From a virus: 60,409 nt of DNA. The notes under the pieces were generated by a model. That model did not search any database, was not told the origin of the DNA, and worked only from the letters and a program-made list of their open reading frames with translations. A program made the translations under genes and the position numbers. How positions within the stretch are numbered: the first letter of the stretch is position 1; the number at the start of each line of letters is the position of its first letter. Where the stretch lies: the IMG/VR virus record IMGVR_UViG_3300012929_000019, positions 1-60,409 of that record. The stretch is one strand, 5' to 3'. Of the stretch, positions 1 through 60,409 are shown piece by piece.

Positions 1-525
1 ACCCCCCGTCCCCCCCGCCGCTACCGTCCAGGTGCCTGTCGTTAGGTTAACCGCGTATTGTCCCGTAGCGGGCGTCCCCGTGACGAGCTTTAAGGCTAGG
101 CCCTGTTTGTTCGCCGCTGCCCCAGGACCGTACACCACGCCCAAATCCAGATCAAAGGTCCCAAGAGTATGATTCACAAATTGATAGGTCTGGGTCGAGG
201 GCGAACCGTTCTCAGCGTTGACCGCCTGAATAGCACCCACCGTGGTCGGGGTCGCAAGGCCCGTGAGGCCGGGTCCAAAGAAAAACGTATTCCACATCTC
301 GGCCGAGAAGGCGCCCATCTTCGACTTTCCCGTGAACTTCGCGGGGCCCCGGCCCGTTGCGACGGGAAACTGGAACTGCCCATACAGCTCCTTGTTGGAT
401 GCCGAGATATCATAGGTCGTATCTTGCAGCGTCCCCAAGAGCACCGGGGTCAGATTCGTGCCCGACAAGGGGATCCCGTAGAGATATCCCGAACCAAATG
501 AAAATTGTTGACCGCCTGCCGACAT
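1..525 (-). CDS. Tail tube-like structural protein (3' end beyond window)
   Basis: The frame is open from an ATG at 525 to the left edge (about 175 residues seen). An AGGAGA Shine-Dalgarno stands 6-7 bases upstream. The product begins MSAGGQQFSF and is rich in Gly, Thr and Phe, with a segment (ISASNKELYGQFQFP) of the kind seen in phage tail-tube or related beta-rich virion proteins. It follows the connector, neck and terminator-like genes, which is where a tail tube gene is expected. The family call is inference from composition and order; the C-terminus is not visible. Confidence 0.6.
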   Translation of the reverse strand, partial: MSAGGQQFSFGSGYLYGIPLSGTNLTPVLLGTLQDTTYDISASNKELYGQFQFPVATGRGPAKFTGKSKMGAFSAEMWNTFFFGPGLTGLATPTTVGAIQAVNAENGSPSTQTYQFVNHTLGTFDLDLGVVYGPGAAANKQGLALKLVTGTPATGQYAVNLTTGTWTVAAGGTGG

Positions 526-545
526 GATCTTCTCCTAATACCGTT

Positions 546-1004
546 TTACGCCACCACCATCACTTCGACGGGCATGCGCGCGACCGTTTGTGATTGGTTC
601 AAGAATCCACCCGAAATATCCGCCGAGCCCTGCAATGCGCAATACACCGCGAGCCCGCCTAAATTATTAACAAACCCATTGTCCGTCCGAATTCCCCCAT
701 TGGGCCCAAGAGGGGATAACACGTTGTCGATCCCATCCATGATCTGCGCGAGGGCCGTGACGCCCTGTGCCACTGAATCAACCCACTTCACGTAGACATA
801 CAAGTCAATCTTGAGTAGCCACTTCGTCGGCAAGCCTCGCTTGTATTCCCCTGTTTCCGTCACGGGGGCGATGTAGATCGCGGGCTGCGCATCGGCAAGG
901 TCCCAGGGCACGAAGCCGCGCGATACCGTCACCACGTTGTACGGCGCAGCCATCAGCGCCGTGAGCTGTGCCAGAAGCTGCGAATAGATCGGATCACGCT
1001 GCAT
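546..1004 (-). CDS. Probable tail terminator / tail completion protein
   Basis: 152 residues starting MQRDPIYSQLLAQL. A short helical N-terminus is followed by an alpha/beta domain with a strand pattern (LKIDLYVYVKW) like small phage tail-terminator proteins. Its start overlaps the stop of the HK97-gp10-like gene by 11 bases, so the two are co-translated. Order (connector, gp10-like, this gene, tube) is the usual siphovirus head-tail joining order and is the main support. No catalytic motif is seen. Confidence 0.5.
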   Translation of the reverse strand: MQRDPIYSQLLAQLTALMAAPYNVVTVSRGFVPWDLADAQPAIYIAPVTETGEYKRGLPTKWLLKIDLYVYVKWVDSVAQGVTALAQIMDGIDNVLSPLGPNGGIRTDNGFVNNLGGLAVYCALQGSADISGGFLNQSQTVARMPVEVMVVA

Positions 1005-1521
1005 GCATCACGTCCATAATAGAAGCTCGCAGCGCCTCCGTGATGACCGCCTTATGCTCCTGCAACGAGGGCCTCAGGAACGCTCGTTGCGGATACGTCG
1101 CGGTATGTGCTTTTACGATGCCCGTCGTTTTTGATTTCACGGCCGCGCGCACCTTTCCCGTTTTAGTGAGCAATCGCACCCGCTCACCCTCGGCCCCGAA
1201 GCCCGTGCGCCGCGTATGCTCTCGTATCTGAAACGTTCCGCCCATCTCATGCACGTAGGCGTAGGGGATTCCTTTCGTTCCTACGTGCCCCACGATCACG
1301 GCGCCCGTCGTCTCTGCCGATCCTGTCACTGCGCGCGACAGGGCGCCCGTGCGACGGTGAAGCGGATCGCCCGACAACTTAGACGCTCGCACGTAGTCCG
1401 CGAGCCGCGTCATTTCCGTTTGCATCGTATGGACCAGGACCTGCGCGATAACGCCCGATAGCCGCCGGTACTTCGCCACGAGCTCCTCATGACCTAATAC
1501 ATGGACTTCCACGATCGCCAT
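994..1521 (-). CDS. HK97 gp10-like neck / head-tail joining protein
   Basis: 175 residues. Features typical of the HK97-gp10 / virion-morphogenesis family are visible: a helical N-terminus, a central YAYVHEMGG segment, and a late YPQRAFLRPSL segment (this family usually ends with a P-R-P-F-L-x-P-like motif). The start codon overlaps the upstream connector stop by one base (TGATG). The role, completing the neck between connector and tail, is known for the family and inferred here. Confidence 0.75.
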   Translation of the reverse strand: MAIVEVHVLGHEELVAKYRRLSGVIAQVLVHTMQTEMTRLADYVRASKLSGDPLHRRTGALSRAVTGSAETTGAVIVGHVGTKGIPYAYVHEMGGTFQIREHTRRTGFGAEGERVRLLTKTGKVRAAVKSKTTGIVKAHTATYPQRAFLRPSLQEHKAVITEALRASIMDVMHAA

Positions 1522-2150
1522 CAGCCGTAACCTAAGAACGGAATATTGTTGATGAAGGGCTTGAGCATCGCTTGCACGCGGTTACTCATCCCTAGCTCTC
1601 CACCCATATCGTAGGACACGTTCTCGCCTAAAATGGACGTGCTCTTACGCCCCAGCCAGGTGGGGGAGCGAAGGATCTCAGCACAAAACTGATTCGCCGC
1701 TTGCTGCAACGGAAACGGAACTCTACCCTGCGGATACCCTGCACTGTAAGTCACCGTGATGGGGAAAGAGCGGTAGAGGTAACGAAATTTCAAAATTCGT
1801 GACTCATAATCCTCCTGCAAGAACGCTCCGGCGGCATTATTCTGAAGTTGCATCTCAGACAAGATCGGAATGGTAGCACCCTTCATCATGACCTGCGTGA
1901 GGACAACGACGGGCCAATGGCGTAGTACCACATCAAAATTAGGCTGCGGGGTCATGCTGCCCGAGCCCGTGCCGCCTCCGAAATAATTCTCCGTGTAGGG
2001 GAGCACGGCCCCTAAGTTCTCACGCGCGCAAAAACGCCCGATGAGTTCAGACGCGACCGGGATCAGCGCACCGATCTCCGCGTCATCTGCGGTCGCCGTG
2101 ATCGACATCCAGGCTTTTACGGAGACGATGGTGGTGAGGGGATCGTACAC
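1521..2150 (-). CDS. Head-tail connector (gp6/adaptor-like)
   Basis: 209 residues from a GTG start with AAGG seven bases upstream. The N-terminus (VKAWMSITATADDAEIGAL, then a helix ending ELIGRFCAREN) matches the phage gp6-like connector pattern in which a short helical bundle forms a ring under the portal. It lies between a coiled-coil protein and the gp10-like gene. A Gly/Ser-rich loop near residue 60 is probably a surface insertion. Family assignment is from pattern and gene order. Confidence 0.7.
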   Translation of the reverse strand: MYDPLTTIVSVKAWMSITATADDAEIGALIPVASELIGRFCARENLGAVLPYTENYFGGGTGSGSMTPQPNFDVVLRHWPVVVLTQVMMKGATIPILSEMQLQNNAAGAFLQEDYESRILKFRYLYRSFPITVTYSAGYPQGRVPFPLQQAANQFCAEILRSPTWLGRKSTSILGENVSYDMGGELGMSNRVQAMLKPFINNIPFLGYG

Positions 2151-2154
2151 TCAC

Positions 2155-2574
2155 TCACCTTTTAGGAATACCCAAGGGCGGAGTCTTCGTGGCGTTGCCC
2201 GCAACGAGGGCCGCGAGCTGCTTTTCCTGCTCGTCCTTCTCAGCCTTTTTCGCCAGCGCGACTTTCAGCGCTTCATCGTCTCGCGCCTTCTGCTGTGTCT
2301 TGAATAGATCAAGCGCCTTGCGCTGAGCGGCTTGGGTGACGAGCAGCGCCTCGAGCTGGGCTTTGGCATGTGCCACCGCGGTGTCCGCTACCTGCAAATT
2401 GGCTTGAAGTTGATTGAGTCCCGGCTGCACGGTCGCGCCGTGCACACTCGTCAGTTCGGTCACGGCCTCTTGCGGAACCTCAAAGGCCCCCGTGTCATCG
2501 ATCTTGTAATTGACACCGCCGATCGACAGTTCGACGTGCCCGGGGGGCATCACGATACGTTGCGTAATTGACAT
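2155..2574 (-). CDS. Coiled-coil virion-associated protein of unknown function
   Basis: 139 residues: a small N-terminal beta domain (residues 1-45) followed by a long Ala/Gln/Lys-rich coiled coil (about 55-125) and a short PPLGIPKR tail. AAAGGA lies about 10 bases before the ATG. It is the first gene after the terminator that follows the GIY-YIG gene, and it nearly abuts the connector gene. I do not recognise a family; a head or connector accessory role is inferred from position. Confidence 0.6.
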   Translation of the reverse strand: MSITQRIVMPPGHVELSIGGVNYKIDDTGAFEVPQEAVTELTSVHGATVQPGLNQLQANLQVADTAVAHAKAQLEALLVTQAAQRKALDLFKTQQKARDDEALKVALAKKAEKDEQEKQLAALVAGNATKTPPLGIPKR

Positions 2575-2598
2575 GGAATAGATTTCCTTTATGCGTTT

Positions 2599-2626
2599 AA
2601 AAAAGGGGCCTCAGTGCGCAAGCCCC
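2599..2626 (-). terminator. Rho-independent terminator after the capsid/endonuclease genes
   Basis: Read on the minus strand, GGGGC (2626-2622) pairs with GCCCC (2609-2605) across a 12-base loop and is followed by six T. It lies just downstream of the homing endonuclease stop and before the connector block, so it would end capsid-region transcripts. Confidence 0.75.
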
Positions 2627-2638
2627 GAACATCTCACA

Positions 2639-3493
2639 TCACACACTCACATCACTCTGTACACGAGACCAACGCGCCTTTGCGGCTGCACTCATGCGCG
2701 CGATGGTCTCAGAAGAATTTTTACGACCTACGGGGTCGGCGGCACGGCGGGCGGCTGACCAGGGGCGACCTCGCGTAGTCCTAGATTGCTTTTTGCGAGA
2801 GGTGAGGGTACGTTCATGGCCTTTTTTCGCAGCAGATATCTTAGACCGCGTCTCCATAGACATTTCACCTTGCTGCTCCCATCGTTTTGCTGCGGCTACA
2901 CGCATCTTGATACGTGTAGCTTTTGTTGGCCGTGCTCGTTTCTGTTGCCCCGCCCGCATATTTGCTCGTGTTTGTTCCGATGTGCCACGTGCTTTTCGTA
3001 TTGCCCATGCGGCACGCATTTTGGCACGAGTTTCCTCGGATGGATTGGTCTTTCCTATTGATACCTTATTTTTCGCTTGTTTGCTATGCTTCCTGCCTTT
3101 GAACGATGGCTGCCAATCAGGATCTTTTTTGCGAGCATTCCACACATCTCGTAATTTCTGTTTTGTTTTCTCCGTGTACTTGATCCCTAACGTAGATCCT
3201 GCGACAGGACACAAATTAAAACCATTCGGCTCCATCGATTGTCCCGCGTCAATCCATGCTTGCTCACGCGCGAGCAATTGCGTCACATCCTTTACGATCT
3301 CCTCTATCGCAAACTTAAAGGCTTTGGGGCCATACATATTCCAGGCGCGTTGCAAATGGATATTCGGATGCACTCCTCTACAAAGCTGTTGTCGATGCTC
3401 TTTCATTCGTTTGAGAGCACGAGCGGACGAGCCGTAATAGGCTCGCCCACTCGCAACATGCACAATCGAATAAATGGCTGAAATCTTCAACAT
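2639..3493 (-). CDS. GIY-YIG homing endonuclease with NUMOD3-like repeats
   Basis: 284 residues. The N-terminal GIY-YIG nuclease is seen as AIYSIVHVASGRAYYGSS (residues 6-23), followed by the family's HR-x-HL and EE-like segments (KRMKEHRQQL, LLAREQAWID). From about residue 105 there are several short basic repeats of the NUMOD3 DNA-binding kind (HSKQAKNKVSIG, PSEETRAKMRAAW, SEQTRANMRAGQ). It is a free-standing element 8 bases after the capsid stop, is more AT-rich than its neighbours, and is followed by its own terminator. Such enzymes cleave phage alleles that lack the element. The target here is unknown. Confidence 0.9.
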   Translation of the reverse strand: MLKISAIYSIVHVASGRAYYGSSARALKRMKEHRQQLCRGVHPNIHLQRAWNMYGPKAFKFAIEEIVKDVTQLLAREQAWIDAGQSMEPNGFNLCPVAGSTLGIKYTEKTKQKLRDVWNARKKDPDWQPSFKGRKHSKQAKNKVSIGKTNPSEETRAKMRAAWAIRKARGTSEQTRANMRAGQQKRARPTKATRIKMRVAAAKRWEQQGEMSMETRSKISAAKKGHERTLTSRKKQSRTTRGRPWSAARRAADPVGRKNSSETIARMSAAAKARWSRVQSDVSV

Positions 3494-3501
3494 CTACTCT
3501 C

Positions 3502-5115
3502 TTACCCGTTACCAATTCCACTCAAAACAGAGAACGCAGGAGGGAAAAAATTCTGCAGCACGCTGTGAAGGTAAACTCCATATTCGTATTTCCTAGTGCG
3601 CAGCGGCCACTCAATCTGGTAATAATCCCTCAACACACGATATTGCAGCACGTTGCTCACGTTCGAGAGCGGATAGGGCAACACATCCGTGTAAAACAAA
3701 ATCGTACCAGCCGGCATGTTCGGATGCAGATGGATCGGAATATCCTTTGCTCCGCTCATCGTGTACTTGTTCAAGTAGCTCTTGACCATGTACCCGCCCG
3801 CCATTACGCCCTGCTCCACGTTGAACACGAACCGCGCGTTGGATGAACCACTCGACGGTCCTGCCGCGATCTTCTTGGAGATGTTCGTCTGCTCCTGAGA
3901 GCTGATGTACATATCCGTCGGGCTCAGGCGATATATATCCCAGAACCATTTAAGGATCGCATCGATCTCGATGATGCCGCCGAGATTATCCGCCGTCAGC
4001 ACGGATGCCGTGTACACGCCTGTCGTCCCATTGACCGCGCCCGTTGCGAGCATCGTCCACGGACCCGGAGCCGCGATCGACCCCAATACGGTGACGTTCG
4101 GTTGATAGGACGAGAGTCCGCACATGGACAAGAGTCCATCAAACGCGTTCGAGTTCTGCGAGGAATCGAACGCCACCGAGGCCGAATTACCCGGGATTTG
4201 CCCCGAGGCTCCGAGCACCGTCTGCGTGCCCGTCGCTGCCGCCGTGATCGAGTAGTAAGGCAGCGTCGTGATCGCCCCTAGGATCTCTCCCCCCGTGCCT
4301 GCGCCCGTCGCCCAGAACCACGCGTAAGCGATCGCGCCCGTCACCGTCGCCACCGATGCGTTGATGATGCCCGTCGCGGTCGCCGCCAAGGTCGCTGCCG
4401 CCGAGGCCTTAGCGCATCCCGCGTTGTAGAGCTGCCCCGTGGTTCCGTCCGCGGTCGTGAACGTGATGATCCCCGGCAAACCCGCCGCTACCGTCGCACG
4501 ACGAAACCCATCAAGAGTCAACGCCACCACGCGCACGGAATACGTGGAGGTATTCGTCAACGATCCTGCGGGGGTCGCTGCCGCCGCTGCCGCGAGTGAC
4601 GGGGTCGGAGTGATCGAGGCCAATGCCACGGTCCCCAAGCCCCCAAGCGTCAGAAGCTCCTCCTCGATCATCACCGCCCAGAGCAGATTACGTACGGACA
4701 AGGCTTTCAGGTCATCAAAGCCCTGCGCCGCAAGGTCCGCACCAAACGTCACGTTGTCCTCAAGACCCGTCTGCTTGTACGCCGCGGTGAAATCGCGCGT
4801 GGTCGTCTGTACGACCGCATTACGGATGCCGTCCGCGATCGCGCCGCCGACCGCCGTAGCGTTCAAGCCCACGATGCCGCGCCAGTTCGCCTGGATGCCG
4901 CCCTTACCCGACGTGCGCGGAATCTTGTTGCGCAGCGGCGTGATGATGGGAACCAACGTCTTCGCACCCAGCTCGAGGTCATAGTAGTTGATGCCCGTGG
5001 TCGCGGAAGCGGGCATGCCCCAGAATCCCGTGGTGTCCTTCTGGAGAAGCGACGGGTTCGCCGCCGCAAAATCCCGCAGTTGGGTGAACAAGTCTTGAAT
5101 ATTATCCATCGACAT
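3502..5115 (-). CDS. Major capsid protein (HK97-like), 537 aa
   Basis: Placed after protease and scaffold-like genes and before the connectors, as in HK97-type modules. Residues 50-130 have the capsid-like look (GAKTLVPIITPLRNKIPR, then long helices DLKALSVRNLLWAVMIEEELLTLGG). A central Ala/Thr/Gly-rich stretch (about 170-330) looks like an inserted beta domain or surface knob. The C-terminal part (IEIDAILKWFWDIYRLSPTD, PLRTRKYEYGVYLHSVLQNF) resembles the A-domain end of these capsids. Two ATGs fit one AGAGG Shine-Dalgarno: 5115 is 3 bases away and 5109 is 9 bases away, so the second may be the true start. The capsid identity is a strong inference. Confidence 0.88.
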   Translation of the reverse strand: MSMDNIQDLFTQLRDFAAANPSLLQKDTTGFWGMPASATTGINYYDLELGAKTLVPIITPLRNKIPRTSGKGGIQANWRGIVGLNATAVGGAIADGIRNAVVQTTTRDFTAAYKQTGLEDNVTFGADLAAQGFDDLKALSVRNLLWAVMIEEELLTLGGLGTVALASITPTPSLAAAAAATPAGSLTNTSTYSVRVVALTLDGFRRATVAAGLPGIITFTTADGTTGQLYNAGCAKASAAATLAATATGIINASVATVTGAIAYAWFWATGAGTGGEILGAITTLPYYSITAAATGTQTVLGASGQIPGNSASVAFDSSQNSNAFDGLLSMCGLSSYQPNVTVLGSIAAPGPWTMLATGAVNGTTGVYTASVLTADNLGGIIEIDAILKWFWDIYRLSPTDMYISSQEQTNISKKIAAGPSSGSSNARFVFNVEQGVMAGGYMVKSYLNKYTMSGAKDIPIHLHPNMPAGTILFYTDVLPYPLSNVSNVLQYRVLRDYYQIEWPLRTRKYEYGVYLHSVLQNFFPPAFSVLSGIGNG

Positions 5116-5134
5116 ATACCTCTTTGAACATTAC

Positions 5135-5183
5135 GCGCGTTAAGCGCAAATTTTGACTCTTTGAAAATTCGCGCCTAACGCGC
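5135..5183. promoter_or_regulatory. 20-bp inverted repeat in the capsid gene leader
   Basis: Arms 5135-5154 and 5164-5183 flank a 9-base loop. Read as minus-strand RNA all 20 positions pair (18 Watson-Crick and 2 G-U). As plus-strand RNA the two variable positions would be A-C mismatches. There is no T run, so a simple terminator is unlikely. It sits 20 bases before the capsid start and may be a processing, stability or attenuation element. Confidence 0.75.
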
Positions 5184-5196
5184 TTTACTCCGTACA

Positions 5197-7047
5197 TCAC
5201 GTGGTCGGGATGTCCGTCGAACTCAACCTAAACGCCCCATTCGCATGAATCGCCTTGATCAACGTCGCGGTGTCGTTGTCGCCCACCATACGACCCGTGG
5301 GTTGATTGGTCATGGGATCAAGTTCCTGACGCCATTGCGACAAGGGCCCAGCAGTCGCCGGCTTTACGCTCTTGCGTAGTGCGTCGAGATCAACGTTTTG
5401 CAGCTTGCCTACATTACCCTCTTTTCCAACCTGCATCAGGTTCGGAGCCACGCGCGGAATAGTCACTTCGGCCCCCTTGTTTGCCCCTTGCACGGCCGTG
5501 ATGATCGCGGGCATCGCTGCCGCCATCGCGGTCGCTACTGCCTTCGCAAGATCCTCGATGTCAATGCCCTTATTCGCCCAATTGCCTTTGGTAGTGGACC
5601 CGCTCTTCTTCGCCTTCATCTTCGGAGGAGGCGCGTCGTCCTCATCGTTATCATCCTGCCCAAACATTTCATCCTCGTCATCGTCTTCATCCTCATCGTC
5701 GTCCTCATCAGCGCGCGCCTTTTTCTTGCGCGCCATCTCCATCGCATCCTCGTCCATACGCGCCTTTTTCTTGCGCGCCTTGTCAGCCGCTCCATACTCC
5801 GCGGCATGGGTGTCCTTGTTCTCGTCCGTCGTCGAGTTGTCAGAGTTAAGCCCAGGCTTAGGGGCCGTCACGGCAGCACCGCGCTTATTGCCCTCCGCCG
5901 TAATAGTATCCGCCTTCTTTACCTCAGCCATCTTCTCTACTCCTACTTGTGGATCAACAGAATTACCATCTTTGTCATGCGGGCTACCGCACGACGCGCC
6001 CAGCTCACACGACGCGTCGTGCACGAGCTGAATTTTTTTCAAATCCTCGGCGCTGTTACGCGCGCCCCGTTTCATCAAGTTCTCGCCCGCGAACAACGAC
6101 GCCCTGAGCGCCTTCGCAAACTCCGATACGTCCGCGCAATAGAGCCCCGGGTAAATGGATGGTGACGGTTGTAAACTCGCTCCGTTCACATCAGCCATAA
6201 ACATGTCGCGAATCACGCCCTCCGCGGTCTTACCTTCCTTCACCTCTTCGGATTCCTCCGCCGCCATCGTCGAAAGCACTGAGAGCAAATTCGCCGCCGC
6301 ATCCCGTAGCTCATCAGGCACGGTTGAGGCATCGCCCTCGATCTTGCGCTCAACCTGCGCCGCGTTGCAGATCCCGTGGAGCTGCTGGATCACGGACGCG
6401 AGAGACGCTACATCATAGATGCCCTTGATCAGCTCGGAACCTTTCAGCTCAGCCTCATGATCATCAAAGAACTTCGCGAGCTGCGACTCATCAAGGGCCA
6501 AAATCCCCTGAGCCTTGTTCGCATAGAGCGCGGCGAGTTGTCGATTTGCATCGCCCTCGGCATCATGGGTTCCGTATACGTGGCCATCCGTATCAACGAC
6601 TTTCCATTTTCCATCCGCCTTCACTTTGTGGGGACGATGGATTTTATTCATATCTCGTTTCCCATAGCTCTCCGAATCATTGGGATCTTCATCAAACGCA
6701 TCATCCGCATTCGGGTCCTGCGCGCGCGACTTCATCTTAGGCGACGTTTTCTTAGCCTTACCTCTCTTCGCCGACAGCTCATCGTCCTGAGACCCATCCT
6801 GTGATGCACCATCATTATGATCATTCGTGTCTTCATGATCGCAGGCTACCGTTCCTCCGTTCTCATCCTCGCAATCCCATTCGGCGGGCTGTCCCTCATC
6901 CGTGTTAGGCGGCTGCGATTGATGCTCGGAGGGTTTACCGCGTGCGGGCTTCTTGGCCTTTTTCTTTGTGCCCTCTTGATCATAATCCTGAATGCCGGTC
7001 GTTGCCGTCGCAGGCATCGTGAATTCCTTCTGCATGACTGCACTCAT
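5197..7047 (-). CDS. Acidic scaffold-like / capsid assembly protein
   Basis: 616 residues, between protease and capsid. The N-terminal 150 residues are highly charged and disordered (Asp/Glu/Lys-rich). A globular middle follows (about 140-330, containing LAALYANKAQGILALDESQL and IQQLHGICNAAQ). A second acidic low-complexity region lies around 430-490, and the C-terminus is Ala-rich and helical (IEDLAKAVATAMAAAMP). Position and composition suit a scaffold. Its residues 11-23 closely resemble capsid residues 34-46. The start overlaps the protease stop (ATGA); a second Met at residue 5 is also possible. Confidence 0.6.
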   Translation of the reverse strand: MSAVMQKEFTMPATATTGIQDYDQEGTKKKAKKPARGKPSEHQSQPPNTDEGQPAEWDCEDENGGTVACDHEDTNDHNDGASQDGSQDDELSAKRGKAKKTSPKMKSRAQDPNADDAFDEDPNDSESYGKRDMNKIHRPHKVKADGKWKVVDTDGHVYGTHDAEGDANRQLAALYANKAQGILALDESQLAKFFDDHEAELKGSELIKGIYDVASLASVIQQLHGICNAAQVERKIEGDASTVPDELRDAAANLLSVLSTMAAEESEEVKEGKTAEGVIRDMFMADVNGASLQPSPSIYPGLYCADVSEFAKALRASLFAGENLMKRGARNSAEDLKKIQLVHDASCELGASCGSPHDKDGNSVDPQVGVEKMAEVKKADTITAEGNKRGAAVTAPKPGLNSDNSTTDENKDTHAAEYGAADKARKKKARMDEDAMEMARKKKARADEDDDEDEDDDEDEMFGQDDNDEDDAPPPKMKAKKSGSTTKGNWANKGIDIEDLAKAVATAMAAAMPAIITAVQGANKGAEVTIPRVAPNLMQVGKEGNVGKLQNVDLDALRKSVKPATAGPLSQWRQELDPMTNQPTGRMVGDNDTATLIKAIHANGAFRLSSTDIPTT

Positions 7048-7982
7048 GACTTTTCACCAAATGCAATGTGGTAATTAACTTGGTTCGTTTTTGAGCTCAC
7101 AGAGTTTGCATGATCAGACATCGTTTTGGCATGGGCACTCAATTGTGCTGCCTTATTGTCACCACTTCTAATTGCATTGGAGGCATCCCGATGAGCACGG
7201 GCCGCAGCCTCATGCGCATCCGATGATGTCTTAGCACTCGGGTTCTTCGTGTAAGCGTGCGCGTTTGCCATGTTATCGGCTATATGATCATGAGCACTAG
7301 CCACTCTAAAATGAGCGGCAGATTCTTGTGTAACTGGACCCTTTCCGGCTCCTGAATGGGGCCCACTTCCCGGACCACCCTTGAACAACACTTTCCCATC
7401 AACAAGCTCGAACACGGGCCGCCCAATTAACGTAGTGGTTACCTTCCCCTCACCATACCGTAAGGGTATCGCTTTTCCTGTAACAAATTCCTTCTCGACA
7501 ATCGAGCCATCACGTTTATGGATCGAAAAAAACTTTGCGGTCGGAATGCACGGCCGATCGACGATCGAAATCTCAGAAGGCACCGCGGTATAGCGCGTCA
7601 CCATCTTACCGTTGATCGGCTCCGACCACTTGCGGGCATAACGACCGCCTATGGAAAACCCCGTATGCACGCCCTCCATCACCTTATCCCATTCGTTGTT
7701 GTCAACGATCTTGGCGGCGACGTCGATCGCCTTCTCATTGTCTAAGAAATCGATCTCCGTGAGCTTGCCCGCCGCGATGTTACCATGCATCGAGCGCACA
7801 TTGCCGTGGCTCTTGCCCTGCGTATCCGCGAACACCTCAGCACTCCATTTCTGGAACTCAGGTTTGCTGCTCGCATAATCGAACAATTCGTTATCCCGGT
7901 CCACGACCTCTTGCGCCGCGCGCCCGTAAACAGTACGCGTTGCCTCGTCCACCTTGTAGATGCGCGCAAAGATAGGTTGCAT
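7044..7982 (-). CDS. Prohead protease, XkdF-like serine peptidase
   Basis: 312 residues. The N-terminal 170 residues match the XkdF/prohead protease pattern: an early VYGRAAQEVVDRDNE segment, SMHG carrying the likely catalytic His (about residue 64), GVHTGFSIGG carrying the likely Ser (about 105), and PSEISIVDRP. It would cleave scaffold and capsid during maturation. After a GGPGSGPHSG linker, the C-terminal ~100 residues are an Ala/His-rich helical repeat (A-H-x-x-A-A-x-A-H), perhaps a scaffold part fused to the protease. GAGGA lies about 10 bases before the ATG. It overlaps the next gene by ATGA. Confidence 0.82.
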   Translation of the reverse strand: MQPIFARIYKVDEATRTVYGRAAQEVVDRDNELFDYASSKPEFQKWSAEVFADTQGKSHGNVRSMHGNIAAGKLTEIDFLDNEKAIDVAAKIVDNNEWDKVMEGVHTGFSIGGRYARKWSEPINGKMVTRYTAVPSEISIVDRPCIPTAKFFSIHKRDGSIVEKEFVTGKAIPLRYGEGKVTTTLIGRPVFELVDGKVLFKGGPGSGPHSGAGKGPVTQESAAHFRVASAHDHIADNMANAHAYTKNPSAKTSSDAHEAAARAHRDASNAIRSGDNKAAQLSAHAKTMSDHANSVSSKTNQVNYHIAFGEKS

Positions 7983-8034
7983 TAGGAGTTCTTCCTCACC
8001 TTAACAGTATATGTTGATCCCAAAAGTGACCACC

Positions 8035-8793
8035 TCATACCAAGGGCTCCTGATGAACGCGCTCTTCGACCCACCCCTTGAACTGCGCCCAGCTCAACTT
8101 CGTTACGCGCCCCAGCTTCCATCCTTTTTGGTAGCTACCGAGATACGCGGCTATGGCCTTTTGTCGTGAATACCAACCTACGAGGCACTTGTGCTCGTCG
8201 AAGGAACCATCTGGCTTCACCTGGTCAACCACGTACACGGGCCCGTGGTAAAGGTCGTCCGTGCCGATCGCCACAAACACGTCGATCTGCTCGCCATCGT
8301 TGCCGGTCGTCAACTTTACATAGCCGTAATGGGCCTTCATCGTTTCCCATTCCGGACGCCGGCGCGTGCCCGCGGGGTTCTCGATCGAGATGTCAAGGCC
8401 TCCAACGTTTATGTGACCGTGGACGTAATTACCCGCGTGCTTCTGCGGGTCCGTGGGCGCCGGCGTGTCATTAAGGTGCGAGGTCGCGGCCTCATGAGCT
8501 CGCGCGTCGACGGCTCTCTTCTTGACCCACCCCTTCGGCGGCCCGTGGAGCACGAGATCAGCGAAGACGCGCGCGAACTCCTCGACCGGATCGATGACGT
8601 AATCGCCCACCCACTCATCATCGTGGATAAGTCCCTTGGCGACCGCGGCCTGGTAGACGGGCAGTACGCGAAACGCAGCTAGCTTGTCGAGCGGCACCAC
8701 CTTAAAGAACTCCGCCGACTTATACGGCGGCAGGTCCCACGCCTGCTTGATCCAGTCCGCGTTCTCAAGGCTCTCATCGAGGTCGTAGATCAT
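8035..8793 (-). CDS. Inorganic pyrophosphatase-like (InPase) domain protein
   Basis: 252 residues. The C-terminal ~120 residues have the pattern of the InPase domain common in phage polyvalent proteins: ISIENPAGTRRRPEW, HYGYVKLTTGNDGEQIDVFV, VYVVDQVKPDGSFDEHKCL and a late AYLGSYQKGWKLG. The N-terminal ~130 residues are unrecognised. It starts 2 bases after the MuF-ART stop. Domain identity is from recalled family pattern; the reaction, and whether the protein is packaged with the MuF protein, are not shown. Confidence 0.7.
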   Translation of the reverse strand: MIYDLDESLENADWIKQAWDLPPYKSAEFFKVVPLDKLAAFRVLPVYQAAVAKGLIHDDEWVGDYVIDPVEEFARVFADLVLHGPPKGWVKKRAVDARAHEAATSHLNDTPAPTDPQKHAGNYVHGHINVGGLDISIENPAGTRRRPEWETMKAHYGYVKLTTGNDGEQIDVFVAIGTDDLYHGPVYVVDQVKPDGSFDEHKCLVGWYSRQKAIAAYLGSYQKGWKLGRVTKLSWAQFKGWVEERVHQEPLV

Positions 8794-8795
8794 TT

Positions 8796-11700
8796 TTAAA
8801 TACCGCTCGCGGTCACGTTGCTAAAGCCCTTGGGTCCCAGGTGGTTATAGGCCTTCGTGGCGGCGTCATGAAAATTGTGCGCATCGCTATTTCGTAGCCG
8901 CAATGCCTGCATACCAACATGCGCTAACACCGTGACCTCATGCTCATTAGAACACCCAAACCCGCTCATATACGTGCTCAAAACCTGGGAAGCTGGCACC
9001 TTCGCTGAGAACACCGAACCCTTACTGCCACTGAAACCCGTAGCAGTGGAATACTTGGTGCTGAACGAGCTGATGGGCTGCAGCTTGACCCCCGCGATCT
9101 CTGGATGGACGCCACCACTTATCTTCATGCCACGTGCCACGTACACGTCCTTGACCCCGCGCGCGGCGAGGTCGGCCTGCGTCGCGCGGTACATCCCACC
9201 AACAAATTCCTGAAGGCCGGCCGCCACGATCTTGGTATCTATTTCCTTACCGAATGACTTACCAGCCTGCTTCATCACGTTCTCCTCAGACCCCGCGTTC
9301 TTGATCGCCGATAGCGCCTTCATTGAAAGGTCCTTTTCTTGCATCCCAAACAGATCGCGCGCCGCGAGCTGCATGCCAACGGACACCGCGTTGTTGTCGC
9401 CTGACGTACCGGCCCATGAACCCACCAATCTTGACTCAAGCGTAAACTGTTGCGGTGTGCTTGAGGTGTCACCATTCGCGCTTTTGAGCGCTTGGAAGTT
9501 AGGGCTGTCTTTCAACTGCGCGGCAAGCAGGCCCTGCACGTACGCCTTATTTTCCTCAGACGTGCCGCTCGATTTGCCGAGTGAAGAATGAAGCTCGTTC
9601 GCACCTTTTTCAAACGCTGACGTTGGCCCCTTGAAGTCCTCGACCGCTACCTGCTTGAACCCCTCTGGCACGGTATCCTTCGGAACGCCGACGCGCGCAG
9701 CGTCAGATGGCGTATACTCAACCACGGCTAACTTGGGCCCACCCACTGACTCCGGCTTCGCCGTTGCTGGCCCAAAAGGTTTCTCCGCGGCAACGGGCTT
9801 GGCTCCCAGCGTCCCCGCCTTCTCCTTTGCCGTATCGCTCTTCCACGTCTCGTGCGCCTGCGTTGGAGCCATGCCAATTTTCAAATTAGCTTGAAGATTT
9901 TTATCAGCTTGGTATACCGTGTCGCCAGGCAGCTTCGGATCAGTTTTAACGCCGGTGGTATTTTGCTTCCACTCAGCCATCGCCTCGGCCTTCGCCGTCT
10001 TGAAATTCTGGATCGCGGCCGCGCTATTGCTGCCCGCCTTCAATTGCTCGAGCGCTGAGTTGAGCTTGCCCTGGTAGACCTTGTCAGCCTCCGCGGTCGA
10101 TATCTTCCCACCAGTGCTCTCAGGTTTACCCACGCTTTCAGGCTTTCCGATCGCTTCTGGTTTACCCACCACCTCCGGCTTCCCGATGCCTACAGGCTTT
10201 CCCATGCCCTCAGATTTACTTGGCTCGAGGTGCATCAGGCCGGTGGTCTTGTCCTTGACGATGTTGAGCACGAGCTTGTCTGAGTAGAGCCCGTTCTTAA
10301 GGTACGAGATCGACGACTTCAACGACGATTCTTTCTCACCCGTCGCCGCCGAGAGCTCAGCGTAGCTGAACTCATGGCCCGACTTGAAGAGATCGTACAC
10401 CTTGCCCTTGATGGTCGTCTCTTTGGTCGACGTCGGCTTCTCGCCCGTGCCGCCCGTCCACTGGTTGCCATGGAACTCGTGGCCAACCTCCTCCTTCGCT
10501 AATTTTCGCGTGTGCCGCCACTGCAAATCAAGAAACCCAACGATCATCCAATGCAGAGCAGAGGCTTCCGCGTGCAAAGCAGCGGCCTTAGAGTTCAGGT
10601 AATCGCATTCGTAATGCTTCGCAGCGATGGCGTGCAGTTCATACGCGCGCCGATGGTCATTCAGGCGGTCGACAATAACCTCGTGCCCCAGCGCCGCACT
10701 CAGGGTCGCCGCGAGCGCACGGCCTCCAATACGTTGCCCATCACGATCTTCACGTGCCGCGGACGTGATCGCAAGATTAGCGAGCACCACCAATTCCTCA
10801 TTCCATGCTTCCTCCTCAGGCGAGGGCGTATGGGCCTCATAATCGTCCGCATACCCTAATGGGTTATTGTAGTTGTGAGCTTCGGCATAATCATCGGCCT
10901 TCGCCATTTTCTCGGTGTCGTCCTCTTCCTCCGCATCGGCCTCCTCTGAATCGGCCTCTTCTGAATCGGCCTCTTCTGAATCATCAGGTTCTTCGTCGCT
11001 GCTTTCCTCATCACCTGGGTACGACGCCGTCCAGTCGCAGAGGCAGTTTTTTACCACCAACCCGCCGTTATTGTATAATCCGGTTGTCGTAGAAGCATCA
11101 AACGCATATCCAACAAAGGATGATTTATGGCAGGAAATAACTCGATAGCAATGAAACTTTGGTGGTCCAAACAAAAAGGTGCTAAACGCGCGCAAATAAC
11201 TGCTGCCGCCCATATTGCCAACTGCGGTAGAAAACGTTCGCTCAAAGAACGCTTGACAGGTGCTACAACTCGCTACATGCGCGGCACTGGTATCGGCCCC
11301 CGTGAGTTGGCATTTGCGCAACTGCTCGATGCCAAGAGGATCAAGTACCGGCAACAGACCCCGTGCAGGTCTTACAGCATCGACTTCACCATAGATAAAT
11401 TCCTCATCGCCGTGGAAATAGTGAGTGGCTTTGGCAATGTTCGTACTGCCAAAAATAAGGTGCATCGCCTTAAAAGCGTCCTCAAAGAATGGAATCTTTT
11501 TGAGGTTAGGTTGACGCCCGCAAGAGGGAGTCAAACTCGCGTTCAGTTTACACCGAACGTCATACAAGAGCTGGTCGCCTTCGCGAAGTTCTGCCGCCTT
11601 AACAAAGCCACGGCGGGTCAGCACCGGGTGGTTAGGCCCAATGGTGAGCGCTATCCTCTGAGAGGGTATGGGGCTGGCAATCCGCGCCACATCACGCCTG

Positions 11701-13334
11701 GGCAGATCAAAAAAACCGCGTTGATGTTTCACGCCGGCGCATCGCGCCAAGCTATCATTGACGCTACCGGCATCTCTAGGCATAAGATCAACGGTATCAT
11801 GGCAGGCCTCGGCCTCAAGCGTAACAGCTGGCCCCGAGTACGCCGCTCTCACTAGCTGCCGCGTCTTACCATACGCAACGTAGGTAGTGCCATCGAAGCA
11901 GGCATTCGGATGTGCTGGCGGAAAGTCATTCCCGTTATCATCAAAATCTTCATCCATATCCACCACGCCAGCGTCCGCGCAGTCGTTGCACTCATCTTCA
12001 TAATCATGGTCGTCAGACAACAACCACTTCTTCCCCGTCGCTCCCGCCTCCGTCGCCACATCGATACGCCCGCGCGAGTGCGCCATCGCGAGCTCCGTGT
12101 GGGCGATCAAGTTAGCGCGCGCCTCAGAGAACGCGAAGTTATTTTGTAGCTCGAGCTCGAGCTCTGGCTTTGACCATCCTTCCGTGATCGCGTCCTCAAT
12201 GGTGCCGCGGATCGAGTCCCGCGTCGTGTCCTCAAGACCTGAGATCAGCTCCGCCGAATGCTCCTCCGCGTACTTCTCTGCTCCCTTATCAACCACCTCG
12301 AACAACGAGGCTGCGTCAGCAGCACTGACTCCCGCAGCTGTTATTTCCTCATACCCTGCGTCCTCAAACGCTTGGCTCATCGCGGGCGTCAAGGTGTCGG
12401 CGATCGCAAACCAATCCCCGTCATCCACCGCATCGAGGATCTCGGTCACCGTTGCTGCCGATATCACCTCTCCATCTACCGTAAGCACATCACGTGGCTT
12501 GCGCGCCTTCACGAGCTCAACAGCTCCCTGCGTGATCCCCGCCTGCTCGAATATCTCCGCCATCGATGGAGGCAATTTCTTTTCAGACTGCGCGTATCCA
12601 GCGTGCGTCCACGCGGCAAACGCCTCGGCAAACATCTCGTGATCATCCGTGCCGGCATAACGCGAGACCCCAGCCTCCCAATATTCTTTAGGATGCTCAT
12701 CGAACACGATGCGGATTTTTTTTCCGATAACTTCCTCAACCCGTGGCATGACGAGATGCCCCAACTCATGCGCGAGCACCGTCTTAAAATCACGACCCAC
12801 GTTGTGGGCCCCAACGCCTAACGTAAGCTCAGTAGGCTCATCATCGAACAACCGCCCGCAGGCGATGTAGAGCGTCGCCTCATCGAGCTCATAGTCGGCC
12901 ATCGCTCCCGCGTAGCACCCGGTGGTGATTTCGTCCGTCGGGTAGAGCACGATCAGGCCCAGCGGGTAGCCCGTCGTCAGGGCCGCGCGGACCACGGCGC
13001 CCGCGTCACTCAAGCTGTCTAGGGTGCTCAGGATAACGCCTAGCGCGCGCTCCAGGGGCACCTGGCTGCCCGTTTCGTCACGTATCTGGGCGCCGTAGAA
13101 CGCCCTGAGAGCGCCCCTGGCGCCACCCCCGCTAGAGACGCCCTTCTTAAGCCCTCTGGCCGCCTCTCTGGCGCTCTTAAGGCGCCGCCAGGCGCCCCTG
13201 GCGATGCTGGAGCTAAGGGCGGCGAGATGCCTTGATAAGTCGCTGGTGAGCGGCCTCACGTTGCGGTGAACGTATCGTTTGAGCGGGGTAGCCGTGCCAC
13301 GTCGCTTTGCGAAAGGGGGATGCGCTCCCCGCAC
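8796..13334 (-). CDS. MuF minor head protein: metallopeptidase + MuF (split by intein) + ADP-ribosyltransferase-like domain
   Basis: 1512 residues including a 285-residue intein. In order: a basic N-terminus; a zinc-metallopeptidase-like domain with HELGH at 189-193 and a downstream DHEMFAEAFAAW; a MuF domain (ANLIAHTELAMAHSRGR, then PPAHPN before the intein and CLCDW after it); an acidic Ser/Glu/Asp repeat; a GHEFHGNQWTGG motif; a winged-helix-like segment; tandem GKPE repeats; and a C-terminal ADP-ribosyltransferase-like domain with R (about 1401), PISSFST and ExE (1464/1466). MuF proteins are ejected or head-bound proteins often fused to toxin domains. The start is a GTG at 13334 with AAGGAGG three bases upstream. 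It overlaps the portal gene by 122 bases in another frame. Confidence 0.85.
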   Translation of the reverse strand: MRGAHPPFAKRRGTATPLKRYVHRNVRPLTSDLSRHLAALSSSIARGAWRRLKSAREAARGLKKGVSSGGGARGALRAFYGAQIRDETGSQVPLERALGVILSTLDSLSDAGAVVRAALTTGYPLGLIVLYPTDEITTGCYAGAMADYELDEATLYIACGRLFDDEPTELTLGVGAHNVGRDFKTVLAHELGHLVMPRVEEVIGKKIRIVFDEHPKEYWEAGVSRYAGTDDHEMFAEAFAAWTHAGYAQSEKKLPPSMAEIFEQAGITQGAVELVKARKPRDVLTVDGEVISAATVTEILDAVDDGDWFAIADTLTPAMSQAFEDAGYEEITAAGVSAADAASLFEVVDKGAEKYAEEHSAELISGLEDTTRDSIRGTIEDAITEGWSKPELELELQNNFAFSEARANLIAHTELAMAHSRGRIDVATEAGATGKKWLLSDDHDYEDECNDCADAGVVDMDEDFDDNGNDFPPAHPNACFDGTTYVAYGKTRQLVRAAYSGPAVTLEAEACHDTVDLMPRDAGSVNDSLARCAGVKHQRGFFDLPRRDVARIASPIPSQRIALTIGPNHPVLTRRGFVKAAELREGDQLLYDVRCKLNASLTPSCGRQPNLKKIPFFEDAFKAMHLIFGSTNIAKATHYFHGDEEFIYGEVDAVRPARGLLPVLDPLGIEQLRKCQLTGADTSAAHVASCSTCQAFFERTFSTAVGNMGGSSYLRAFSTFLFGPPKFHCYRVISCHKSSFVGYAFDASTTTGLYNNGGLVVKNCLCDWTASYPGDEESSDEEPDDSEEADSEEADSEEADAEEEDDTEKMAKADDYAEAHNYNNPLGYADDYEAHTPSPEEEAWNEELVVLANLAITSAAREDRDGQRIGGRALAATLSAALGHEVIVDRLNDHRRAYELHAIAAKHYECDYLNSKAAALHAEASALHWMIVGFLDLQWRHTRKLAKEEVGHEFHGNQWTGGTGEKPTSTKETTIKGKVYDLFKSGHEFSYAELSAATGEKESSLKSSISYLKNGLYSDKLVLNIVKDKTTGLMHLEPSKSEGMGKPVGIGKPEVVGKPEAIGKPESVGKPESTGGKISTAEADKVYQGKLNSALEQLKAGSNSAAAIQNFKTAKAEAMAEWKQNTTGVKTDPKLPGDTVYQADKNLQANLKIGMAPTQAHETWKSDTAKEKAGTLGAKPVAAEKPFGPATAKPESVGGPKLAVVEYTPSDAARVGVPKDTVPEGFKQVAVEDFKGPTSAFEKGANELHSSLGKSSGTSEENKAYVQGLLAAQLKDSPNFQALKSANGDTSSTPQQFTLESRLVGSWAGTSGDNNAVSVGMQLAARDLFGMQEKDLSMKALSAIKNAGSEENVMKQAGKSFGKEIDTKIVAAGLQEFVGGMYRATQADLAARGVKDVYVARGMKISGGVHPEIAGVKLQPISSFSTKYSTATGFSGSKGSVFSAKVPASQVLSTYMSGFGCSNEHEVTVLAHVGMQALRLRNSDAHNFHDAATKAYNHLGPKGFSNVTASGI
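11051..11079 (+). promoter_or_regulatory. Sigma70-like promoter for the antisense endonuclease
   Basis: TTACCA (11051-11056), a 17-base spacer and a perfect TATAAT (11074-11079) point rightward, 48 bases before the endonuclease ATG. The promoter lies inside the codons for the intein's last residues (YNNGGLVVK). A Shine-Dalgarno AAAGGA at 11115-11120, six bases from the ATG, completes an independent expression unit. Not tested experimentally. Confidence 0.65.
11127..11855 (+). CDS. Vsr/DUF559-like homing endonuclease with HTH, antisense inside the intein
   Basis: 242 residues on the strand opposite all neighbours. Residues 55-130 have the Vsr/DUF559 nuclease pattern: GPRELAFAQLL (E60), YSIDFTIDKF (D86), LIAVEIVSG (E97), K109/K111, then LKEWNLFEVRLT. 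Residues 188-229 form a helix-turn-helix (GASRQAIIDATGISRHKING). A basic N-terminus precedes the nuclease. It has its own promoter and AAAGGA Shine-Dalgarno. Codons are in register with the intein frame, so any TTA, CTA or TCA here would put a stop in the intein; about 29 Leu/Ser codons avoid all three. Probable role: cut intein-less MuF alleles and spread the intein. Confidence 0.85.
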   Translation: MAGNNSIAMKLWWSKQKGAKRAQITAAAHIANCGRKRSLKERLTGATTRYMRGTGIGPRELAFAQLLDAKRIKYRQQTPCRSYSIDFTIDKFLIAVEIVSGFGNVRTAKNKVHRLKSVLKEWNLFEVRLTPARGSQTRVQFTPNVIQELVAFAKFCRLNKATAGQHRVVRPNGERYPLRGYGAGNPRHITPGQIKKTALMFHAGASRQAIIDATGISRHKINGIMAGLGLKRNSWPRVRRSH

Positions 13335-14910
13335 GTGCCTCCTTTTTGTTTTTGGGCTTCTTAGCGCTCGAGTCGAGCCCGTCTTTAGGATTATCTTCTG
13401 ATACTTTCACATCAGTCGGCTTTTGATCAGGTTTAGCTAATTGCTTGGGGGCTTTCGCCTGTCCGCGCGCAGCCACCCCTCCGCCCGCAGTGATCGGCTT
13501 CTCAGTTTTTGGGTCTACTGCATTGGGGGGCTCAGTACCCGGCGCTGCCCCATTCGCCCCGCCTCCCCCCGGTGCCAATGCCGTTCCATCGATCAGCGAT
13601 TGAATCGATATCGGACCCGTCGGCTGATAGATCATCGCCCCAATCCCGTAAGGCTCAAGCCCATCACGTTGCCGCAGTTCATCGAGCGAACGTGAGCCAT
13701 TGCGCAGTAGCTTGTCATCGATCGCGCTCTGAGTTTCCGGGTCGTTCTCCTGCTCCATCGACCATTTAAATTCGACACCCTCTAATTTGAGTCCCTCATG
13801 GATCACGTTATCCATGACTGATTTCAAGAACGTGAGCTGCGGCCCCAATCCCTCATCCCGTGCCTCCTCTTGCGCGGTGAACGCGGTAGCACGGTTCACG
13901 GCTTTCGTAAAGGGTGTCGGGGCGATGCCAAAGGTGAAGCACATGATCCGGATCAACCATTCATCGAACTCCGCCTTAAGAAGGGCTTCCTCCGATTTGA
14001 ACTCATGAATATTTTTGGCTGTCTCCGCAGGCACGAACCACAAACGCCGACGGGCCGCCGTATCACCCGCGAGCAACGCATCCATGGCTGTTTGCAATGT
14101 ACCAATCTGATTCATATTCCAGCCCGCAGGCACACCCGCAAGGGCGGCAGGGATATTTCCTTCCGTGAAGTATTGAAGCTGTGACACCTCGCGGCGAAGT
14201 CCGATCTGAATCGTGATCAGGATCTGCTCGACCTTTGAATACCCATAGATACGATCCGAGGACGGATTAGAAATGAAGTACATCAGCTCAGAAGACAAAA
14301 AATCCGCGGTCGGTACTCCATGTAACACTTGTTGATAAGCCGGGAAGGGCGGAGCGGGGCGCCGGCCCGATTCATCGATCACCAATTTAATCGTGGACGG
14401 GTCCACGGTCTCGATCCGCTGAAGCTGCTTACCCTGATACACGGGCCACAATACAATGGCGTCAAGGACGAGCATATCCTCTACAATTGATCTCATCCAT
14501 GTATTCCAATTCTGTCGCCCATCGGGGCATTTGAGAAACTTGGTAGCGGCGGCTGCTTTGTTAACTAGCTCCTCGCTATCATCCGTATCCGCTGCTACCG
14601 CCTCATCGGTCGGCACCACGGACCAATCGAAGTTCGAGATTTGATCCTTACGCTTCTCTATTAGGATTCGCAGGATATCGTAGAATTTAGCAAAGTTACG
14701 CAGCGCGTAGAAATCGATTCCTGAATCGCGACGCGGACGCGTTGAGATGTTGTAACCCGCGAGATAATCAAAGCGCCGGCCCGCGGTCTCTTGATGCTGC
14801 GGCTGCAAGGGGAGTTGTGGGGAGAACCATCCGCCCGTCAACCCATAGGTCACAGCTTGCGTCAGGCGCTTCGCAAAAGAGATCGGAATAATTGCTCGAG
14901 GATCTGTCAT
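13213..14910 (-). CDS. Portal protein
   Basis: 565 residues between large terminase and MuF gene. Portal-like features include an N-terminal RDFYALR-type region (GIDFYALRNFAKFYDILRILIEKRKDQI), a central GYSKVEQILITIQIGLRR helix, a stem segment (EEALLKAEFDEWLIRIMCFTFGIAP) and NRATAFTAQEEARDEGL. This is the dodecameric ring through which DNA enters the head. The C-terminal ~120 residues are Pro/Lys-rich and disordered. The last 122 bases also encode the MuF N-terminus in another frame. An AAAAGG sequence lies about 10 bases before the ATG. Confidence 0.88.
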   Translation of the reverse strand: MTDPRAIIPISFAKRLTQAVTYGLTGGWFSPQLPLQPQHQETAGRRFDYLAGYNISTRPRRDSGIDFYALRNFAKFYDILRILIEKRKDQISNFDWSVVPTDEAVAADTDDSEELVNKAAAATKFLKCPDGRQNWNTWMRSIVEDMLVLDAIVLWPVYQGKQLQRIETVDPSTIKLVIDESGRRPAPPFPAYQQVLHGVPTADFLSSELMYFISNPSSDRIYGYSKVEQILITIQIGLRREVSQLQYFTEGNIPAALAGVPAGWNMNQIGTLQTAMDALLAGDTAARRRLWFVPAETAKNIHEFKSEEALLKAEFDEWLIRIMCFTFGIAPTPFTKAVNRATAFTAQEEARDEGLGPQLTFLKSVMDNVIHEGLKLEGVEFKWSMEQENDPETQSAIDDKLLRNGSRSLDELRQRDGLEPYGIGAMIYQPTGPISIQSLIDGTALAPGGGGANGAAPGTEPPNAVDPKTEKPITAGGGVAARGQAKAPKQLAKPDQKPTDVKVSEDNPKDGLDSSAKKPKNKKEARAGSASPFRKATWHGYPAQTIRSPQREAAHQRLIKASRRP

Positions 14911-14917
14911 TTCAAAT

Positions 14918-15094
14918 CTACCTTTTTACTATACGATCGCGCATCTTCGCAATGACCCGCTGTATACGATGAGATTCAACGCCCATACGGGCAGCCATCT
15001 GTTTCTCATTCCCTAATGCACGGCGCGCCTTATACCAATCTTCAATCACCTGAACCTGCGCCATTGTGAACTTAACGTAGCGTGCTCGCGTCAT
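14918..15094 (-). CDS. Small helix-turn-helix protein (58 aa)
   Basis: Starts MTRARYVKFTMAQVQVIE at an ATG that overlaps the large terminase stop (ATGA) and ends TAG 8 bases before the portal start. The C-terminal half (NEKQMAARMGVESHRIQRV) reads as a helix-turn-helix, and the protein is basic. It is probably translationally coupled to the terminase. Possible roles are DNA recognition in packaging or regulation of the portal operon; neither is shown. Confidence 0.65.
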   Translation of the reverse strand: MTRARYVKFTMAQVQVIEDWYKARRALGNEKQMAARMGVESHRIQRVIAKMRDRIVKR

Positions 15095-16683
15095 GTTAAT
15101 GCCGTGCCTAAGGCAGCAAAGGGGTTCTTGGAATTCACAGGCATCGAGGATATCGGAGCCGTAGCCTCTCCATTCGCAGGCGTCTTAGCCCCCAATGATT
15201 TTGCCCACGCGAGGATACCTGCATTCGATCCCTGCACCACCACATAATTCACGAGCTGTGTAAACGCGTCCACGCGATCATCATGAGGGGCCTTCGGAAA
15301 TGAGAATAGCTCCGCCAGGAATAGCTCAACCCAGGGCTCGGGCACTCCATGTTCATCGCACGGAAAAAACACGCGATTAGACTCCCAATAAGGCACGAGC
15401 GGCCACGCGCGTGCAACTTTATCGATTCCCACGGGTACCGCGACGATGGGCAGCGAGGTCGTGGCGTTCAGCTCTTGGATCAACTGCTGCCCCGATTGCT
15501 TATCCTCAATGAGCAACGCCGATGCGCTAATACGCGCGGCCTGCATGATCGTCGCTTCCTTCAGCCCGGGGTACCCCGTCTTGATCCGCACCTCCTCCGC
15601 AATCAACACCCCTCGATCAAATTCAACGCCCACGAGCGACACACTCCAATCGTTTTGTTCCTTCTCCTTAACCGCGGTGTCCCAGGAAATCACCTTTTGA
15701 TAGATCGCAGTCGATGGAATGGACGGCGGATAGATAAATTGTGCATGGCCCCGCTTGAAAATTTCGCCTTGTAGCATCGAGGGGCGCTGCTGATGCTGGC
15801 CCTCATAACCTGATTGGCCTAGCACCCCACGCTCCTCCGCTAGCTTCTCAGGAGGGAACAGACGAGGGAACATTAGCGCTCCCTCGTCGACTCGAGGATC
15901 TGTCCACCCTAAGCTCGTAAAGCGCCGTTGATGCTCCTCCCATTCTTGCGGAATGATCAAGACCTCCCATGAATCGGGTAACAACTCGAGGACGTGGCCC
16001 ATGAGATCGTCTTCTCGTAAACGTTGCCCAATAATACAGCGTGTAGATCGCTCGCCTGGGCGTGACACGTCATCAGGCACGATACGATTGAACGCTCCCT
16101 GATCCCACCATTCCACATTGATACGATCGACTTCCACCTGTTGAAAGGCTAATTGCGCATCGAGAGGATCATCTACAAACACCCCATTATAACGCTCGCC
16201 CGTGATCCTTTGACCCGTGGTCGCAGCGACACGAATCCCGGTCCTGTTGTTCGCAAAAACGAGCTTCTCATTTTGATCTCGTTGAAAGCGCCACTGTATT
16301 TCAAACGTGCGTTTGTACCAGGCATCCTCCATGATCATACGGCACTTCAACGAATCGCGCGTGCGCACCTTGTCATTGCCTGACGCAAACACCCCTCGAT
16401 AAGCAGGGCGATCAATCCACATCCACGCGGGCAGACACACGGAGACAATGGTCGATTTAGAGGACCCCGGGGGCACGTTGATGATCAAATTATTTTTAGA
16501 AAGCTTATTTTGCACGAGCGCTTGGACATGAGCGCAGATTGAATCCATGTGCCAGTTCCACACCAAGGGCGTCGCCGGCTCAATGATCGGCCACGCCCCT
16601 TTCACAAACTCCGCGAGTGAACGGCGCATCCGTTCTGTGCGAATCGCGGAGAGGCTTGGAAGATGATGAGCAACAGCATTCAT
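15091..16683 (-). CDS. Terminase large subunit
   Basis: 530 residues. Walker A is PPGSSKST (71-78) and Walker B VFVDD (168-172), with TGQRITGERYNG before it. The C-terminal RNase H-like nuclease shows SWDTAVKEKEQNDW, LLIEDKQSG and HDDRVDAFTQ, giving the acidic metal-binding residues. It is the packaging motor ATPase and headful or site nuclease. Length and motif order are normal for the family. The small terminase candidate is far upstream at 34021-34611, with fibre and glycan-enzyme genes between. Confidence 0.93.
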   Translation of the reverse strand: MNAVAHHLPSLSAIRTERMRRSLAEFVKGAWPIIEPATPLVWNWHMDSICAHVQALVQNKLSKNNLIINVPPGSSKSTIVSVCLPAWMWIDRPAYRGVFASGNDKVRTRDSLKCRMIMEDAWYKRTFEIQWRFQRDQNEKLVFANNRTGIRVAATTGQRITGERYNGVFVDDPLDAQLAFQQVEVDRINVEWWDQGAFNRIVPDDVSRPGERSTRCIIGQRLREDDLMGHVLELLPDSWEVLIIPQEWEEHQRRFTSLGWTDPRVDEGALMFPRLFPPEKLAEERGVLGQSGYEGQHQQRPSMLQGEIFKRGHAQFIYPPSIPSTAIYQKVISWDTAVKEKEQNDWSVSLVGVEFDRGVLIAEEVRIKTGYPGLKEATIMQAARISASALLIEDKQSGQQLIQELNATTSLPIVAVPVGIDKVARAWPLVPYWESNRVFFPCDEHGVPEPWVELFLAELFSFPKAPHDDRVDAFTQLVNYVVVQGSNAGILAWAKSLGAKTPANGEATAPISSMPVNSKNPFAALGTALT

Positions 16684-16686
16684 GAT

Positions 16687-18744
16687 TTACGCATTACGGA
16701 AAATCAAAGCGATATTAGCTGCTGCCTGCGCAGTGCCCGTTTGATTGATCTGCGACAAATGGAAGGGGCTCGATGTGCCTGTGATCGCGGCGCTGTACAC
16801 GCCCATCCCGCCCACCGCATTGGTTGATGTTGCAGTGTTAGAGGCAATGTCGGCGTAAGGCACAGCGGTTCCTAGATTAGTTCCACCCCACATTGACATG
16901 GTGGCTCCAAGATTAGTCGTATTCGCTCCAACGCTTGAGGTTGCCGTGATGATATTAATTCCGACGTAATATTCTCCCGGGTGAATACGCGTCGCTCCAA
17001 AGGGGATGGAGATATTGCGGATCGCACTTGCCGTCAACTGCGTTTGTCCTGCCGTATTCGACGCGTAGGAATAGGTCGTCTGCGTCGAACTGCTCATGAT
17101 GAATTGCAAAGATACCGAGTTCGCATTTTTGGTGTAAATCGCGCCATAGGCAGAGAGCGCAATGGCCGCGGTATTCGAGGTAGCTGCCGACCCACAAGAC
17201 ATGGCCACGAGCACATCAAGACGCGAAAAAACAAGCTGCACAGGAATGGATATATATTGAATCGACAATGTGGCATTACCAAGTGCCCCAATTGCTCCAA
17301 ATTCAAAGGCCGGAGGCCACACATAACGTGTCAGAGCCGGATTAACAACCGAAAGGCCATTAGTGCTGAGCGTGTATCCAAACCCAGCAGAAGCCGAAGA
17401 GCCCGTGCTAACTCCCGTACCTGCGAATTGTGTTGAGTTGTAAGAGGCAGTGAGCGTTCCCGCGCTCGCCCCCGTTGAAAGACCAAAGGTGATACCGTTG
17501 GAATCCTGGAACGTAAGTCCTGAGAGCGCGGTGCTCGCAACATCCGCCGATACATTGAGCCCACCTTGCAACGTGATCGTCTGCGCACCGCCTGCTGCGG
17601 TACTCACGGACAACGTAATATTGTTCCCACCCGCGAGCACTATCTGTCCAGCCTGCGTCCCCGTGTTACCCGACGTATTGCCTATATTCGATACGCCTAT
17701 CGATTGCGCGGGAGCGGACACCTGAATCGAGCCGTTTGAAAATCCAACCGATGCCTCTCCAAGGCCATTGAAAGAAAGTGCACTAAATGACAACACGGTC
17801 GATGAGTTCTGAGTCGTGTTGCCCAACGCAAAGAGCGATACTTGCGCGGGTACTGTATAACTTGCACTGATCCCATTTGCTCCCGAGGAACCAAAGGAAA
17901 TCCCATTCGCATTTTGAAAGGTCACGGTTCCCGAGGTGTAGGTGGTGTTCGAGACCTGCATCCCACTGATTCCCGTCTGAGCGGCAGGCGCATTCGCGCC
18001 ACTGATAGTAATCGTCTGCGCTCCGCCCGCTGCCGAACTGACCGACAGCGTGATGTTATTGACGCCTGCAAAGATTGCCTGCCCAGAGTAGGTACCCGTA
18101 TTGCCCGACGTATTACCCCCTGTCGATACGCCTAACGATTGACCTGGTGCAGAGACTTGAATCGATCCATTGGAAAATCCAACCGTTACCTCTCCAAGCC
18201 CATTGAAAGAAAGCGCATTGAGCGCCATGGCCGAGGACGAGTTCTGAGTCGTATTGCCCAACGCAAAAAGAGAAGCCTGAGTCTGAACGGAAGCCGTCAG
18301 CGTACCAACACCCGCCCCGGTGGATAGACCGAAACTGACGCCATTTGAGTTACTAAAAGTAATAGCTGAGAGCGCGTTCGATGTACCCCCGGGCGCGGAA
18401 ACGTTGAGCGCATGGGACGCTGTAATCGCCTGCCCCGCGCTTGATCCAAAACTGATGCCATTTGCATTGGAGAATGAGACGGTGCCAGAAGTATAAGTCG
18501 TGTTCGAGACGATGATCCCACTGATCGCGGTTTGCGCGCCTGCCGCATTGGGGCCCGATATGGTGACTGACATACCCCCCGCATTAGTGGATCCTGACAG
18601 AGTGATACCGTTTCCACCCGCAAGCACAATCTGATTTGACACCGTTCCCGTATTGCCCGAAGTGTTCCCTCCCGACACCCCTGCCGAGAAACTAGCTCCC
18701 CCCGTACCACCACCAACGGCACCTAAACCTACTACGCCTAGCAT
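16687..18744 (-). CDS. Repetitive fibre/adhesin-like virion protein
   Basis: About 685 residues of Gly/Ser/Asn/Thr-rich beta repeats (units such as NTSGNTGT, NGISFGSS, GAQTITISG), ending in a ~230-residue non-repetitive domain with YYVGINIITA. Repeats and C-terminal domain resemble the larger protein at 26531-30058, so the two are paralogues. The ATG at 18744 follows GGGGA; a TTG four codons upstream is less likely. The stop lies 3 bases before the terminase start. Role as a tail, head or receptor-binding fibre is inferred. Confidence 0.6.
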   Translation of the reverse strand: MLGVVGLGAVGGGTGGASFSAGVSGGNTSGNTGTVSNQIVLAGGNGITLSGSTNAGGMSVTISGPNAAGAQTAISGIIVSNTTYTSGTVSFSNANGISFGSSAGQAITASHALNVSAPGGTSNALSAITFSNSNGVSFGLSTGAGVGTLTASVQTQASLFALGNTTQNSSSAMALNALSFNGLGEVTVGFSNGSIQVSAPGQSLGVSTGGNTSGNTGTYSGQAIFAGVNNITLSVSSAAGGAQTITISGANAPAAQTGISGMQVSNTTYTSGTVTFQNANGISFGSSGANGISASYTVPAQVSLFALGNTTQNSSTVLSFSALSFNGLGEASVGFSNGSIQVSAPAQSIGVSNIGNTSGNTGTQAGQIVLAGGNNITLSVSTAAGGAQTITLQGGLNVSADVASTALSGLTFQDSNGITFGLSTGASAGTLTASYNSTQFAGTGVSTGSSASAGFGYTLSTNGLSVVNPALTRYVWPPAFEFGAIGALGNATLSIQYISIPVQLVFSRLDVLVAMSCGSAATSNTAAIALSAYGAIYTKNANSVSLQFIMSSSTQTTYSYASNTAGQTQLTASAIRNISIPFGATRIHPGEYYVGINIITATSSVGANTTNLGATMSMWGGTNLGTAVPYADIASNTATSTNAVGGMGVYSAAITGTSSPFHLSQINQTGTAQAAANIALIFRNA

Positions 18745-18775
18745 ATTGTTCCCCAAATAATCGACACAGAATCTC

Positions 18776-19078
18776 TCACGTATTCAAAATCACGGCAAGC
18801 TTATCACCGGGCACCACTACAAAATATTCAGTCTGCCCCGCGGCAAGACGCATGTTCACCGTAGTTGCTACGGGCGATGTCCCACCAATACGCACCGAGC
18901 AGATGCTGTCAGTATGCACCCGTATCAGATGGGTTTGCTGTGTGAACGCAGCACTTGCTGTTGAACCTCCCGTGTTGCTCAACGTCTGCTCTGCAAGCGG
19001 CGGACAATGCCCCGCCATGGCGCCCGAGGCCGGGCGCACGTAGATAGCTTCAAACTCAGCGATATATAAAGTCGTCAT
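18776..19078 (-). CDS. Small structural protein of unknown function (100 aa)
   Basis: Starts MTTLYIAEFEAIYVRP with GAGGA seven bases upstream. It is beta-rich (TTVNMRLAAGQTEYFVVVPGDKLAVIL) with no catalytic motif. The fold suggestion is a small beta sandwich or decoration/fibre-base protein, from sequence look and from its place between fibre and glycosidase-like genes. Confidence 0.55.
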   Translation of the reverse strand: MTTLYIAEFEAIYVRPASGAMAGHCPPLAEQTLSNTGGSTASAAFTQQTHLIRVHTDSICSVRIGGTSPVATTVNMRLAAGQTEYFVVVPGDKLAVILNT

Positions 19079-19090
19079 CTCATTTTCCTC

Positions 19091-19519
19091 TTACACTTCA
19101 TCAGGGACAGCGATCACGGAATACACCGCTGTATCATAACGTTGCGCTCCACCCGATACCTGTATCCAAAAAATAACCTCTCGTGACTCCGACTGACTCT
19201 GCGCATAACCAAATGTGTTCCACGCAGCGGGCAAATTAAGCAGCGTCGATTCACCTACATCACTGATCGTCACCCAATCCTGCAACTGTACGTGATTTGT
19301 TGCATCCCACACTCTCCATTGCACGAGCACCGGTACATAGGGCATACCAAAAATATCAAGATACGCGATCTGCACGTAATAATCCGAGCGCTCAGGCACC
19401 TGTGCACGCGTTGAAACAGGCAAGAAGGTAATCAGGCTCGGGCCCGGATCAACAACTATCAGCGTCGTCTGATAGTCGTTTTGAAACGTTGAATCTTGAA
19501 AACCTCCAAAGAAACTCAT
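19091..19519 (-). CDS. Beta-sandwich-like protein of unknown function (142 aa)
   Basis: Starts MSFFGGFQDSTFQNDYQ. Repeated strand-like segments (VPVLVQWRVWDATNHVQLQ, REVIFWIQVSG) suggest an Ig-like fold. It lies between the 100-residue protein and the GH16-like protein in a tight same-strand run. It may be a fibre or collar accessory; nothing specific is recognised. Confidence 0.5.
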   Translation of the reverse strand: MSFFGGFQDSTFQNDYQTTLIVVDPGPSLITFLPVSTRAQVPERSDYYVQIAYLDIFGMPYVPVLVQWRVWDATNHVQLQDWVTISDVGESTLLNLPAAWNTFGYAQSQSESREVIFWIQVSGGAQRYDTAVYSVIAVPDEV

Positions 19520-19526
19520 AAAAATC

Positions 19527-20423
19527 TCATTGCATTAAATTCTTGGCGGAACTTTTTTGCCACACGGAACACGATAAAACCGTCATCGAGACAGTCGGAT
19601 GCGTCGAGCCAATGATGGGGCATACTCGTTTTGCATCGATTATATTCAGCATCGTAGACCCAGAGACGGGAGGTGGAACATTGTTATTCTGCGGCGTAAA
19701 TGCATTCCAGTTAATCGTCCCCACTGCCACATTATCAAAATACCAGATAGCTGAGCCTTGACTCGTTGCGGTTGCTGGAATCCAGGCGAGCCCATACGCA
19801 TGGTACTGCGCCATATCGGCTGCCACCGTGATGGGTGAAAACCCTCCTCCCCCAGTGCTCACATTATGCACTGTGGGCGTTGTATCCTCATACCAATCGT
19901 GGCCCGCAATTCCGTACTTGTTAGTGACGCCAGCATCAAACTCAAATACGTCGATTTCAACCCAATGATAATACCCCGTCGCCTGCCCAGGCCATTGCAT
20001 CCAGGAAAGCACTCCCGACAAATGCTCAATGTTCATCAACCAAAAGGATGGCCACCCAAGCCCTACGAGCGAACCATTGACAGGGGGAAATTTCAACACA
20101 CATTCAAAATATGCTCCCCCTCCAAACGCCACGCCTTGCCAATTATTAGTAAATGCGTTGTTCTGATGCGCCGAACAAACTCCGTAACCATTGCCGGGAT
20201 TACCCACACAAGTCAGCGTACCATCAGGATTTTGAGTATTCGTCCCCGCGGCATTGGTGCTAAAGAAATTGAAGTTGAGCAGATTCCCACCTAACACCGG
20301 AGCAGGACCAAAGGTCCGTGCTGTATAGCCCGCAGCAAGTGCGCCCGCAGGAATTGATCCTGCGGACGTAATGACACTGTTCGCATTCAAGACCTGTGAA
20401 ACAATGGGACCTAAAGCCGGCAT
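19527..20423 (-). CDS. GH16-like glycoside hydrolase / tail depolymerase
   Basis: 298 residues. The key motif is EIDVFE in HWVEIDVFEFD, which fits the GH16 signature E-x-D-x-x-E that carries nucleophile and acid/base. It is preceded by GWPSFWLMN and followed by YHAYGLAWIP and IWYFDN, all typical of the concanavalin-A-like beta jelly roll of GH16 enzymes. The family cleaves beta-1,3/1,4 glucans, agars or carrageenans. In a phage structural operon it is probably a capsule- or slime-degrading virion protein. The N-terminal ~50 residues may anchor it to the particle. Confidence 0.75.
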   Translation of the reverse strand: MPALGPIVSQVLNANSVITSAGSIPAGALAAGYTARTFGPAPVLGGNLLNFNFFSTNAAGTNTQNPDGTLTCVGNPGNGYGVCSAHQNNAFTNNWQGVAFGGGAYFECVLKFPPVNGSLVGLGWPSFWLMNIEHLSGVLSWMQWPGQATGYYHWVEIDVFEFDAGVTNKYGIAGHDWYEDTTPTVHNVSTGGGGFSPITVAADMAQYHAYGLAWIPATATSQGSAIWYFDNVAVGTINWNAFTPQNNNVPPPVSGSTMLNIIDAKRVCPIIGSTHPTVSMTVLSCSVWQKSSAKNLMQ

Positions 20424-20426
20424 AAA

Positions 20427-22280
20427 TCAGAGCCCCGTGCGTTGAAGCGTGAAGCCGCAGTCAGCGATCGTAAAGCCCGTTGAAGAGGCATTCTTGCTCG
20501 TACAAGCCATGCGCAAGCGCCAGCGAAAAGTTTCATAACCCAATATCCATATGTTGGTAATAGTGGAGGAAGCATAGGCCCCGGACGCGGCGTACGAATC
20601 CACGGTCTTGGCACTAGGCGCCAAATTGAACCCATCATAGAGATAGATCGAGAAAATCCCATTCGCGGGCCCCGTCTGATAGTTCAGGTTGAGCGTATAG
20701 GTTCCAGGAGGCGCCGTCACATCGTACTCGATGAAATCCCCACTTACCGCACTCGTGTTCGTCCTAATCGATCCATTAGGCGCTCCTGCCGTCGCCACGA
20801 TCGCCCACGTGCCGCCGGTCTTCGCCTCATTGACCACCGCATTCCCCTGCCCAGAAGCTAAGGCAAGAGGATAGTTTCTATACGTCCATGCATCATCATT
20901 ATTCCAGTATGGGGGTTGTCCATAGCGACTACCTAGAACCGGATGCGCGTAGGGGCCATCATTATGCACCGGAGTCGGCAGGAGCGGCGTTACCATCAAT
21001 TGATAGCTAGGCGTGCGGTTATTACATCCTTCATAAAAAAGGTATGACACACCATTCGGGCCCGTGCACACATAAGGGTCCGCGATCTGATCGAACTCGA
21101 AAAAATGTGCACGCTTCATCAGCGCTGGATTACCTAGAAATAATCCGTTGACCTGAGCCACCGCGGTCGGCGTTCCTGTGACCGCGGTCGACCAAGTAAC
21201 CGTGGTCGAATTAAAGGTGTAAGTCATCGAAATGACTTGCCCGGTAGAGAGCGTAGTATTGTAATTACCACCCTTCGCCGGAAACTGAAGGGACAAGGTC
21301 CCAGGGCCCGTGCCCGAAGGAGGAACGGTGAAGATTTCTGGGATCAAAGGCAATTGCGTTATGGTCCAGGTGTCGGTTGCGATATTCGCGAGCGGAATCG
21401 TGGCACGAAAAATATCATCAGGGAACGCGCGTGAGTAGGTACTACCATGATAGTACATCACGGCATTCGAGCCTACGATCTTCACATCCGCACCACTACA
21501 CGAGCCGTTGGGGCTGGGCCTGATCGAAGACACCTGCCCGTAGCCCAACACGAAAGTACCATTGACCGTCGCGCACGTCAGCATGGCGATCTGGAATGAA
21601 CTCGTACTGCCCTCCACAGGGAATACGTTGCCCCACAATGACTCTTGAAACATGTAATACGTGCCCGCTACCTTTACCACGCAGCAATTCCCATTTGCCG
21701 ACCCACCGCCTACAACGCCCGTAAACACTGTGGTCGGGGCTGAGAACACGGGTCCAGAACTCGGGCTGAATACCAAGGGCGCGGCAGCCACGCGAATATT
21801 TTTACTCGATAGTTCGATGTAATAAATATAGATCGTCCCACCTTCGATATATACGTAGCTGTGCGCACAGGTCCCCGCCTGTCCGCCCGTGCCGGCCCCT
21901 AAGACCACGAACGGTGTTGACCAATTAGACGGCACCGTAGGGTCAGTCGAGTTGTACATGTAAGAGATCGTCGAGCCGCCGTTGGTGAAGGTCGCATTGT
22001 AGACGCCATTCGCGTACCACACGGACAGCTCCTGTCCGTTAAGCCCTAAGGGATAACGATCTGAGGCCGCAGAAGATATCGAGTAAGTACTGATATCTCC
22101 CGTGCCTTCCGTCAACGGATAAGACCACGTCACCCCATTGCTCCACACAGGCCCTACGTCCGACGTGTAAGCCGGATATCCTACGTAATTCGCCGCAGGA
22201 AAATTCGCAACGAGCTGATCATACGTTTGCACCGTCGGGATCGGAACCCCAGAAGCAACGCCCACCAATGCTGATACCAT
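20427..22280 (-). CDS. Beta-propeller glycosidase-like virion protein (GH43-like) with C-terminal carbohydrate-binding-like domain
   Basis: 617 residues. Repeated blade-like segments (GGTIYIYYIELSS, VAGTYYMFQESLWG, NAVMYYHGSTYS, GVSYLFYEG) and FEFDQIADPYVCTGPNG resemble the five-bladed GH43/GH32-type propeller. Residues about 460-617 (GDFIEYDVTAPPGTYTLNLNYQ) look like a carbohydrate-binding beta sandwich. It is adjacent to the GH16-like gene (3 bases between), so both may act on the same host glycan. A good AGAGGA Shine-Dalgarno precedes the ATG. Catalytic residues are not assigned. Confidence 0.6.
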   Translation of the reverse strand: MVSALVGVASGVPIPTVQTYDQLVANFPAANYVGYPAYTSDVGPVWSNGVTWSYPLTEGTGDISTYSISSAASDRYPLGLNGQELSVWYANGVYNATFTNGGSTISYMYNSTDPTVPSNWSTPFVVLGAGTGGQAGTCAHSYVYIEGGTIYIYYIELSSKNIRVAAAPLVFSPSSGPVFSAPTTVFTGVVGGGSANGNCCVVKVAGTYYMFQESLWGNVFPVEGSTSSFQIAMLTCATVNGTFVLGYGQVSSIRPSPNGSCSGADVKIVGSNAVMYYHGSTYSRAFPDDIFRATIPLANIATDTWTITQLPLIPEIFTVPPSGTGPGTLSLQFPAKGGNYNTTLSTGQVISMTYTFNSTTVTWSTAVTGTPTAVAQVNGLFLGNPALMKRAHFFEFDQIADPYVCTGPNGVSYLFYEGCNNRTPSYQLMVTPLLPTPVHNDGPYAHPVLGSRYGQPPYWNNDDAWTYRNYPLALASGQGNAVVNEAKTGGTWAIVATAGAPNGSIRTNTSAVSGDFIEYDVTAPPGTYTLNLNYQTGPANGIFSIYLYDGFNLAPSAKTVDSYAASGAYASSTITNIWILGYETFRWRLRMACTSKNASSTGFTIADCGFTLQRTGL

Positions 22281-22295
22281 AAAAATTTCCTCTCT

Positions 22296-22934
22296 TTACT
22301 TCTTCGCGGTCAGCGTGCAGTGAATGTCCTGGCACGCCTCTTTGTAATTCGACATCGCAAAATTCTGATACTCCGTATTGCGCGTCGTCAGATCGCCCCT
22401 CATCCCATAGCCGTAGGTAAAGAGGAGATCGCAGCAGTAGCCATCCAGGTTCCACTCGATATCGTTATCGGGCGCATTCACCTTGCGCCAATCCTTCGAT
22501 AGGTACCAGAAAAACATCTCGCCCACGGGGGGCCACTGATGAGTGAAGTCTCCATACGCGCGCGAGGAGCACCAATGAGGCGTGATGATTTTCGCTTTCC
22601 CATCGGGGACGAGCACGCGCCATAGCTCATTCATGAACTTTACTCGTTGCAACCCTGTGAGGTGCTCGAGGAAATGCGAGCAATGGATTTCCGTCACGCT
22701 ACTCTCAGCTAAATTATAAAAAAATCGTTTCCCTTCTACAGGCGCGTATTTATCTAGAAACTCCTCATCAAATTGCCATGTATCAGCGGTTAAATCCGTT
22801 ATCGCATCCACGCCCTCGAACTTGCGCCGATCGATGCCTAAGAACCCCGCGGCCTTATTTTTGCCACAGCCCAGATCAAGCTTGATTACCGGACGCTCAA
22901 CCGCTTCCTCTTTCGCTAACTTGTGTTCACTCAT
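22296..22934 (-). CDS. Class I SAM-dependent methyltransferase
   Basis: 212 residues. Motif I is KLDLGCGKNKAAGFLGID, and HCSHFLEHL with the following RVLVPDGKAKIITPH is the methyltransferase type-11 pattern (post-I and motif III region). AAAGGA lies 10 bases before the ATG. It sits in a glycan-related stretch with two glycosyltransferases and glycosidase-like fibres, so a small molecule or sugar is a more likely substrate than DNA. That is inference. Confidence 0.8.
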   Translation of the reverse strand: MSEHKLAKEEAVERPVIKLDLGCGKNKAAGFLGIDRRKFEGVDAITDLTADTWQFDEEFLDKYAPVEGKRFFYNLAESSVTEIHCSHFLEHLTGLQRVKFMNELWRVLVPDGKAKIITPHWCSSRAYGDFTHQWPPVGEMFFWYLSKDWRKVNAPDNDIEWNLDGYCCDLLFTYGYGMRGDLTTRNTEYQNFAMSNYKEACQDIHCTLTAKK

Positions 22935-22968
22935 TTTTTCATCGTCCTTTGTTTAAAGTAATCCGGTC

Positions 22969-23211
22969 TCAGGCCTTCGGCACCTGCGTGATATCGACAT
23001 ACACCATCTGTCCTGGAAGCACCTGGCCCATGGCAGGAGGATTGTTGACGGTAAAATTCAGGCGCCCTTGCGGCGTCCATTTCGACCACTGCTTATTTTC
23101 ATCTGTGTCCCCATAGACTGCTATCAGCTCGATTTCCTCCGACTGAATATTACCTTCCTGATCCGCGATCCGCTTCACCGAATTCACTGACATCTTTAAT
23201 CGTAAGCTCAT
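22969..23211 (-). CDS. Conserved-looking small protein (80 aa)
   Basis: Starts MSLRLKMSVNSVKRI and contains a strand-rich core (IELIAVYGD, GRLNFTVNNPPAMGQVLPGQMVYVDI). The gene is preceded by an AGGAGA-type Shine-Dalgarno. It lies between the Cys-rich protein and the methyltransferase. No family recognised. Confidence 0.6.
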   Translation of the reverse strand: MSLRLKMSVNSVKRIADQEGNIQSEEIELIAVYGDTDENKQWSKWTPQGRLNFTVNNPPAMGQVLPGQMVYVDITQVPKA

Positions 23212-23229
23212 TTCATTTCTCCTTTAAGT

Positions 23230-23811
23230 TTAAATCGTCGGCGCATTGTTCTGCGCACAACAGGCTGTACCAAACGTCCTAAAATCACCGCGCCCGCAAT
23301 ACAATTCGCGGCCCCTGCTATCGGGCTCAAACGCCGCACTAGCATACCCGCACTTATGGCATCCGAACCCTATCCCATCTTTCGCTACCCCATACACCGC
23401 CACATCGGCGGATTTCTGATACAACGGCATCTCAGGGTCGCCCGCACACAAATTTTCCCAATCCCCGCAGCTCCCCGCCTCACGAGATATCTCCAATGGA
23501 TCAATCGGATCACCGTTTTCATTCACGAGTAAGCATTCCTGATCATCGGCTTGATTGCACCGCCCGCAATTATATCGACCCTGCTCATCATACGTGCGGG
23601 TAAGCCCCGTGTAGGGATCAGCAAATTTAAAATGCGCAGCAAAGCGGTCACGATTATGTTGCTCTATCAATTCCCGTTCAGGACCTACCTTCGTCGGCTG
23701 TACGAAATTCCCATCCTTCATGGACGGCCTCAGTATCAGCCGTACGGGCGCCCCTCCCGCCTTTAAGGCCTTCGCTATCCTGTCCGCCATCACCGTGTAT
23801 TCTGCTTGCAT
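23230..23811 (-). CDS. Cys-rich metal- or iron-sulfur-binding protein
   Basis: 193 residues with two Cys clusters: CGRCNQADDQEC ... GSCGDWENLC around residues 82-125, and GCHKCGY ... CGRG ... CC near the C-terminus. The first cluster ending in GSCGDWE is reminiscent of small iron-sulfur (HiPIP-like) proteins; the second looks like a zinc ribbon. It stands between a glycosyltransferase and an 80-residue gene. Cofactor and role are unknown. Confidence 0.55.
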   Translation of the reverse strand: MQAEYTVMADRIAKALKAGGAPVRLILRPSMKDGNFVQPTKVGPERELIEQHNRDRFAAHFKFADPYTGLTRTYDEQGRYNCGRCNQADDQECLLVNENGDPIDPLEISREAGSCGDWENLCAGDPEMPLYQKSADVAVYGVAKDGIGFGCHKCGYASAAFEPDSRGRELYCGRGDFRTFGTACCAQNNAPTI

Positions 23812-23817
23812 TCCGTG

Positions 23818-24549
23818 TCACCACATCATATCAGGGGTGCCGAATTGGCCTAAGAGATCGTAATGCCCCACCTTCACCGCGCAATCGATCGCGCAGCGAT
23901 AACCGTGCTTGCGCGCATCGCCCCAGAAATACAGGTCCTGTGTACTAACGCCGTCTTTGGTCTGCGTCTTGAACCACGGCTTACGCAACGCCGGGTCCTT
24001 GAACATCGACAAACGAAACAGATTGAAGCCCATGCCCGTACCACAACACTCCACCAATCCACCATTGGGGTCGGGGGGTTGAGGACGAAAGTTCAGAATG
24101 GGATCCTTCACATCACCCCATATCTGTGCCACACCCGCCTCGCCCTTTGTGTAATACAACCCCCCGACACACGCTAACTCAGGATGATTTTCCAATTGCT
24201 CCACAAGCCTGATCACGCCATCTGAGGGCGGGCAGTTATCATGCTCGATGGTCAACATAAATTCCCATTGACTCAAGTCCGGGTGCGCGAGGATCCCCTC
24301 CAGCGCGCTCGTGTAAGCATCTCCGACCTCCATGCCTTGCGCGAGAATACGGACCACCCCATTATTCGGCGGGAACGCCAGATTCCAATGCGAGAGTGCG
24401 ACCTTCGCGGGGATCGAATCCGCCGCGGGCAGCACCACGATGATGCGCTGCTTTTTCCACGAGCCGCCTTTTAGCAAGCGCGCGGACGCTTTATGCACAT
24501 CTTTGTTATGCTCGCCCCCGAAATCGGCAATTACTAACTGTGGTTTCAT
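23818..24549 (-). CDS. Glycosyltransferase, GT-A-like
   Basis: 243 residues. FMLTIEHDNCPPSDGVIRLVEQL holds the acidic pair expected at the nucleotide-sugar/metal site. CCGTGMGFNLFRLSMF and STQDLYFWGDARKHGYRCAID followed by VGHYD match the acceptor-site and terminal His pattern of GT2-like enzymes. It would transfer a sugar to phage or host acceptors. It is surrounded by fibre, methyltransferase and glycosidase-like genes. Confidence 0.7.
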   Translation of the reverse strand: MKPQLVIADFGGEHNKDVHKASARLLKGGSWKKQRIIVVLPAADSIPAKVALSHWNLAFPPNNGVVRILAQGMEVGDAYTSALEGILAHPDLSQWEFMLTIEHDNCPPSDGVIRLVEQLENHPELACVGGLYYTKGEAGVAQIWGDVKDPILNFRPQPPDPNGGLVECCGTGMGFNLFRLSMFKDPALRKPWFKTQTKDGVSTQDLYFWGDARKHGYRCAIDCAVKVGHYDLLGQFGTPDMMW

Positions 24550-24569
24550 TTCAAATCCTCATTCATTTA

Positions 24570-26528
24570 TTAATGATGCACCGCGCCCCAGTCCCAGGTA
24601 GGAGACCATCGCGTGCCCAATGCATCGAAGATCACAGGAACCGCAACACCGCCCGTGAAATTCACGGTAGGCTTAAAATCAGAGATGATATTCAAACCCC
24701 CACTACCATTCGTGAAGGCGGGGTTGTTGCTCGTCGTCACTGTATTATTTGCGACCGTATTGCCTGAACCCGAATTACCGATCGTGCTCGACAAATAGAT
24801 GAGCGTGTTTTGCGCGACGCTATTATTCGCCGCAGAGGAAATTCCACTACCGCCCAACGAACCACAACCTCCGTTGTAGCACGTGTTGTTGTAGAATTCA
24901 TTGTATTGGGGATACGCCGCAAGAATGGGCGCGGTGGTCGTGCCCGAGCCTGAGCAGGTGCTGCCTGAAGTATTATTACTCGTGCCTTGGAATCCTCGAT
25001 TGCCTAACGACGCACCCGAGGCCTTGAAGATATTATCCCTGACCGTGCCATTTTGCACACCAAAGAGCAACTGATGGCCGCTCGTCGAGGGCGCAAAAAT
25101 ATTGCGCTCAACGATGACGTTTCGGAGTCGCTCATCAGTGACTTGATTCTGCGCGATCATATCAACGAGCTCGGCTCCCGATGTACCCCCCGCGAAATTA
25201 TCAGAAAATATGATGTTTTCGGTATACTGCCCAATCCACTCACAGGACGTATTTTTGGTGTTACCGCTATGGAACTTGAACACCGAGCCCACGCTATTCG
25301 CATTCAGAAAATCGTTATCTGAGAACACGCACATACGGCACGCCGACACGCGCACAGGCTCTACGCCGCCCGCACCCGATGCGCCCGTGCCATCATAATG
25401 TCCCCCGAGCATGGCGGTGTAGAGAGAAGACACAAAAGTCGCACACGGATAAACCGAACTCCCCGTCGTGCAATTGTTCTGCGCATAATTGACGAAGGTA
25501 CCTTGCTGCGTACCAATGTTATTCATGCGCAATTGGATATAACCCATCTCGGTCGCTTGCGCGACATAGAAACTCGTATTGGTCGCATTCGACCAGAGAT
25601 TATTGAGCGTGATACGTTGAGTTGCCGTATAGGGCGGATCATAGGCGTTATTGATAAGCACCATCGCAGATGCGCCCGTGTTGCCCACGAGGTCCAACAC
25701 GCGCCCATCACTCGCCGTCGTGTCGATGCTAATCGTTCCGCTCAATTGCGGAAAGGTCGCTTGATTCACAACGGTAATAAGCGTGTTAGCACAGGCGCCA
25801 TACGCACCAATCGACCATTTAGCAACGACGCCTACATTTGAATTACCCGTGAAACTATCACCGCACTTGTAAAGCACTTGCTGGCCCGCGCTGGGCACAT
25901 GGGTCGTTGAGCTTGTGGTTTGCGTAGCCCCCGCAGGACAACCTGAGCCCACCGTCGAATTAAAATAGCAAGTGGTCGCCGTGTTGGGGAATCCATTGGA
26001 GCTAATTGGATCATAAGCCGTGATTGTAGTTGTGCAGCTTGCTGTATTGCCCGCCTGATCAGTAGCTGTGACCTGCGCTGTGTACAGCGTATCTGAACCC
26101 TGCGTGACATACAAATGCGCTGCCACGCCCCCCGTCGCCACATTACGGCTGTTGCCATTCGGGTTTGAGCCATAAGCCCAGGTCGAAGTTCCTGAAGAAC
26201 CACTGTCGCCAAAATTCCATGAATAGGTCACATCCTGAAATGCCGTCATGTTGCCTGTCACGGTCGAGTCAGTGCTCGCGGTCGCATCGAAAAAGACCAA
26301 GAGAGGTGAAACACCCGTGGAACGGGGATTGCTCACGCTAAGAGTAATGGGGCCCGACGTAACAGGACAAGGGGACGAGGGCGGCGGGTTGATGCACACG
26401 AGCTGCCCATTAAACTCAATGGGCGTTCCCCCCAGCGCAAAACAAAACGCGCCCGCAAGGCATGCGGAGGAGAAAAACGCAAGCAGGGGCGCTATTGACA
26501 ATGTAAACCAAGAGCGAAATAGTTTCAT
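24570..26528 (-). CDS. Signal-peptide protein with PKD-like and right-handed beta-helix domains
   Basis: 652 residues. Residues 1-25 are a basic-hydrophobic signal peptide (MKLFRSWF then LLAFFSSACLAGA). A PKD-like domain follows (residues about 70-165, TYSWNFGDSG ... VTATD). The rest is an Asn/Gly/Ser-rich parallel beta-helix like pectate-lyase or tailspike folds (IIFSDNFAGG, VIVERNIFAPS, GTVRDNIFKAS). A cleavable signal is unusual for a virion protein, so it may be exported by the infected cell. It starts 2 bases after the large fibre gene stop. Confidence 0.6.
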   Translation of the reverse strand: MKLFRSWFTLSIAPLLAFFSSACLAGAFCFALGGTPIEFNGQLVCINPPPSSPCPVTSGPITLSVSNPRSTGVSPLLVFFDATASTDSTVTGNMTAFQDVTYSWNFGDSGSSGTSTWAYGSNPNGNSRNVATGGVAAHLYVTQGSDTLYTAQVTATDQAGNTASCTTTITAYDPISSNGFPNTATTCYFNSTVGSGCPAGATQTTSSTTHVPSAGQQVLYKCGDSFTGNSNVGVVAKWSIGAYGACANTLITVVNQATFPQLSGTISIDTTASDGRVLDLVGNTGASAMVLINNAYDPPYTATQRITLNNLWSNATNTSFYVAQATEMGYIQLRMNNIGTQQGTFVNYAQNNCTTGSSVYPCATFVSSLYTAMLGGHYDGTGASGAGGVEPVRVSACRMCVFSDNDFLNANSVGSVFKFHSGNTKNTSCEWIGQYTENIIFSDNFAGGTSGAELVDMIAQNQVTDERLRNVIVERNIFAPSTSGHQLLFGVQNGTVRDNIFKASGASLGNRGFQGTSNNTSGSTCSGSGTTTAPILAAYPQYNEFYNNTCYNGGCGSLGGSGISSAANNSVAQNTLIYLSSTIGNSGSGNTVANNTVTTSNNPAFTNGSGGLNIISDFKPTVNFTGGVAVPVIFDALGTRWSPTWDWGAVHH

Positions 26529-26530
26529 GG

Positions 26531-29500
26531 TTACGCCGTGACGTTGCAGAATTGAACGGGGATGTAATTATCGACCAAATTGCCATTCGATCCTGCGCCC
26601 GAGATTTCAGAGAGCGCGATGGAGGCAGGGAGCACGGTGGAGGTCGCCGAATAAATACCTTGCCCAGGAACATACTGCATAGAGTTGCTCGGCACCTGCC
26701 CAATCAGACCTTGAAGCTGAGGGCCCGGCCCCAACGGCACAACCACGTTCGAGATCGAAGCACCATTGGCGTTGGCAAATGTCGTATTAGACATCACCCC
26801 CACAAAGAGATCGATGCCTCCCGTAAAAAATACGTTCATGGGCGCGGAGAACCGTCGAATGCCTGAGATCGACGCATTGGAATTGCCCGAGGAGTTGGCC
26901 CATGCATAGCTCTGCGATCCACTCGAGGCGAGTGACAGGGTCGACACGTTGAGCGTGTAGAGCCCGACATACAGGGAAAGCGTCTGCGCCTCGGTGGACA
27001 ACGACAGGTTTGACAACGAGATCGAGGCCATCATATCGACGCGCGATGCCGTGAACCCGGGGAACGCCGCAACCACGGGATACACCTGCACCGCACCCAC
27101 CCCGTATTGCGTCAAGGTCGTATTCATCACGGGGGACGGGGCTTGGAAGAATTGTGGCTGATTCAAATTCGTGGTACCGGGGCCCGAGATAATCAGCGTG
27201 CCCGCCGACCATCCTGCCGTGATCATGCCCGCTGCCGAAATATTCAACGATGATTCTGCGTAGGTCGAGGAGCTCGATTGCCCTGTCGTGTTTCCTTGCA
27301 CGTAGATCGTACCCGCGGTACCCGCGGTACCCGCATTACCCACGAGGCTAATCGTCATCGAGCCCGCATTGGTAGAGCCCGACAACGTGATATTGTTACC
27401 GCCTATAAGTACAAGCTGATTCGACGCAAGGCCCGTATTACCTGCCGTGTTTCCCCCCGTCGAGAAACCCGCCGATAACAACGTGACACCGGTCGTATTG
27501 GGCGCAGAGATATAGATCGAACCGCCCGAGTTGCCCACCGAGACGATGCCGCCGCCGATCAATGACAGGGTACGCGCGTCATAGGTCGCGGAAGTCGCGC
27601 CCGTCGTGTTGGTACCCGCGGCATACACCCCAATCGTCTGCACGCTCTGCGCCCCGCCTTGCGCTGAGATCATCAAAGAGCCATTCGTCACGCCCACGGA
27701 CACCGCGCCCGCGCCCACGACCGACAGGGCCGAGGCCGCGATCACGCCCGAGGAACTCTGCGTCGTGTTGCTGATCGCATACGCGTTCAAACTCACGTTG
27801 TCAGAGATGATGACCGCGCCGCCCGAATTTCCTACATAAATGTTCCCCACGCCGCTCAATGACAACGTGCGGGCGTCATAGGTCGAGGACGATGTGCCCG
27901 TGGTGTTGCCTCGCGCATAGGCGCCCAACGTCTGCACACTCTGCGTGACGTAGGAGGCAGAGGCCGTGATGGTGCCCGCATTGAGGCCGAAGGAGACATT
28001 GTTAGCATTCGAGAGCGTCACCGCGCTGTAGCCCGCAGCTTGCGTGCCCGCCGACACGTTCACGATGACTGCTCCCGTGATCGTCCCCGCGCTAAGGCCA
28101 AAAGAGACGTTGTTGGTATTCGCGAACGTGAGGGCAGATACATTCGAGGCTTGCGTGCCCGCGCTCACATTGATCGCGCTCAGGAGCCCCGCGGTCGAGG
28201 GCACGGTGTAGGAGCCCACCACCGAGCTGTTCGTGAGATAAAGCGTCAATCCGTTCGAGTTGCCCAGGGTCAAGGTCGAGTAGGCGAACGACGTATTGGA
28301 ATCCGACACCGCGACAGGTTGCACGGTTTGCGTCGGCACCGTGTAAGAGGCAACGATAGAGCCATTCGACGAGTAGAAGGACGCACCGTTCAAATTCCCG
28401 AGCTTCAACGTCGAGAAAGCAAACGAGCCATTAGAGCCCGACACCGCCACGGGCTGCGTGCTCTGCGAAGGAACGGTATAAGAACCTACCACTGAGCTAT
28501 TGGTGAGATACAACGTCAGCCCATTAGAATTGCCCAGGGTGAGCGTCGAGAACGCAAATGAGGTGTTGGAATCAGAGATCGCAACGGGCTGCACGGTCTG
28601 CGTCGGCACGGTGTAGGACGCGGTAAGGACGGAGGAATTCGACAGCCCAAACGAGATGCCGTTAGAGTTCGCAAAGGACAACGTGCCGGTTGTCTGCGTC
28701 TGCGTGCCCGCGATAATCGCCGCCATGCCCGCCGCAGGCCCCGGGTTCACGGTCGCCGTGACGACACCCGCGGTGTTCATGCCAAACGTGACACCGTTCG
28801 AGTTTGAGAACACTACCGTGCCCGAGCTAGCAAAATTCGTCCCCGCAGAAATTGCAACGCCCGTCGATCCCGTGCCTCCGCCCACCGCACCCGACAGGAC
28901 GAGCGAGCCGTTAGAGAATCCTACCGACAAACCTCCTGCTCCCTGCACCGACATCGAGCGCGCATCGAACGTGCCCGAGGAGCCTTGCGTCGTATTTCCT
29001 ATCGCATATGCACCCTCAGTCTGAACCGATTGCGCGAGGACGGAGCCCGTCAGTGTTCCATTGCTCAGGCCAAAGGAAATGTTGTTGGAGTTCGAGAAGG
29101 TGAGCGCTGTAGCATTCGATGACTGCACGCCCGCTGATACCTTTAGCGCACTCAACAACCCTGCGGTCACGGGAACAGTGTAAGAGCCCGTGATCGTACC
29201 CGCATTCACGCCAAACGCGAGGCCGTTTGAATTGGAAAATGAAACGTAGGAGACAATCACACCCCCTGCCGAATCACTGACCCCTATACCGCTGAGTAGC
29301 CCTGCGGTCGAGGGCACGGTATACGATCCTGTAAGGGTAGAGCCCGCGACCCCGAACGACATCCCATGAGCGTTCGAGAACAGTACGCCCGTAAGGGTCG
29401 CGCCTCCATTGCTCCCGCTCACTCCCATCCCAGAAATGAGCCCTGCGGTCACGGGAACGGTGTAAGAGCCCGTGAGCGTCGAGCCATTGAGCCCAAAGGC

Positions 29501-30058
29501 GAGCCCGTTCGAGTTTGACAGAACGATGGAGGATAGATTAGCGGCTGCATTCGAGACCGAGAAATTGACACCCGTCTGATAGGAGGCGGAAGCCGTGACG
29601 TTGCCCAACACATCCATGCCAAACGTCACATTGTTCGCATTACCAAAAGCCGCCGTGCCCGTCGTCGTGACATTGGTTCCCGCCGCAATCGCCACGCCCG
29701 CCGCTCCGCCGCCCGTCGCGGAGATGACGATGTTGCTGCCCACAATGCCTGCGGAAATGATGCCCGCACCTGACACACCCATCGAACGCGCGTCGAAAGT
29801 GCTCGCACTATTGATCGTCGTATTACCGAGTGCCGTGACACCCAAGGTTTGATTTGATTGCGAAACGGAGGCCGTAATGTGCCCATCGAGCGTCGGGCCA
29901 AAAGAAACGTTATTGGCGTTTGAAAATGCTCCTATGACCTCGGTCCCCTGCACACTGAGCGACACCGAATGCGACGAGTTCCAATGAGAGGGTCGTATCT
30001 CATAGGACGTATTATCAGGGGTCGTTGCAGAAAGTACATGTAGGACAGTGCCGGGCAT
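26531..30058 (-). CDS. Large repetitive fibre-like protein (1175 aa)
   Basis: The first ~950 residues are tandem ~40-45-residue beta units with recurring cores (SNSNGLAFGLN, TLTGSYTVP, TAGLLSGIGVS, NTTQSSSG). The C-terminal ~200 residues are non-repetitive and end in YIPVQFCNVTA. The repeat type and C-terminal layout are shared with 16687-18744. Probably a trimeric fibre or adhesin contacting the host. No chaperone or catalytic motif is seen. The start lies after only a weak Shine-Dalgarno. Confidence 0.65.
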   Translation of the reverse strand: MPGTVLHVLSATTPDNTSYEIRPSHWNSSHSVSLSVQGTEVIGAFSNANNVSFGPTLDGHITASVSQSNQTLGVTALGNTTINSASTFDARSMGVSGAGIISAGIVGSNIVISATGGGAAGVAIAAGTNVTTTGTAAFGNANNVTFGMDVLGNVTASASYQTGVNFSVSNAAANLSSIVLSNSNGLAFGLNGSTLTGSYTVPVTAGLISGMGVSGSNGGATLTGVLFSNAHGMSFGVAGSTLTGSYTVPSTAGLLSGIGVSDSAGGVIVSYVSFSNSNGLAFGVNAGTITGSYTVPVTAGLLSALKVSAGVQSSNATALTFSNSNNISFGLSNGTLTGSVLAQSVQTEGAYAIGNTTQGSSGTFDARSMSVQGAGGLSVGFSNGSLVLSGAVGGGTGSTGVAISAGTNFASSGTVVFSNSNGVTFGMNTAGVVTATVNPGPAAGMAAIIAGTQTQTTGTLSFANSNGISFGLSNSSVLTASYTVPTQTVQPVAISDSNTSFAFSTLTLGNSNGLTLYLTNSSVVGSYTVPSQSTQPVAVSGSNGSFAFSTLKLGNLNGASFYSSNGSIVASYTVPTQTVQPVAVSDSNTSFAYSTLTLGNSNGLTLYLTNSSVVGSYTVPSTAGLLSAINVSAGTQASNVSALTFANTNNVSFGLSAGTITGAVIVNVSAGTQAAGYSAVTLSNANNVSFGLNAGTITASASYVTQSVQTLGAYARGNTTGTSSSTYDARTLSLSGVGNIYVGNSGGAVIISDNVSLNAYAISNTTQSSSGVIAASALSVVGAGAVSVGVTNGSLMISAQGGAQSVQTIGVYAAGTNTTGATSATYDARTLSLIGGGIVSVGNSGGSIYISAPNTTGVTLLSAGFSTGGNTAGNTGLASNQLVLIGGNNITLSGSTNAGSMTISLVGNAGTAGTAGTIYVQGNTTGQSSSSTYAESSLNISAAGMITAGWSAGTLIISGPGTTNLNQPQFFQAPSPVMNTTLTQYGVGAVQVYPVVAAFPGFTASRVDMMASISLSNLSLSTEAQTLSLYVGLYTLNVSTLSLASSGSQSYAWANSSGNSNASISGIRRFSAPMNVFFTGGIDLFVGVMSNTTFANANGASISNVVVPLGPGPQLQGLIGQVPSNSMQYVPGQGIYSATSTVLPASIALSEISGAGSNGNLVDNYIPVQFCNVTA

Positions 30059-30140
30059 TTGCGCTTTACTCTAATAAAAATGGGGCTTGACGCTTACTCT
30101 ATTATTGTACGGTATCCTAATAAATGGCTCTACGCCTCCC

Positions 30141-30569
30141 TCACGGACAGGTGCAAGCTCCCGTAGGCGCAACGGTCGGGGTGAGAACAGGAGTCCAACA
30201 AGTAGGCGACGGCGCTCGAACCCAAGTCGTTGTCTGCGTCCAAGAGCCCGCATACCCCGTAGGGCATTGAATGGTCGCGGTCGTCGTCACTGGTTGCGCA
30301 GGACAAACGAGGACACAGGAGCCTGCAGGCGCGGAGGTGGGTGACACGACCGCGGTCCAGCACTGCGGATACGGCGCCTGCACCCAGGTCGTGTATTGCG
30401 ACCACGAGCCCATGTACCCCGAAGGGCATTGCACGATGGTGACAGAGTTTGCGGGCGCGGGTCCGCATTTATGCCGATGACCGATCGCGCTCGAGGCGAT
30501 AGGCGCGCTCGCCTGGCCCACCGCATTGAGCGTGACGATCATCAGGAGTCCGAACCATAATGATCTCAT
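30141..30569 (-). CDS. Secreted-type protein with two tandem Cys/Trp repeats (142 aa)
   Basis: Residues 1-22 form a signal peptide (MRSLWFGLLMIVTLNAVGQASA). The mature part is two ~50-residue repeats with the pattern QCPxGYxGSWxQxTTWVxAP followed by CWTxVxxPTxAPxGxC. ATG at 30569 is chosen because it lies one base after the upstream glycosyltransferase stop. The longer frame from 30608 would add residues inside that gene. I do not recognise the repeat family. Conserved Cys and Trp suggest disulfide-stapled extracellular modules. Confidence 0.6.
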   Translation of the reverse strand: MRSLWFGLLMIVTLNAVGQASAPIASSAIGHRHKCGPAPANSVTIVQCPSGYMGSWSQYTTWVQAPYPQCWTAVVSPTSAPAGSCVLVCPAQPVTTTATIQCPTGYAGSWTQTTTWVRAPSPTCWTPVLTPTVAPTGACTCP

Positions 30570-30570
30570 G

Positions 30571-31689
30571 TCAATATCCCATCTGAGGTTGGCCCAACAA
30601 AAAATCACTCCAGCGATGCTGCGCTAGCGCCACATATTTTTTGAGCGCCGTGCGCCCCTCCTCGACCGCATGCAAGGGATTATGGAGCAAGCCCATCGCG
30701 ACCCGCATGATCGAGGAGGGATCCTCCGCCGCCGCCCACCATGCGGTAGGCGTCCATTCAAGCGATGAGGTCGTGACTGACGGCACGCCCTCCGCGATCC
30801 CGTCCGCGGTACACACGTTGAACGTCTCATCGAACGAGGGCTGAATGAGCAAATGCATGTTAGCCGTGATATCGCGGAACTGCGGCCAAGAAGCCCAGGG
30901 CACCTCGACAATTTGGGCGTGAGGGAGGTTCGCATACAACTCAGCACGCGACTCGATCATTCGCTCACCCCCATCGGGCCGCTTCGAGTTCACATAGAGC
31001 TCCACGTTATAGCCCATCGCTTTACCGATCATCACCGCGGCCTCTGCCGCACAGAGCTGATTCTTCCATGGACGTGAGGCGCCAAAAGAACCTAGGCGCA
31101 AGGTGTTGCCGATCTTCTGCGGTGTGAAAGGCTGCACAAAAGAAGTCGTGTCGTAGAGATTGGGCAGCAACAACGCCTCAACCCCGAAAGACCCTGAGAT
31201 AAATTTTGCTACCCGCTCATTGTTCGCCGCCACCCGAATGTTGTGCATCATCTCCTGATAGCCCGCGACCTCCCGAATATTCTTGATCCCATTCTTATCG
31301 ATCGACAAATATGCACAGCCCGAGTGATTGAGTTGCACGAACGTAATATCGGGATATGCGATCGCGAGGTGATAGAAATTGATCGGCAAAATCCAAGAGG
31401 GCGCAGACACAATGACATGCGTGATAGGACGACCGCCCACGCGCTCTGCCGCTTGGAGCTTTGCCCATAGCATTTTGACTTCACCGCCCTTGCCTGCGGA
31501 CGAATCAAGAGACCAGGTCTCAGTCTGCACGCCTGCGCGGCGCAGGACCTTCAACGTGTTGGTCGCAGTGACTCCAAGGCCGATATGGCAAACGCCCTGG
31601 ATCGCAGCAAAATTCTTGATCGCTAAGATAACGCGAGCAGACACCAATGAGGGCGCGACATCATGCGGAGGTTTTATTTTTTTCGGCAC
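30571..31689 (-). CDS. Glycosyltransferase, GT-B (GT4-like)
   Basis: 372 residues from a GTG start. The C-terminal domain has LGSFGASRPWKNQ and QPSFDETFNVCTADGIAEGVPSV (split here as SFDETFNVC and GIAEGVPSV), the nucleotide-sugar site of GT4-type enzymes; the second Glu of the usual E-x7-E is Asp. The N-terminal Rossmann-like half contains GVCHIGLGVTATNTL. Together with the GT-A enzyme at 23818-24549 it suggests a glycosylation function in the late operon. Confidence 0.75.
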   Translation of the reverse strand: MPKKIKPPHDVAPSLVSARVILAIKNFAAIQGVCHIGLGVTATNTLKVLRRAGVQTETWSLDSSAGKGGEVKMLWAKLQAAERVGGRPITHVIVSAPSWILPINFYHLAIAYPDITFVQLNHSGCAYLSIDKNGIKNIREVAGYQEMMHNIRVAANNERVAKFISGSFGVEALLLPNLYDTTSFVQPFTPQKIGNTLRLGSFGASRPWKNQLCAAEAAVMIGKAMGYNVELYVNSKRPDGGERMIESRAELYANLPHAQIVEVPWASWPQFRDITANMHLLIQPSFDETFNVCTADGIAEGVPSVTTSSLEWTPTAWWAAAEDPSSIMRVAMGLLHNPLHAVEEGRTALKKYVALAQHRWSDFLLGQPQMGY

Positions 31690-31697
31690 GTCGTCAC

Positions 31698-32054
31698 TTA
31701 CCCATTCCCATTCTTACCATTCACCTTCACGGGATCATCGATCGTCGCCTTCAATTGATAGGAACGGCTCGTAGGCAATAAATCGGTGAGTGAATTAACT
31801 CCATAGCCGACCCCAATGGCTGAGGTGATATTCAATTGGTCGAAGGACATCAGCACCACGAAGGCCAGAACGTTGCCCACGATCGTGCTCAATGTTTCAG
31901 GCCAATGGCACAGATAAAGCCTATAAGACATGGGCTTACCCGTCTGATTGACCACCGCAAGTTGCTTCAGGCCATTCGACACAGACGCGAGCATCATGAG
32001 CAGGAACAATGACAAAGGAGAAGAGAGCAGCGCCTTCAAGGCGCTCATCGTCAC
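31698..32054 (-). CDS. Small membrane protein (118 aa)
   Basis: Two hydrophobic segments are visible: residues ~8-27 (LLSSPLSLFLLMMLASV) and ~58-76 (LSTIVGNVLAFVVLMSF). A polar C-terminus ends NGKNGNG. The start overlaps the upstream stop (ATGA). Size and two membrane spans fit holin-like or superinfection-exclusion proteins, but no lysin gene is visible nearby, so the role is open. Confidence 0.55.
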   Translation of the reverse strand: MTMSALKALLSSPLSLFLLMMLASVSNGLKQLAVVNQTGKPMSYRLYLCHWPETLSTIVGNVLAFVVLMSFDQLNITSAIGVGYGVNSLTDLLPTSRSYQLKATIDDPVKVNGKNGNG

Positions 32055-32326
32055 GCGTGCCCCACATGCTCAGCATCCCAAGCGAGGATCGCTTGCGCCT
32101 CTTCACGCGATACGAAAGAGTAGGAGATCGCATCGATCTTGCCATGGGTTAAGAGCACACGATTACCGATCTTGGCATGATAGTCTTGCATATCGGTCAC
32201 TGAAATCGTCGTCACTCCTTCGCGCTTCAGCTTCCATAACAACAGCGTAAACATCTTCTCCCAATGCTCGCGTACTTGCTCGAGGATCAGCGTATCGGCG
32301 CTCACTTCTACATCGCGTCCTTTCAT
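32051..32326 (-). CDS. Hypothetical protein (91 aa)
   Basis: Starts MKGRDVEVSADTLILEQV; the ATG overlaps the upstream HTH gene stop (ATGA), which decides this start over one 14 codons upstream. It contains a helix (VREHWEKMFTLLLWKLKREG) and a small C-terminal alpha/beta part. It overlaps the membrane protein start by ATGA as well. No family recognised. Confidence 0.55.
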   Translation of the reverse strand: MKGRDVEVSADTLILEQVREHWEKMFTLLLWKLKREGVTTISVTDMQDYHAKIGNRVLLTHGKIDAISYSFVSREEAQAILAWDAEHVGHA

Positions 32327-32586
32327 ATCTCTTTCCACGTCCGTCCTCGCCTGATCTTCGACACGCACTGTTGCGTCACCCCTAACCTTGCTGCGAGCAC
32401 CGCAGCCAATTCCACTCCGTACTTGATCTCCTTCACCTGTTCCAACGTCAACCGCACATTGCCCCGCGTCCCTGCTATCCGTCGTCGCACATGAGTCCTA
32501 GATGATCCGAGCCGTGAATACAAAGGTCCACGGAGCAGATCATCTAGGCCAATGCCTAAGGGCTTCTCATCATCACGCGGTTCCAT
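32323..32586 (-). CDS. Helix-turn-helix DNA-binding protein (87 aa)
   Basis: Residues 44-87 carry a helix-turn-helix: LTLEQVKEIKYGVELAA followed by LAARLGVTQQCVSKIRRG, ending in a basic tail. The N-terminal half is less ordered. It overlaps the VWA gene by 14 bases and the next gene by ATGA. It could be a small regulator of the late operon or a packaging DNA binder. Confidence 0.7.
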   Translation of the reverse strand: MEPRDDEKPLGIGLDDLLRGPLYSRLGSSRTHVRRRIAGTRGNVRLTLEQVKEIKYGVELAAVLAARLGVTQQCVSKIRRGRTWKEI

Positions 32587-33295
32587 TTCCTGGCGTCACT
32601 CCTGTCGCCGGAGGTATTGCCTTGCTTGTCACCGCATCAATCTGCGCCTGCACCTCTTGCGCTAAAAACGCATTCTGTGCCGCATCCATCGCACAGCTCG
32701 CAATGATCGTATCCGATGAATAACGTGCGGTAGCAGCGTATGCACTTCGAGTTCCCATCGCATTCGATGTCGTGCTCAACGTCTTACCCTGCTTAAAACC
32801 CATCGTCGAACCCACCGCCCACGCATCCTGATTCGCGCCCAAATAAATGAAGTCCCAGGAAAATTCATTCTGTTGCGTCGTGAGCATGGTCTTGATCTTC
32901 TCGCCCGTGTACTCACGCGAGTGATTTTCATAACCATCGGTGATCACGACAAACAACACCTTACCCGGGCGCTCGTGCTCAGGCAACGATTGAAATCGTG
33001 CGCCCGCCGCCGTGATGGTACGGCCCATCGCATCGAGCAACGCGGTCATACCTCGCGGCACATAAGTCGCATTATTGAGCTTCGGGTGTGCGATCACGTC
33101 ACGGCGTTCCCCCGGCTCATACTGATCGTCGAACTGCACCACCTGCAACGTGCAACGCTGATGTGATTCGCGCGCGGTCTTCTGTTGCGCCTCGAGGAAC
33201 GTATTGAAGCCCCCGATCGTGTCAGCCACCAAGCCCGCCATCGAACCCGACTTATCAATGATCGCTGTAATATCTGTGTGATTTGCATTCGTCAT
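32573..33295 (-). CDS. VWA-domain protein
   Basis: 240 residues. The metal-ion-dependent adhesion site is complete: IDKSGSM (13-19), the Thr in RGMTALLDAMG, and VVITDGYENHS. The rest of the fold is standard, with a C-terminal Ala-rich tail. VWA proteins bind partners through Mg. In phages they occur near structural and terminase genes with unknown targets. It begins 1 base or less after the preceding small gene stop (TAAATG). Confidence 0.8.
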   Translation of the reverse strand: MTNANHTDITAIIDKSGSMAGLVADTIGGFNTFLEAQQKTARESHQRCTLQVVQFDDQYEPGERRDVIAHPKLNNATYVPRGMTALLDAMGRTITAAGARFQSLPEHERPGKVLFVVITDGYENHSREYTGEKIKTMLTTQQNEFSWDFIYLGANQDAWAVGSTMGFKQGKTLSTTSNAMGTRSAYAATARYSSDTIIASCAMDAAQNAFLAQEVQAQIDAVTSKAIPPATGVTPGNGTA

Positions 33296-33475
33296 TTAGT
33301 TCTCCTCAAATTTCAATTCCAAAAATAAATTCTTACCCACGAGCTTCGCCAGATGCTGTATCGCCTCATCCATCGTCCGTTGCGCTACCGATCGATATAG
33401 CCACGCCGCATCTTTTTCGCGCTGTGTCTCCACATACCATCCATCACCCGCAACGTAGCGCAATCGCATGTTCAT
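33296..33475 (-). CDS. Hypothetical small protein (59 aa)
   Basis: Starts MNMRLRYVAGDGWYVETQ and ends ...LELKFEEN. The ATG overlaps the upstream stop as ATGA, and its TAA directly abuts the VWA gene ATG. The fold looks like a small beta-alpha unit (a strand with GDGWYVET, then helix TMDEAIQHLAKLV). Its stop region contains GAGGAG, which serves as the VWA Shine-Dalgarno. Confidence 0.65.
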   Translation of the reverse strand: MNMRLRYVAGDGWYVETQREKDAAWLYRSVAQRTMDEAIQHLAKLVGKNLFLELKFEEN

Positions 33476-33843
33476 TGCACCGTCGCTCCCCCGGTCACGA
33501 CGTTCGCTACATCCTGCCGGTACCTCGCGTACTGCTCCTCCGTCATGTATGCTTTCGCAAACTCCGTCACATCAAACCCGCGCGCCATCAGCTCCTCGCC
33601 GATCGCCATCGAGCAGATGATCAGCTCACCCAAGACGCAGGATTTTACCCAGGGGACATAAGAGGCGCGCAAGGTCGTGCATTGATCGCACGTGCAATGT
33701 CCCGCGCAAAACTTCTGAGCATTCTCACAAGTCCATTGCATGTGGCCGCCCATTCCTTGCCGCGCGGCGTCGTGCTCGACCGCAAACGGACGCGAGATGG
33801 CCCGCCAATGATTTCTCTCCATAGCGTGCGATGTACAACGCAC
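33472..33843 (-). CDS. Cys-containing hypothetical protein
   Basis: Up to 123 residues from a GTG at 33843; an ATG at 33822 is also possible and neither has a good Shine-Dalgarno. The central CENAQKFCAGHCTCDQC cluster suggests a metal site. The C-terminal half is helical (FDVTEFAKAYMTEEQYARYRQDV). It overlaps the 99-residue gene by 98-119 bases, so the true start may be later. Confidence 0.45.
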   Translation of the reverse strand: MRCTSHAMERNHWRAISRPFAVEHDAARQGMGGHMQWTCENAQKFCAGHCTCDQCTTLRASYVPWVKSCVLGELIICSMAIGEELMARGFDVTEFAKAYMTEEQYARYRQDVANVVTGGATVQ

Positions 33844-34024
33844 GAGCCTGTTTGTCTTCAGGGAAATGCCTGAGTTGTCGCCCTAGAGTGCGGCGCTTTG
33901 ATTCCAACGTGAACATGGGGCGCGCGGCGTAATACGCCTTACGACGCGCAGAGCGCAACGCACGAAAGCCAGAATGCTTCGGGACTGCTACCGCCTTCTT
34001 TTGCTCGAGATCGCGGACTCTCAC
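33725..34024 (-). CDS. Basic hypothetical protein (99 aa)
   Basis: GTG start overlapping the small terminase stop (GTGA). Very basic (many Arg/Lys), with helical segments such as RALRSARRKAYYAARP. No motif recognised. The overlap with the following frame weakens the 3' part; the GTGA coupling supports the start. Confidence 0.45.
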   Translation of the reverse strand: MRVRDLEQKKAVAVPKHSGFRALRSARRKAYYAARPMFTLESKRRTLGRQLRHFPEDKQARALYIARYGEKSLAGHLASVCGRARRRAARNGRPHAMDL

Positions 34025-34611
34025 GTCACACCGCCCTCGGGATCCACGGGGTCAGACTCTATCGGCTTTGCCACTACGGTGCCTTTCTCAACCAGATGCT
34101 CCAACATCTGTAGCTCTTCCTCGGTATAACGCGACATATCAAGCGCGGTCGCGTTCATGCGCATCGCACCGCCACCAGGACCTGAGATCTCTTGCCGATT
34201 CACATACAACCCCTTCAACTTATCACCGCGCGTCTCATACCCCAGCACCACATCAGCTGCTCGCGGAGTCTTGGTCGCTCGCTCCACCCAATGGGAGAGC
34301 AAAAATTCGTTTCGCTCAATCGCGTGTTGCCGCCACTTCTCTGCCGTTATCTGATACTGCGCCTGCCGCGCCTCCGTCTCATCATTAATCAATTTCCATA
34401 CGTATGGCTGTGAAACTCCGAGCGCCGTCGCGATGTCTTTCTGAGCAACGTATTGCATGCTCATCTTGTACGCGATCTCTCGCATCTCCATCGTTGTCCG
34501 TTGACGCACTGAATGCTTTGTCGTCGGTGAACCTGATTTACGTGTACGCTTTGCTACAACGCCATTCACCACCACCCTTCCAGATGCTATCCGTTTGTTA
34601 TAACCAGCCAT
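34021..34611 (-). CDS. Terminase small subunit (probable)
   Basis: 196 residues. A basic N-terminus is followed by a helix-turn-helix (AQKDIATALGVSQPYVWKLIN, about residues 56-76). A helical middle follows, and the C-terminal segment LDMSRYTEEELQMLEHLVEKG is like the D-L-S-x-L-(T/S)-x-E-E-L end of many small terminases. It recognises the packaging site and recruits the large subunit. The ~17 kb separation from the large subunit is unusual. Confidence 0.65.
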   Translation of the reverse strand: MAGYNKRIASGRVVVNGVVAKRTRKSGSPTTKHSVRQRTTMEMREIAYKMSMQYVAQKDIATALGVSQPYVWKLINDETEARQAQYQITAEKWRQHAIERNEFLLSHWVERATKTPRAADVVLGYETRGDKLKGLYVNRQEISGPGGGAMRMNATALDMSRYTEEELQMLEHLVEKGTVVAKPIESDPVDPEGGVT

Positions 34612-34626
34612 GGGAATAGTTCATCA

Positions 34627-34878
34627 TCACCAATAGTAATCACTTGACAAATTAAGCGCATCTGAGTTAAGTCGCCGCTCGACATTTTCCCACATAAATG
34701 CGTGTTCTGTCATACGAGCATGACGTGGCGCATAATGCGGATATTCACCGCCCATCAATCTCACGATCTCCCGTTTGAGCCACTTACATTTTACCTGGTG
34801 CGCGCGCTTGATCAAACGTGACCGCTTGACCTTCATCGCGGGCTCCATATACGCCCCAAAATAACGTGATGATGTCAT
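34627..34878 (-). CDS. Basic hypothetical protein (83 aa)
   Basis: Starts MTSSRYFGAYMEPAMKVK, with the ATG one base after the QueE stop, which decides this start over a longer frame inside QueE. Lys/Arg-rich helices (RLIKRAHQVKCKWLKREIV) and a C-terminus ending LNLSSDYYW. No family recognised. Confidence 0.5.
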   Translation of the reverse strand: MTSSRYFGAYMEPAMKVKRSRLIKRAHQVKCKWLKREIVRLMGGEYPHYAPRHARMTEHAFMWENVERRLNSDALNLSSDYYW

Positions 34879-34879
34879 C

Positions 34880-35548
34880 CTAGGCACACGCTGCTGACGC
34901 TGAACACGTTTCTGGCGCAAGAGCCAGTCGATCGAACTCAGCGGTGAGACGGTAGTTATATTGAAACGCCGCGGTGGCGGCCTGCGCGATGAGCCGTGCG
35001 GAACCCAGCACGTGGAGATAAATCGGGATGGCGCGCCTGACAAATGGGATCACCTCCTGCTGCAATCGCGACAATGAAAACGTGTCAATAAGGGGAAACA
35101 CGATCTCATCAGCGCGCTTGAGCGCCTCGCGCAACAGCGGCCGGCCTGGCGTGAACTTTGGCGACACCGTCACCCACACGTTGGGCAATGGCGGCACCTC
35201 ACGCGTACCGCTGGTCTCGAGCTGCACCACGTAGCGGCACGTGGTAAGCGCTTGGACGAGCTCAGTCACGTCGTGCATGAGTGGCTCACCGCCCGTGATC
35301 ACGACATTGCGTTGCCTGAACTTAGCGCAACCTCCCACGATCTCCGCTGCCTCGGCCTGGCTCCATCTGTCAACCTTGCGCTTCCACGCCGGGTTTGGCT
35401 CGGTGTGAAGTTGCCAGGTCTCAGGCACGTTGCACCACGGGCACCTCACGTCACAGCCCTGGAGCTGAATGAAAATCGACGGCGTTCCCGCAAATCGTCC
35501 CACCGGTTGGATCGCCGGGTGAATGTCATTGACGGGCAACGTGGTCAC
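34880..35548 (-). CDS. queE: 7-carboxy-7-deazaguanine synthase (QueE), radical SAM
   Basis: 222 residues from GTG. The radical SAM cluster is C32-x3-C36-x2-C39 in QGCDVRCPWCN, followed by VPETW. GGEPLMHD is the SAM-binding GGEP motif. QLETSGT and WVTVSPKF are typical of QueE. It converts carboxytetrahydropterin to 7-carboxy-7-deazaguanine in the preQ0 pathway. Phages use it for 7-deazaguanine in DNA or to alter host queuosine. QueC, QueD, FolE and DpdA are not in the window. It is the first leftward gene at the strand switch. Confidence 0.88.
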   Translation of the reverse strand: MTTLPVNDIHPAIQPVGRFAGTPSIFIQLQGCDVRCPWCNVPETWQLHTEPNPAWKRKVDRWSQAEAAEIVGGCAKFRQRNVVITGGEPLMHDVTELVQALTTCRYVVQLETSGTREVPPLPNVWVTVSPKFTPGRPLLREALKRADEIVFPLIDTFSLSRLQQEVIPFVRRAIPIYLHVLGSARLIAQAATAAFQYNYRLTAEFDRLALAPETCSASAACA

Positions 35549-36100
35549 GTGGGTGGTGCCGCCCTGATGTGATCAACGCCAATCGCCGCGCCAAAAATAA
35601 ATTTCTCCCGTCCACGAATATTTCGCGAGCATACTCCGATCGCGAGCCCATGCCACCCTTTTTCGCGTGATATGAAAAAAATAACCGTGGTACACACATA
35701 AGCTATTCAAAGCTAAGAAGAAAACATGAATTTTGCGCATGAACGGGTGGGACGTGCACGCCATTTGGCAGCAACGAAACCCTATAAAAAGGCCTAAAAC
35801 GCACGATATAGACACCTTTCTTTAATAGTATTTACCAATATTAGTAGATAAAGAGGTATAGGGATTTAAAGAGAGGCCTTGTATGTAAATATACCATATA
35901 AAGGTTTAGCCCCCTTTGGCAATAAAGTTCGATAAAAACATTTTTAGAATTTATCAAAACACCTTATCTCTCTAACTATTAATGCCTCTTTATATTTTTG
36001 TGTACATCATTTTTAACCTAGCCTATGATGCGTCGCCCTTCATGCTATTGATGCATATCATGTTGATTATTCATTTACTTTTCAAAGAGGTTTATCAACG
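35549..36100. other. AT-rich divergent intergenic region
   Basis: 552 bases between the outward-facing QueE and primase-helicase genes. From about 35660 on it is clearly AT-rich, with many A/T runs and near-inverted copies of ATAAAGAGG (35848-35856) and CCTCTTTAT (35985-35993). It must hold promoters for both arms, though I see no confident -35/-10 pair. It could also be an origin. No convincing gene: one 80-codon frame at 35573-35815 lacks support. Confidence 0.6.
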
Positions 36101-38263
36101 ATGGCCCGCGATATCACCAAAAGTCTCCTCACTCATGACCTTAAAAAATCACAGCTTCTCATGCTTGCCGATCTCACAAATTCCGGCTTGACCACCCATC
36201 AGGCACATCTTCTTCGCTACGCACCGTGTACCGAAAGTGTACTTAATCAGCTAATCGGGCGCCCGGTTGGAGGCGGCTACGAGCTCCCTTATCACGACTT
36301 TCATGGAAAACCCCTCGATTTTTCGCGCTACAAGCTCTTTACCCCGGTCAAATTCAAGACCTCCACCATGAAATATTGGCAACCGCCGGACTCTTCACCG
36401 CGCCTTTACGTGCCGCCACTCATCGATTGGCAGGCCGTGATCGCCGATCCGAAGCTCGAGGTTTGGGTCACCGAGGGCGAAAAGAAGGCCGCTGCCCTGT
36501 GCGCGCTCAAGGTTCCATGCGTCGCCGTATCTGGGGTCTGGGCGTGGACGAGCAAGAAATTTCAGCAGGCCATCATCCCAGAATTAAGGTTGCTCTGCCC
36601 CAGGCCATTCGTGCTCTGCTTTGACTCCGACGCCAATGAGAACCAGATGGTCAAGGGCGCGCTCACCGCGCTCGCCATCGAGATCGAGCGGTCAGGCGGC
36701 ACCGTTGAGCTTTGCCAACTGCCAAAATTCAAGGAAGGAAAGAAGACCGGGCTCGACGACTTCTTGGTGCACCATAAGAAGAAGGCATTGCAGCGCTTGG
36801 CGGAGCTCGAGAAGGAGCCACTCGGCCTGTCGGCGGCCTTAGAATCGTTGAATCAAGAGCTGATGTGGGTAGAAGAGCAGCAGTCGTTTTTTCATCTTAC
36901 GACCAAGAAGTTCGCTACCGCGCAGCTGCTGATCACCGCCATCCTAGCGCCCCTTCAGGTGACGATCTACGATCGCGCAGGACGGCCAAAACTAGTCAAG
37001 GTGGTAGAGGAATGGATCAAATGGCCGAATCGCCGCATCGTGCCGGCGCTCACCTACGCGCCTGGAAAGCCTACCATCTTAGAAGACGGCGCGTACAACC
37101 TGTGGAAGGGCTGGGGCATCGAGCCGCGCGAGGGTGATACCAAGCTCTTCGATGAATTTCTTGATTACCTCACAAAAGACATCTCATCTGAGCAGCGCAC
37201 ATGGTGGCTCCAGTGGATGGCATATCCATTGCAACACCCTGGCACTAAGCTGCTGCAAGCTTGCGTGATGTATTCACACCACCAGGGCACGGGCAAGACG
37301 CTCTTAGGTTATACCCTAGGGAGGATCTACGGCGATAATTCTATCGAAGTATCGCAAGCTGAGCTCCATTCATCATTCAATACCTGGGCGCGCTGCAAGC
37401 AGTTTATCATCGGCGACGAGATCACTGGCTACGATAAGCGCAGCGACGCTGATCGCTTGAAGCACATGGTTACACGCAGCAATATTACTATCAACGCGAA
37501 ATACCAACCAACCTACGAGCTGCCAGACATGTGCAACTACCTGCTCACCACGAACCAGCCGGACGCGATCTACCTAGAGAACACCGATCGCCGCAACTTT
37601 GTGGTTGAGACGCGCGGCAAGGCCATGCCTAACTCGTTCTATACCGCTTTCGACAAGTGCTATAAGTCAGACAAGGGCGCCGCGGCGATCTTCTATAAGC
37701 TCCTCAACGTCGACCTCACCGGGTTCGACCCCGCGGGGCACGCGCCGCAGACCCAGGCAAAAGAAGAGATGCGCCAGGTCACTGGCACAGAGGCCGACGG
37801 CTTGATACGCGATCTTCTTCAAGATCCCGCTGGTGTGCTCAAAAAGTTTGGCGCCGATGGCTGCGAGCTCTTTACCCTCGAGCAGCTGCAGACGTTCCTA
37901 GATCCCCAGCTGCGCGTCGGGCGACTCCAACTCGCGCGGGCGCTGCGCCGCGCAGGGGCGCCTGGGCCAGCCGCTACCGGGGTTAGTCCTGGGGCGATAA
38001 AGGTGCTGTACGCTGTTACCAACTGGGAGCGCTGGGCCCAGGCTACGCACTTCGACCGCGCTGCTCATTACAAAGACCGCAATCCCGCCGCCACCAAGGG
38101 CGTTGATGCCGACGCTGATTCGAAAGAGATCACCGATCCGCTGGCGAGCGCGTTGCGCGCCTTCAACCTCGCGCGCAATGAGCTCAGGCTCGCCAAGAAG
38201 AAGGCCAACGGCCACGCGAAGAAACCATCACGGCGCAAGGCGGCGTCATCCGAGCTAAATTAA
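36101..38263 (+). CDS. Primase-helicase (DUF3854 TOPRIM-like + SF3/DUF5906-like ATPase)
   Basis: 720 residues. The N-terminal half contains VWVTEGEKKAAALCAL and FVLCFDSDANEN, a TOPRIM-like primase-associated domain. The C-terminal half has a Walker A SHHQGTGKTLL (about residue 390) and Walker B-like FIIGDEITG, followed by TNQPDAIYLENTDRR with a helicase arginine-finger-like segment. The tail is Lys-rich. It would prime and unwind DNA at phage replication forks. AAAGAGG lies 10 bases before the ATG. It is the first gene of the rightward arm. Confidence 0.82.
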   Translation: MARDITKSLLTHDLKKSQLLMLADLTNSGLTTHQAHLLRYAPCTESVLNQLIGRPVGGGYELPYHDFHGKPLDFSRYKLFTPVKFKTSTMKYWQPPDSSPRLYVPPLIDWQAVIADPKLEVWVTEGEKKAAALCALKVPCVAVSGVWAWTSKKFQQAIIPELRLLCPRPFVLCFDSDANENQMVKGALTALAIEIERSGGTVELCQLPKFKEGKKTGLDDFLVHHKKKALQRLAELEKEPLGLSAALESLNQELMWVEEQQSFFHLTTKKFATAQLLITAILAPLQVTIYDRAGRPKLVKVVEEWIKWPNRRIVPALTYAPGKPTILEDGAYNLWKGWGIEPREGDTKLFDEFLDYLTKDISSEQRTWWLQWMAYPLQHPGTKLLQACVMYSHHQGTGKTLLGYTLGRIYGDNSIEVSQAELHSSFNTWARCKQFIIGDEITGYDKRSDADRLKHMVTRSNITINAKYQPTYELPDMCNYLLTTNQPDAIYLENTDRRNFVVETRGKAMPNSFYTAFDKCYKSDKGAAAIFYKLLNVDLTGFDPAGHAPQTQAKEEMRQVTGTEADGLIRDLLQDPAGVLKKFGADGCELFTLEQLQTFLDPQLRVGRLQLARALRRAGAPGPAATGVSPGAIKVLYAVTNWERWAQATHFDRAAHYKDRNPAATKGVDADADSKEITDPLASALRAFNLARNELRLAKKKANGHAKKPSRRKAASSELN

Positions 38264-38284
38264 AATTTATTTTACATCAATAAA

Positions 38285-38298
38285 ACTACTATAGTAGT
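38285..38298. promoter_or_regulatory. 14-bp perfect palindrome, possible operator
   Basis: ACTACTATAGTAGT lies in the 132-base AT-rich gap between the primase-helicase stop and the next gene. Its size and symmetry suit a dimeric repressor site, and its centre includes a TATAGT that could be a -10. No protein is linked to it. Confidence 0.4.
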
Positions 38299-38395
38299 AT
38301 CGCTCGGCTTCGAAACGAACCCTCGCTTTGATCGGCGACAAATGAGGAAATTTCCATGAGATTTTTTCAACATTATTATCTGCGCGGCCCGCCCC

Positions 38396-38872
38396 ATGCT
38401 CATGACATGGACCCCCTCCTCCGCCAGCGCTCTCATCACCATGCGCTCGCCTAAGGCCCTAGCCTTCATGCCGCCCGCCGCCACCCAGCTCGTCTCCCAG
38501 CTCACCCGCCTCCGTCAACTGATGGACGACGAGGCGAAGCTCCAAGCGAAACTAGCGCCCATCACCCTCGGCATCGCCGCGCTCCGTGAGGAGCTGCTGC
38601 GCGACTTCACGGCCGCCGAGCTCGGGTCGTCGTCCGCGGGCGGGCTCAGGGTCACCAAGAAGACCAGCACCGTGGCGAGCGTCACGGACGTGCTGCTGCT
38701 GAACGCCTACCGCGCCAAGAAGCGCAACTGGGACCTGATCCCCGCGAGCGTGCCGCTGCCCGCCTGGCGCGAGCGCAACGACGCGCGGATCATCGTCCCG
38801 GGGACCGAGGCCTTCGGCCGCGTGTCGCTCGCCGTGACGCGGATCGATAAAACTCCTGCCAAGAGGTCTTAA
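38396..38872 (+). CDS. Conserved-type phage replication-region protein (up to 158 aa)
   Basis: A helical coiled-coil N-terminal half (LVSQLTRLRQLMDDEAKLQAKL) is followed by a domain ending ARIIVPGTEAFGRVSLAVTRID. This layout (coiled coil, short beta segment VTKKTSTVASVTD, then a VPG-x-E-x-F end) is common among unnamed proteins in phage replication regions. The start is uncertain (ATGs at 38396, 38441 and 38468; no clear Shine-Dalgarno). Confidence 0.6.
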   Translation: MLMTWTPSSASALITMRSPKALAFMPPAATQLVSQLTRLRQLMDDEAKLQAKLAPITLGIAALREELLRDFTAAELGSSSAGGLRVTKKTSTVASVTDVLLLNAYRAKKRNWDLIPASVPLPAWRERNDARIIVPGTEAFGRVSLAVTRIDKTPAKRS

Positions 38873-38877
38873 CCGCC

Positions 38878-39174
38878 ATGCTCATCTTGACCCGCCACTC
38901 GGGCGACAAGGTCTTCTTGATCGACCGCAGCACCGGCGCTGCCATCGCCACCATCCAGGTCATCTGGGTCGACGCCGTGGGCACCTGCGCCATCGGCGTC
39001 GACGCGCCTGGCTCCGTGCAGATCCTGCGCGACGATGCCAGGCTCAAGGTGCCGCGGGGCATCTCTGCGTGCCCGACCTGCGAGGGCGATCGCTACGACC
39101 CGGAGAGCGGTGCCTACTGCCCCACGTGCTCTGGCGACGGCGTGGCGCCCGTCGCGCTCGCGAGCGAGGCGTAG
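38878..39174 (+). CDS. CsrA-like RNA-binding protein fused to a two-CxxCxG zinc ribbon
   Basis: 98 residues. Residues 1-57 resemble CsrA/RsmA: MLILTRHSGDKV at the start, then IGVDAPGSVQILRDDA, matching the conserved IG-x-x-AP-x-x-V-x-V-x-RxE end with the RNA-contacting Arg. Residues 64-87 carry CPTCEG and CPTCSG, two DnaJ-like zinc-binding motifs not found in normal CsrA (about 61 residues). CsrA dimers bind GGA motifs in mRNA leaders. Here the protein could repress host or phage messages. AGAGG lies about 11 bases before the ATG. Confidence 0.75.
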   Translation: MLILTRHSGDKVFLIDRSTGAAIATIQVIWVDAVGTCAIGVDAPGSVQILRDDARLKVPRGISACPTCEGDRYDPESGAYCPTCSGDGVAPVALASEA

Positions 39175-39182
39175 GGGGCTCC

Positions 39183-39653
39183 GTGGCTCGCTACGCCAAT
39201 GCGACGACCGTGAAGCCAGAGCGGTCGCGCGAGGAGATCGAGGCGACGTTGAAGCGCTATGGCGCGACGCATTTTGGCTACGGCGCCTCGCCCTTGTCGG
39301 CGATCATCGCGTTTCAGGCCAACAACCGCATGATCCGTTTCACGTTGCCGTTGCCCTCTCAAAAGGACTTCGTCGATTATAAGCACCCGCGCTCAGGCAA
39401 TTGGAACAAGCGCAAGCCGCGCCTCGTGGAATCCTTATATGAGAGGGCGTGCCGTCAACGGTGGCGCGCGCTCGCGCTCGCGATCAAAGCGAAGCTCGAG
39501 GCGGTGGACGCTCGCATCTCGACCTTTGAGGAGGAATTTATGGCGCATATCGTGTTGCCCAACGGGCAGACGATGGCCGAGCACGCGTTGCCCTACGTCG
39601 CGGACGCGTATGCGAAAAAGAAGATGCCCCCGCTCTTAGGTTACGGGCTATGA
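39183..39653 (+). CDS. Conserved phage protein of unknown function (156 aa)
   Basis: GTG start with AGGGGG five bases upstream. Begins VARYANATTVKPERSREEIE and contains LKRYGATHFGYG, NRMIRFTLPLPS, RWRALALAIKAKLEAVDARI and TFEEEFMAHIVLPNGQT. This arrangement is familiar from many phage and prophage proteins near DNA metabolism genes, but I know no function for it. It overlaps the following DUF2158-like gene by ATGA. Confidence 0.75.
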   Translation: MARYANATTVKPERSREEIEATLKRYGATHFGYGASPLSAIIAFQANNRMIRFTLPLPSQKDFVDYKHPRSGNWNKRKPRLVESLYERACRQRWRALALAIKAKLEAVDARISTFEEEFMAHIVLPNGQTMAEHALPYVADAYAKKKMPPLLGYGL

Positions 39654-39844
39654 CGCTCCATAATAAATTTAAAGTCGGTGATGTGGTGCGCTTGCAGAGC
39701 AGCAGTCCGTGGATGACCGTGAGCGCGATCGAGGACGGGTATTGCAAAACCGTGTGGATATCGAAAAAGGGCCGCGCGCATACGGGGACATTTGATGAGC
39801 GCACCCTCATGCTGATCCACAAAACGGACAAGGCAACCGCATGA
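39650..39844 (+). CDS. DUF2158/YodC-like small protein (64 aa)
   Basis: Residues 6-27 (KFKVGDVVRLQSSSPWMTV) match the DUF2158 pattern F-x-x-GD-x-V-x-L-x-S-G/S-x-P-x-M-T-V; the usual later Cys-x-W is seen as KTVWISKKG. ATGA overlap with the preceding gene. Molecular function of the family is unknown. Confidence 0.7.
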   Translation: MTLHNKFKVGDVVRLQSSSPWMTVSAIEDGYCKTVWISKKGRAHTGTFDERTLMLIHKTDKATA

Positions 39845-39876
39845 GGCTCGTGATCTGTGGTGGAAGAGGAGCATAG

Positions 39877-40077
39877 ATGATGCATCTATGTGTGAAGTGT
39901 ATGCATTGTAATATCCATGAGGTGGGTTGTGTGTCAACGGTAAATAATACGACATATCGTTGTAATAATCGAGAATATGTGTCGCCCGTAACTGGAGCGA
40001 TGCTGCTATGTGTAAATGTGCGTAATGATGAGGCAGCGTGTGGACGAGAAGGCAGAGGATATAAGGAGCATAGTTAA
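39877..40077 (+). CDS. Cys-rich small protein (66 aa)
   Basis: Starts MMHLCVKCMHCNIHEVGC, with seven Cys overall including CxxCxxC. It ends immediately before the next small gene ATG. AT-richer than neighbours. A zinc-binding peptide is likely; the role is unknown. Confidence 0.5.
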   Translation: MMHLCVKCMHCNIHEVGCVSTVNNTTYRCNNREYVSPVTGAMLLCVNVRNDEAACGREGRGYKEHS

Positions 40078-40245
40078 ATGATAGTGACTGAATGGACGAA
40101 GGTCTGTCTTGATATTCGGCGATTAGCGCGTGATCATGGACAAGGACCTCATACGCGTGAAATCGCCGTTAAACGGCACGGCGAGAATGTCGCAGGCATT
40201 GCCGATATGGCGATGGCACGGCGTCGTTATTTCAATGTTAAATGA
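40078..40245 (+). CDS. Small basic protein (55 aa)
   Basis: ATG with a strong AAGGAG nine bases upstream. Begins MIVTEWTKVCLDIRRLARDHG and ends RRRYFNVK. The sequence is helical and basic with no known family. The good Shine-Dalgarno and abutting position support translation. Confidence 0.55.
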   Translation: MIVTEWTKVCLDIRRLARDHGQGPHTREIAVKRHGENVAGIADMAMARRRYFNVK

Positions 40246-40276
40246 TGAGATACGTAACACACAGGAGATCGAAGAA

Positions 40277-41185
40277 ATGAACGAGCAACGAAATAATCCA
40301 ATGCAACAGGACATTAATTTGATCAAGTACGGGATTATAGGAGTTATCGGTTTATTTTTTGTATTCTTTATCTGGCCCTTCTACTCCGTGCCCGTGGGCT
40401 CACGCGGCGTGGTCACGCAGTTCGGCGCTATTAAGGGCATCGAGCCCGAGGGGCTGCTGGTGCTCCCTCCGTGGCAGAAGCTCACGCTCTTCTCGATTCG
40501 CGCGGAGCAGGCGGACATCGAGAACGCCGATGGGGCGACCTCCGACACGCAGCCCGTACACGTTAGTTTAACGGTGCGTTATTCGATCACGCCCGATAAG
40601 GTCTCTGAGGTGTATGAGAAGTACTCGCACAACGGCAACCTAGCCTCCTATGTCGAAACGGCGACGCACGAGATCTTCAAGGCGGTGACCGCGCGCTACA
40701 CGGCGCCTGACTTGATCGCGCAACGCGCGCACGTGTCCGCCGACATCTACGCGGCGCTGGGCGCCAAGCTCGCGGTCTACGGGGCGCAGGTGATCAACAT
40801 CGACATGCGCAACTTCGCGTTTCAGGAGTCCTACATGAAGGCGATCAACTCGAAGGTGGAGCAGGAGCAGTTGCGCCTCGCGGCTGAGAACAAACTGAAG
40901 ACCGTGGAGTCCGAGCAAAAGCAGAAGGTCGCGATCGCGGAGGCCGAGGCCTCAGCCGTGCGCGCGACCGCGGACGGAGATGCGTATGCACGCGTCAAGA
41001 ATGCGACGGCGGAGGCCGAGGCGTTGAAGGTGCAAAGCGCCGCGATCGTGCAGAACCCGCAGGTCCTCGAGCTGCGCCGCATCACGGTGGACCAAACGAA
41101 GGCCGATAAATGGAACGGGCAGCTGCCGACGAACATCTACGCAAGCGCGCCGATCCCGTTCCTCAACGCAACCCCCACGCGATAG
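40277..41185 (+). CDS. SPFH / band-7 (prohibitin-like) membrane protein
   Basis: 302 residues. One membrane segment (YGIIGVIGLFFVFFIWPF, residues ~18-35) is followed by a band-7 domain (PVGSRGVVTQFGAIKGIEPEGLLVLPPW), then a long charged coiled coil (VEQEQLRLAAENKLKTVESE, AEAEASAVRATADGDAYARV). The ATG at 40277 has AGGAG nine bases upstream; longer frames lack this. SPFH proteins build membrane cages and regulate AAA proteases. A phage copy may protect proteins from host FtsH or organise the membrane, but that is inference. Confidence 0.85.
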   Translation: MNEQRNNPMQQDINLIKYGIIGVIGLFFVFFIWPFYSVPVGSRGVVTQFGAIKGIEPEGLLVLPPWQKLTLFSIRAEQADIENADGATSDTQPVHVSLTVRYSITPDKVSEVYEKYSHNGNLASYVETATHEIFKAVTARYTAPDLIAQRAHVSADIYAALGAKLAVYGAQVINIDMRNFAFQESYMKAINSKVEQEQLRLAAENKLKTVESEQKQKVAIAEAEASAVRATADGDAYARVKNATAEAEALKVQSAAIVQNPQVLELRRITVDQTKADKWNGQLPTNIYASAPIPFLNATPTR

Positions 41186-41194
41186 GAATGTGAC

Positions 41195-41326
41195 ATGACG
41201 ATTCATCGCCATTTTTTAATTATCGTTGGGCGTTTCAAGTTCGAGAACTGGCATTTGTATCGTCATGTCGATAAACAAAGTAAGTCAGGCAAGGCGCAAT
41301 GGTGGACCTGGGAGCGCGTGCTGTGA
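41195..41326 (+). CDS. Small protein (43 aa)
   Basis: AGGA seven bases upstream of the ATG. Product MTIHRHFLIIVGRFKFENWH and a Trp-rich end (QWWTWERVL). Its TGA overlaps the GTG of the next tiny gene. No family recognised. Confidence 0.5.
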   Translation: MTIHRHFLIIVGRFKFENWHLYRHVDKQSKSGKAQWWTWERVL

Positions 41327-41439
41327 GTGACAACGCCGTGTTTTGTATCTGCGTCGCGGCGGTCCTTTCCGTCGCCATGCTCGCCACTCATTCACTTGAG
41401 CCGCTTTGGCTGTTGATGCTGCTGATATTTTTCTTATAG
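41323..41439 (+). CDS. Tiny membrane protein (38 aa)
   Basis: GTG start in a GTGA overlap. The product has two hydrophobic stretches, AVFCICVAAVLSVAMLA and PLWLLMLLIFFL. Single or hairpin membrane peptide next to the SPFH gene. Function unknown. Confidence 0.5.
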   Translation: MSDNAVFCICVAAVLSVAMLATHSLEPLWLLMLLIFFL

Positions 41440-41477
41440 GGTCGCGGAGCCTTAAGTTAAACCGCATGGAGACTGAG

Positions 41478-41657
41478 ATGACATCATCGACGACCGCGCC
41501 CGTCCAGGGCGACCTGTTCGACATCCTGCGTGACTTTGGCGCGTGGTGTGAAACGCACGCCTTTGATCTCGACAAATGGCAGGGGGAGGCACGAGCGCGC
41601 GGGCTCACCCTCAATAAGGACGGCAATCTAACTCAGGGTAAGGGGAAGCCCAGATGA
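41478..41657 (+). CDS. Hypothetical protein (59 aa)
   Basis: GGAG six bases before the ATG at 41478 selects this start; an ATG at 41466 would add four residues. Product begins MTSSTTAPVQGDLFDIL and ends LTQGKGKPR. It overlaps the next gene by ATGA. Confidence 0.6.
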   Translation: MTSSTTAPVQGDLFDILRDFGAWCETHAFDLDKWQGEARARGLTLNKDGNLTQGKGKPR

Positions 41658-42331
41658 GCCAAAATAGCGATCTCAACAGGGTCATCAAAAATGCCGAGGC
41701 CCAGGGCTTTCGGTATTTCAAGAGCACGTCCGGGCATCATCAACTGTATGCGCCTAACGGGCACGATATCGTGACGCATAGCGGGACCCCGAGCGATCAC
41801 CGGGGCTTCAACAACTTCATGGCCGATCTACGCAGGGCGGGCTATATGGAACTACACACACTAGGGGACGCGATGCCTCTCATGAAAGAGCCTCCATTGG
41901 AGGAGACGAGGGAGTCAGATAAAAAGACTAAGCTGCCAACAACTGCGCTCATTACTGATTTACTCGCGCGCCATCCCGAGGGCATGGTGTACCGCGATAT
42001 TGCGGCCTACGTGCGTTCAGTAAGGCCTGAGCTCGGAAAAAGCAGCCCGTCTAACGGATTAAATAATTTGAGCAACAGAGGGGTGATCGTATCTGACCAA
42101 GGGCTGTATCGATTAAAAGAAAAAGGGGCATCGACAAAAACAAACGGCGCAACTTCTCACGCTGTTACGTCTCTTCCCGCAGCGGGGGTGCGCACTGGCG
42201 ATGCGTCGGTTGATAAAGATCTAAAGGCGCTCGACAACGCCCTCGCGGCGCTCGCATCGATAGAGTCCGTGGTGCGCAAGAACCGCGAGGTGCTGATCCA
42301 ATTTGCGAAGCTGAAGGCGATGTTGAAATGA
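41654..42331 (+). CDS. HicA-like domain fused to a winged-helix-like domain
   Basis: 225 residues. Residues 5-65 (NRVIKNAEAQGFRYFKSTSG then HHQLYAPNGHDIV and DLRRAGY) resemble the HicA double-stranded-RNA-binding-like fold with the catalytic-type His after SG. Residues 95-150 look like a winged helix (ALITDLLARHPEGMVYRDIA). The C-terminus is a coiled coil. No separate HicB antitoxin is adjacent, so a toxin-antitoxin role is doubtful; a phage RNA-binding regulator is possible. Confidence 0.55.
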   Translation: MSQNSDLNRVIKNAEAQGFRYFKSTSGHHQLYAPNGHDIVTHSGTPSDHRGFNNFMADLRRAGYMELHTLGDAMPLMKEPPLEETRESDKKTKLPTTALITDLLARHPEGMVYRDIAAYVRSVRPELGKSSPSNGLNNLSNRGVIVSDQGLYRLKEKGASTKTNGATSHAVTSLPAAGVRTGDASVDKDLKALDNALAALASIESVVRKNREVLIQFAKLKAMLK

Positions 42332-42513
42332 GAGCGTGCATAGAAGAAGAACACGACTATCAACTGATGCGGACGCATGAAGTCGATAGTCGGGGACGAG
42401 ACATCGTGCGGGTGTTCACGTACCTCGAGTGTCTTATCTGCGGGAAACAGATCGAGGACGATGGGCGTTTTGGTCGCGGGCATCGCGTCGTGTGCGAGGG
42501 GTGTGAATCATGA
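42328..42513 (+). CDS. Zinc-ribbon-like small protein (61 aa)
   Basis: Starts MRACIEEEHDYQLMRTHE and has LECLICGKQIEDD and VVCEGCES, two CxxC pairs that probably bind zinc. ATGA overlaps at both ends. Role unknown. Confidence 0.6.
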   Translation: MRACIEEEHDYQLMRTHEVDSRGRDIVRVFTYLECLICGKQIEDDGRFGRGHRVVCEGCES

Positions 42514-42716
42514 AGAGCCAACGCCGAGTATGGGTGTGCGAGACCTTGAGCAAGCGGGCAGGTCGCTGGGTCGTCGTGTTTGCACATAAAATGCGGGCAC
42601 CGGCATTTGAAGTAATGCGCGCCGGGCGTGCTGATTATCCGAAGGATAAATTTCGCGTCTTGGCGTACACCGATGCAAGGATGGATGATCCGTGTAACAA
42701 CCCGATGTCGAAATGA
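42510..42716 (+). CDS. Hypothetical protein (68 aa)
   Basis: Starts MKSQRRVWVCETLSKRAG after an ATGA overlap. Short alpha/beta sequence with no recognised motif. It ends 4 bases before the metallophosphoesterase start. Confidence 0.55.
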   Translation: MKSQRRVWVCETLSKRAGRWVVVFAHKMRAPAFEVMRAGRADYPKDKFRVLAYTDARMDDPCNNPMSK

Positions 42717-42720
42717 CACT

Positions 42721-43206
42721 ATGGGTAAAGTCTTCGTCATCTCCGACACGCACTTCGGGCACAAGAAGATCATTGAGTTCGAGAAGGCGGCGCGCCCGTT
42801 CGCAACGATCGAGGAGCATGATCGGGAATTGGTCGCGCGCTGGAACGCGACGGTCACGCAGCGCGATACGGTGTGGCATTTGGGCGATGTATTCTTCGGC
42901 AAGGATGGACACCACGTGCTCGCAGCGCTCAACGGCTATAAGAAGCTCGTGCTCGGCAACCATGATCATTATCCGCTCGCCGTGTATCAGCAGTATTTCG
43001 GCAAGATTTTTGGCGCAGCGGAATATCAGCATTGCTTGTTGACGCATGTGCCCGTGCATGAGAGTCAGATGCATCGTTACACGAAAAACATTCATGGGCA
43101 CATGCATAGTAAATCGATCCGTGATCCGCGCTACGTGTGCGTGTCGGCGGAACACACGTGGCTTGCTCCTGTCTTAATGACCGAAGTGTTGGGAGGATTA
43201 CGATGA
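42721..43206 (+). CDS. Calcineurin-like metallophosphoesterase
   Basis: 161 residues. All family motifs are present in order: SDTHFGH (D-x-H), WHLGDVF (GD), LVLGNHDHYP (GNHD), LLTHVPVH and NIHGHMH (GH-x-H). It binds two metals and cleaves phosphoesters; the phage form is often an orphan. The ATG at 42721 is chosen at the motif-bearing MGKVFVISDTH. Confidence 0.88.
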   Translation: MGKVFVISDTHFGHKKIIEFEKAARPFATIEEHDRELVARWNATVTQRDTVWHLGDVFFGKDGHHVLAALNGYKKLVLGNHDHYPLAVYQQYFGKIFGAAEYQHCLLTHVPVHESQMHRYTKNIHGHMHSKSIRDPRYVCVSAEHTWLAPVLMTEVLGGLR

Positions 43207-43439
43207 ATAGCTTCGCTTATTGGGCGTGCGGGTCGTGCGGGCGCGTTGCGACGCTGAGATTTCCTTCGATATACACCCTTGACCGGATCTGCAACTGTGC
43301 ATTTCCTCATCACGTGACGCAGATGAAGCCCTTGAATGACTTAGCCAAGCTGATTGATGAAGACGAACGGCAACGTCACTTTAAACACGAACGTAGAAAA
43401 CACGAGCATCAAGAGATGCTCAAGGATTGGCCCCCATGA
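43203..43439 (+). CDS. Hypothetical protein with CxxC (78 aa)
   Basis: Starts MNSFAYWACGSCGRVATL in an ATGA overlap with the phosphoesterase. CGSC and a later CNCAF could bind zinc; the C-terminal half is charged and helical (DEDERQRHFKHERRKHEHQ). Confidence 0.55.
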   Translation: MNSFAYWACGSCGRVATLRFPSIYTLDRICNCAFPHHVTQMKPLNDLAKLIDEDERQRHFKHERRKHEHQEMLKDWPP

Positions 43440-43927
43440 CCCGAGATCAAGCGATTGAAATCGCGCGCGAGTGCGCGAAGGCAAAGCCTCAGAGCTATTA
43501 CGCGGAGCCCTTCGAGCCGCATGAATGGGTCGTGGATGCGATGATACGGGCCGGTAACACGATGCAAACGATCACGACGGAGCGCGATCGTTTGCAGCGG
43601 GAGAATGATTTTCTGCGCGCGCTCGTGGGCAATTCCGATAAAGCGTGCGTGTATTGCGGCTTGGGGGCTGAGTCCCAAGGCCAATGCGTGTTGGGATTTC
43701 CCGGATGCTCACGCGGCGATGACCAGATGCTCTGCCGGGAAGTCGGGGTCGCGATCGAGCGCGATGAATTAAAGCCCGATGCGGAACGTTATCGCTATTT
43801 GTGCACTGAGCGACTCGGGTGGTTCTCGCGCTGGGCCCCCGTCTACGATCCCGTGAACCCGAAGCGCACGGTGAAGGAATGTCTTGATGCGATACTCGAT
43901 CAATTACGAAAAGGAGAAGCGACATGA
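43436..43927 (+). CDS. Hypothetical protein with coiled coil and Cys cluster (163 aa)
   Basis: ATGA overlap start. A helical part (MQTITTERDRLQRENDFLRAL) precedes CVYCGLGAESQGQC ... FPGC, then ERYRYLCTERLGW. The R-x-x-L-C/R tail with a Trp-rich segment resembles proteins common in phage accessory regions. No function known. Confidence 0.55.
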   Translation: MTRDQAIEIARECAKAKPQSYYAEPFEPHEWVVDAMIRAGNTMQTITTERDRLQRENDFLRALVGNSDKACVYCGLGAESQGQCVLGFPGCSRGDDQMLCREVGVAIERDELKPDAERYRYLCTERLGWFSRWAPVYDPVNPKRTVKECLDAILDQLRKGEAT

Positions 43928-44121
43928 CGATTAGATCGCGAATCACGGAGATCGAATGGCGCAAGCGCTACCGCGCGCACCTGGTGTTGTGCGGGGCGGA
44001 CGATGCGATCGCGGATACCGAGATGGATGTACTGTCTCTGTATGATGGTTACGGCTACGCGTTGTCTGATTGCCCCGAGGAGGCGGCGGAGGATGAGATG
44101 GCGGAATGGAGGGACGAATGA
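43924..44121 (+). CDS. Acidic hypothetical protein (65 aa)
   Basis: Starts MTIRSRITEIEWRKRYRA after an ATGA overlap, with an acidic end (CPEEAAEDEMAEWRDE). It overlaps the next gene by ATGA. No family recognised. Confidence 0.5.
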   Translation: MTIRSRITEIEWRKRYRAHLVLCGADDAIADTEMDVLSLYDGYGYALSDCPEEAAEDEMAEWRDE

Positions 44122-44351
44122 TCACAAAACCCATGCTCGTTGGCGCGGATGCCTCGCGCATGTTGCAATGTTTCCTGTATCTATTGATGCGAGATGAATT
44201 GTCAACGGGTAAGGTTGAGAAGATCATGGATCGGATACGCACGTTGCGCACAAAAAACGAAACTGTACAGTTTAGCGCAACTAGGTTGGCGGAGTATGCG
44301 GCGGAACTGGCTTTTGAGTTGCTCGGTTATGAGACGCCGCCGGGTGAATAG
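44118..44351 (+). CDS. Hypothetical protein (77 aa)
   Basis: Starts MITKPMLVGADASRMLQC; helical throughout. It ends the chain of overlapping small genes; a 47-base gap with a good Shine-Dalgarno follows. No family recognised. Confidence 0.5.
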   Translation: MITKPMLVGADASRMLQCFLYLLMRDELSTGKVEKIMDRIRTLRTKNETVQFSATRLAEYAAELAFELLGYETPPGE

Positions 44352-44398
44352 AGTTTGATCTGAAAAAACGTTTTAAAACCTTTAGGAGAGAATTAAAG

Positions 44399-45205
44399 AT
44401 GGCTAAGAAATCTGAGAATGGCGGCGCTCTGGTCTCGATGAAGGACCTTGAGAAGATGTACGCCCAAGACGCCAAGGCGAGCTTGGAAACCGAGCCCTTG
44501 GGCGGTGCTCCCATCATCCGCACGCGCGGCAAGAAGTTCAAGATCGACGAGCAGGTGCTGAAGGCGCCGCTGCAGGTGGTGGTGCTCGGGAGCTCACTCG
44601 TCAACGCGTGGTATGACCAGGACTACGATCCTGATTCGCCGGGAGCGCCCGCCTGCACCGCGATCGGCGAGGTGGGCAAGGAGAACGAGATGGCGCCGGC
44701 GGACACGGTGCCCGTCAAGCAGCACGCGACGTGCCGCGGATGCCCCAAGGGCCAGTTCGGCACCGCGGACAAGGGCAAGGGCAAGGCGTGCCGCAACGGC
44801 CGGCGCGTGGCGGTGATCGGCCTGAGCGATACGCGCCCTGAGCCCCAGGCGATGCTGCTCAACATCCCGCCCACGGGCCTGAGGAAATTCAGTGCCTACG
44901 TCAAGCAGATCGCGAGCGTGGCGGACCGTCCGCTCCACGGCGTGATCACTAGTTTTGACTTCGACGAGACCCAGGACTGGCCGTGCCCGGTGCCGACGTT
45001 CGTGCGCGTGATCGACGACGTGGCGCTGGCCACCAAGGCGCTCAAGGCGCGCGCCCAGGCGGTGAAGGAGCTCCTCTACGCGCCCATCGATACGAGCTCA
45101 TACGTTGGCCCTGCCGAGGCGAAGAAGGGCAAGGCGAAGCCCTCTGACACGCCTAAGAAGGGCAAGGCGAAGCCCTCTGACACGCCTAAGAAGCGGAAGT
45201 TTTGA
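44399..45205 (+). CDS. Probable ssDNA-binding-type phage protein
   Basis: 268 residues. A central Cys cluster (APACTAIGE, ATCRGCPKGQFG, KGKACRNGRRVAVI) is typical of a phage family found beside DNA polymerase genes and likely to bind ssDNA via a zinc-supported OB-like fold. The C-terminus is a basic linker with two copies of KKGKAKPSDTP. GGAGA lies upstream of the ATG. The SSB role is inference from position and family look, not from a proven motif. Confidence 0.6.
   Translation: MAKKSENGGALVSMKDLEKMYAQDAKASLETEPLGGAPIIRTRGKKFKIDEQVLKAPLQVVVLGSSLVNAWYDQDYDPDSPGAPACTAIGEVGKENEMAPADTVPVKQHATCRGCPKGQFGTADKGKGKACRNGRRVAVIGLSDTRPEPQAMLLNIPPTGLRKFSAYVKQIASVADRPLHGVITSFDFDETQDWPCPVPTFVRVIDDVALATKALKARAQAVKELLYAPIDTSSYVGPAEAKKGKAKPSDTPKKGKAKPSDTPKKRKF
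45122..45187 (+). repeat. Two tandem 33-bp direct repeats in the gene tail
   Basis: Units 45122-45154 and 45155-45187 are identical in sequence and encode KKGKAKPSDTP twice at the C-terminus of the ssDNA-binding-type protein. Such exact copies imply a recent slippage duplication. Confidence 0.85.
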
Positions 45206-45462
45206 CGTTGAAACGCCCACCCGTTCGTGCGGAGTTCTCAGACCTGTCGACTGAGGAGCTGGCGGAAGCCATCATGCCTCACTGGCAGCATCTAACCGTG
45301 ATGCTGCCGTCATTGGGCGAGGTCGAGGTCCACCGGCTGATCTGCTGGGAGCTCGCCAACCGTAGAAACAAGGCGATCTTGAAACGGCTCCACCAGCGCT
45401 GGACGCGCTTAAGGGCCGAGCGCGAGCGCGAGGCGATGCTGAAAGAAGGAGTGGTGCCATGA
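45202..45462 (+). CDS. Hypothetical protein (86 aa)
   Basis: Begins at a TTG in a TTGA overlap with the preceding gene (a TTG two codons later is also possible). The product has LSTEELAEAIMPHWQHL and a basic helical end (RWTRLRAEREREAML). No family recognised. Confidence 0.5.
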   Translation: MTLKRPPVRAEFSDLSTEELAEAIMPHWQHLTVMLPSLGEVEVHRLICWELANRRNKAILKRLHQRWTRLRAEREREAMLKEGVVP

Positions 45463-45475
45463 GAGGAGAGAGACT

Positions 45476-45844
45476 ATGAAGATATGTCTATGCGGTAGCA
45501 CGAGGTTTAAGGAGAATTTTGAGGCTATCAATGAGAAGCTTAGTCAAGCGGGGCACGTGGTGTATTCCGTAGCTTTTTTTGGCCACGCGCGGGCGGAGCC
45601 TCTTAGTTCATGGGAAAAGCAGCGGCTAGATCTCGTGCATCTGGTAAAGATCTTGGACTCTGACGCGATCTTCGTGGTCGGGTCACTAGACGGCCACACT
45701 GCCTATATCGGAGAGTCGACGCGCCGCGAGATCTTCTGGGCGCGGATGCACAGTAAGCATGAGTTCTACCAGGTACGTGGCGATATCGATCAGCTGATAC
45801 GAGAGGGCCGCCATATGGTTGCTAACGTGGAGGAATCATCGTGA
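45476..45844 (+). CDS. Nucleoside 2-deoxyribosyltransferase-like protein
   Basis: 122 residues. MKICLCGSTRFKENFEAINEKL, SAFFGHARAEP-like middle, DLVHLVKILDSDAIFVV and YIGESTRREIFWAR match the nucleoside 2-deoxyribosyltransferase / DUF4406 fold, with the Glu in GEST(R) near the nucleophile position. It may hydrolyse or exchange nucleoside bases, relevant to the nucleotide-metabolism genes downstream. AGAGGAG precedes the ATG. Confidence 0.7.
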   Translation: MKICLCGSTRFKENFEAINEKLSQAGHVVYSVAFFGHARAEPLSSWEKQRLDLVHLVKILDSDAIFVVGSLDGHTAYIGESTRREIFWARMHSKHEFYQVRGDIDQLIREGRHMVANVEESS

Positions 45845-46035
45845 TTAAATCAAAAGTGGAGGACGTGATGACTGAGCGCGGGTGCCACCCGGGCCGTCCA
45901 CAGCTCGTGATGACGCAATACCGCCGCCACATCTTGAGCGCCAAGAAGAGGTACGGCTCGGCGCGCTCGCTCATTCATTACCGCCGATTCATCGAGAGCT
46001 ACCTGTGGGCGAAGCGGCAGGTGCTGGCCAAATGA
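45841..46035 (+). CDS. Basic hypothetical protein (64 aa)
   Basis: GTG start in a GTGA overlap. Product MIKSKVEDVMTERGCHPG and a Tyr/Arg-rich helix (YGSARSLIHYRRFIESYLW). Its TGA overlaps the polymerase ATG (ATGA), so it is coupled to polymerase translation. Confidence 0.5.
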   Translation: MIKSKVEDVMTERGCHPGRPQLVMTQYRRHILSAKKRYGSARSLIHYRRFIESYLWAKRQVLAK

Positions 46036-48821
46036 CTACCAAGTTTGCGATCATCGACCTCGAGACGTTCGCCATCATGCCACGCCCGCAATATCCGCCG
46101 GCGCCAGTGGGACTTGCTTGGTTGGTGGCTGGTAAGAAGGGGTACGAGCCATGCCGCTCGCCGTCGGAGCGTCAACGCTGCGCGAAGATGGTCAAGCAGT
46201 GGTACCGCGAGGGCATGGCACCGGTGTTTCACAACGCGAGCTTTGACCTGGACGTTTTAGAGACCCACCTAGGCGTCATGTGGCCTGCGGCTCATGAGGA
46301 CACGCTGCTGCTCGCGTATCTCTTTGAGCCGCGCGCGCCGACGTTCGCGTTGAAGCCCTTGGCTGAGCGGCTGCTGGGCGAGAGGCCAGACGAGCGCGAC
46401 GCCTTACGAGATTGGATCGTGGCCCACGTCAAGGGCGCGACGATGAAAACGTGGGGCGCCTACATCAGTGAGGCGCCGTTCGAGCTGGTGCGGCCGTATG
46501 CCATCGGCGACGTGGTGCGCACCGCCAAGCTCCATCAATTATTTTTAAGGCAGCTCAAGCTGGAGCCCAAGATGCAGGGCGCCTACGCGCGTGAGAAAAA
46601 GCTGACGCGGGTGCTCGTGAAGATGGAGCGGCGCGGCGTTCCGGTAGCCGTGCGCGCCCTCGCGCGCGACACCAAGCTCTGGCAGGCCCAGATGGGCGCC
46701 CTCGAGGGCCAGCTCTTCAAAGACCTCAAGGTGCCTAAGAAAGAGCGCAATGAGGAATTTGCGTGGTCAGGCGTGAACTTCGCCGAGCGGCTGTTAAAGA
46801 GCGGCATCGTTGACGAGCTGCCTCTCACGTTGAAGGGCAACCCGTCGACGAGCGCAGACAACCTGGGGCCGTTGCTCCCCCCTAAGATCGCGCACCGCTT
46901 GGAGCTCCGCGCGCAGCTGCAGACCTGCATCAGCACGTTCGCGCTCGCGTGGCTCGCGCAGGCCCAGGATGGCGGGCGGTTCTATGCGAGGTACAACCAG
47001 GTGCGCCAAAACAGTAACGGCAACGGCGGCATGGTTGGCACCACCACCGGGCGGTTGTCGCAAAGTCCCAACCTGCAGAACGTAATTCGAAGTGACAAGT
47101 CTGAGGAGGTGCCGCAGCTGCGCCGCTACCTGGTGCCACTCAACGGTTGGTGGTGGCTCAAGAGAGATTTTTGCTTTTCAGATGACACCGAGGTGTTGAC
47201 CGACGACGGCTGGAAGCTATTTAAGGATCTTGATAAGACAGAACGCATAGCTCAATGGCGCGTTGGTGAGGTATCATTTGCGAAACCTTTGGCTTATCAA
47301 ATGGTTCCTTATAAAGGGGACATGATAAACATCATAGGCCAACGCACGACTGATTTACTGGTATCACCAGACCATAAATGTTTACAGGTAAATGAAGATC
47401 GCGGTATTGAGTTCGTAAAAGCGATTGATTATTCTTTGGTCCATACACAGCAGGTACATGCAGGTGCGTTAGACAATGGTTTCCAGATACTTGAGCCAAT
47501 GAAGATACTCGTGGTAGCATTGCAAGCTGACGCTAAGGTGCTTTTCACTCGCGATGGGCGCCCACGAGCTATTTTTTATCTTAAAAAGCAACGCAAGATT
47601 GATCGTTTATTACAGGCTATTAAAAAATTCAAGCTTAAGCACACTGTCACGTACCCGCCTAGCAAACCAGGATTTAGTTGCATCACGTTCATGGTGCCGG
47701 CGCTAGCAGGATTACTCGATTTTATACGAAATGGTGAATCTTCAACGGCTATCAAAAAATTCAATATTGCAGCGTTGTTTGCAACTGATTTATCATCGCG
47801 TCAACGCTTTGTTCGTGAACTTCAATTTTGGGATGGCACGAAAGGTCCTTGTGACGGATGGGCATATACCACGACGGTAAAGCACAATGCTGACGTGATA
47901 CAGGCTGTAGCAGCGGTATCAGATATTCGTTCTACCTGTCATGAAACGTTGCTGCCATCTGGAAAACAATTTTATACCATTGGCCTTACAGATCGCGTCA
48001 ACCGTTCGTGGACCAAGTGCTATCAAAAGCTGTCCGTGCCTTATGATGGGGTCATCTATTGCGTAACTATGCCATGGAGCACGGTGATCGTTAGACGCAA
48101 CGGAAAGGTGATGGTAACTGGGCAATCGCAGCAGGAGTTCCGCATCTTCGCCCACTATGAGGGTGGTGAGCTGCTCGCGCGGTATAAGGCGCAGCCCGAC
48201 ATCGACGTCCACGTGGTTACGGGGCAGATCTTGAAGGAGCGCGCTGGCATCGAGCTCGCGCGTCGTGCGATGAAGGACGTCAACTTTGGGGTGCTCTACG
48301 CGATGGGCCGTGAGAAGATGGCGCGCAAGCTCAACCTAGATGACCTGACGGCGCAGCGCACGCTCGCTGCCTACCATCGCTCGCTGCCAGGGATCAAGCA
48401 GCTGCAGCGCCAGCTCGCCGCGTGCGCCGAGGCAGGTGAGCCCATCTACACGTGGGGCGGGCGCCGGTACTACGTCGAGCCGCCGAAGATGATGAACGTC
48501 AAGCGCCACGGCGTGACGCGGTTGGTCGAGCAGACCTTCGAGTACAAGCTCTTGAACCTGCTGGTGCAGGGCAGCGCGGCCGATGCCACGAAGGAGGCGA
48601 CCGTGCGCTATGATGAGACGGGTTGGAACGAGGACGATAAGGGCCCGCTGTTGTTGCAGGTCCATGACGAGCTCAACACGATGGCACTGGCCGCGCACCG
48701 GCAGGAGGCGATGCGGGTCTTGCGCGAGGCGATGACGTCGATCGAGCTCGACGTGCCGCTGCTGTCGGACGGCAGCGCGTCGCGGGTCTCGTGGAACGAC
48801 GTAAAAGATGTGACGTGGTGA
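46032..48821 (+). CDS. Family A DNA polymerase with 3'-5' exonuclease, interrupted by an intein
   Basis: 929 residues including a 318-residue intein. Exo motifs are complete: DLE (9-11), HNASFD (67-72) and YAIGD (156-160). Polymerase motif A is RDF-SQQEFR (split by the intein after F380), motif B is RRAMKDVNFGVLYAMG and motif C is LLLQVHDELN. Start at 46032 is set by the ATGA overlap and by the exo I motif; a frame extending upstream to 45882 is not needed. It is the replicative polymerase of the phage. Confidence 0.92.
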   Translation: MTTKFAIIDLETFAIMPRPQYPPAPVGLAWLVAGKKGYEPCRSPSERQRCAKMVKQWYREGMAPVFHNASFDLDVLETHLGVMWPAAHEDTLLLAYLFEPRAPTFALKPLAERLLGERPDERDALRDWIVAHVKGATMKTWGAYISEAPFELVRPYAIGDVVRTAKLHQLFLRQLKLEPKMQGAYAREKKLTRVLVKMERRGVPVAVRALARDTKLWQAQMGALEGQLFKDLKVPKKERNEEFAWSGVNFAERLLKSGIVDELPLTLKGNPSTSADNLGPLLPPKIAHRLELRAQLQTCISTFALAWLAQAQDGGRFYARYNQVRQNSNGNGGMVGTTTGRLSQSPNLQNVIRSDKSEEVPQLRRYLVPLNGWWWLKRDFCFSDDTEVLTDDGWKLFKDLDKTERIAQWRVGEVSFAKPLAYQMVPYKGDMINIIGQRTTDLLVSPDHKCLQVNEDRGIEFVKAIDYSLVHTQQVHAGALDNGFQILEPMKILVVALQADAKVLFTRDGRPRAIFYLKKQRKIDRLLQAIKKFKLKHTVTYPPSKPGFSCITFMVPALAGLLDFIRNGESSTAIKKFNIAALFATDLSSRQRFVRELQFWDGTKGPCDGWAYTTTVKHNADVIQAVAAVSDIRSTCHETLLPSGKQFYTIGLTDRVNRSWTKCYQKLSVPYDGVIYCVTMPWSTVIVRRNGKVMVTGQSQQEFRIFAHYEGGELLARYKAQPDIDVHVVTGQILKERAGIELARRAMKDVNFGVLYAMGREKMARKLNLDDLTAQRTLAAYHRSLPGIKQLQRQLAACAEAGEPIYTWGGRRYYVEPPKMMNVKRHGVTRLVEQTFEYKLLNLLVQGSAADATKEATVRYDETGWNEDDKGPLLLQVHDELNTMALAAHRQEAMRVLREAMTSIELDVPLLSDGSASRVSWNDVKDVTW
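47172..48125 (+). other. Intein in polymerase motif A with degenerate LAGLIDADG-like domain
   Basis: 318 residues from Cys1 (CFSDDTEVLTDDGW, block A) to Gln (VRRNGKVMVTGQ) before Ser+1. Block B is LLVSPDHKCLQV. The middle contains PALAGLLDFIRNG and FVRELQFWDGTKG, weak LAGLIDADG-type motifs. The terminal residue is Gln rather than Asn and the penultimate Gly rather than His. The DNA is visibly more AT-rich than the exteins, consistent with recent entry. Confidence 0.88.
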
Positions 48822-48848
48822 TACATAAACAATCTGGAGTAACTAGCG

Positions 48849-49040
48849 ATGGAAGCGAAAGAACTTGAACTTAAGGCGCCCGCGACGCAGCTCGCGTGCC
48901 TGCAGGCGATGACGCAATCTTTGAAGGAGATCGCGTTTTATCTGATGGTGATCAGCTCAGAGGCTACCCTAGAGGAGGTCGACGAGGGCATGGAGGCCCA
49001 GAATCAGATGAATAACGACGAGCGGCTGGCGGCGAATTGA
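48849..49040 (+). CDS. Acidic helical protein (63 aa)
   Basis: Starts MEAKELELKAPATQLACL with GGAG nine bases upstream. Helical, acidic end (LEEVDEGMEAQNQMNNDE). The TGA abuts the nuclease ATG. Role unknown. Confidence 0.55.
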   Translation: MEAKELELKAPATQLACLQAMTQSLKEIAFYLMVISSEATLEEVDEGMEAQNQMNNDERLAAN

Positions 49041-49784
49041 ATGATTAAAAAACTCCCCCAGGCCTGGTCCTACAGCCGGCTCGCGGACTATGATCGCTGT
49101 CCGCAGCTCTTTAAATTTAAGCACATCGAGAAGCGGCCGGAACCATCAAACCCTGCCATGGAGCGCGGCCAGCGCATCCACGGGCTCGCCGAGACCGCGC
49201 TGTTGAAGCCGCGGAGCAAGATCCACCAGGACCTGATGCGCCTGCAGAAAGAGATCGCGCTCCTGCGCAAGCTCAAGGCGGAGCCCGAGGCGCAGCTCAC
49301 GTTCATCGACCAGTTCAAGGGAAAGACCGGGTGGTTCGACAAGGCCGCGTGGTGCCGCATCAAGGTCGACGCGGTGGCGCGCGTGACGTACTCAGAGGCG
49401 CTCGAGGAGATCGCGCCCGCGGAGGTAAAAGAGGGCAAGGGCGGGCAGCTCTCGCGGCTCTCGCCCGGGCGCTGGGTCGTTGATTGGAAAACCGGCCAGT
49501 TTCGGCCGGAACGAAGCCATGACCAGGTCGACCTCTACGCGCTGGGATCATTCTTGGACGACCACGTGGCCGAGTTCGTGATCGTGACGCTCGCGTTTGT
49601 CGACTTCGGGCGCGTGGTCCACGCGTACTACGACAACCCGAAGCGCGTGGCGGCGATGCGCACCAAGTGGCTCAAGCGCATCGGGCCGATGCAGCAGGAC
49701 GTGAAATTCAAGCCGAAGCCCGGCCCGCAATGCGCGTGGTGTTTTTTCTCTAGCAAGAAGGGCGGACCATGCCAGGCAGGATAA
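49041..49784 (+). CDS. Cas4/RecB-like PD-(D/E)XK nuclease
   Basis: 247 residues. WSYSRLADYDRCPQLFKF begins the fold, with RGQRIHGLAE carrying the first His. IKVDAV supplies the Asp, VVDWKTGQ the D/E-x-K, and HDQVDLYAL the Q-x-x-x-Y helix. A C-terminal GPQCAWCFFSSKKGGPC may complete an Fe-S or zinc site. Such exonucleases process DNA ends in phage recombination. It follows the polymerase closely. Confidence 0.82.
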   Translation: MIKKLPQAWSYSRLADYDRCPQLFKFKHIEKRPEPSNPAMERGQRIHGLAETALLKPRSKIHQDLMRLQKEIALLRKLKAEPEAQLTFIDQFKGKTGWFDKAAWCRIKVDAVARVTYSEALEEIAPAEVKEGKGGQLSRLSPGRWVVDWKTGQFRPERSHDQVDLYALGSFLDDHVAEFVIVTLAFVDFGRVVHAYYDNPKRVAAMRTKWLKRIGPMQQDVKFKPKPGPQCAWCFFSSKKGGPCQAG

Positions 49785-49945
49785 GCGGGTTGAGACTGCA
49801 GACGGAGAAGGACGGGTGTTGGTTCGTCGTGGTGGGCCAGGCCCGTGGCCGTAAGGCGCACAGCAGGACCTTTGCGATCGCGAGCTTTAGGCTCACCGGG
49901 CTGATCAAGCGCTACCGGGGGAGGCGGCCGTGCCGCGCCGTGTAA
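49769..49945 (+). CDS. Small basic protein (58 aa)
   Basis: ATG at 49769 inside the nuclease C-terminus; product MPGRISGLRLQTEKDGCW and an Arg-rich end (LIKRYRGRRPCRAV). It overlaps the nuclease by 16 bases and the VRR-NUC gene by 16 bases. Coding is plausible from the fit between neighbours. Confidence 0.5.
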   Translation: MPGRISGLRLQTEKDGCWFVVVGQARGRKAHSRTFAIASFRLTGLIKRYRGRRPCRAV

Positions 49946-50325
49946 AATTTCAACCGCGGGTGCGCGAGGCGGACCTCGAGCGGAGGCACTGCCGCGAGCT
50001 GGAAGGAGAGGGCTGGAAGTGTTGGAAACAAAACGGGCTCGGGCGCGCGGCCCGCCCGGACCGGCTGCTGCTGGGCCCCAATGGCGAGAGCGCGATGATC
50101 GAGTGGAAGCGCCCGGGTGAGGTGCCGACGGCGCTGCAAGCTGGCGAGCTTGATACATTAGAAGCGATGGGGCACCTGGTTGCGTGCTGCGACTCGCTCG
50201 CGAGTGCGCGGGTGTTCGTGGCGAGCCTTCTCTTGCGTCGGGTCGACGGCTGGCGCAAGCGCTGGGGGATTGAGCACCCTCACGCAAAGAAGGCGCTGCC
50301 CTCGTTGAGGGCCTTCCGTGGTTGA
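49930..50325 (+). CDS. VRR-NUC domain nuclease
   Basis: 131 residues from GTG with GGGAGG five bases upstream. HCRELEGEGWKCWK, ARPDRLLLGPNGESAMIEWKRPGE and ELDTLEAMGHLVACCDS match the VRR-NUC fold with Asp and E-x-K. The family includes structure-specific nucleases paired with helicases, and a SNF2 helicase gene follows with an 8-base overlap. Confidence 0.85.
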   Translation: MPRRVKFQPRVREADLERRHCRELEGEGWKCWKQNGLGRAARPDRLLLGPNGESAMIEWKRPGEVPTALQAGELDTLEAMGHLVACCDSLASARVFVASLLLRRVDGWRKRWGIEHPHAKKALPSLRAFRG

Positions 50326-51853
50326 GGAGTTCAAAGCGCGGAACTACCAGGCGGCAGCCATCTCATGGGTCCTCAGCCGCCCGTTTTCAGGCTTGATCAT
50401 GCGTCCAGGACTCGGCAAGACCGCGTGCGTGCTCGCGGCGCGCGTGGTGCTCAAAAAGAAGAAGCTGTCGAAGCGCTGCCTCGTGATCGCGCCCTACAAC
50501 GTTGCGGCGATCGTCTGGGCTGAAGAGATCGCCAAGTGGGGGTTTGCGCTCAAAACCGGATTCGCGCACGGAACGAAGTTCGAGCAGGTGATCCAAGATA
50601 AGACGTTAGACGTGGTGACGATGACGTGCGACGGCGTGGAGCGTCTCGCGCGGACGTTCACGCCGAACGATATCTTAAAGCTGTTCGACCACCTCGTGTG
50701 TGATGAGTCAACCAAGTTCAAGCATACTGGTGCCAAGCGCTTCAAGCTACTGAAGCCGTACCTCTCGTCGTTCGCGCGCCGTACGGTGCTGACGGGGACG
50801 CCAGCGCCGAACGGGTATCAGGACCTCTTTGGCCAAGCGTTCGTAACTGACCGTGGCCACCGGCTCGGGAAGTTCATCACGCGCTACACGCTGGAGTATT
50901 TCAACAAGACCGGCTTCGGTGGCTACACCACCATCTTGAAGAAGGGCGCGGCCAAGAAGATCCAAGCGAAGTTGGGTGATGTGTGGATGTTCGTCAATGA
51001 TGAGGCGCTGGGCCTGGCGCGCTATCAGTTGAACCAGATCAGGATCGAATTGCCTGAGCGCGCGGCCGCGCATTACACGAGCTTGAGGCGCGACATGCTG
51101 CTCGACGTGGGAGGCAAGGCCATCACGGCCGTCAACGCGGCGGTGCTGTCGAACAAGCTCAGGCAGGTCGCGTCGGGCGCTGCGTATGGCGACGAGAAGC
51201 GCGTGGTCGATCTCCACGACGCCAAGCTCACCGCTCTGGTTGATCTAATAGAGCAGCTCCAGGGCGACCCGGTGATTGTTGGATACGAGTTTGACCACGA
51301 GCGCGCCAAGATCGTGAAGGAGCTAGGGCCTAAGACGCTCGTGATCCAGGGCGCGACGACCAAGAGGCAGCGCCGCGAGATCTTGGCCAAGTTCAATACG
51401 GGCGAGCACCCGGTGCTGCTCGCGCAGTCCGCCACGATCGCGCACGGTTTAAATCTACAAAAAGCGTGCCACACCGTATGCTTCTACACGGTGCCATGGG
51501 ACCTCGAGGTGTTCGAGCAGTTTTTGAAGCGCGTCCACCGCCTGGGGCAGTTGAAGCGCGTCATGGTCCACGCGATCGTGGCACGTGGCACCATCGACGA
51601 GGGCGTGCTCAAGGTGCTGAGGATGAAAGACCACACCCAGCGCCAGCTGGTCGCCGCGCTCGCGGCCCATATAGAGGAGACAGATGATGACGATGTTTCA
51701 AGATGTGGCAAAGTTCCACGAGAAATTCGACGTACCGGTCGCGTTGTCGGAGGGCGGCGGGCAGTTGCCGCAGGTGCCAAGCCGCGAGGTACTCGATTAC
51801 CGCGAAAGGTTCATGCAAGAGGAACTCGACGAATTCAAAAAAGCGTCGCTTGA
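50318..51853 (+). CDS. SNF2-family helicase
   Basis: 511 residues from GTG. Motif I is RPGLGKTA, motif II HLVCDESTKFKH (DEST instead of DEAH), motif III LTGTPAPNG, and the second RecA domain has ILAKFNTGEHPVLLAQSATIAHGLNLQ and QFLKRVHRLGQ (motif VI). It is typical of phage SNF2 helicases with VRR-NUC partners. After IEETDDDD the last ~60 residues are Arg-rich and lie over the MazG gene in another frame, an unusually long overlap that may reflect a lost stop codon. Confidence 0.87.
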   Translation: MVEEFKARNYQAAAISWVLSRPFSGLIMRPGLGKTACVLAARVVLKKKKLSKRCLVIAPYNVAAIVWAEEIAKWGFALKTGFAHGTKFEQVIQDKTLDVVTMTCDGVERLARTFTPNDILKLFDHLVCDESTKFKHTGAKRFKLLKPYLSSFARRTVLTGTPAPNGYQDLFGQAFVTDRGHRLGKFITRYTLEYFNKTGFGGYTTILKKGAAKKIQAKLGDVWMFVNDEALGLARYQLNQIRIELPERAAAHYTSLRRDMLLDVGGKAITAVNAAVLSNKLRQVASGAAYGDEKRVVDLHDAKLTALVDLIEQLQGDPVIVGYEFDHERAKIVKELGPKTLVIQGATTKRQRREILAKFNTGEHPVLLAQSATIAHGLNLQKACHTVCFYTVPWDLEVFEQFLKRVHRLGQLKRVMVHAIVARGTIDEGVLKVLRMKDHTQRQLVAALAAHIEETDDDDVSRCGKVPREIRRTGRVVGGRRAVAAGAKPRGTRLPRKVHARGTRRIQKSVA

Positions 51854-52097
51854 GGCGGATCTTCATGAGATGGCCGACGCTTTGGCCGATTTGATTTGGA
51901 CCGCATGCGGTACCGCGCATTATTGTGGCGTGCCGCTCGATCTGGTGTGGGACGAGGTCAAGCGCGCCAATCTTGAAAAAGTGAGGCTGGTGCGCGGCGC
52001 TGATCAGACTCAGAAGAACTGGCGCGTCGACGTGATCACGAAGCCAGCCGGTTGGCGGCCGCCTGACCACCGTCGTGCGCTGGGGCTAGATAAGTGA
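51687..52097 (+). CDS. MazG-like NTP pyrophosphohydrolase
   Basis: 136 residues. EELDEF, then DLHEMADALADLIW and WDEVKRANLEK give the E-x-x-E ... E-x-x-D metal site of MazG-type enzymes. Of several ATGs, 51687 has GAGGAG seven bases upstream. It hydrolyses (d)NTPs or alarmone-type nucleotides. It overlaps the C5 methyltransferase by GTGA. Confidence 0.82.
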   Translation: MTMFQDVAKFHEKFDVPVALSEGGGQLPQVPSREVLDYRERFMQEELDEFKKASLEADLHEMADALADLIWTACGTAHYCGVPLDLVWDEVKRANLEKVRLVRGADQTQKNWRVDVITKPAGWRPPDHRRALGLDK

Positions 52098-53524
52098 GTA
52101 AGAAACGACTTACCGCGCTCGGATGTCACATCTACGCTGGGGGATTCAGCTTAGGCGTGCGCCAGCATTTCGACGTGCTCGCGCACCTCGAGGAATGGAA
52201 CTTCGGCGTCGAGACGGCGCGCAAGAACCTGAAGATTCCCGTACACGTGGGCAAGCCCGAGATGTGGCCAGTGGCGGACTACGCGGGCAAGGTGGATTTT
52301 TTGTACGCGAACCCACCGTGCGCCGTTTGGAGTCAGGGCGCTGGCCGCATGGGCGGGCTGTGGCGCACGGATCCGCGCGTACAACATTGGATCAACGTGC
52401 TGGAGCTGCTCGACAAGATCAGGCCCAAGGTGTGGGCGTGCGAATCGGTGCGCGGCGCTTACGGGCGCGGGCGGTCGCTTACCGAGCCATTCATCATCCG
52501 CGCAGCGCGCAAGGGATACCGCGCGACGCATGTCTTAGTGAACGGTCTCGAGCATGGCGTTCCACAGTCGCGCCCTAGGTATTTCTTGGTGCTAAGCCAG
52601 GTAGACCTTCCGTGGGCAGCGACTGGCCTCAAGCACTCGATGACGATCGCCGATGCGTGGAGGCGGCTGCCGAAGCGCGTGACGATGCCGACGACTAAAA
52701 CCTACTTTCATCAGATCTTGAAGCACTCGCGTGCTGGGGAGGATCTGCGCACCACGTTCAACCGGGTGATGGACCCTGAGAAGTTGATAGTTAAAGAGAA
52801 CGGCTGCGTCCAAGGCCGGCCAGCCTTCAGCGTCAAGCGGCTGCGGACGGAGGGGCAGAGTCACGTGATCACGGGTGGGATGAGTTTCGTGCATCCGACC
52901 AAGCACCGATTTTTGACGGTGGAGGAACAGCAGCTCCTCTGCACGTACCCACCTGGTTTTATCTTCTATGGCGCCATCTCCGGCCAATACGCGCAGATCG
53001 GCAAAGCCGTGATGCCCGCAACTGCCGAATATCTCGCGCGCGTGGTGGCGCACGGCCTTAGGCGCAACAAAAAGCCGCCCGCGCTCTCCGCGGAGGAGGT
53101 GACGATCCTGCGTGACCAGGTGCTGAGGCGCGACGTTGAGAGGTATTCAGGCCCGGTCTTTGAGATGCCGGTGGTACAACCAAAGCAAGAGGAGCCAGAC
53201 ATGGCGAAGAAAACGACGAGCAAAAAGAATGGTAAAGGCGACGGTAAAAGTAACGGTAAGAGCAAGGGCAACGGTAAGAGTAAAACGGTAGCGTTGCCCA
53301 ATATCCCAGGTGAGACGCTCAAGGCCTATCAGAAGCGCTTAGATCACGCACCGGTATCGACGCACAAGGGCAGCGGGTACCGCATCCGCGAGATGCTGGT
53401 GAAGGAGATGCCGACCGACAAGATCCTGGCCACGATCCATAAAGAGTTCCCACAGAGCAAGGCGACGAGCTCAGACGTGAGCTGGAACCGCGCTAAGCTA
53501 GCTAAGCAGGGAGGTGCCCCGTGA
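52094..53524 (+). CDS. C5-cytosine DNA methyltransferase-like protein with C-terminal basic domain
   Basis: 476 residues from GTG. Motif I-like HIYAGGFSLGV, motif IV ANPPCAVWSQ (catalytic PC), motif VI-like ACESVRGAYG, motif VIII VPQSRPRYFLV and motif X QIGKAVMPATAEYLARVV are present. ESV in place of ENV is unusual. After about residue 365 comes a Lys/Gly linker (from MAKKTTSKKNGKG) and a ~65-residue domain ending SWNRAKLAKQGGAP, homologous to the protein at 58526-58801. It may methylate phage or host DNA. Confidence 0.8.
   Translation: MSKKRLTALGCHIYAGGFSLGVRQHFDVLAHLEEWNFGVETARKNLKIPVHVGKPEMWPVADYAGKVDFLYANPPCAVWSQGAGRMGGLWRTDPRVQHWINVLELLDKIRPKVWACESVRGAYGRGRSLTEPFIIRAARKGYRATHVLVNGLEHGVPQSRPRYFLVLSQVDLPWAATGLKHSMTIADAWRRLPKRVTMPTTKTYFHQILKHSRAGEDLRTTFNRVMDPEKLIVKENGCVQGRPAFSVKRLRTEGQSHVITGGMSFVHPTKHRFLTVEEQQLLCTYPPGFIFYGAISGQYAQIGKAVMPATAEYLARVVAHGLRRNKKPPALSAEEVTILRDQVLRRDVERYSGPVFEMPVVQPKQEEPDMAKKTTSKKNGKGDGKSNGKSKGNGKSKTVALPNIPGETLKAYQKRLDHAPVSTHKGSGYRIREMLVKEMPTDKILATIHKEFPQSKATSSDVSWNRAKLAKQGGAP
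53201..53524 (+). other. Possible internal translation start inside the methyltransferase gene
   Basis: An in-frame ATG at 53201 follows AGAGGAG with six bases between. It would make a 107-residue protein (MAKKTTSKKNGKG...) corresponding only to the basic C-terminal domain. The similar domain at 58526-58801 exists as a separate gene, so a stand-alone product here is plausible. Confidence 0.45.
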
Positions 53525-54243
53525 GCAGGGTACGCGGTAATGATGAAAGAGAGTTCGATACTACTCAGTTGCGTGAGAACGGGCGAGGCACGGTTATTCA
53601 CAGAGACTACATCGCGCATGTTATGCGCTGGGGTTTTGCACGGCGCATGATCACGAATCAGGATGAGGTACTTGAGGTCGGGTGCGGGCAGGACACGCCG
53701 CTGCTAAAGGTGATGTCTATCTATGCGAGCACGTACCCAAAAAGATACGTGGGAGTGGACCTCAATAAGCCTATTGGCCGCACGGCCACGCGCGCGTGGG
53801 CCACGTTGCATTGGGGATTTAATTTCATCAAGGACCATAAGAAGTTGGGCGGAGGATTTACCAAGGCGGTGTCCTTCGAAGTTATAGAGCATATGCAGAA
53901 GGCGTCAGGTGGTAAGCTGCTCAAGGGTATCTACGGACAGCTCCGTCCGGGCGGCCAGTTGTTTTTATCAACCCCGGTGTTCAATGGCAAGTTCCAAGCT
54001 AAGGTGCATATCCACGAGTACACGATCGACGAGCTCAAGCAGAGCATCACCAAGGCGGGGTTCAAGATCCAAGCTCGCTATGGTACCTTCATGAATATCA
54101 ACGACGTGAAGAAGGCGAGGCCTGAGCATCGCCAGGTGTGTGATGCGCTCAGGTGCTATTACGCGGACGATGTGCTTGCAACCTTCTTGGCGCCGCTCTA
54201 TCCGGACCTGTCGCGCAATAATTTCTGGGTACTGTCTAAATAG
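53521..54243 (+). CDS. SAM-dependent methyltransferase
   Basis: 240 residues from GTG (GTGA overlap). VLEVGCGQDTPLLK is motif I, RYVGVDLNKP motif II, AVSFEVIEHM and LRPGGQLFLSTPVF the later motifs. Resembles the type-11/UbiE-like group. It lies between the C5 methyltransferase and nucleotide kinase, so a nucleotide or modified base substrate is possible. Confidence 0.78.
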   Translation: MSRVRGNDEREFDTTQLRENGRGTVIHRDYIAHVMRWGFARRMITNQDEVLEVGCGQDTPLLKVMSIYASTYPKRYVGVDLNKPIGRTATRAWATLHWGFNFIKDHKKLGGGFTKAVSFEVIEHMQKASGGKLLKGIYGQLRPGGQLFLSTPVFNGKFQAKVHIHEYTIDELKQSITKAGFKIQARYGTFMNINDVKKARPEHRQVCDALRCYYADDVLATFLAPLYPDLSRNNFWVLSK

Positions 54244-54263
54244 ATAAAACTTGAGGAGAAAAA

Positions 54264-55184
54264 ATGATCATCATCCTAGAGGGCCCGGACGGCGCCGGAA
54301 AGACCGTCCTCGCCACCATATTAGACCAGCGGCTCACGCGCCTCGAACACGTCGTCGCGACGCAGCACCACGGGCCCTACGCCGGGTGCCAGGACCCGTC
54401 GCTCAACTATCTGGCGAGCCTGGAGCGGCAGCGCTATGGCAGGTACCGGAGCGGCATCAAGATCTTGGACCGCTGCTGGCTCTCTGAAATTCCTTATGGC
54501 CGCGCGCTGCGCGGTGGCGCGGACCGCGTGGGTACCGCCTCACGGCGCATGCTCGAGCGCGTGGCGCTGCGCCTAGGCGCGTTCGTGATCCTGTGTCGGC
54601 CGTCTTTTGAGACGTGCCAGCGCAACTGGGCCCAGCGCCGAGCTTACGAGCTGGCCCAGGATAACGAGACCATCAAAAAGATCTATGACGGATACGCGCC
54701 TGAGGCCCTCGCGAGCGCCACCAGCCTCCCCGTGGTCGCTTACGACTACACGGGCACGCGCGACGCGCTCGAGCCCGCGCTCGCGCAGATCATCGCCTTG
54801 AAAGACTACGCGCCGCCTGAGGCGGGCGTTGGCCGCTGGCACCCGGACTCGACGCTGCTGGTGGGCGATCGCGTGAGCCGGTACGGATTTAACGACCTTC
54901 CCTTCGTGTCGTTCACCCGCGGCGGGTGCTCGCAGTGGCTCGCCCAGAAACTCGAGGGCTGGGGCGTGCCTGAGTCCAAGCTCTACTGGGTCAACGCGCT
55001 CGGGCTAGACCCGGAGTTCTTAGGCCATGAGGGCGCGCCTAAGCGCGTGGTAGCGCTCGGGGCCAACGCGGCCAGGTGGTGCGAGCGCGCCGGCATCGGC
55101 TTTACGCGGGTGGCCCACCCGCAGGCGCACAAGCGGTTTCGCTTCAACGAGGAATACGCGGATCTCAAGGAGGCGCTCTTATGA
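54264..55184 (+). CDS. Thymidylate-kinase-like P-loop kinase fused to a UDG-superfamily-like domain
   Basis: 306 residues. Residues 1-180: Walker A GPDGAGKTVL, ILDRCWLSEIPYG (DR motif) and LCRPSFETCQRNW. Residues 190-306: STLLVGDRVSR, LPFVSFTRGGCSQWLAQKLEGWG, KLYWVNALGLD, RVVALGANAARWC and VAHPQAHKRF, reminiscent of the uracil-DNA-glycosylase superfamily (Asn/strand and terminal HP segment). Fusion of a nucleotide or base kinase with a glycosylase-like fold recalls DNA base-modification proteins. The second domain call is tentative. Confidence 0.65.
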   Translation: MIIILEGPDGAGKTVLATILDQRLTRLEHVVATQHHGPYAGCQDPSLNYLASLERQRYGRYRSGIKILDRCWLSEIPYGRALRGGADRVGTASRRMLERVALRLGAFVILCRPSFETCQRNWAQRRAYELAQDNETIKKIYDGYAPEALASATSLPVVAYDYTGTRDALEPALAQIIALKDYAPPEAGVGRWHPDSTLLVGDRVSRYGFNDLPFVSFTRGGCSQWLAQKLEGWGVPESKLYWVNALGLDPEFLGHEGAPKRVVALGANAARWCERAGIGFTRVAHPQAHKRFRFNEEYADLKEALL

Positions 55185-55978
55185 GGACCGTCAACTCACG
55201 GCACATGGACTACGCGTGGCTCGCGGCGTTGGATCATATCGAGTGGGGCGGCGATACCGTCACGCCGCGCGGGCAGCCCACGAAGGAGCTCGTCTGCCAC
55301 ACGATGATCGTCGACATGACGCGGCCCGTGGTGACGGTCAAGGAGCGCCACCTTGGCTACCGGTTCATGTGCGCCGAGGCGGCGTGGCTGCTGTCGGGTG
55401 ACGACCGCGTGGAAACGATCGCGCCCTACTCGAAGACCATCGCCAACTTCTCAGATGACGGCGCGACGTTTTTTGGGGCCTACGGGCCCAAGCTGCGCGC
55501 GCAGCTAGACTACGTGGTCGGCTGCCTGCGCGATGATCCTCTGAGCCGCCAGGCGGTGGCCAACATCTGGCGCGAGAGCCCGCGGAAAACAAAAGACTAC
55601 CCGTGCCACCTGAGCACGCAGTTTTTGATCCGCGACGGACGGCTCCACCAGGTCGCGACGATGCGGTCGTCGGATTTATTTCTTGGTATCGTCTACGATA
55701 TTTTTAATTTTTCGATGTGGGCCGCGTACGTGGCGATCTGCCTAGGCGACCGGAACCTCAAGCTCGGAAATATCTACAATACCGCGGCGAGCCGCCACCT
55801 GTATGACACCAACGCTGCCGCCGCGACCGCGTGCCTCGCGGACCCAGCGGCTAAGTTCGAGTACGCCCCGTTCAGGTGGACGGAGTTCGTCGATAGCGAG
55901 GACCTCATTGACCACCTGTGGCGGCTGGCGCGTGGGCAGGTGTTGTTCCGTGAGTGGCTCAAGGAGCTCAGGGCATGA
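55181..55978 (+). CDS. Thymidylate synthase family, probably dCMP (hydroxy)methyltransferase
   Basis: 265 residues. The ATG at 55181 has AAGGAGG seven bases upstream and overlaps the kinase stop. Catalytic DYPCHLSTQF holds the nucleophilic Cys; TMRSSDLFLGIVYD holds the phosphate-binding RS. The position that is Asn177 in E. coli thymidylate synthase (GLPFN) is Asp here (GIVYD), the change known to favour dCMP over dUMP. RHLYDTN fits the H-x-Y sugar-binding segment. It may make 5-methyl- or 5-hydroxymethyl-dCMP. Confidence 0.75.
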   Translation: MRTVNSRHMDYAWLAALDHIEWGGDTVTPRGQPTKELVCHTMIVDMTRPVVTVKERHLGYRFMCAEAAWLLSGDDRVETIAPYSKTIANFSDDGATFFGAYGPKLRAQLDYVVGCLRDDPLSRQAVANIWRESPRKTKDYPCHLSTQFLIRDGRLHQVATMRSSDLFLGIVYDIFNFSMWAAYVAICLGDRNLKLGNIYNTAASRHLYDTNAAAATACLADPAAKFEYAPFRWTEFVDSEDLIDHLWRLARGQVLFREWLKELRA

Positions 55979-56427
55979 GGATCGAGAAAGACGAGTGGTA
56001 CCTTGAGATCGCGAGGGTGGTCGCGCGCCGCAGCACGTGCGCGCGCCGCCAGGTCGGGTGCGTGCTGGTCGACGAGATCGGGAGGATCATGAGCACGGGG
56101 TTCAACGGCGTGCCGCGCGGCATGACGCACTGCACCGAGAGCCCGTGCGCGGGCGCGGGCCTGCCGTCGGGCACGGGCTTAGACCTATGCGCGAGCACCC
56201 ACGGCGAGGCTAACGCGCTGCTGCAGTGCCCTGACGTCGAGCGCGTCCACACGTGCTACTCGACCACCGAGCCGTGCGTTCATTGCGCCAAGCTCCTGAT
56301 GAACACGAGCTGCGAGCGCGTGCTCTATATAGAGCCGTACCCGGGCGACGCGGCAGCGCTCTGGCTCCGGACGCGCGGGCCCGGCACCTGGTCGCGCTTC
56401 CAAGCGCGCGTAAAGCGTCCGCCATAG
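55975..56427 (+). CDS. dCMP deaminase
   Basis: 150 residues from the ATGA-overlapped ATG. Zinc site: STHGEANALLQ (H-x-E) and EPCVHCAKLLMN (PCxxC); the N-terminal STCARRQVGCVLVDE and STGFNGVPRG are standard. It converts dCMP to dUMP. Next to the thymidylate-synthase-family enzyme it balances dCMP and dUMP pools. A terminator follows 24 bases after the stop. Confidence 0.9.
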   Translation: MRIEKDEWYLEIARVVARRSTCARRQVGCVLVDEIGRIMSTGFNGVPRGMTHCTESPCAGAGLPSGTGLDLCASTHGEANALLQCPDVERVHTCYSTTEPCVHCAKLLMNTSCERVLYIEPYPGDAAALWLRTRGPGTWSRFQARVKRPP

Positions 56428-56451
56428 GCACAGGTTCGTTGGCCTGTAAAT

Positions 56452-56471
56452 AGCCCGGACAGGGCTTTTTT
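56452..56471 (+). terminator. Rho-independent terminator after dCMP deaminase
   Basis: AGCCC (56452-56456) pairs with GGGCT (56462-56466), loop GGACA, followed by a T run to 56471. It ends the nucleotide-metabolism operon before the gene-free region. Confidence 0.85.
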
Positions 56472-56534
56472 CCATAAAAGAGGGCTAGAAGGGCACTTTT
56501 TTTCACTAAAAAGGCTCAAGGCATGCCCTCGCCC

Positions 56535-56566
56535 CTATGTACAGCGTCGTGTGAAAACTATGTACA
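56535..56566. repeat. Direct repeats CTATGTACA upstream of the RNA promoter
   Basis: CTATGTACA occurs at 56535-56543 and 56558-56566, about two helical turns apart, just upstream of the TTGTAT/TAGAAT promoter. Possible regulator binding sites. Confidence 0.5.
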
Positions 56567-56572
56567 AAATTG

Positions 56573-56602
56573 TTGTATATCGGCGTCATTCAGGCTTAGA
56601 AT
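56573..56602 (+). promoter_or_regulatory. Candidate promoter for the structured RNA
   Basis: TTGTAT (56573-56578), an 18-base spacer and TAGAAT (56597-56602). Transcription would begin near 56609, at the start of the hairpin-dense region and after a terminator, as expected for an independent transcript. Confidence 0.55.
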
Positions 56603-56608
56603 GAGCAC

Positions 56609-57219
56609 TGGTTGATTGATTATGAGATGGAGACCGGGCCCGTTCGAACGGGTACGCGCCGGGGCGCAGCGGGGACAGGGAGTTCCCATGGTGGTAGGGG
56701 ACGCACATAGCGCGGTGCGTCACGACGAGTACGGAGCTAAGGTAACGGGCGCGAGCGTAAGTCAGCCGACAGAGCTGCTGCCCGCGAGCGAGGTGTGAAG
56801 GAGGAACCCTTCACAACGATCCTGAAAGGGATCAACTCGCGAACGATGCGAAACCCAGCATCGACCAGTGACGGAAGTCGTAGAACCCGATCGCGCAAAA
56901 CCAACGCGATTTGAAAGCACGTCCAGCCGCGGCGCGATGAATCAAAGGGCTAGTAACTACGCGAGGTAGCAGCGCGACGACGAATGACAAAACGTTGTGA
57001 GGCGCGAAGTAGTCGGACTCGGACCCGCTAGCCGAGACAATGGGAAAAGGAAAATTTGATGAAGGCCGCGAGAGCGTTGCCAGTACCCGGAACGGGGCCG
57101 TGCCGCTCGATCGTCGTCAAGATCATCCGGAATAACCTGAGCCAGTACCTACGGAAACGTTGCAGGGTTGGGGTCGAGTAACAAGGAATAAGTGCTCACA
57201 CACAACAGACCTCGACCCT
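56609..57219 (+). ncRNA. Large structured noncoding RNA candidate (~0.6 kb)
   Basis: No credible gene lies here, yet the sequence is packed with stems: CCCGTTCGAACGGG (56639-56652); GACGCAC/GTGCGTC (56700-56706/56715-56721); CGGGC/GCCCG (56746-56750/56780-56784); TGTGAAGG/CCTTCACA (56794-56815); GATCC with GAAA loop (56818-56833); CGATGC/GCATCG (56844-56863); ATCGCG/CGCGAT (56890-56910); CTAC/GTAG (56957-56969); ACGACG/CGTTGT (56977-56998); CTCGG/CCGAG (57018-57036); GGGTCGAG/CTCGACCC (57171-57218). A-rich single-stranded joints lie between. Size and phage setting resemble GOLLD/ROOL RNAs; I cannot confirm the class. Confidence 0.7.
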
Positions 57220-57264
57220 GTAACGCAATGCGCATTTGAAAACAAGAGTGCGCATTGCTGTTAC
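57220..57264 (+). promoter_or_regulatory. Long 15-bp hairpin at the RNA/gene boundary
   Basis: GTAAC+GCAATGCGCA (57220-57234) pairs with TGCGCATTGC+GTTAC (57249-57258 and 57260-57264) with one bulged T and a 14-base loop. There is no T run after it. It may cap the 3' end of the structured RNA, or shield the Shine-Dalgarno region of the next gene 17 bases on. Confidence 0.65.
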
Positions 57265-57280
57265 AACAATGGAGACGAAC

Positions 57281-57484
57281 ATGAGCAAAAAGCAAACTCC
57301 GCGTCGGAGTAAAAGATACAACGAAGTTGCGGCACAATTTGGTGATGAAGTCGCAGCGCAGTTTGGTGAAAACTTTATGGTGGTTGACGATCTCAATAGC
57401 TTAGTCGTCGTTAGTACCAAGAAAACGAAAAAACCTGTGGCTGGACGACGTTTTCGCGATGCTTATTTCGCAAACAAAGCGTGA
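57281..57484 (+). CDS. Small protein with internal EVAAQFG duplication (67 aa)
   Basis: GGAG six bases before the ATG. Product MSKKQTPRRSKRYNEVAAQFGDEVAAQFGENF in two blocks (NEVAAQFG then DEVAAQFG) and a basic C-terminus. No family recognised. It is the first gene after the structured RNA. Confidence 0.6.
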   Translation: MSKKQTPRRSKRYNEVAAQFGDEVAAQFGENFMVVDDLNSLVVVSTKKTKKPVAGRRFRDAYFANKA

Positions 57485-57517
57485 ATCAATAACTAAAATT
57501 CAATGGAGCGATGAATC

Positions 57518-57700
57518 ATGGACACGACCCTTTCGTTATTTCAAGTCGCGCTGGTGCTCGGGATGAGCATGAGCGCCACCGCAAACCTCGTGCGACGCAA
57601 ATTGCTCAAGCGCAAAGAGCGACGCAACAAGATCGATTTTTTCGAGGCGCAGGACGTGCAGGAGTACATCAGTCGGCAGAACCGGGAGCAAGCGACATGA
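57518..57700 (+). CDS. Small HTH / excisionase-like protein (60 aa)
   Basis: GGAG nine bases upstream. Product MDTTLSLFQVALVLGMSM then ATANLVRRKLLKRKERR and FFEAQDVQEYISRQ, the layout of MerR/excisionase-like winged helices. It may bind DNA as a small regulator. ATGA overlap with the next gene. Confidence 0.6.
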   Translation: MDTTLSLFQVALVLGMSMSATANLVRRKLLKRKERRNKIDFFEAQDVQEYISRQNREQAT

Positions 57701-57861
57701 GCAAAAAACAATTCTTGAAGCGTCTCAATGCGATCGCGGATGAGTTGGATGACGTTGTTGATTACACACTGAAGGAGTATCCCGTGGGCGCCCTTGAGCT
57801 TCTTGACGCTGCGCAAACGATCGTGGAGTCAGTCATCGAAACTATGGAGCAAACAACGTGA
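57697..57861 (+). CDS. Hypothetical protein (54 aa)
   Basis: Starts MSKKQFLKRLNAIADELD at the ATGA overlap; a longer frame upstream only shadows the previous gene. Helical. The GTGA at its end begins the next gene. Confidence 0.55.
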   Translation: MSKKQFLKRLNAIADELDDVVDYTLKEYPVGALELLDAAQTIVESVIETMEQTT

Positions 57862-58064
57862 TCATATCAGTATCAGGAGGGTGCGTGCGCGGCTGCGTCG
57901 CTGCGGCCCGCAGGGCCATCGGCGTGAAGCTCGCTGATTCGCGCGAGTTTTTGCGCTCTGGTGGTGAGGACGGGCTCTATCGGGTTCATCTGGAAGGCGG
58001 CGCGATCGTCGAGGTGACGATCATCCGCCGCTCGCGGGTTCAAGTTGCGGAGGTGCTGCCATGA
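57858..58064 (+). CDS. Hypothetical protein (68 aa)
   Basis: GTG start in a GTGA overlap. Product MIISVSGGCVRGCVAAAR and a beta-rich end (GLYRVHLEGGAIVEVTII). No family recognised; overlaps the next gene by ATGA. Confidence 0.5.
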   Translation: MIISVSGGCVRGCVAAARRAIGVKLADSREFLRSGGEDGLYRVHLEGGAIVEVTIIRRSRVQVAEVLP

Positions 58065-58318
58065 CGTTCGAAGAATTTCAGGCGACCGGGTGCGACGTGG
58101 CGGACCTCAAGCGTTATTCTCCGGACATCGCTAACCAGATGGCGGACTATGACGCTCCTCGGCCCGGGCGCGTGTACGCGGAGTTCCTCTATATAGAGCG
58201 CGAGCCCGACGGGCGGTGGTACCTGCTGATCGCCAACGAGGACTGGCTGGGCAAGCCATTGGCGACGCTCGAACGCCGGTTGTATGACTTTGGGGTAGCT
58301 GAGGGGTATTTCGAATGA
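58061..58318 (+). CDS. Hypothetical protein (85 aa)
   Basis: Starts MTFEEFQATGCDVADLKR; the core GRVYAEFLYIEREPDGRWYL is strand-rich and the end aromatic (YDFGVAEGYFE). ATGA-coupled to the previous gene. No family recognised. Confidence 0.55.
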   Translation: MTFEEFQATGCDVADLKRYSPDIANQMADYDAPRPGRVYAEFLYIEREPDGRWYLLIANEDWLGKPLATLERRLYDFGVAEGYFE

Positions 58319-58449
58319 GCTGGGCCTTGGCTGGCTGAGTTTTCAAAAAAGACTTTGGACATGGAAATCAAGTTAATACAACAAGGAGAATGGACGCAAG
58401 AGAATAACTAAGACTAAAACAGACCTTATAAAGGCAGGTGCAAATATGG

Positions 58450-58477
58450 GGGCGCGCACGTGAGGCGCCCTCTTTGT
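58450..58477 (+). terminator. Terminator-like GC hairpin
   Basis: GGGCGC (58450-58455) pairs with GCGCCC (58465-58470) and is followed by TCTTTGTT. It lies in the 207-base gap before 58526 and resembles the hairpin after that gene. Confidence 0.6.
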
Positions 58478-58525
58478 TACAACGACGAGTATGGTTTATT
58501 GTCAATATAAATGGAGCAAATGCAA

Positions 58526-58801
58526 ATGTCAACTTCCAAGAAGTCGAAAAAGAGCGTGAGCACGAAGGGCGTTAAGAAGACGGCGAAGAAGATCATCAAG
58601 ATCCGGGTCAAGAACGAGGCCCTGGGCCGCGAGGGCACGATCACCCGCTTCATGAAGGAGCGGATCCTGGCGGGTGAAGAGAACGCCGCCATCTTGAAGG
58701 CCGCAACCAAGAAGTTCCGTAGCGCGAAGATCGGCAAGGGCTACCCCTCTTGGTACCGCAGCCAGATGAAAAAGCAGGGGCTCCTTCGCACCAGCGCTTG
58801 A
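58526..58801 (+). CDS. Basic DNA-binding-type protein, paralogue of the methyltransferase C-terminal domain (91 aa)
   Basis: GGAG nine bases upstream selects the ATG at 58526 over 58511. A Lys-rich N-terminus (MSTSKKSKKSVSTKGVKK) is followed by ITRFMKERILAGEENAAIL and YPSWYRSQMKKQGLL. The pattern parallels residues 400-476 of the methyltransferase (GYRIREMLVKEMPTDKIL, VSWNRAKLAKQG). Likely nucleic-acid binding. It is flanked by two similar hairpins. Confidence 0.7.
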   Translation: MSTSKKSKKSVSTKGVKKTAKKIIKIRVKNEALGREGTITRFMKERILAGEENAAILKAATKKFRSAKIGKGYPSWYRSQMKKQGLLRTSA

Positions 58802-58827
58802 AGGAAAGTTGCTTGAGAAGGGAATAC

Positions 58828-58860
58828 GGGGGCGCGCATGCCGGCGCCTCCTTTTTTATT
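58828..58860 (+). terminator. Rho-independent terminator
   Basis: GGGGGCGC (58828-58835) pairs with GCGCCTCC (58844-58851), loop GCATGCCG, followed by TTTTTTATT. Strong terminator for the 58526-58801 gene. Confidence 0.85.
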
Positions 58861-58896
58861 TTGGGGTGGTTGGCGTCCAAGCATCGAGGTGCTGTG

Positions 58897-59226
58897 ATGA
58901 AGAAATTTACCGCTGGTCAAAAAGTAATCCTGAAGGCCAACGCGGATGAAGGGTGGCCCGAAGAAACAGGAAAATTTGTGGGATACGAGGACAAAGGAGG
59001 ATTCCCAGACATGTGCGTGGTAATGGTAGATGATGCGTATAGGCGGAGCCCCACCGACGACGGATTACGCGAGATACTGTTGGAGGGCATTGAAGCTGCG
59101 CCCGCGAAAAAAGGTGGTAATGGCCTAGCGCCATGGCATCCATTCGTTGCCACGCCAAACAAGGGAACATGCGGATCATGTGGGAGACCAAGGTCGAGTC
59201 CAATACACAACGCAATGGGTGGGTAA
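58897..59226 (+). CDS. Hypothetical protein with C-terminal CxxC (109 aa)
   Basis: Starts MKKFTAGQKVILKANADE, a small SH3-like barrel by look (KVILKANADEGWPEETGKF, then VVMVDDAYR). The C-terminus has TCGSCGRPRSSP, half of a zinc site. The longer upstream frame covers the terminator and is rejected. Role unknown. Confidence 0.6.
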   Translation: MKKFTAGQKVILKANADEGWPEETGKFVGYEDKGGFPDMCVVMVDDAYRRSPTDDGLREILLEGIEAAPAKKGGNGLAPWHPFVATPNKGTCGSCGRPRSSPIHNAMGG

Positions 59227-59231
59227 AAATC

Positions 59232-59681
59232 ATGGCAAAAGCAATACGTGAATTGGAGAAGCACGGGATCGAGGACGCGATCTCAACGGGCTACGGCATC
59301 CTTGAGGAATTGGGGCAGGAGCTGCGCGATTGGTACGACTCGCTCCCCGATTCGCTCCAGGGCGGTGATAAGGGCTCCGCCCTCGATGAGGGGGCCTCAA
59401 CGTTGGAGGATCTCTCCGCGGTGGAGGTGTCGGAGGAGTTGGCCAAGGTGCTCACCGGGGAAATCGTCACCGTGAGCCCGATGAAGAAACGCGCCTCGCG
59501 CGCAGCGCGACGAGACTACGCGGTTACATTGCTTAGTGATGCCAAGCAGACGATCGAGGATTTTTTGAGCAACCAAGATGATGATTATGGGCATAAGGAC
59601 GACCTCGAGCAGCTCATGAGCGACCTCGATGAGGCGATCGGCGAGGCTGAGAACGTATCCTTTCCGGGGATGTATGGTTAA
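59232..59681 (+). CDS. Acidic helical hypothetical protein (149 aa)
   Basis: Starts MAKAIRELEKHGIEDAIS. Two helical halves joined by a Gly/Ser linker (PDSLQGGDKGSALDEGAS), ending in an acidic helix (DDLEQLMSDLDEAIGEAEN). The TTAATGGAGG at its end supplies the Shine-Dalgarno for the next gene. No family recognised. Confidence 0.6.
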   Translation: MAKAIRELEKHGIEDAISTGYGILEELGQELRDWYDSLPDSLQGGDKGSALDEGASTLEDLSAVEVSEELAKVLTGEIVTVSPMKKRASRAARRDYAVTLLSDAKQTIEDFLSNQDDDYGHKDDLEQLMSDLDEAIGEAENVSFPGMYG

Positions 59682-59695
59682 TGGAGGAAATGGAA

Positions 59696-59881
59696 ATGAG
59701 CAATATAAGAAAAGTGACATCAAATAAATCGCCTCTTGAGGAGATATTTAATTTTACGCGAGGCACGCATGACGGGCTTTGGTACTATCGTCCTCGTAAT
59801 GCAGATGAGGAGGACGAATGGTGGACCGGGGGATTCGCGTCCAAGGAACTAGCTTACGCGCACGCATTGACGCGTCAATAA
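59696..59881 (+). CDS. Hypothetical protein (61 aa)
   Basis: ATG at 59696, eight bases after GGAGG (an ATG at 59681 precedes the Shine-Dalgarno). Product MSNIRKVTSNKSPLEEIF with an aromatic/acidic middle (GLWYYRPRNADEEDEWW) and a helical end. Role unknown. Confidence 0.6.
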   Translation: MSNIRKVTSNKSPLEEIFNFTRGTHDGLWYYRPRNADEEDEWWTGGFASKELAYAHALTRQ

Positions 59882-59895
59882 ATGGAGTCATGATC

Positions 59896-60144
59896 ATGTC
59901 ATACGATACTTGTGCAGAACCAGGAACGGCAGAGTTTGACCGGCGCATGGAGGTCGCTCGTGAGGCCATCCGGCGCTCAATCAGGCGCTCATACACGGAT
60001 TATCGGCGCCACCAGATGCACGTCATCCCAGGCGCGTATCGCCACGCGGGAGCCATCCGGGCGGCCGTCGCGCACGTGCGCCGTGAACATCCGTTCACGG
60101 AAGCATCCACCATCAACGAGGTGCTCAAGGAGCTTTTGTCATGA
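59896..60144 (+). CDS. Hypothetical protein (82 aa)
   Basis: GGAG eight bases before the ATG at 59896. Product MSYDTCAEPGTAEFDRRM with Arg-rich helices (REAIRRSIRRSYTDYRRH) and LKELLS at the end. ATGA overlap with the next gene. Confidence 0.55.
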   Translation: MSYDTCAEPGTAEFDRRMEVAREAIRRSIRRSYTDYRRHQMHVIPGAYRHAGAIRAAVAHVRREHPFTEASTINEVLKELLS

Positions 60145-60409
60145 GCAATCATTCAACAATCAGTGTGACCTTTGCGAATGCGGAGACCATGGAACTATCA
60201 CGCACGGCCTATTACAATCCGCGCTCGCCTTTCCAGAAACGGGTGCAGCCTGAGACCTTCGTCGCGGTCGGACGTTACCACCTCGTCGTGGGCTATCGTG
60301 ATCTCGCGGTCTCCGTTGATGAGGAGCCGGCGCGCCCCCAGGAGCAGCCCTGGGTGCGGGGGTGGTTCAGTCGCTCGCAACAGAAAGACCTCCGTGACGC
60401 GCGGCTCAA
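60141..60409 (+). CDS. Hypothetical protein, 3' end beyond window
   Basis: ATG in an ATGA overlap, open for 89 codons to the right edge. Product MSNHSTISVTFANAETME, then FVAVGRYHLVVGYRDLAV and a Trp-containing segment. No family recognised; the rest is outside the window. Confidence 0.6.
   Translation, partial: MSNHSTISVTFANAETMELSRTAYYNPRSPFQKRVQPETFVAVGRYHLVVGYRDLAVSVDEEPARPQEQPWVRGWFSRSQQKDLRDARL

Follow-up and report, generated by a model that had tools for sequence, protein, structure and literature searches.

A candidate plus-strand structured RNA downstream of the nucleotide operon of an uncultivated virus

Described large RNAs and the setting of the locus

GOLLD and ROOL are phage RNAs often located near tRNA islands, and build RNA-only cages; the function of these RNAs is not known (PMC12286853). 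The locus described here lies in the IMG/VR record IMGVR_UViG_3300012929_000019 of an uncultivated virus, whose 60,409 bases, analyzed in full, are hereafter called the window. A preliminary description had likened the region 56609-57264 to GOLLD and ROOL. The candidate shares with GOLLD a large, ornate fold, the residence in phage or prophage DNA, A-rich joints and a GAAA-capped hairpin, but is shorter than many GOLLDs, which measure >800 nt (PMC12286853). GOLLDs are also associated with tRNA islands, if not as a strict requirement, whereas neither tRNA nor tmRNA genes were found by ARAGORN in the 60 kb. ROOL is comparable in size class (574 model positions), is phage-borne and has a complex multi-branch fold, but differs in that its model finds no match, and no tRNA is nearby in this record. 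OLE RNA and other large bacterial RNAs in Rfam are alike in being about 600 nt long, non-coding and ornate, but none matches the stretch. Circularly permuted group II ribozymes (PMC8637638) are likewise large structured RNAs without ORF, but no domain 5/6-like element is present here.

Infernal searches did not sustain membership in GOLLD or ROOL. The GOLLD model (RF02032), applied for its conserved 3' region, found nothing anywhere in the record at E <= 10, and cmscan of the stretch was also negative. The ROOL model (RF03087) was equally silent at E <= 10 over the record, a weak test as no control genome matched it either, and cmscan of the stretch was again without match. With Rfam 15, no family reached its gathering level in a cmscan of the window, and at E <= 10 the stretch, searched whole and in two parts, gave chance hits only. 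The group II domain 5-6 model (RF00029) had no hit in the stretch, and chance-level hits elsewhere, at 50774 and 13399.

Late genes (terminase, portal, head) fill the minus strand of the first 35 kb, replication and nucleotide genes the plus strand from 36 kb. The operon 5' of the locus encodes, in this order, DNA polymerase, PD-(D/E)XK nuclease, helicase, cytosine-5 methyltransferase, a second methyltransferase, thymidylate-kinase-like and thymidylate-synthase-like proteins, and ends with dCMP deaminase, whose identity to the phage enzymes reaches 53%. The features of the region are as follows.

55975-56427 (+), dCMP deaminase gene, end of the nucleotide operon (phrog_174, 1.7e-39)
56452-56472 (+), terminator-like hairpin AGCCC GGACA GGGCT followed by T-rich DNA, closing the operon (terminator scan)
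56535-56566 (+), direct repeats CTATGTACA, two exact copies 23 bp apart in AT-rich DNA, the sole exact copies in the window
56609-57264 (+), candidate structured non-coding RNA, whole (fold excess, no coding signal)
57059-57181 (+), candidate ORF of 40 aa preceded by AAGGA; overlaps the RNA in its 3' portion (-0.04 bit per codon)
57281-57484 (+), first small downstream gene, 67 aa, no phage match by tblastn

The locus had been described as preceded by a terminator and a plausible promoter. The former is recognizable in the hairpin at 56452-56472, with the proviso that terminator-like sites (4, against 3.1 +/- 1.9 expected) are near chance in number. The latter was not recovered, as no sigma-70-like site passes the scan on the plus strand upstream of the RNA. 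The best promoter-like site by eye is TTGTAT-18-TAGAAT (8/12), and a weak -10-like TAGAAT occurs at 56597-56602. The CTATGTACA repeat zone is possibly an operator or promoter region.

At the opposite side, a GGAG Shine-Dalgarno motif is located just 3' of the second of two tandem hairpins and just 5' of the 57281 start. The neighbouring small genes at 57281 and 57697, both on the plus strand, have near-identical starts, ACATGAGCAAAAARCAA; in the former, about 24 nt are duplicated in tandem (EVAAQFGD EVAAQFGE). Just downstream of the RNA, the 60-aa protein encoded at 57518-57700 (+) has a sub-threshold match to HTH_17 (helix-turn-helix; E 0.0044), and is possibly a small regulator.

Coding signal and folding of the stretch

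The ORF-free gap at 56507-57195 measures 689 nt and is the largest in the record, a compact genome, exceeding the runner-up (208 nt) by a factor of three. No coding-like frame is found from the dCMP deaminase stop at 56427 to the next clear start at 57281. Codon-usage log-odds across 56480-57260 are negative in all six frames; by the same measure, 91% of 40-codon pieces taken from the genes of this phage score positive. The absence of genes from these approximately 650 bases, as first described, is borne out by both measures, and 56609-57264 is gene-free as far as sequence can tell. The 40-aa ORF is neither clearly coding nor excluded on its codon score; its ribosome-binding site is plausible, and no convincing relative was found among the fetched loci. 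Several weak blastn matches stack on 57098-57127, and are taken as common codon strings.

Folding is more stable than in shuffled sequences, mainly on one strand. For 56600-57275, z is -6.0 on the plus strand (20 shuffles) and -2.5 on the minus strand; for 56609-57264 the values are -5.3 and -2.1. On the plus strand the stretch has one-strand fold stability beyond that due to composition. The excess is not uniform, but concentrated in two foci, 56656-56935 and 57158-57258. The former segment has z -4.2, and the tandem hairpins at 57150-57264 z -8.5, with none of 200 shuffles as good in either case. In a local scan of the whole 60-kb record, both strands, by 200-nt segments (n=804), the plus-strand segments starting at 57151 and 56701 rank first and fifth, respectively. 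By contrast, z is about +1 for the segments that begin at 56851 and 57001, which fold no better than shuffles. Other strong local folds in the same scan are found at 43501-43700 (+), z -5.2, and 3301-3500 (-), z -5.1; longer pieces fold weaker at both sites (z -2.65 and -3.1, respectively).

Counts of stems depend on stringency. The stretch contains 9 hairpins of >=6 bp with <=1 wobble. Dinucleotide shuffles (n=100) have 3.1 +/- 1.4 and never more than 7, and tiles of the record (n=183) have 4.3 +/- 2.0. By a laxer count the 15 stems found are ordinary (13.2 +/- 2.6 per tile). The preliminary description had listed at least ten good stems, at a density far above the neighbouring DNA; the excess over shuffles stands, with a strict count of nine, but the second statement goes too far, as the laxer count is ordinary and the tile at 56089, mostly made of the adjoining GC-rich gene, has 13 hairpins of >=6 bp. 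The A-rich joints and the GAAA-capped hairpin noted there are both present, the hairpin at 56818-56833. Adenines account for 47% of the unpaired bases, a share that none of 43 tiles reaches, although the whole stretch is also A-rich relative to T for this genome.

Predicted anatomy

The predicted fold, all on the plus strand, is made up of the following elements.

56635-56655 with 57083-57100 (+), long-range closing helix, 17 bp with a GAA bulge, pair probability 0.97-1.0
56656-56935 (+), compact multi-branch domain, closed by the helix 56656-56665/56926-56935, which is stacked on the long-range one
56739-56868 (+), core junction, source of the covariance model R1
56746-56784 (+), arm of the core junction
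56788-56840 (+), three-way arm, carrying the hairpins 56794-56815 (8-bp) and 56818-56833
56818-56833 (+), GAAA-capped 6-bp hairpin
56844-56863 (+), hairpin of the core junction
56948-57033 (+), weaker 3' sub-domain, closed by GGCUAGU/GCUAGCC, pair probability 0.66-0.77, local z of about +1
57158-57225 (+), long hairpin, 17-18 bp with a loop of about 32 nt, pair probability 0.98-1.0
57225-57258 (+), second tandem hairpin, 13 bp, no T-run behind

The closing helix is near-certain in the energy model, and only modestly unusual for the base composition. It is equalled in 11 of 2000 shuffles and in about 3% of genome tiles, and was rejected as structural proof for this reason. The long hairpin features three G-U wobbles and no A-C mismatch, which would be expected of an element maintained as plus-strand RNA. 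Since no T-run follows them, the tandem hairpins are not intrinsic terminators.

Relatives and readings of the locus

According to DNA polymerase, helicase and dCMP deaminase, the nearest cultured relatives are Stenotrophomonas phage AXL3 (Axeltriavirus) and Pseudoxanthomonas phage PW916; further relatives are the environmental phage ctUtU524 and, for dCMP deaminase, Xanthomonas phage Xp15. Gene order within the module is largely common to these phages. AXL3 and PW916 have in common with the window the order DNA polymerase, exonuclease, helicase, methyltransferase, then thymidylate kinase, thymidylate-synthase-like gene and dCMP deaminase, but no counterpart of the RNA is found in their records. 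The thymidylate-synthase-like gene, which adjoins the thymidylate-kinase-like gene within 54264-55978 (+), is 47-48% identical to the AXL3, PW916 and ctUtU524 copies. Because the PW916 counterpart is annotated as a deoxyuridylate hydroxymethyltransferase, the nucleotide operon may serve DNA base modification. In ctUtU524 (MW202621, locus L025, 6910-7829) an unannotated gap of 919 nt, probably a missed gene, is found where AXL3 has the thymidylate kinase gene.

The family A DNA polymerase (45882-48821, plus strand) carries an insert of about 320 residues (residues about 431-745) with matches to phrogs of ribonucleotide reductase, PhoH and thymidylate synthase, and a weak one to an intein N-terminal splicing model; the insert is a probable intein, judging from these matches. 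Residues 99-430 match the NCBIfam model phage_DpoZ_1 (aminoadenine-incorporating DNA polymerase; 9.4e-39, far below its cut-off), in contrast to the rest of the module, which resembles that of dUMP-hydroxymethylase phages.

Homologues of the RNA were sought at several levels. In phage and plasmid collections, blastn gave only short chance matches (about 20-45 nt). Viral contigs were scanned with four DNA patterns drawn from the stretch, and genome contigs with one; hits were few, and none extends. Three distant viruses and the named phages, compared by nhmmer, by blastn and with a covariance model built on the core, gave nothing either. By DNA similarity and model R1, the RNA was not found in the thymidylate-synthase-like clade (80 IMG/VR loci) or in 50 whole related records, a set which includes AXL3, PW916, ctUtU524 and Xp15 and may leave out the records nearest the window. 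Other large gaps in the kin loci have no strong plus-strand A bias as featured by the candidate; where the fold excess is comparable, the gap is AT-rich and both strands share the excess.

The region 56609-57264 is best read as a plus-strand structured non-coding RNA, represented by a single sequence without relatives. Its probable origin is the 5' portion of the transcript that serves the downstream small genes, from which it would be processed. Transcription would begin past the dCMP deaminase terminator, cross the folded region and enter the small genes; read-through is suggested because nothing terminator-like is found at 57258. The tandem hairpins at 57158-57258 would mark the processing boundary, as an RNase III-type site, where cleavage would detach the folded 5' RNA, a stable species of about 56609-57150, from the small-gene mRNA. 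The released RNA would work free during infection, like other large phage RNAs. This full account, a plus-strand folded RNA released at the tandem hairpins and acting free, is put forward tentatively, as the one favoured among those considered. Against it stand the lack of homologues and hence of covariation, the weak folding of the middle and the body, the modest standing of the closing helix, the failure of the promoter scan and the fact that relatives with the same module show no such element at this place.

The same transcript might act in cis only, as a long 5' leader through which the small genes are controlled at the level of translation, stability or attenuation, with no separate RNA formed. 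RNA and small genes reside on the same strand and are closely spaced, no terminator follows the hairpins, and these end about 20 nt before the 57281 start. However, 650 nt far exceed the length of most cis elements, no riboswitch family matches, and the strongest fold outside the hairpins sits about 350-600 nt away from the gene, all of which makes action as a leader alone somewhat unlikely.

Function may alternatively be restricted to the tandem 3' hairpins, serving mRNA processing or insulation, the rest being non-coding or decayed DNA or tiny fast-evolving ORFs, and hairpins arising in part from high GC and purine bias. Consistent with this, the body deprived of the 3' hairpins (56609-57150) has z of only -2.5 (1 of 100 shuffles as good), local z is about +1 in 56851-57150, the lax stem count is ordinary, and a possible 40-aa ORF with a ribosome-binding site is present at 57059-57181. 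The multi-branch domain at 56656-56935, however, exceeds all 200 shuffles on its own, and no frame has a coding-like codon pattern. Idle DNA of about 700 nt is seldom retained in phage genomes. On these grounds, a role limited to the 3' hairpins is unlikely.

The favoured reading, a released plus-strand RNA, could be carried further. The locus would then represent a new class of large ornate phage RNA, seen here for the first time and separate from GOLLD and ROOL. Cleaved from a polycistronic leader at the tandem hairpins, the RNA would act free, perhaps as an oligomer, in a phage whose nucleotide operon is of the DNA-base-modification type; so extended, the proposal is quite doubtful.

Hairpins and repeats might also act in DNA, as a replication origin or packaging site. 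The AT-rich stretch with the two exact CTATGTACA repeats lies just upstream, and the locus is found at the end of the replication module; yet the two strands differ in fold excess, and G-U pairs but no A-C mismatches occur in the long hairpin, so that a DNA-level element is very improbable. Size, purine-rich multi-branch fold and the probable intein elsewhere in the phage would be compatible with a diverged self-splicing or mobile ribozyme, such as the remnant of a group II intron or a group II ribozyme in circularly permuted form. The stretch, however, has neither a domain 5-6 hit nor an Rfam intron match even at E = 10, and the locus lies between genes, not within one; a ribozyme of this kind is hardly credible.

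At present the value of the locus is that of a precisely defined target, on which transcripts can be mapped and the structure probed; it is one sequence rather than the discovery of a class. In a phage group that has cultured relatives, a further unrelated large RNA would provide an independent system for asking what role such RNAs have.
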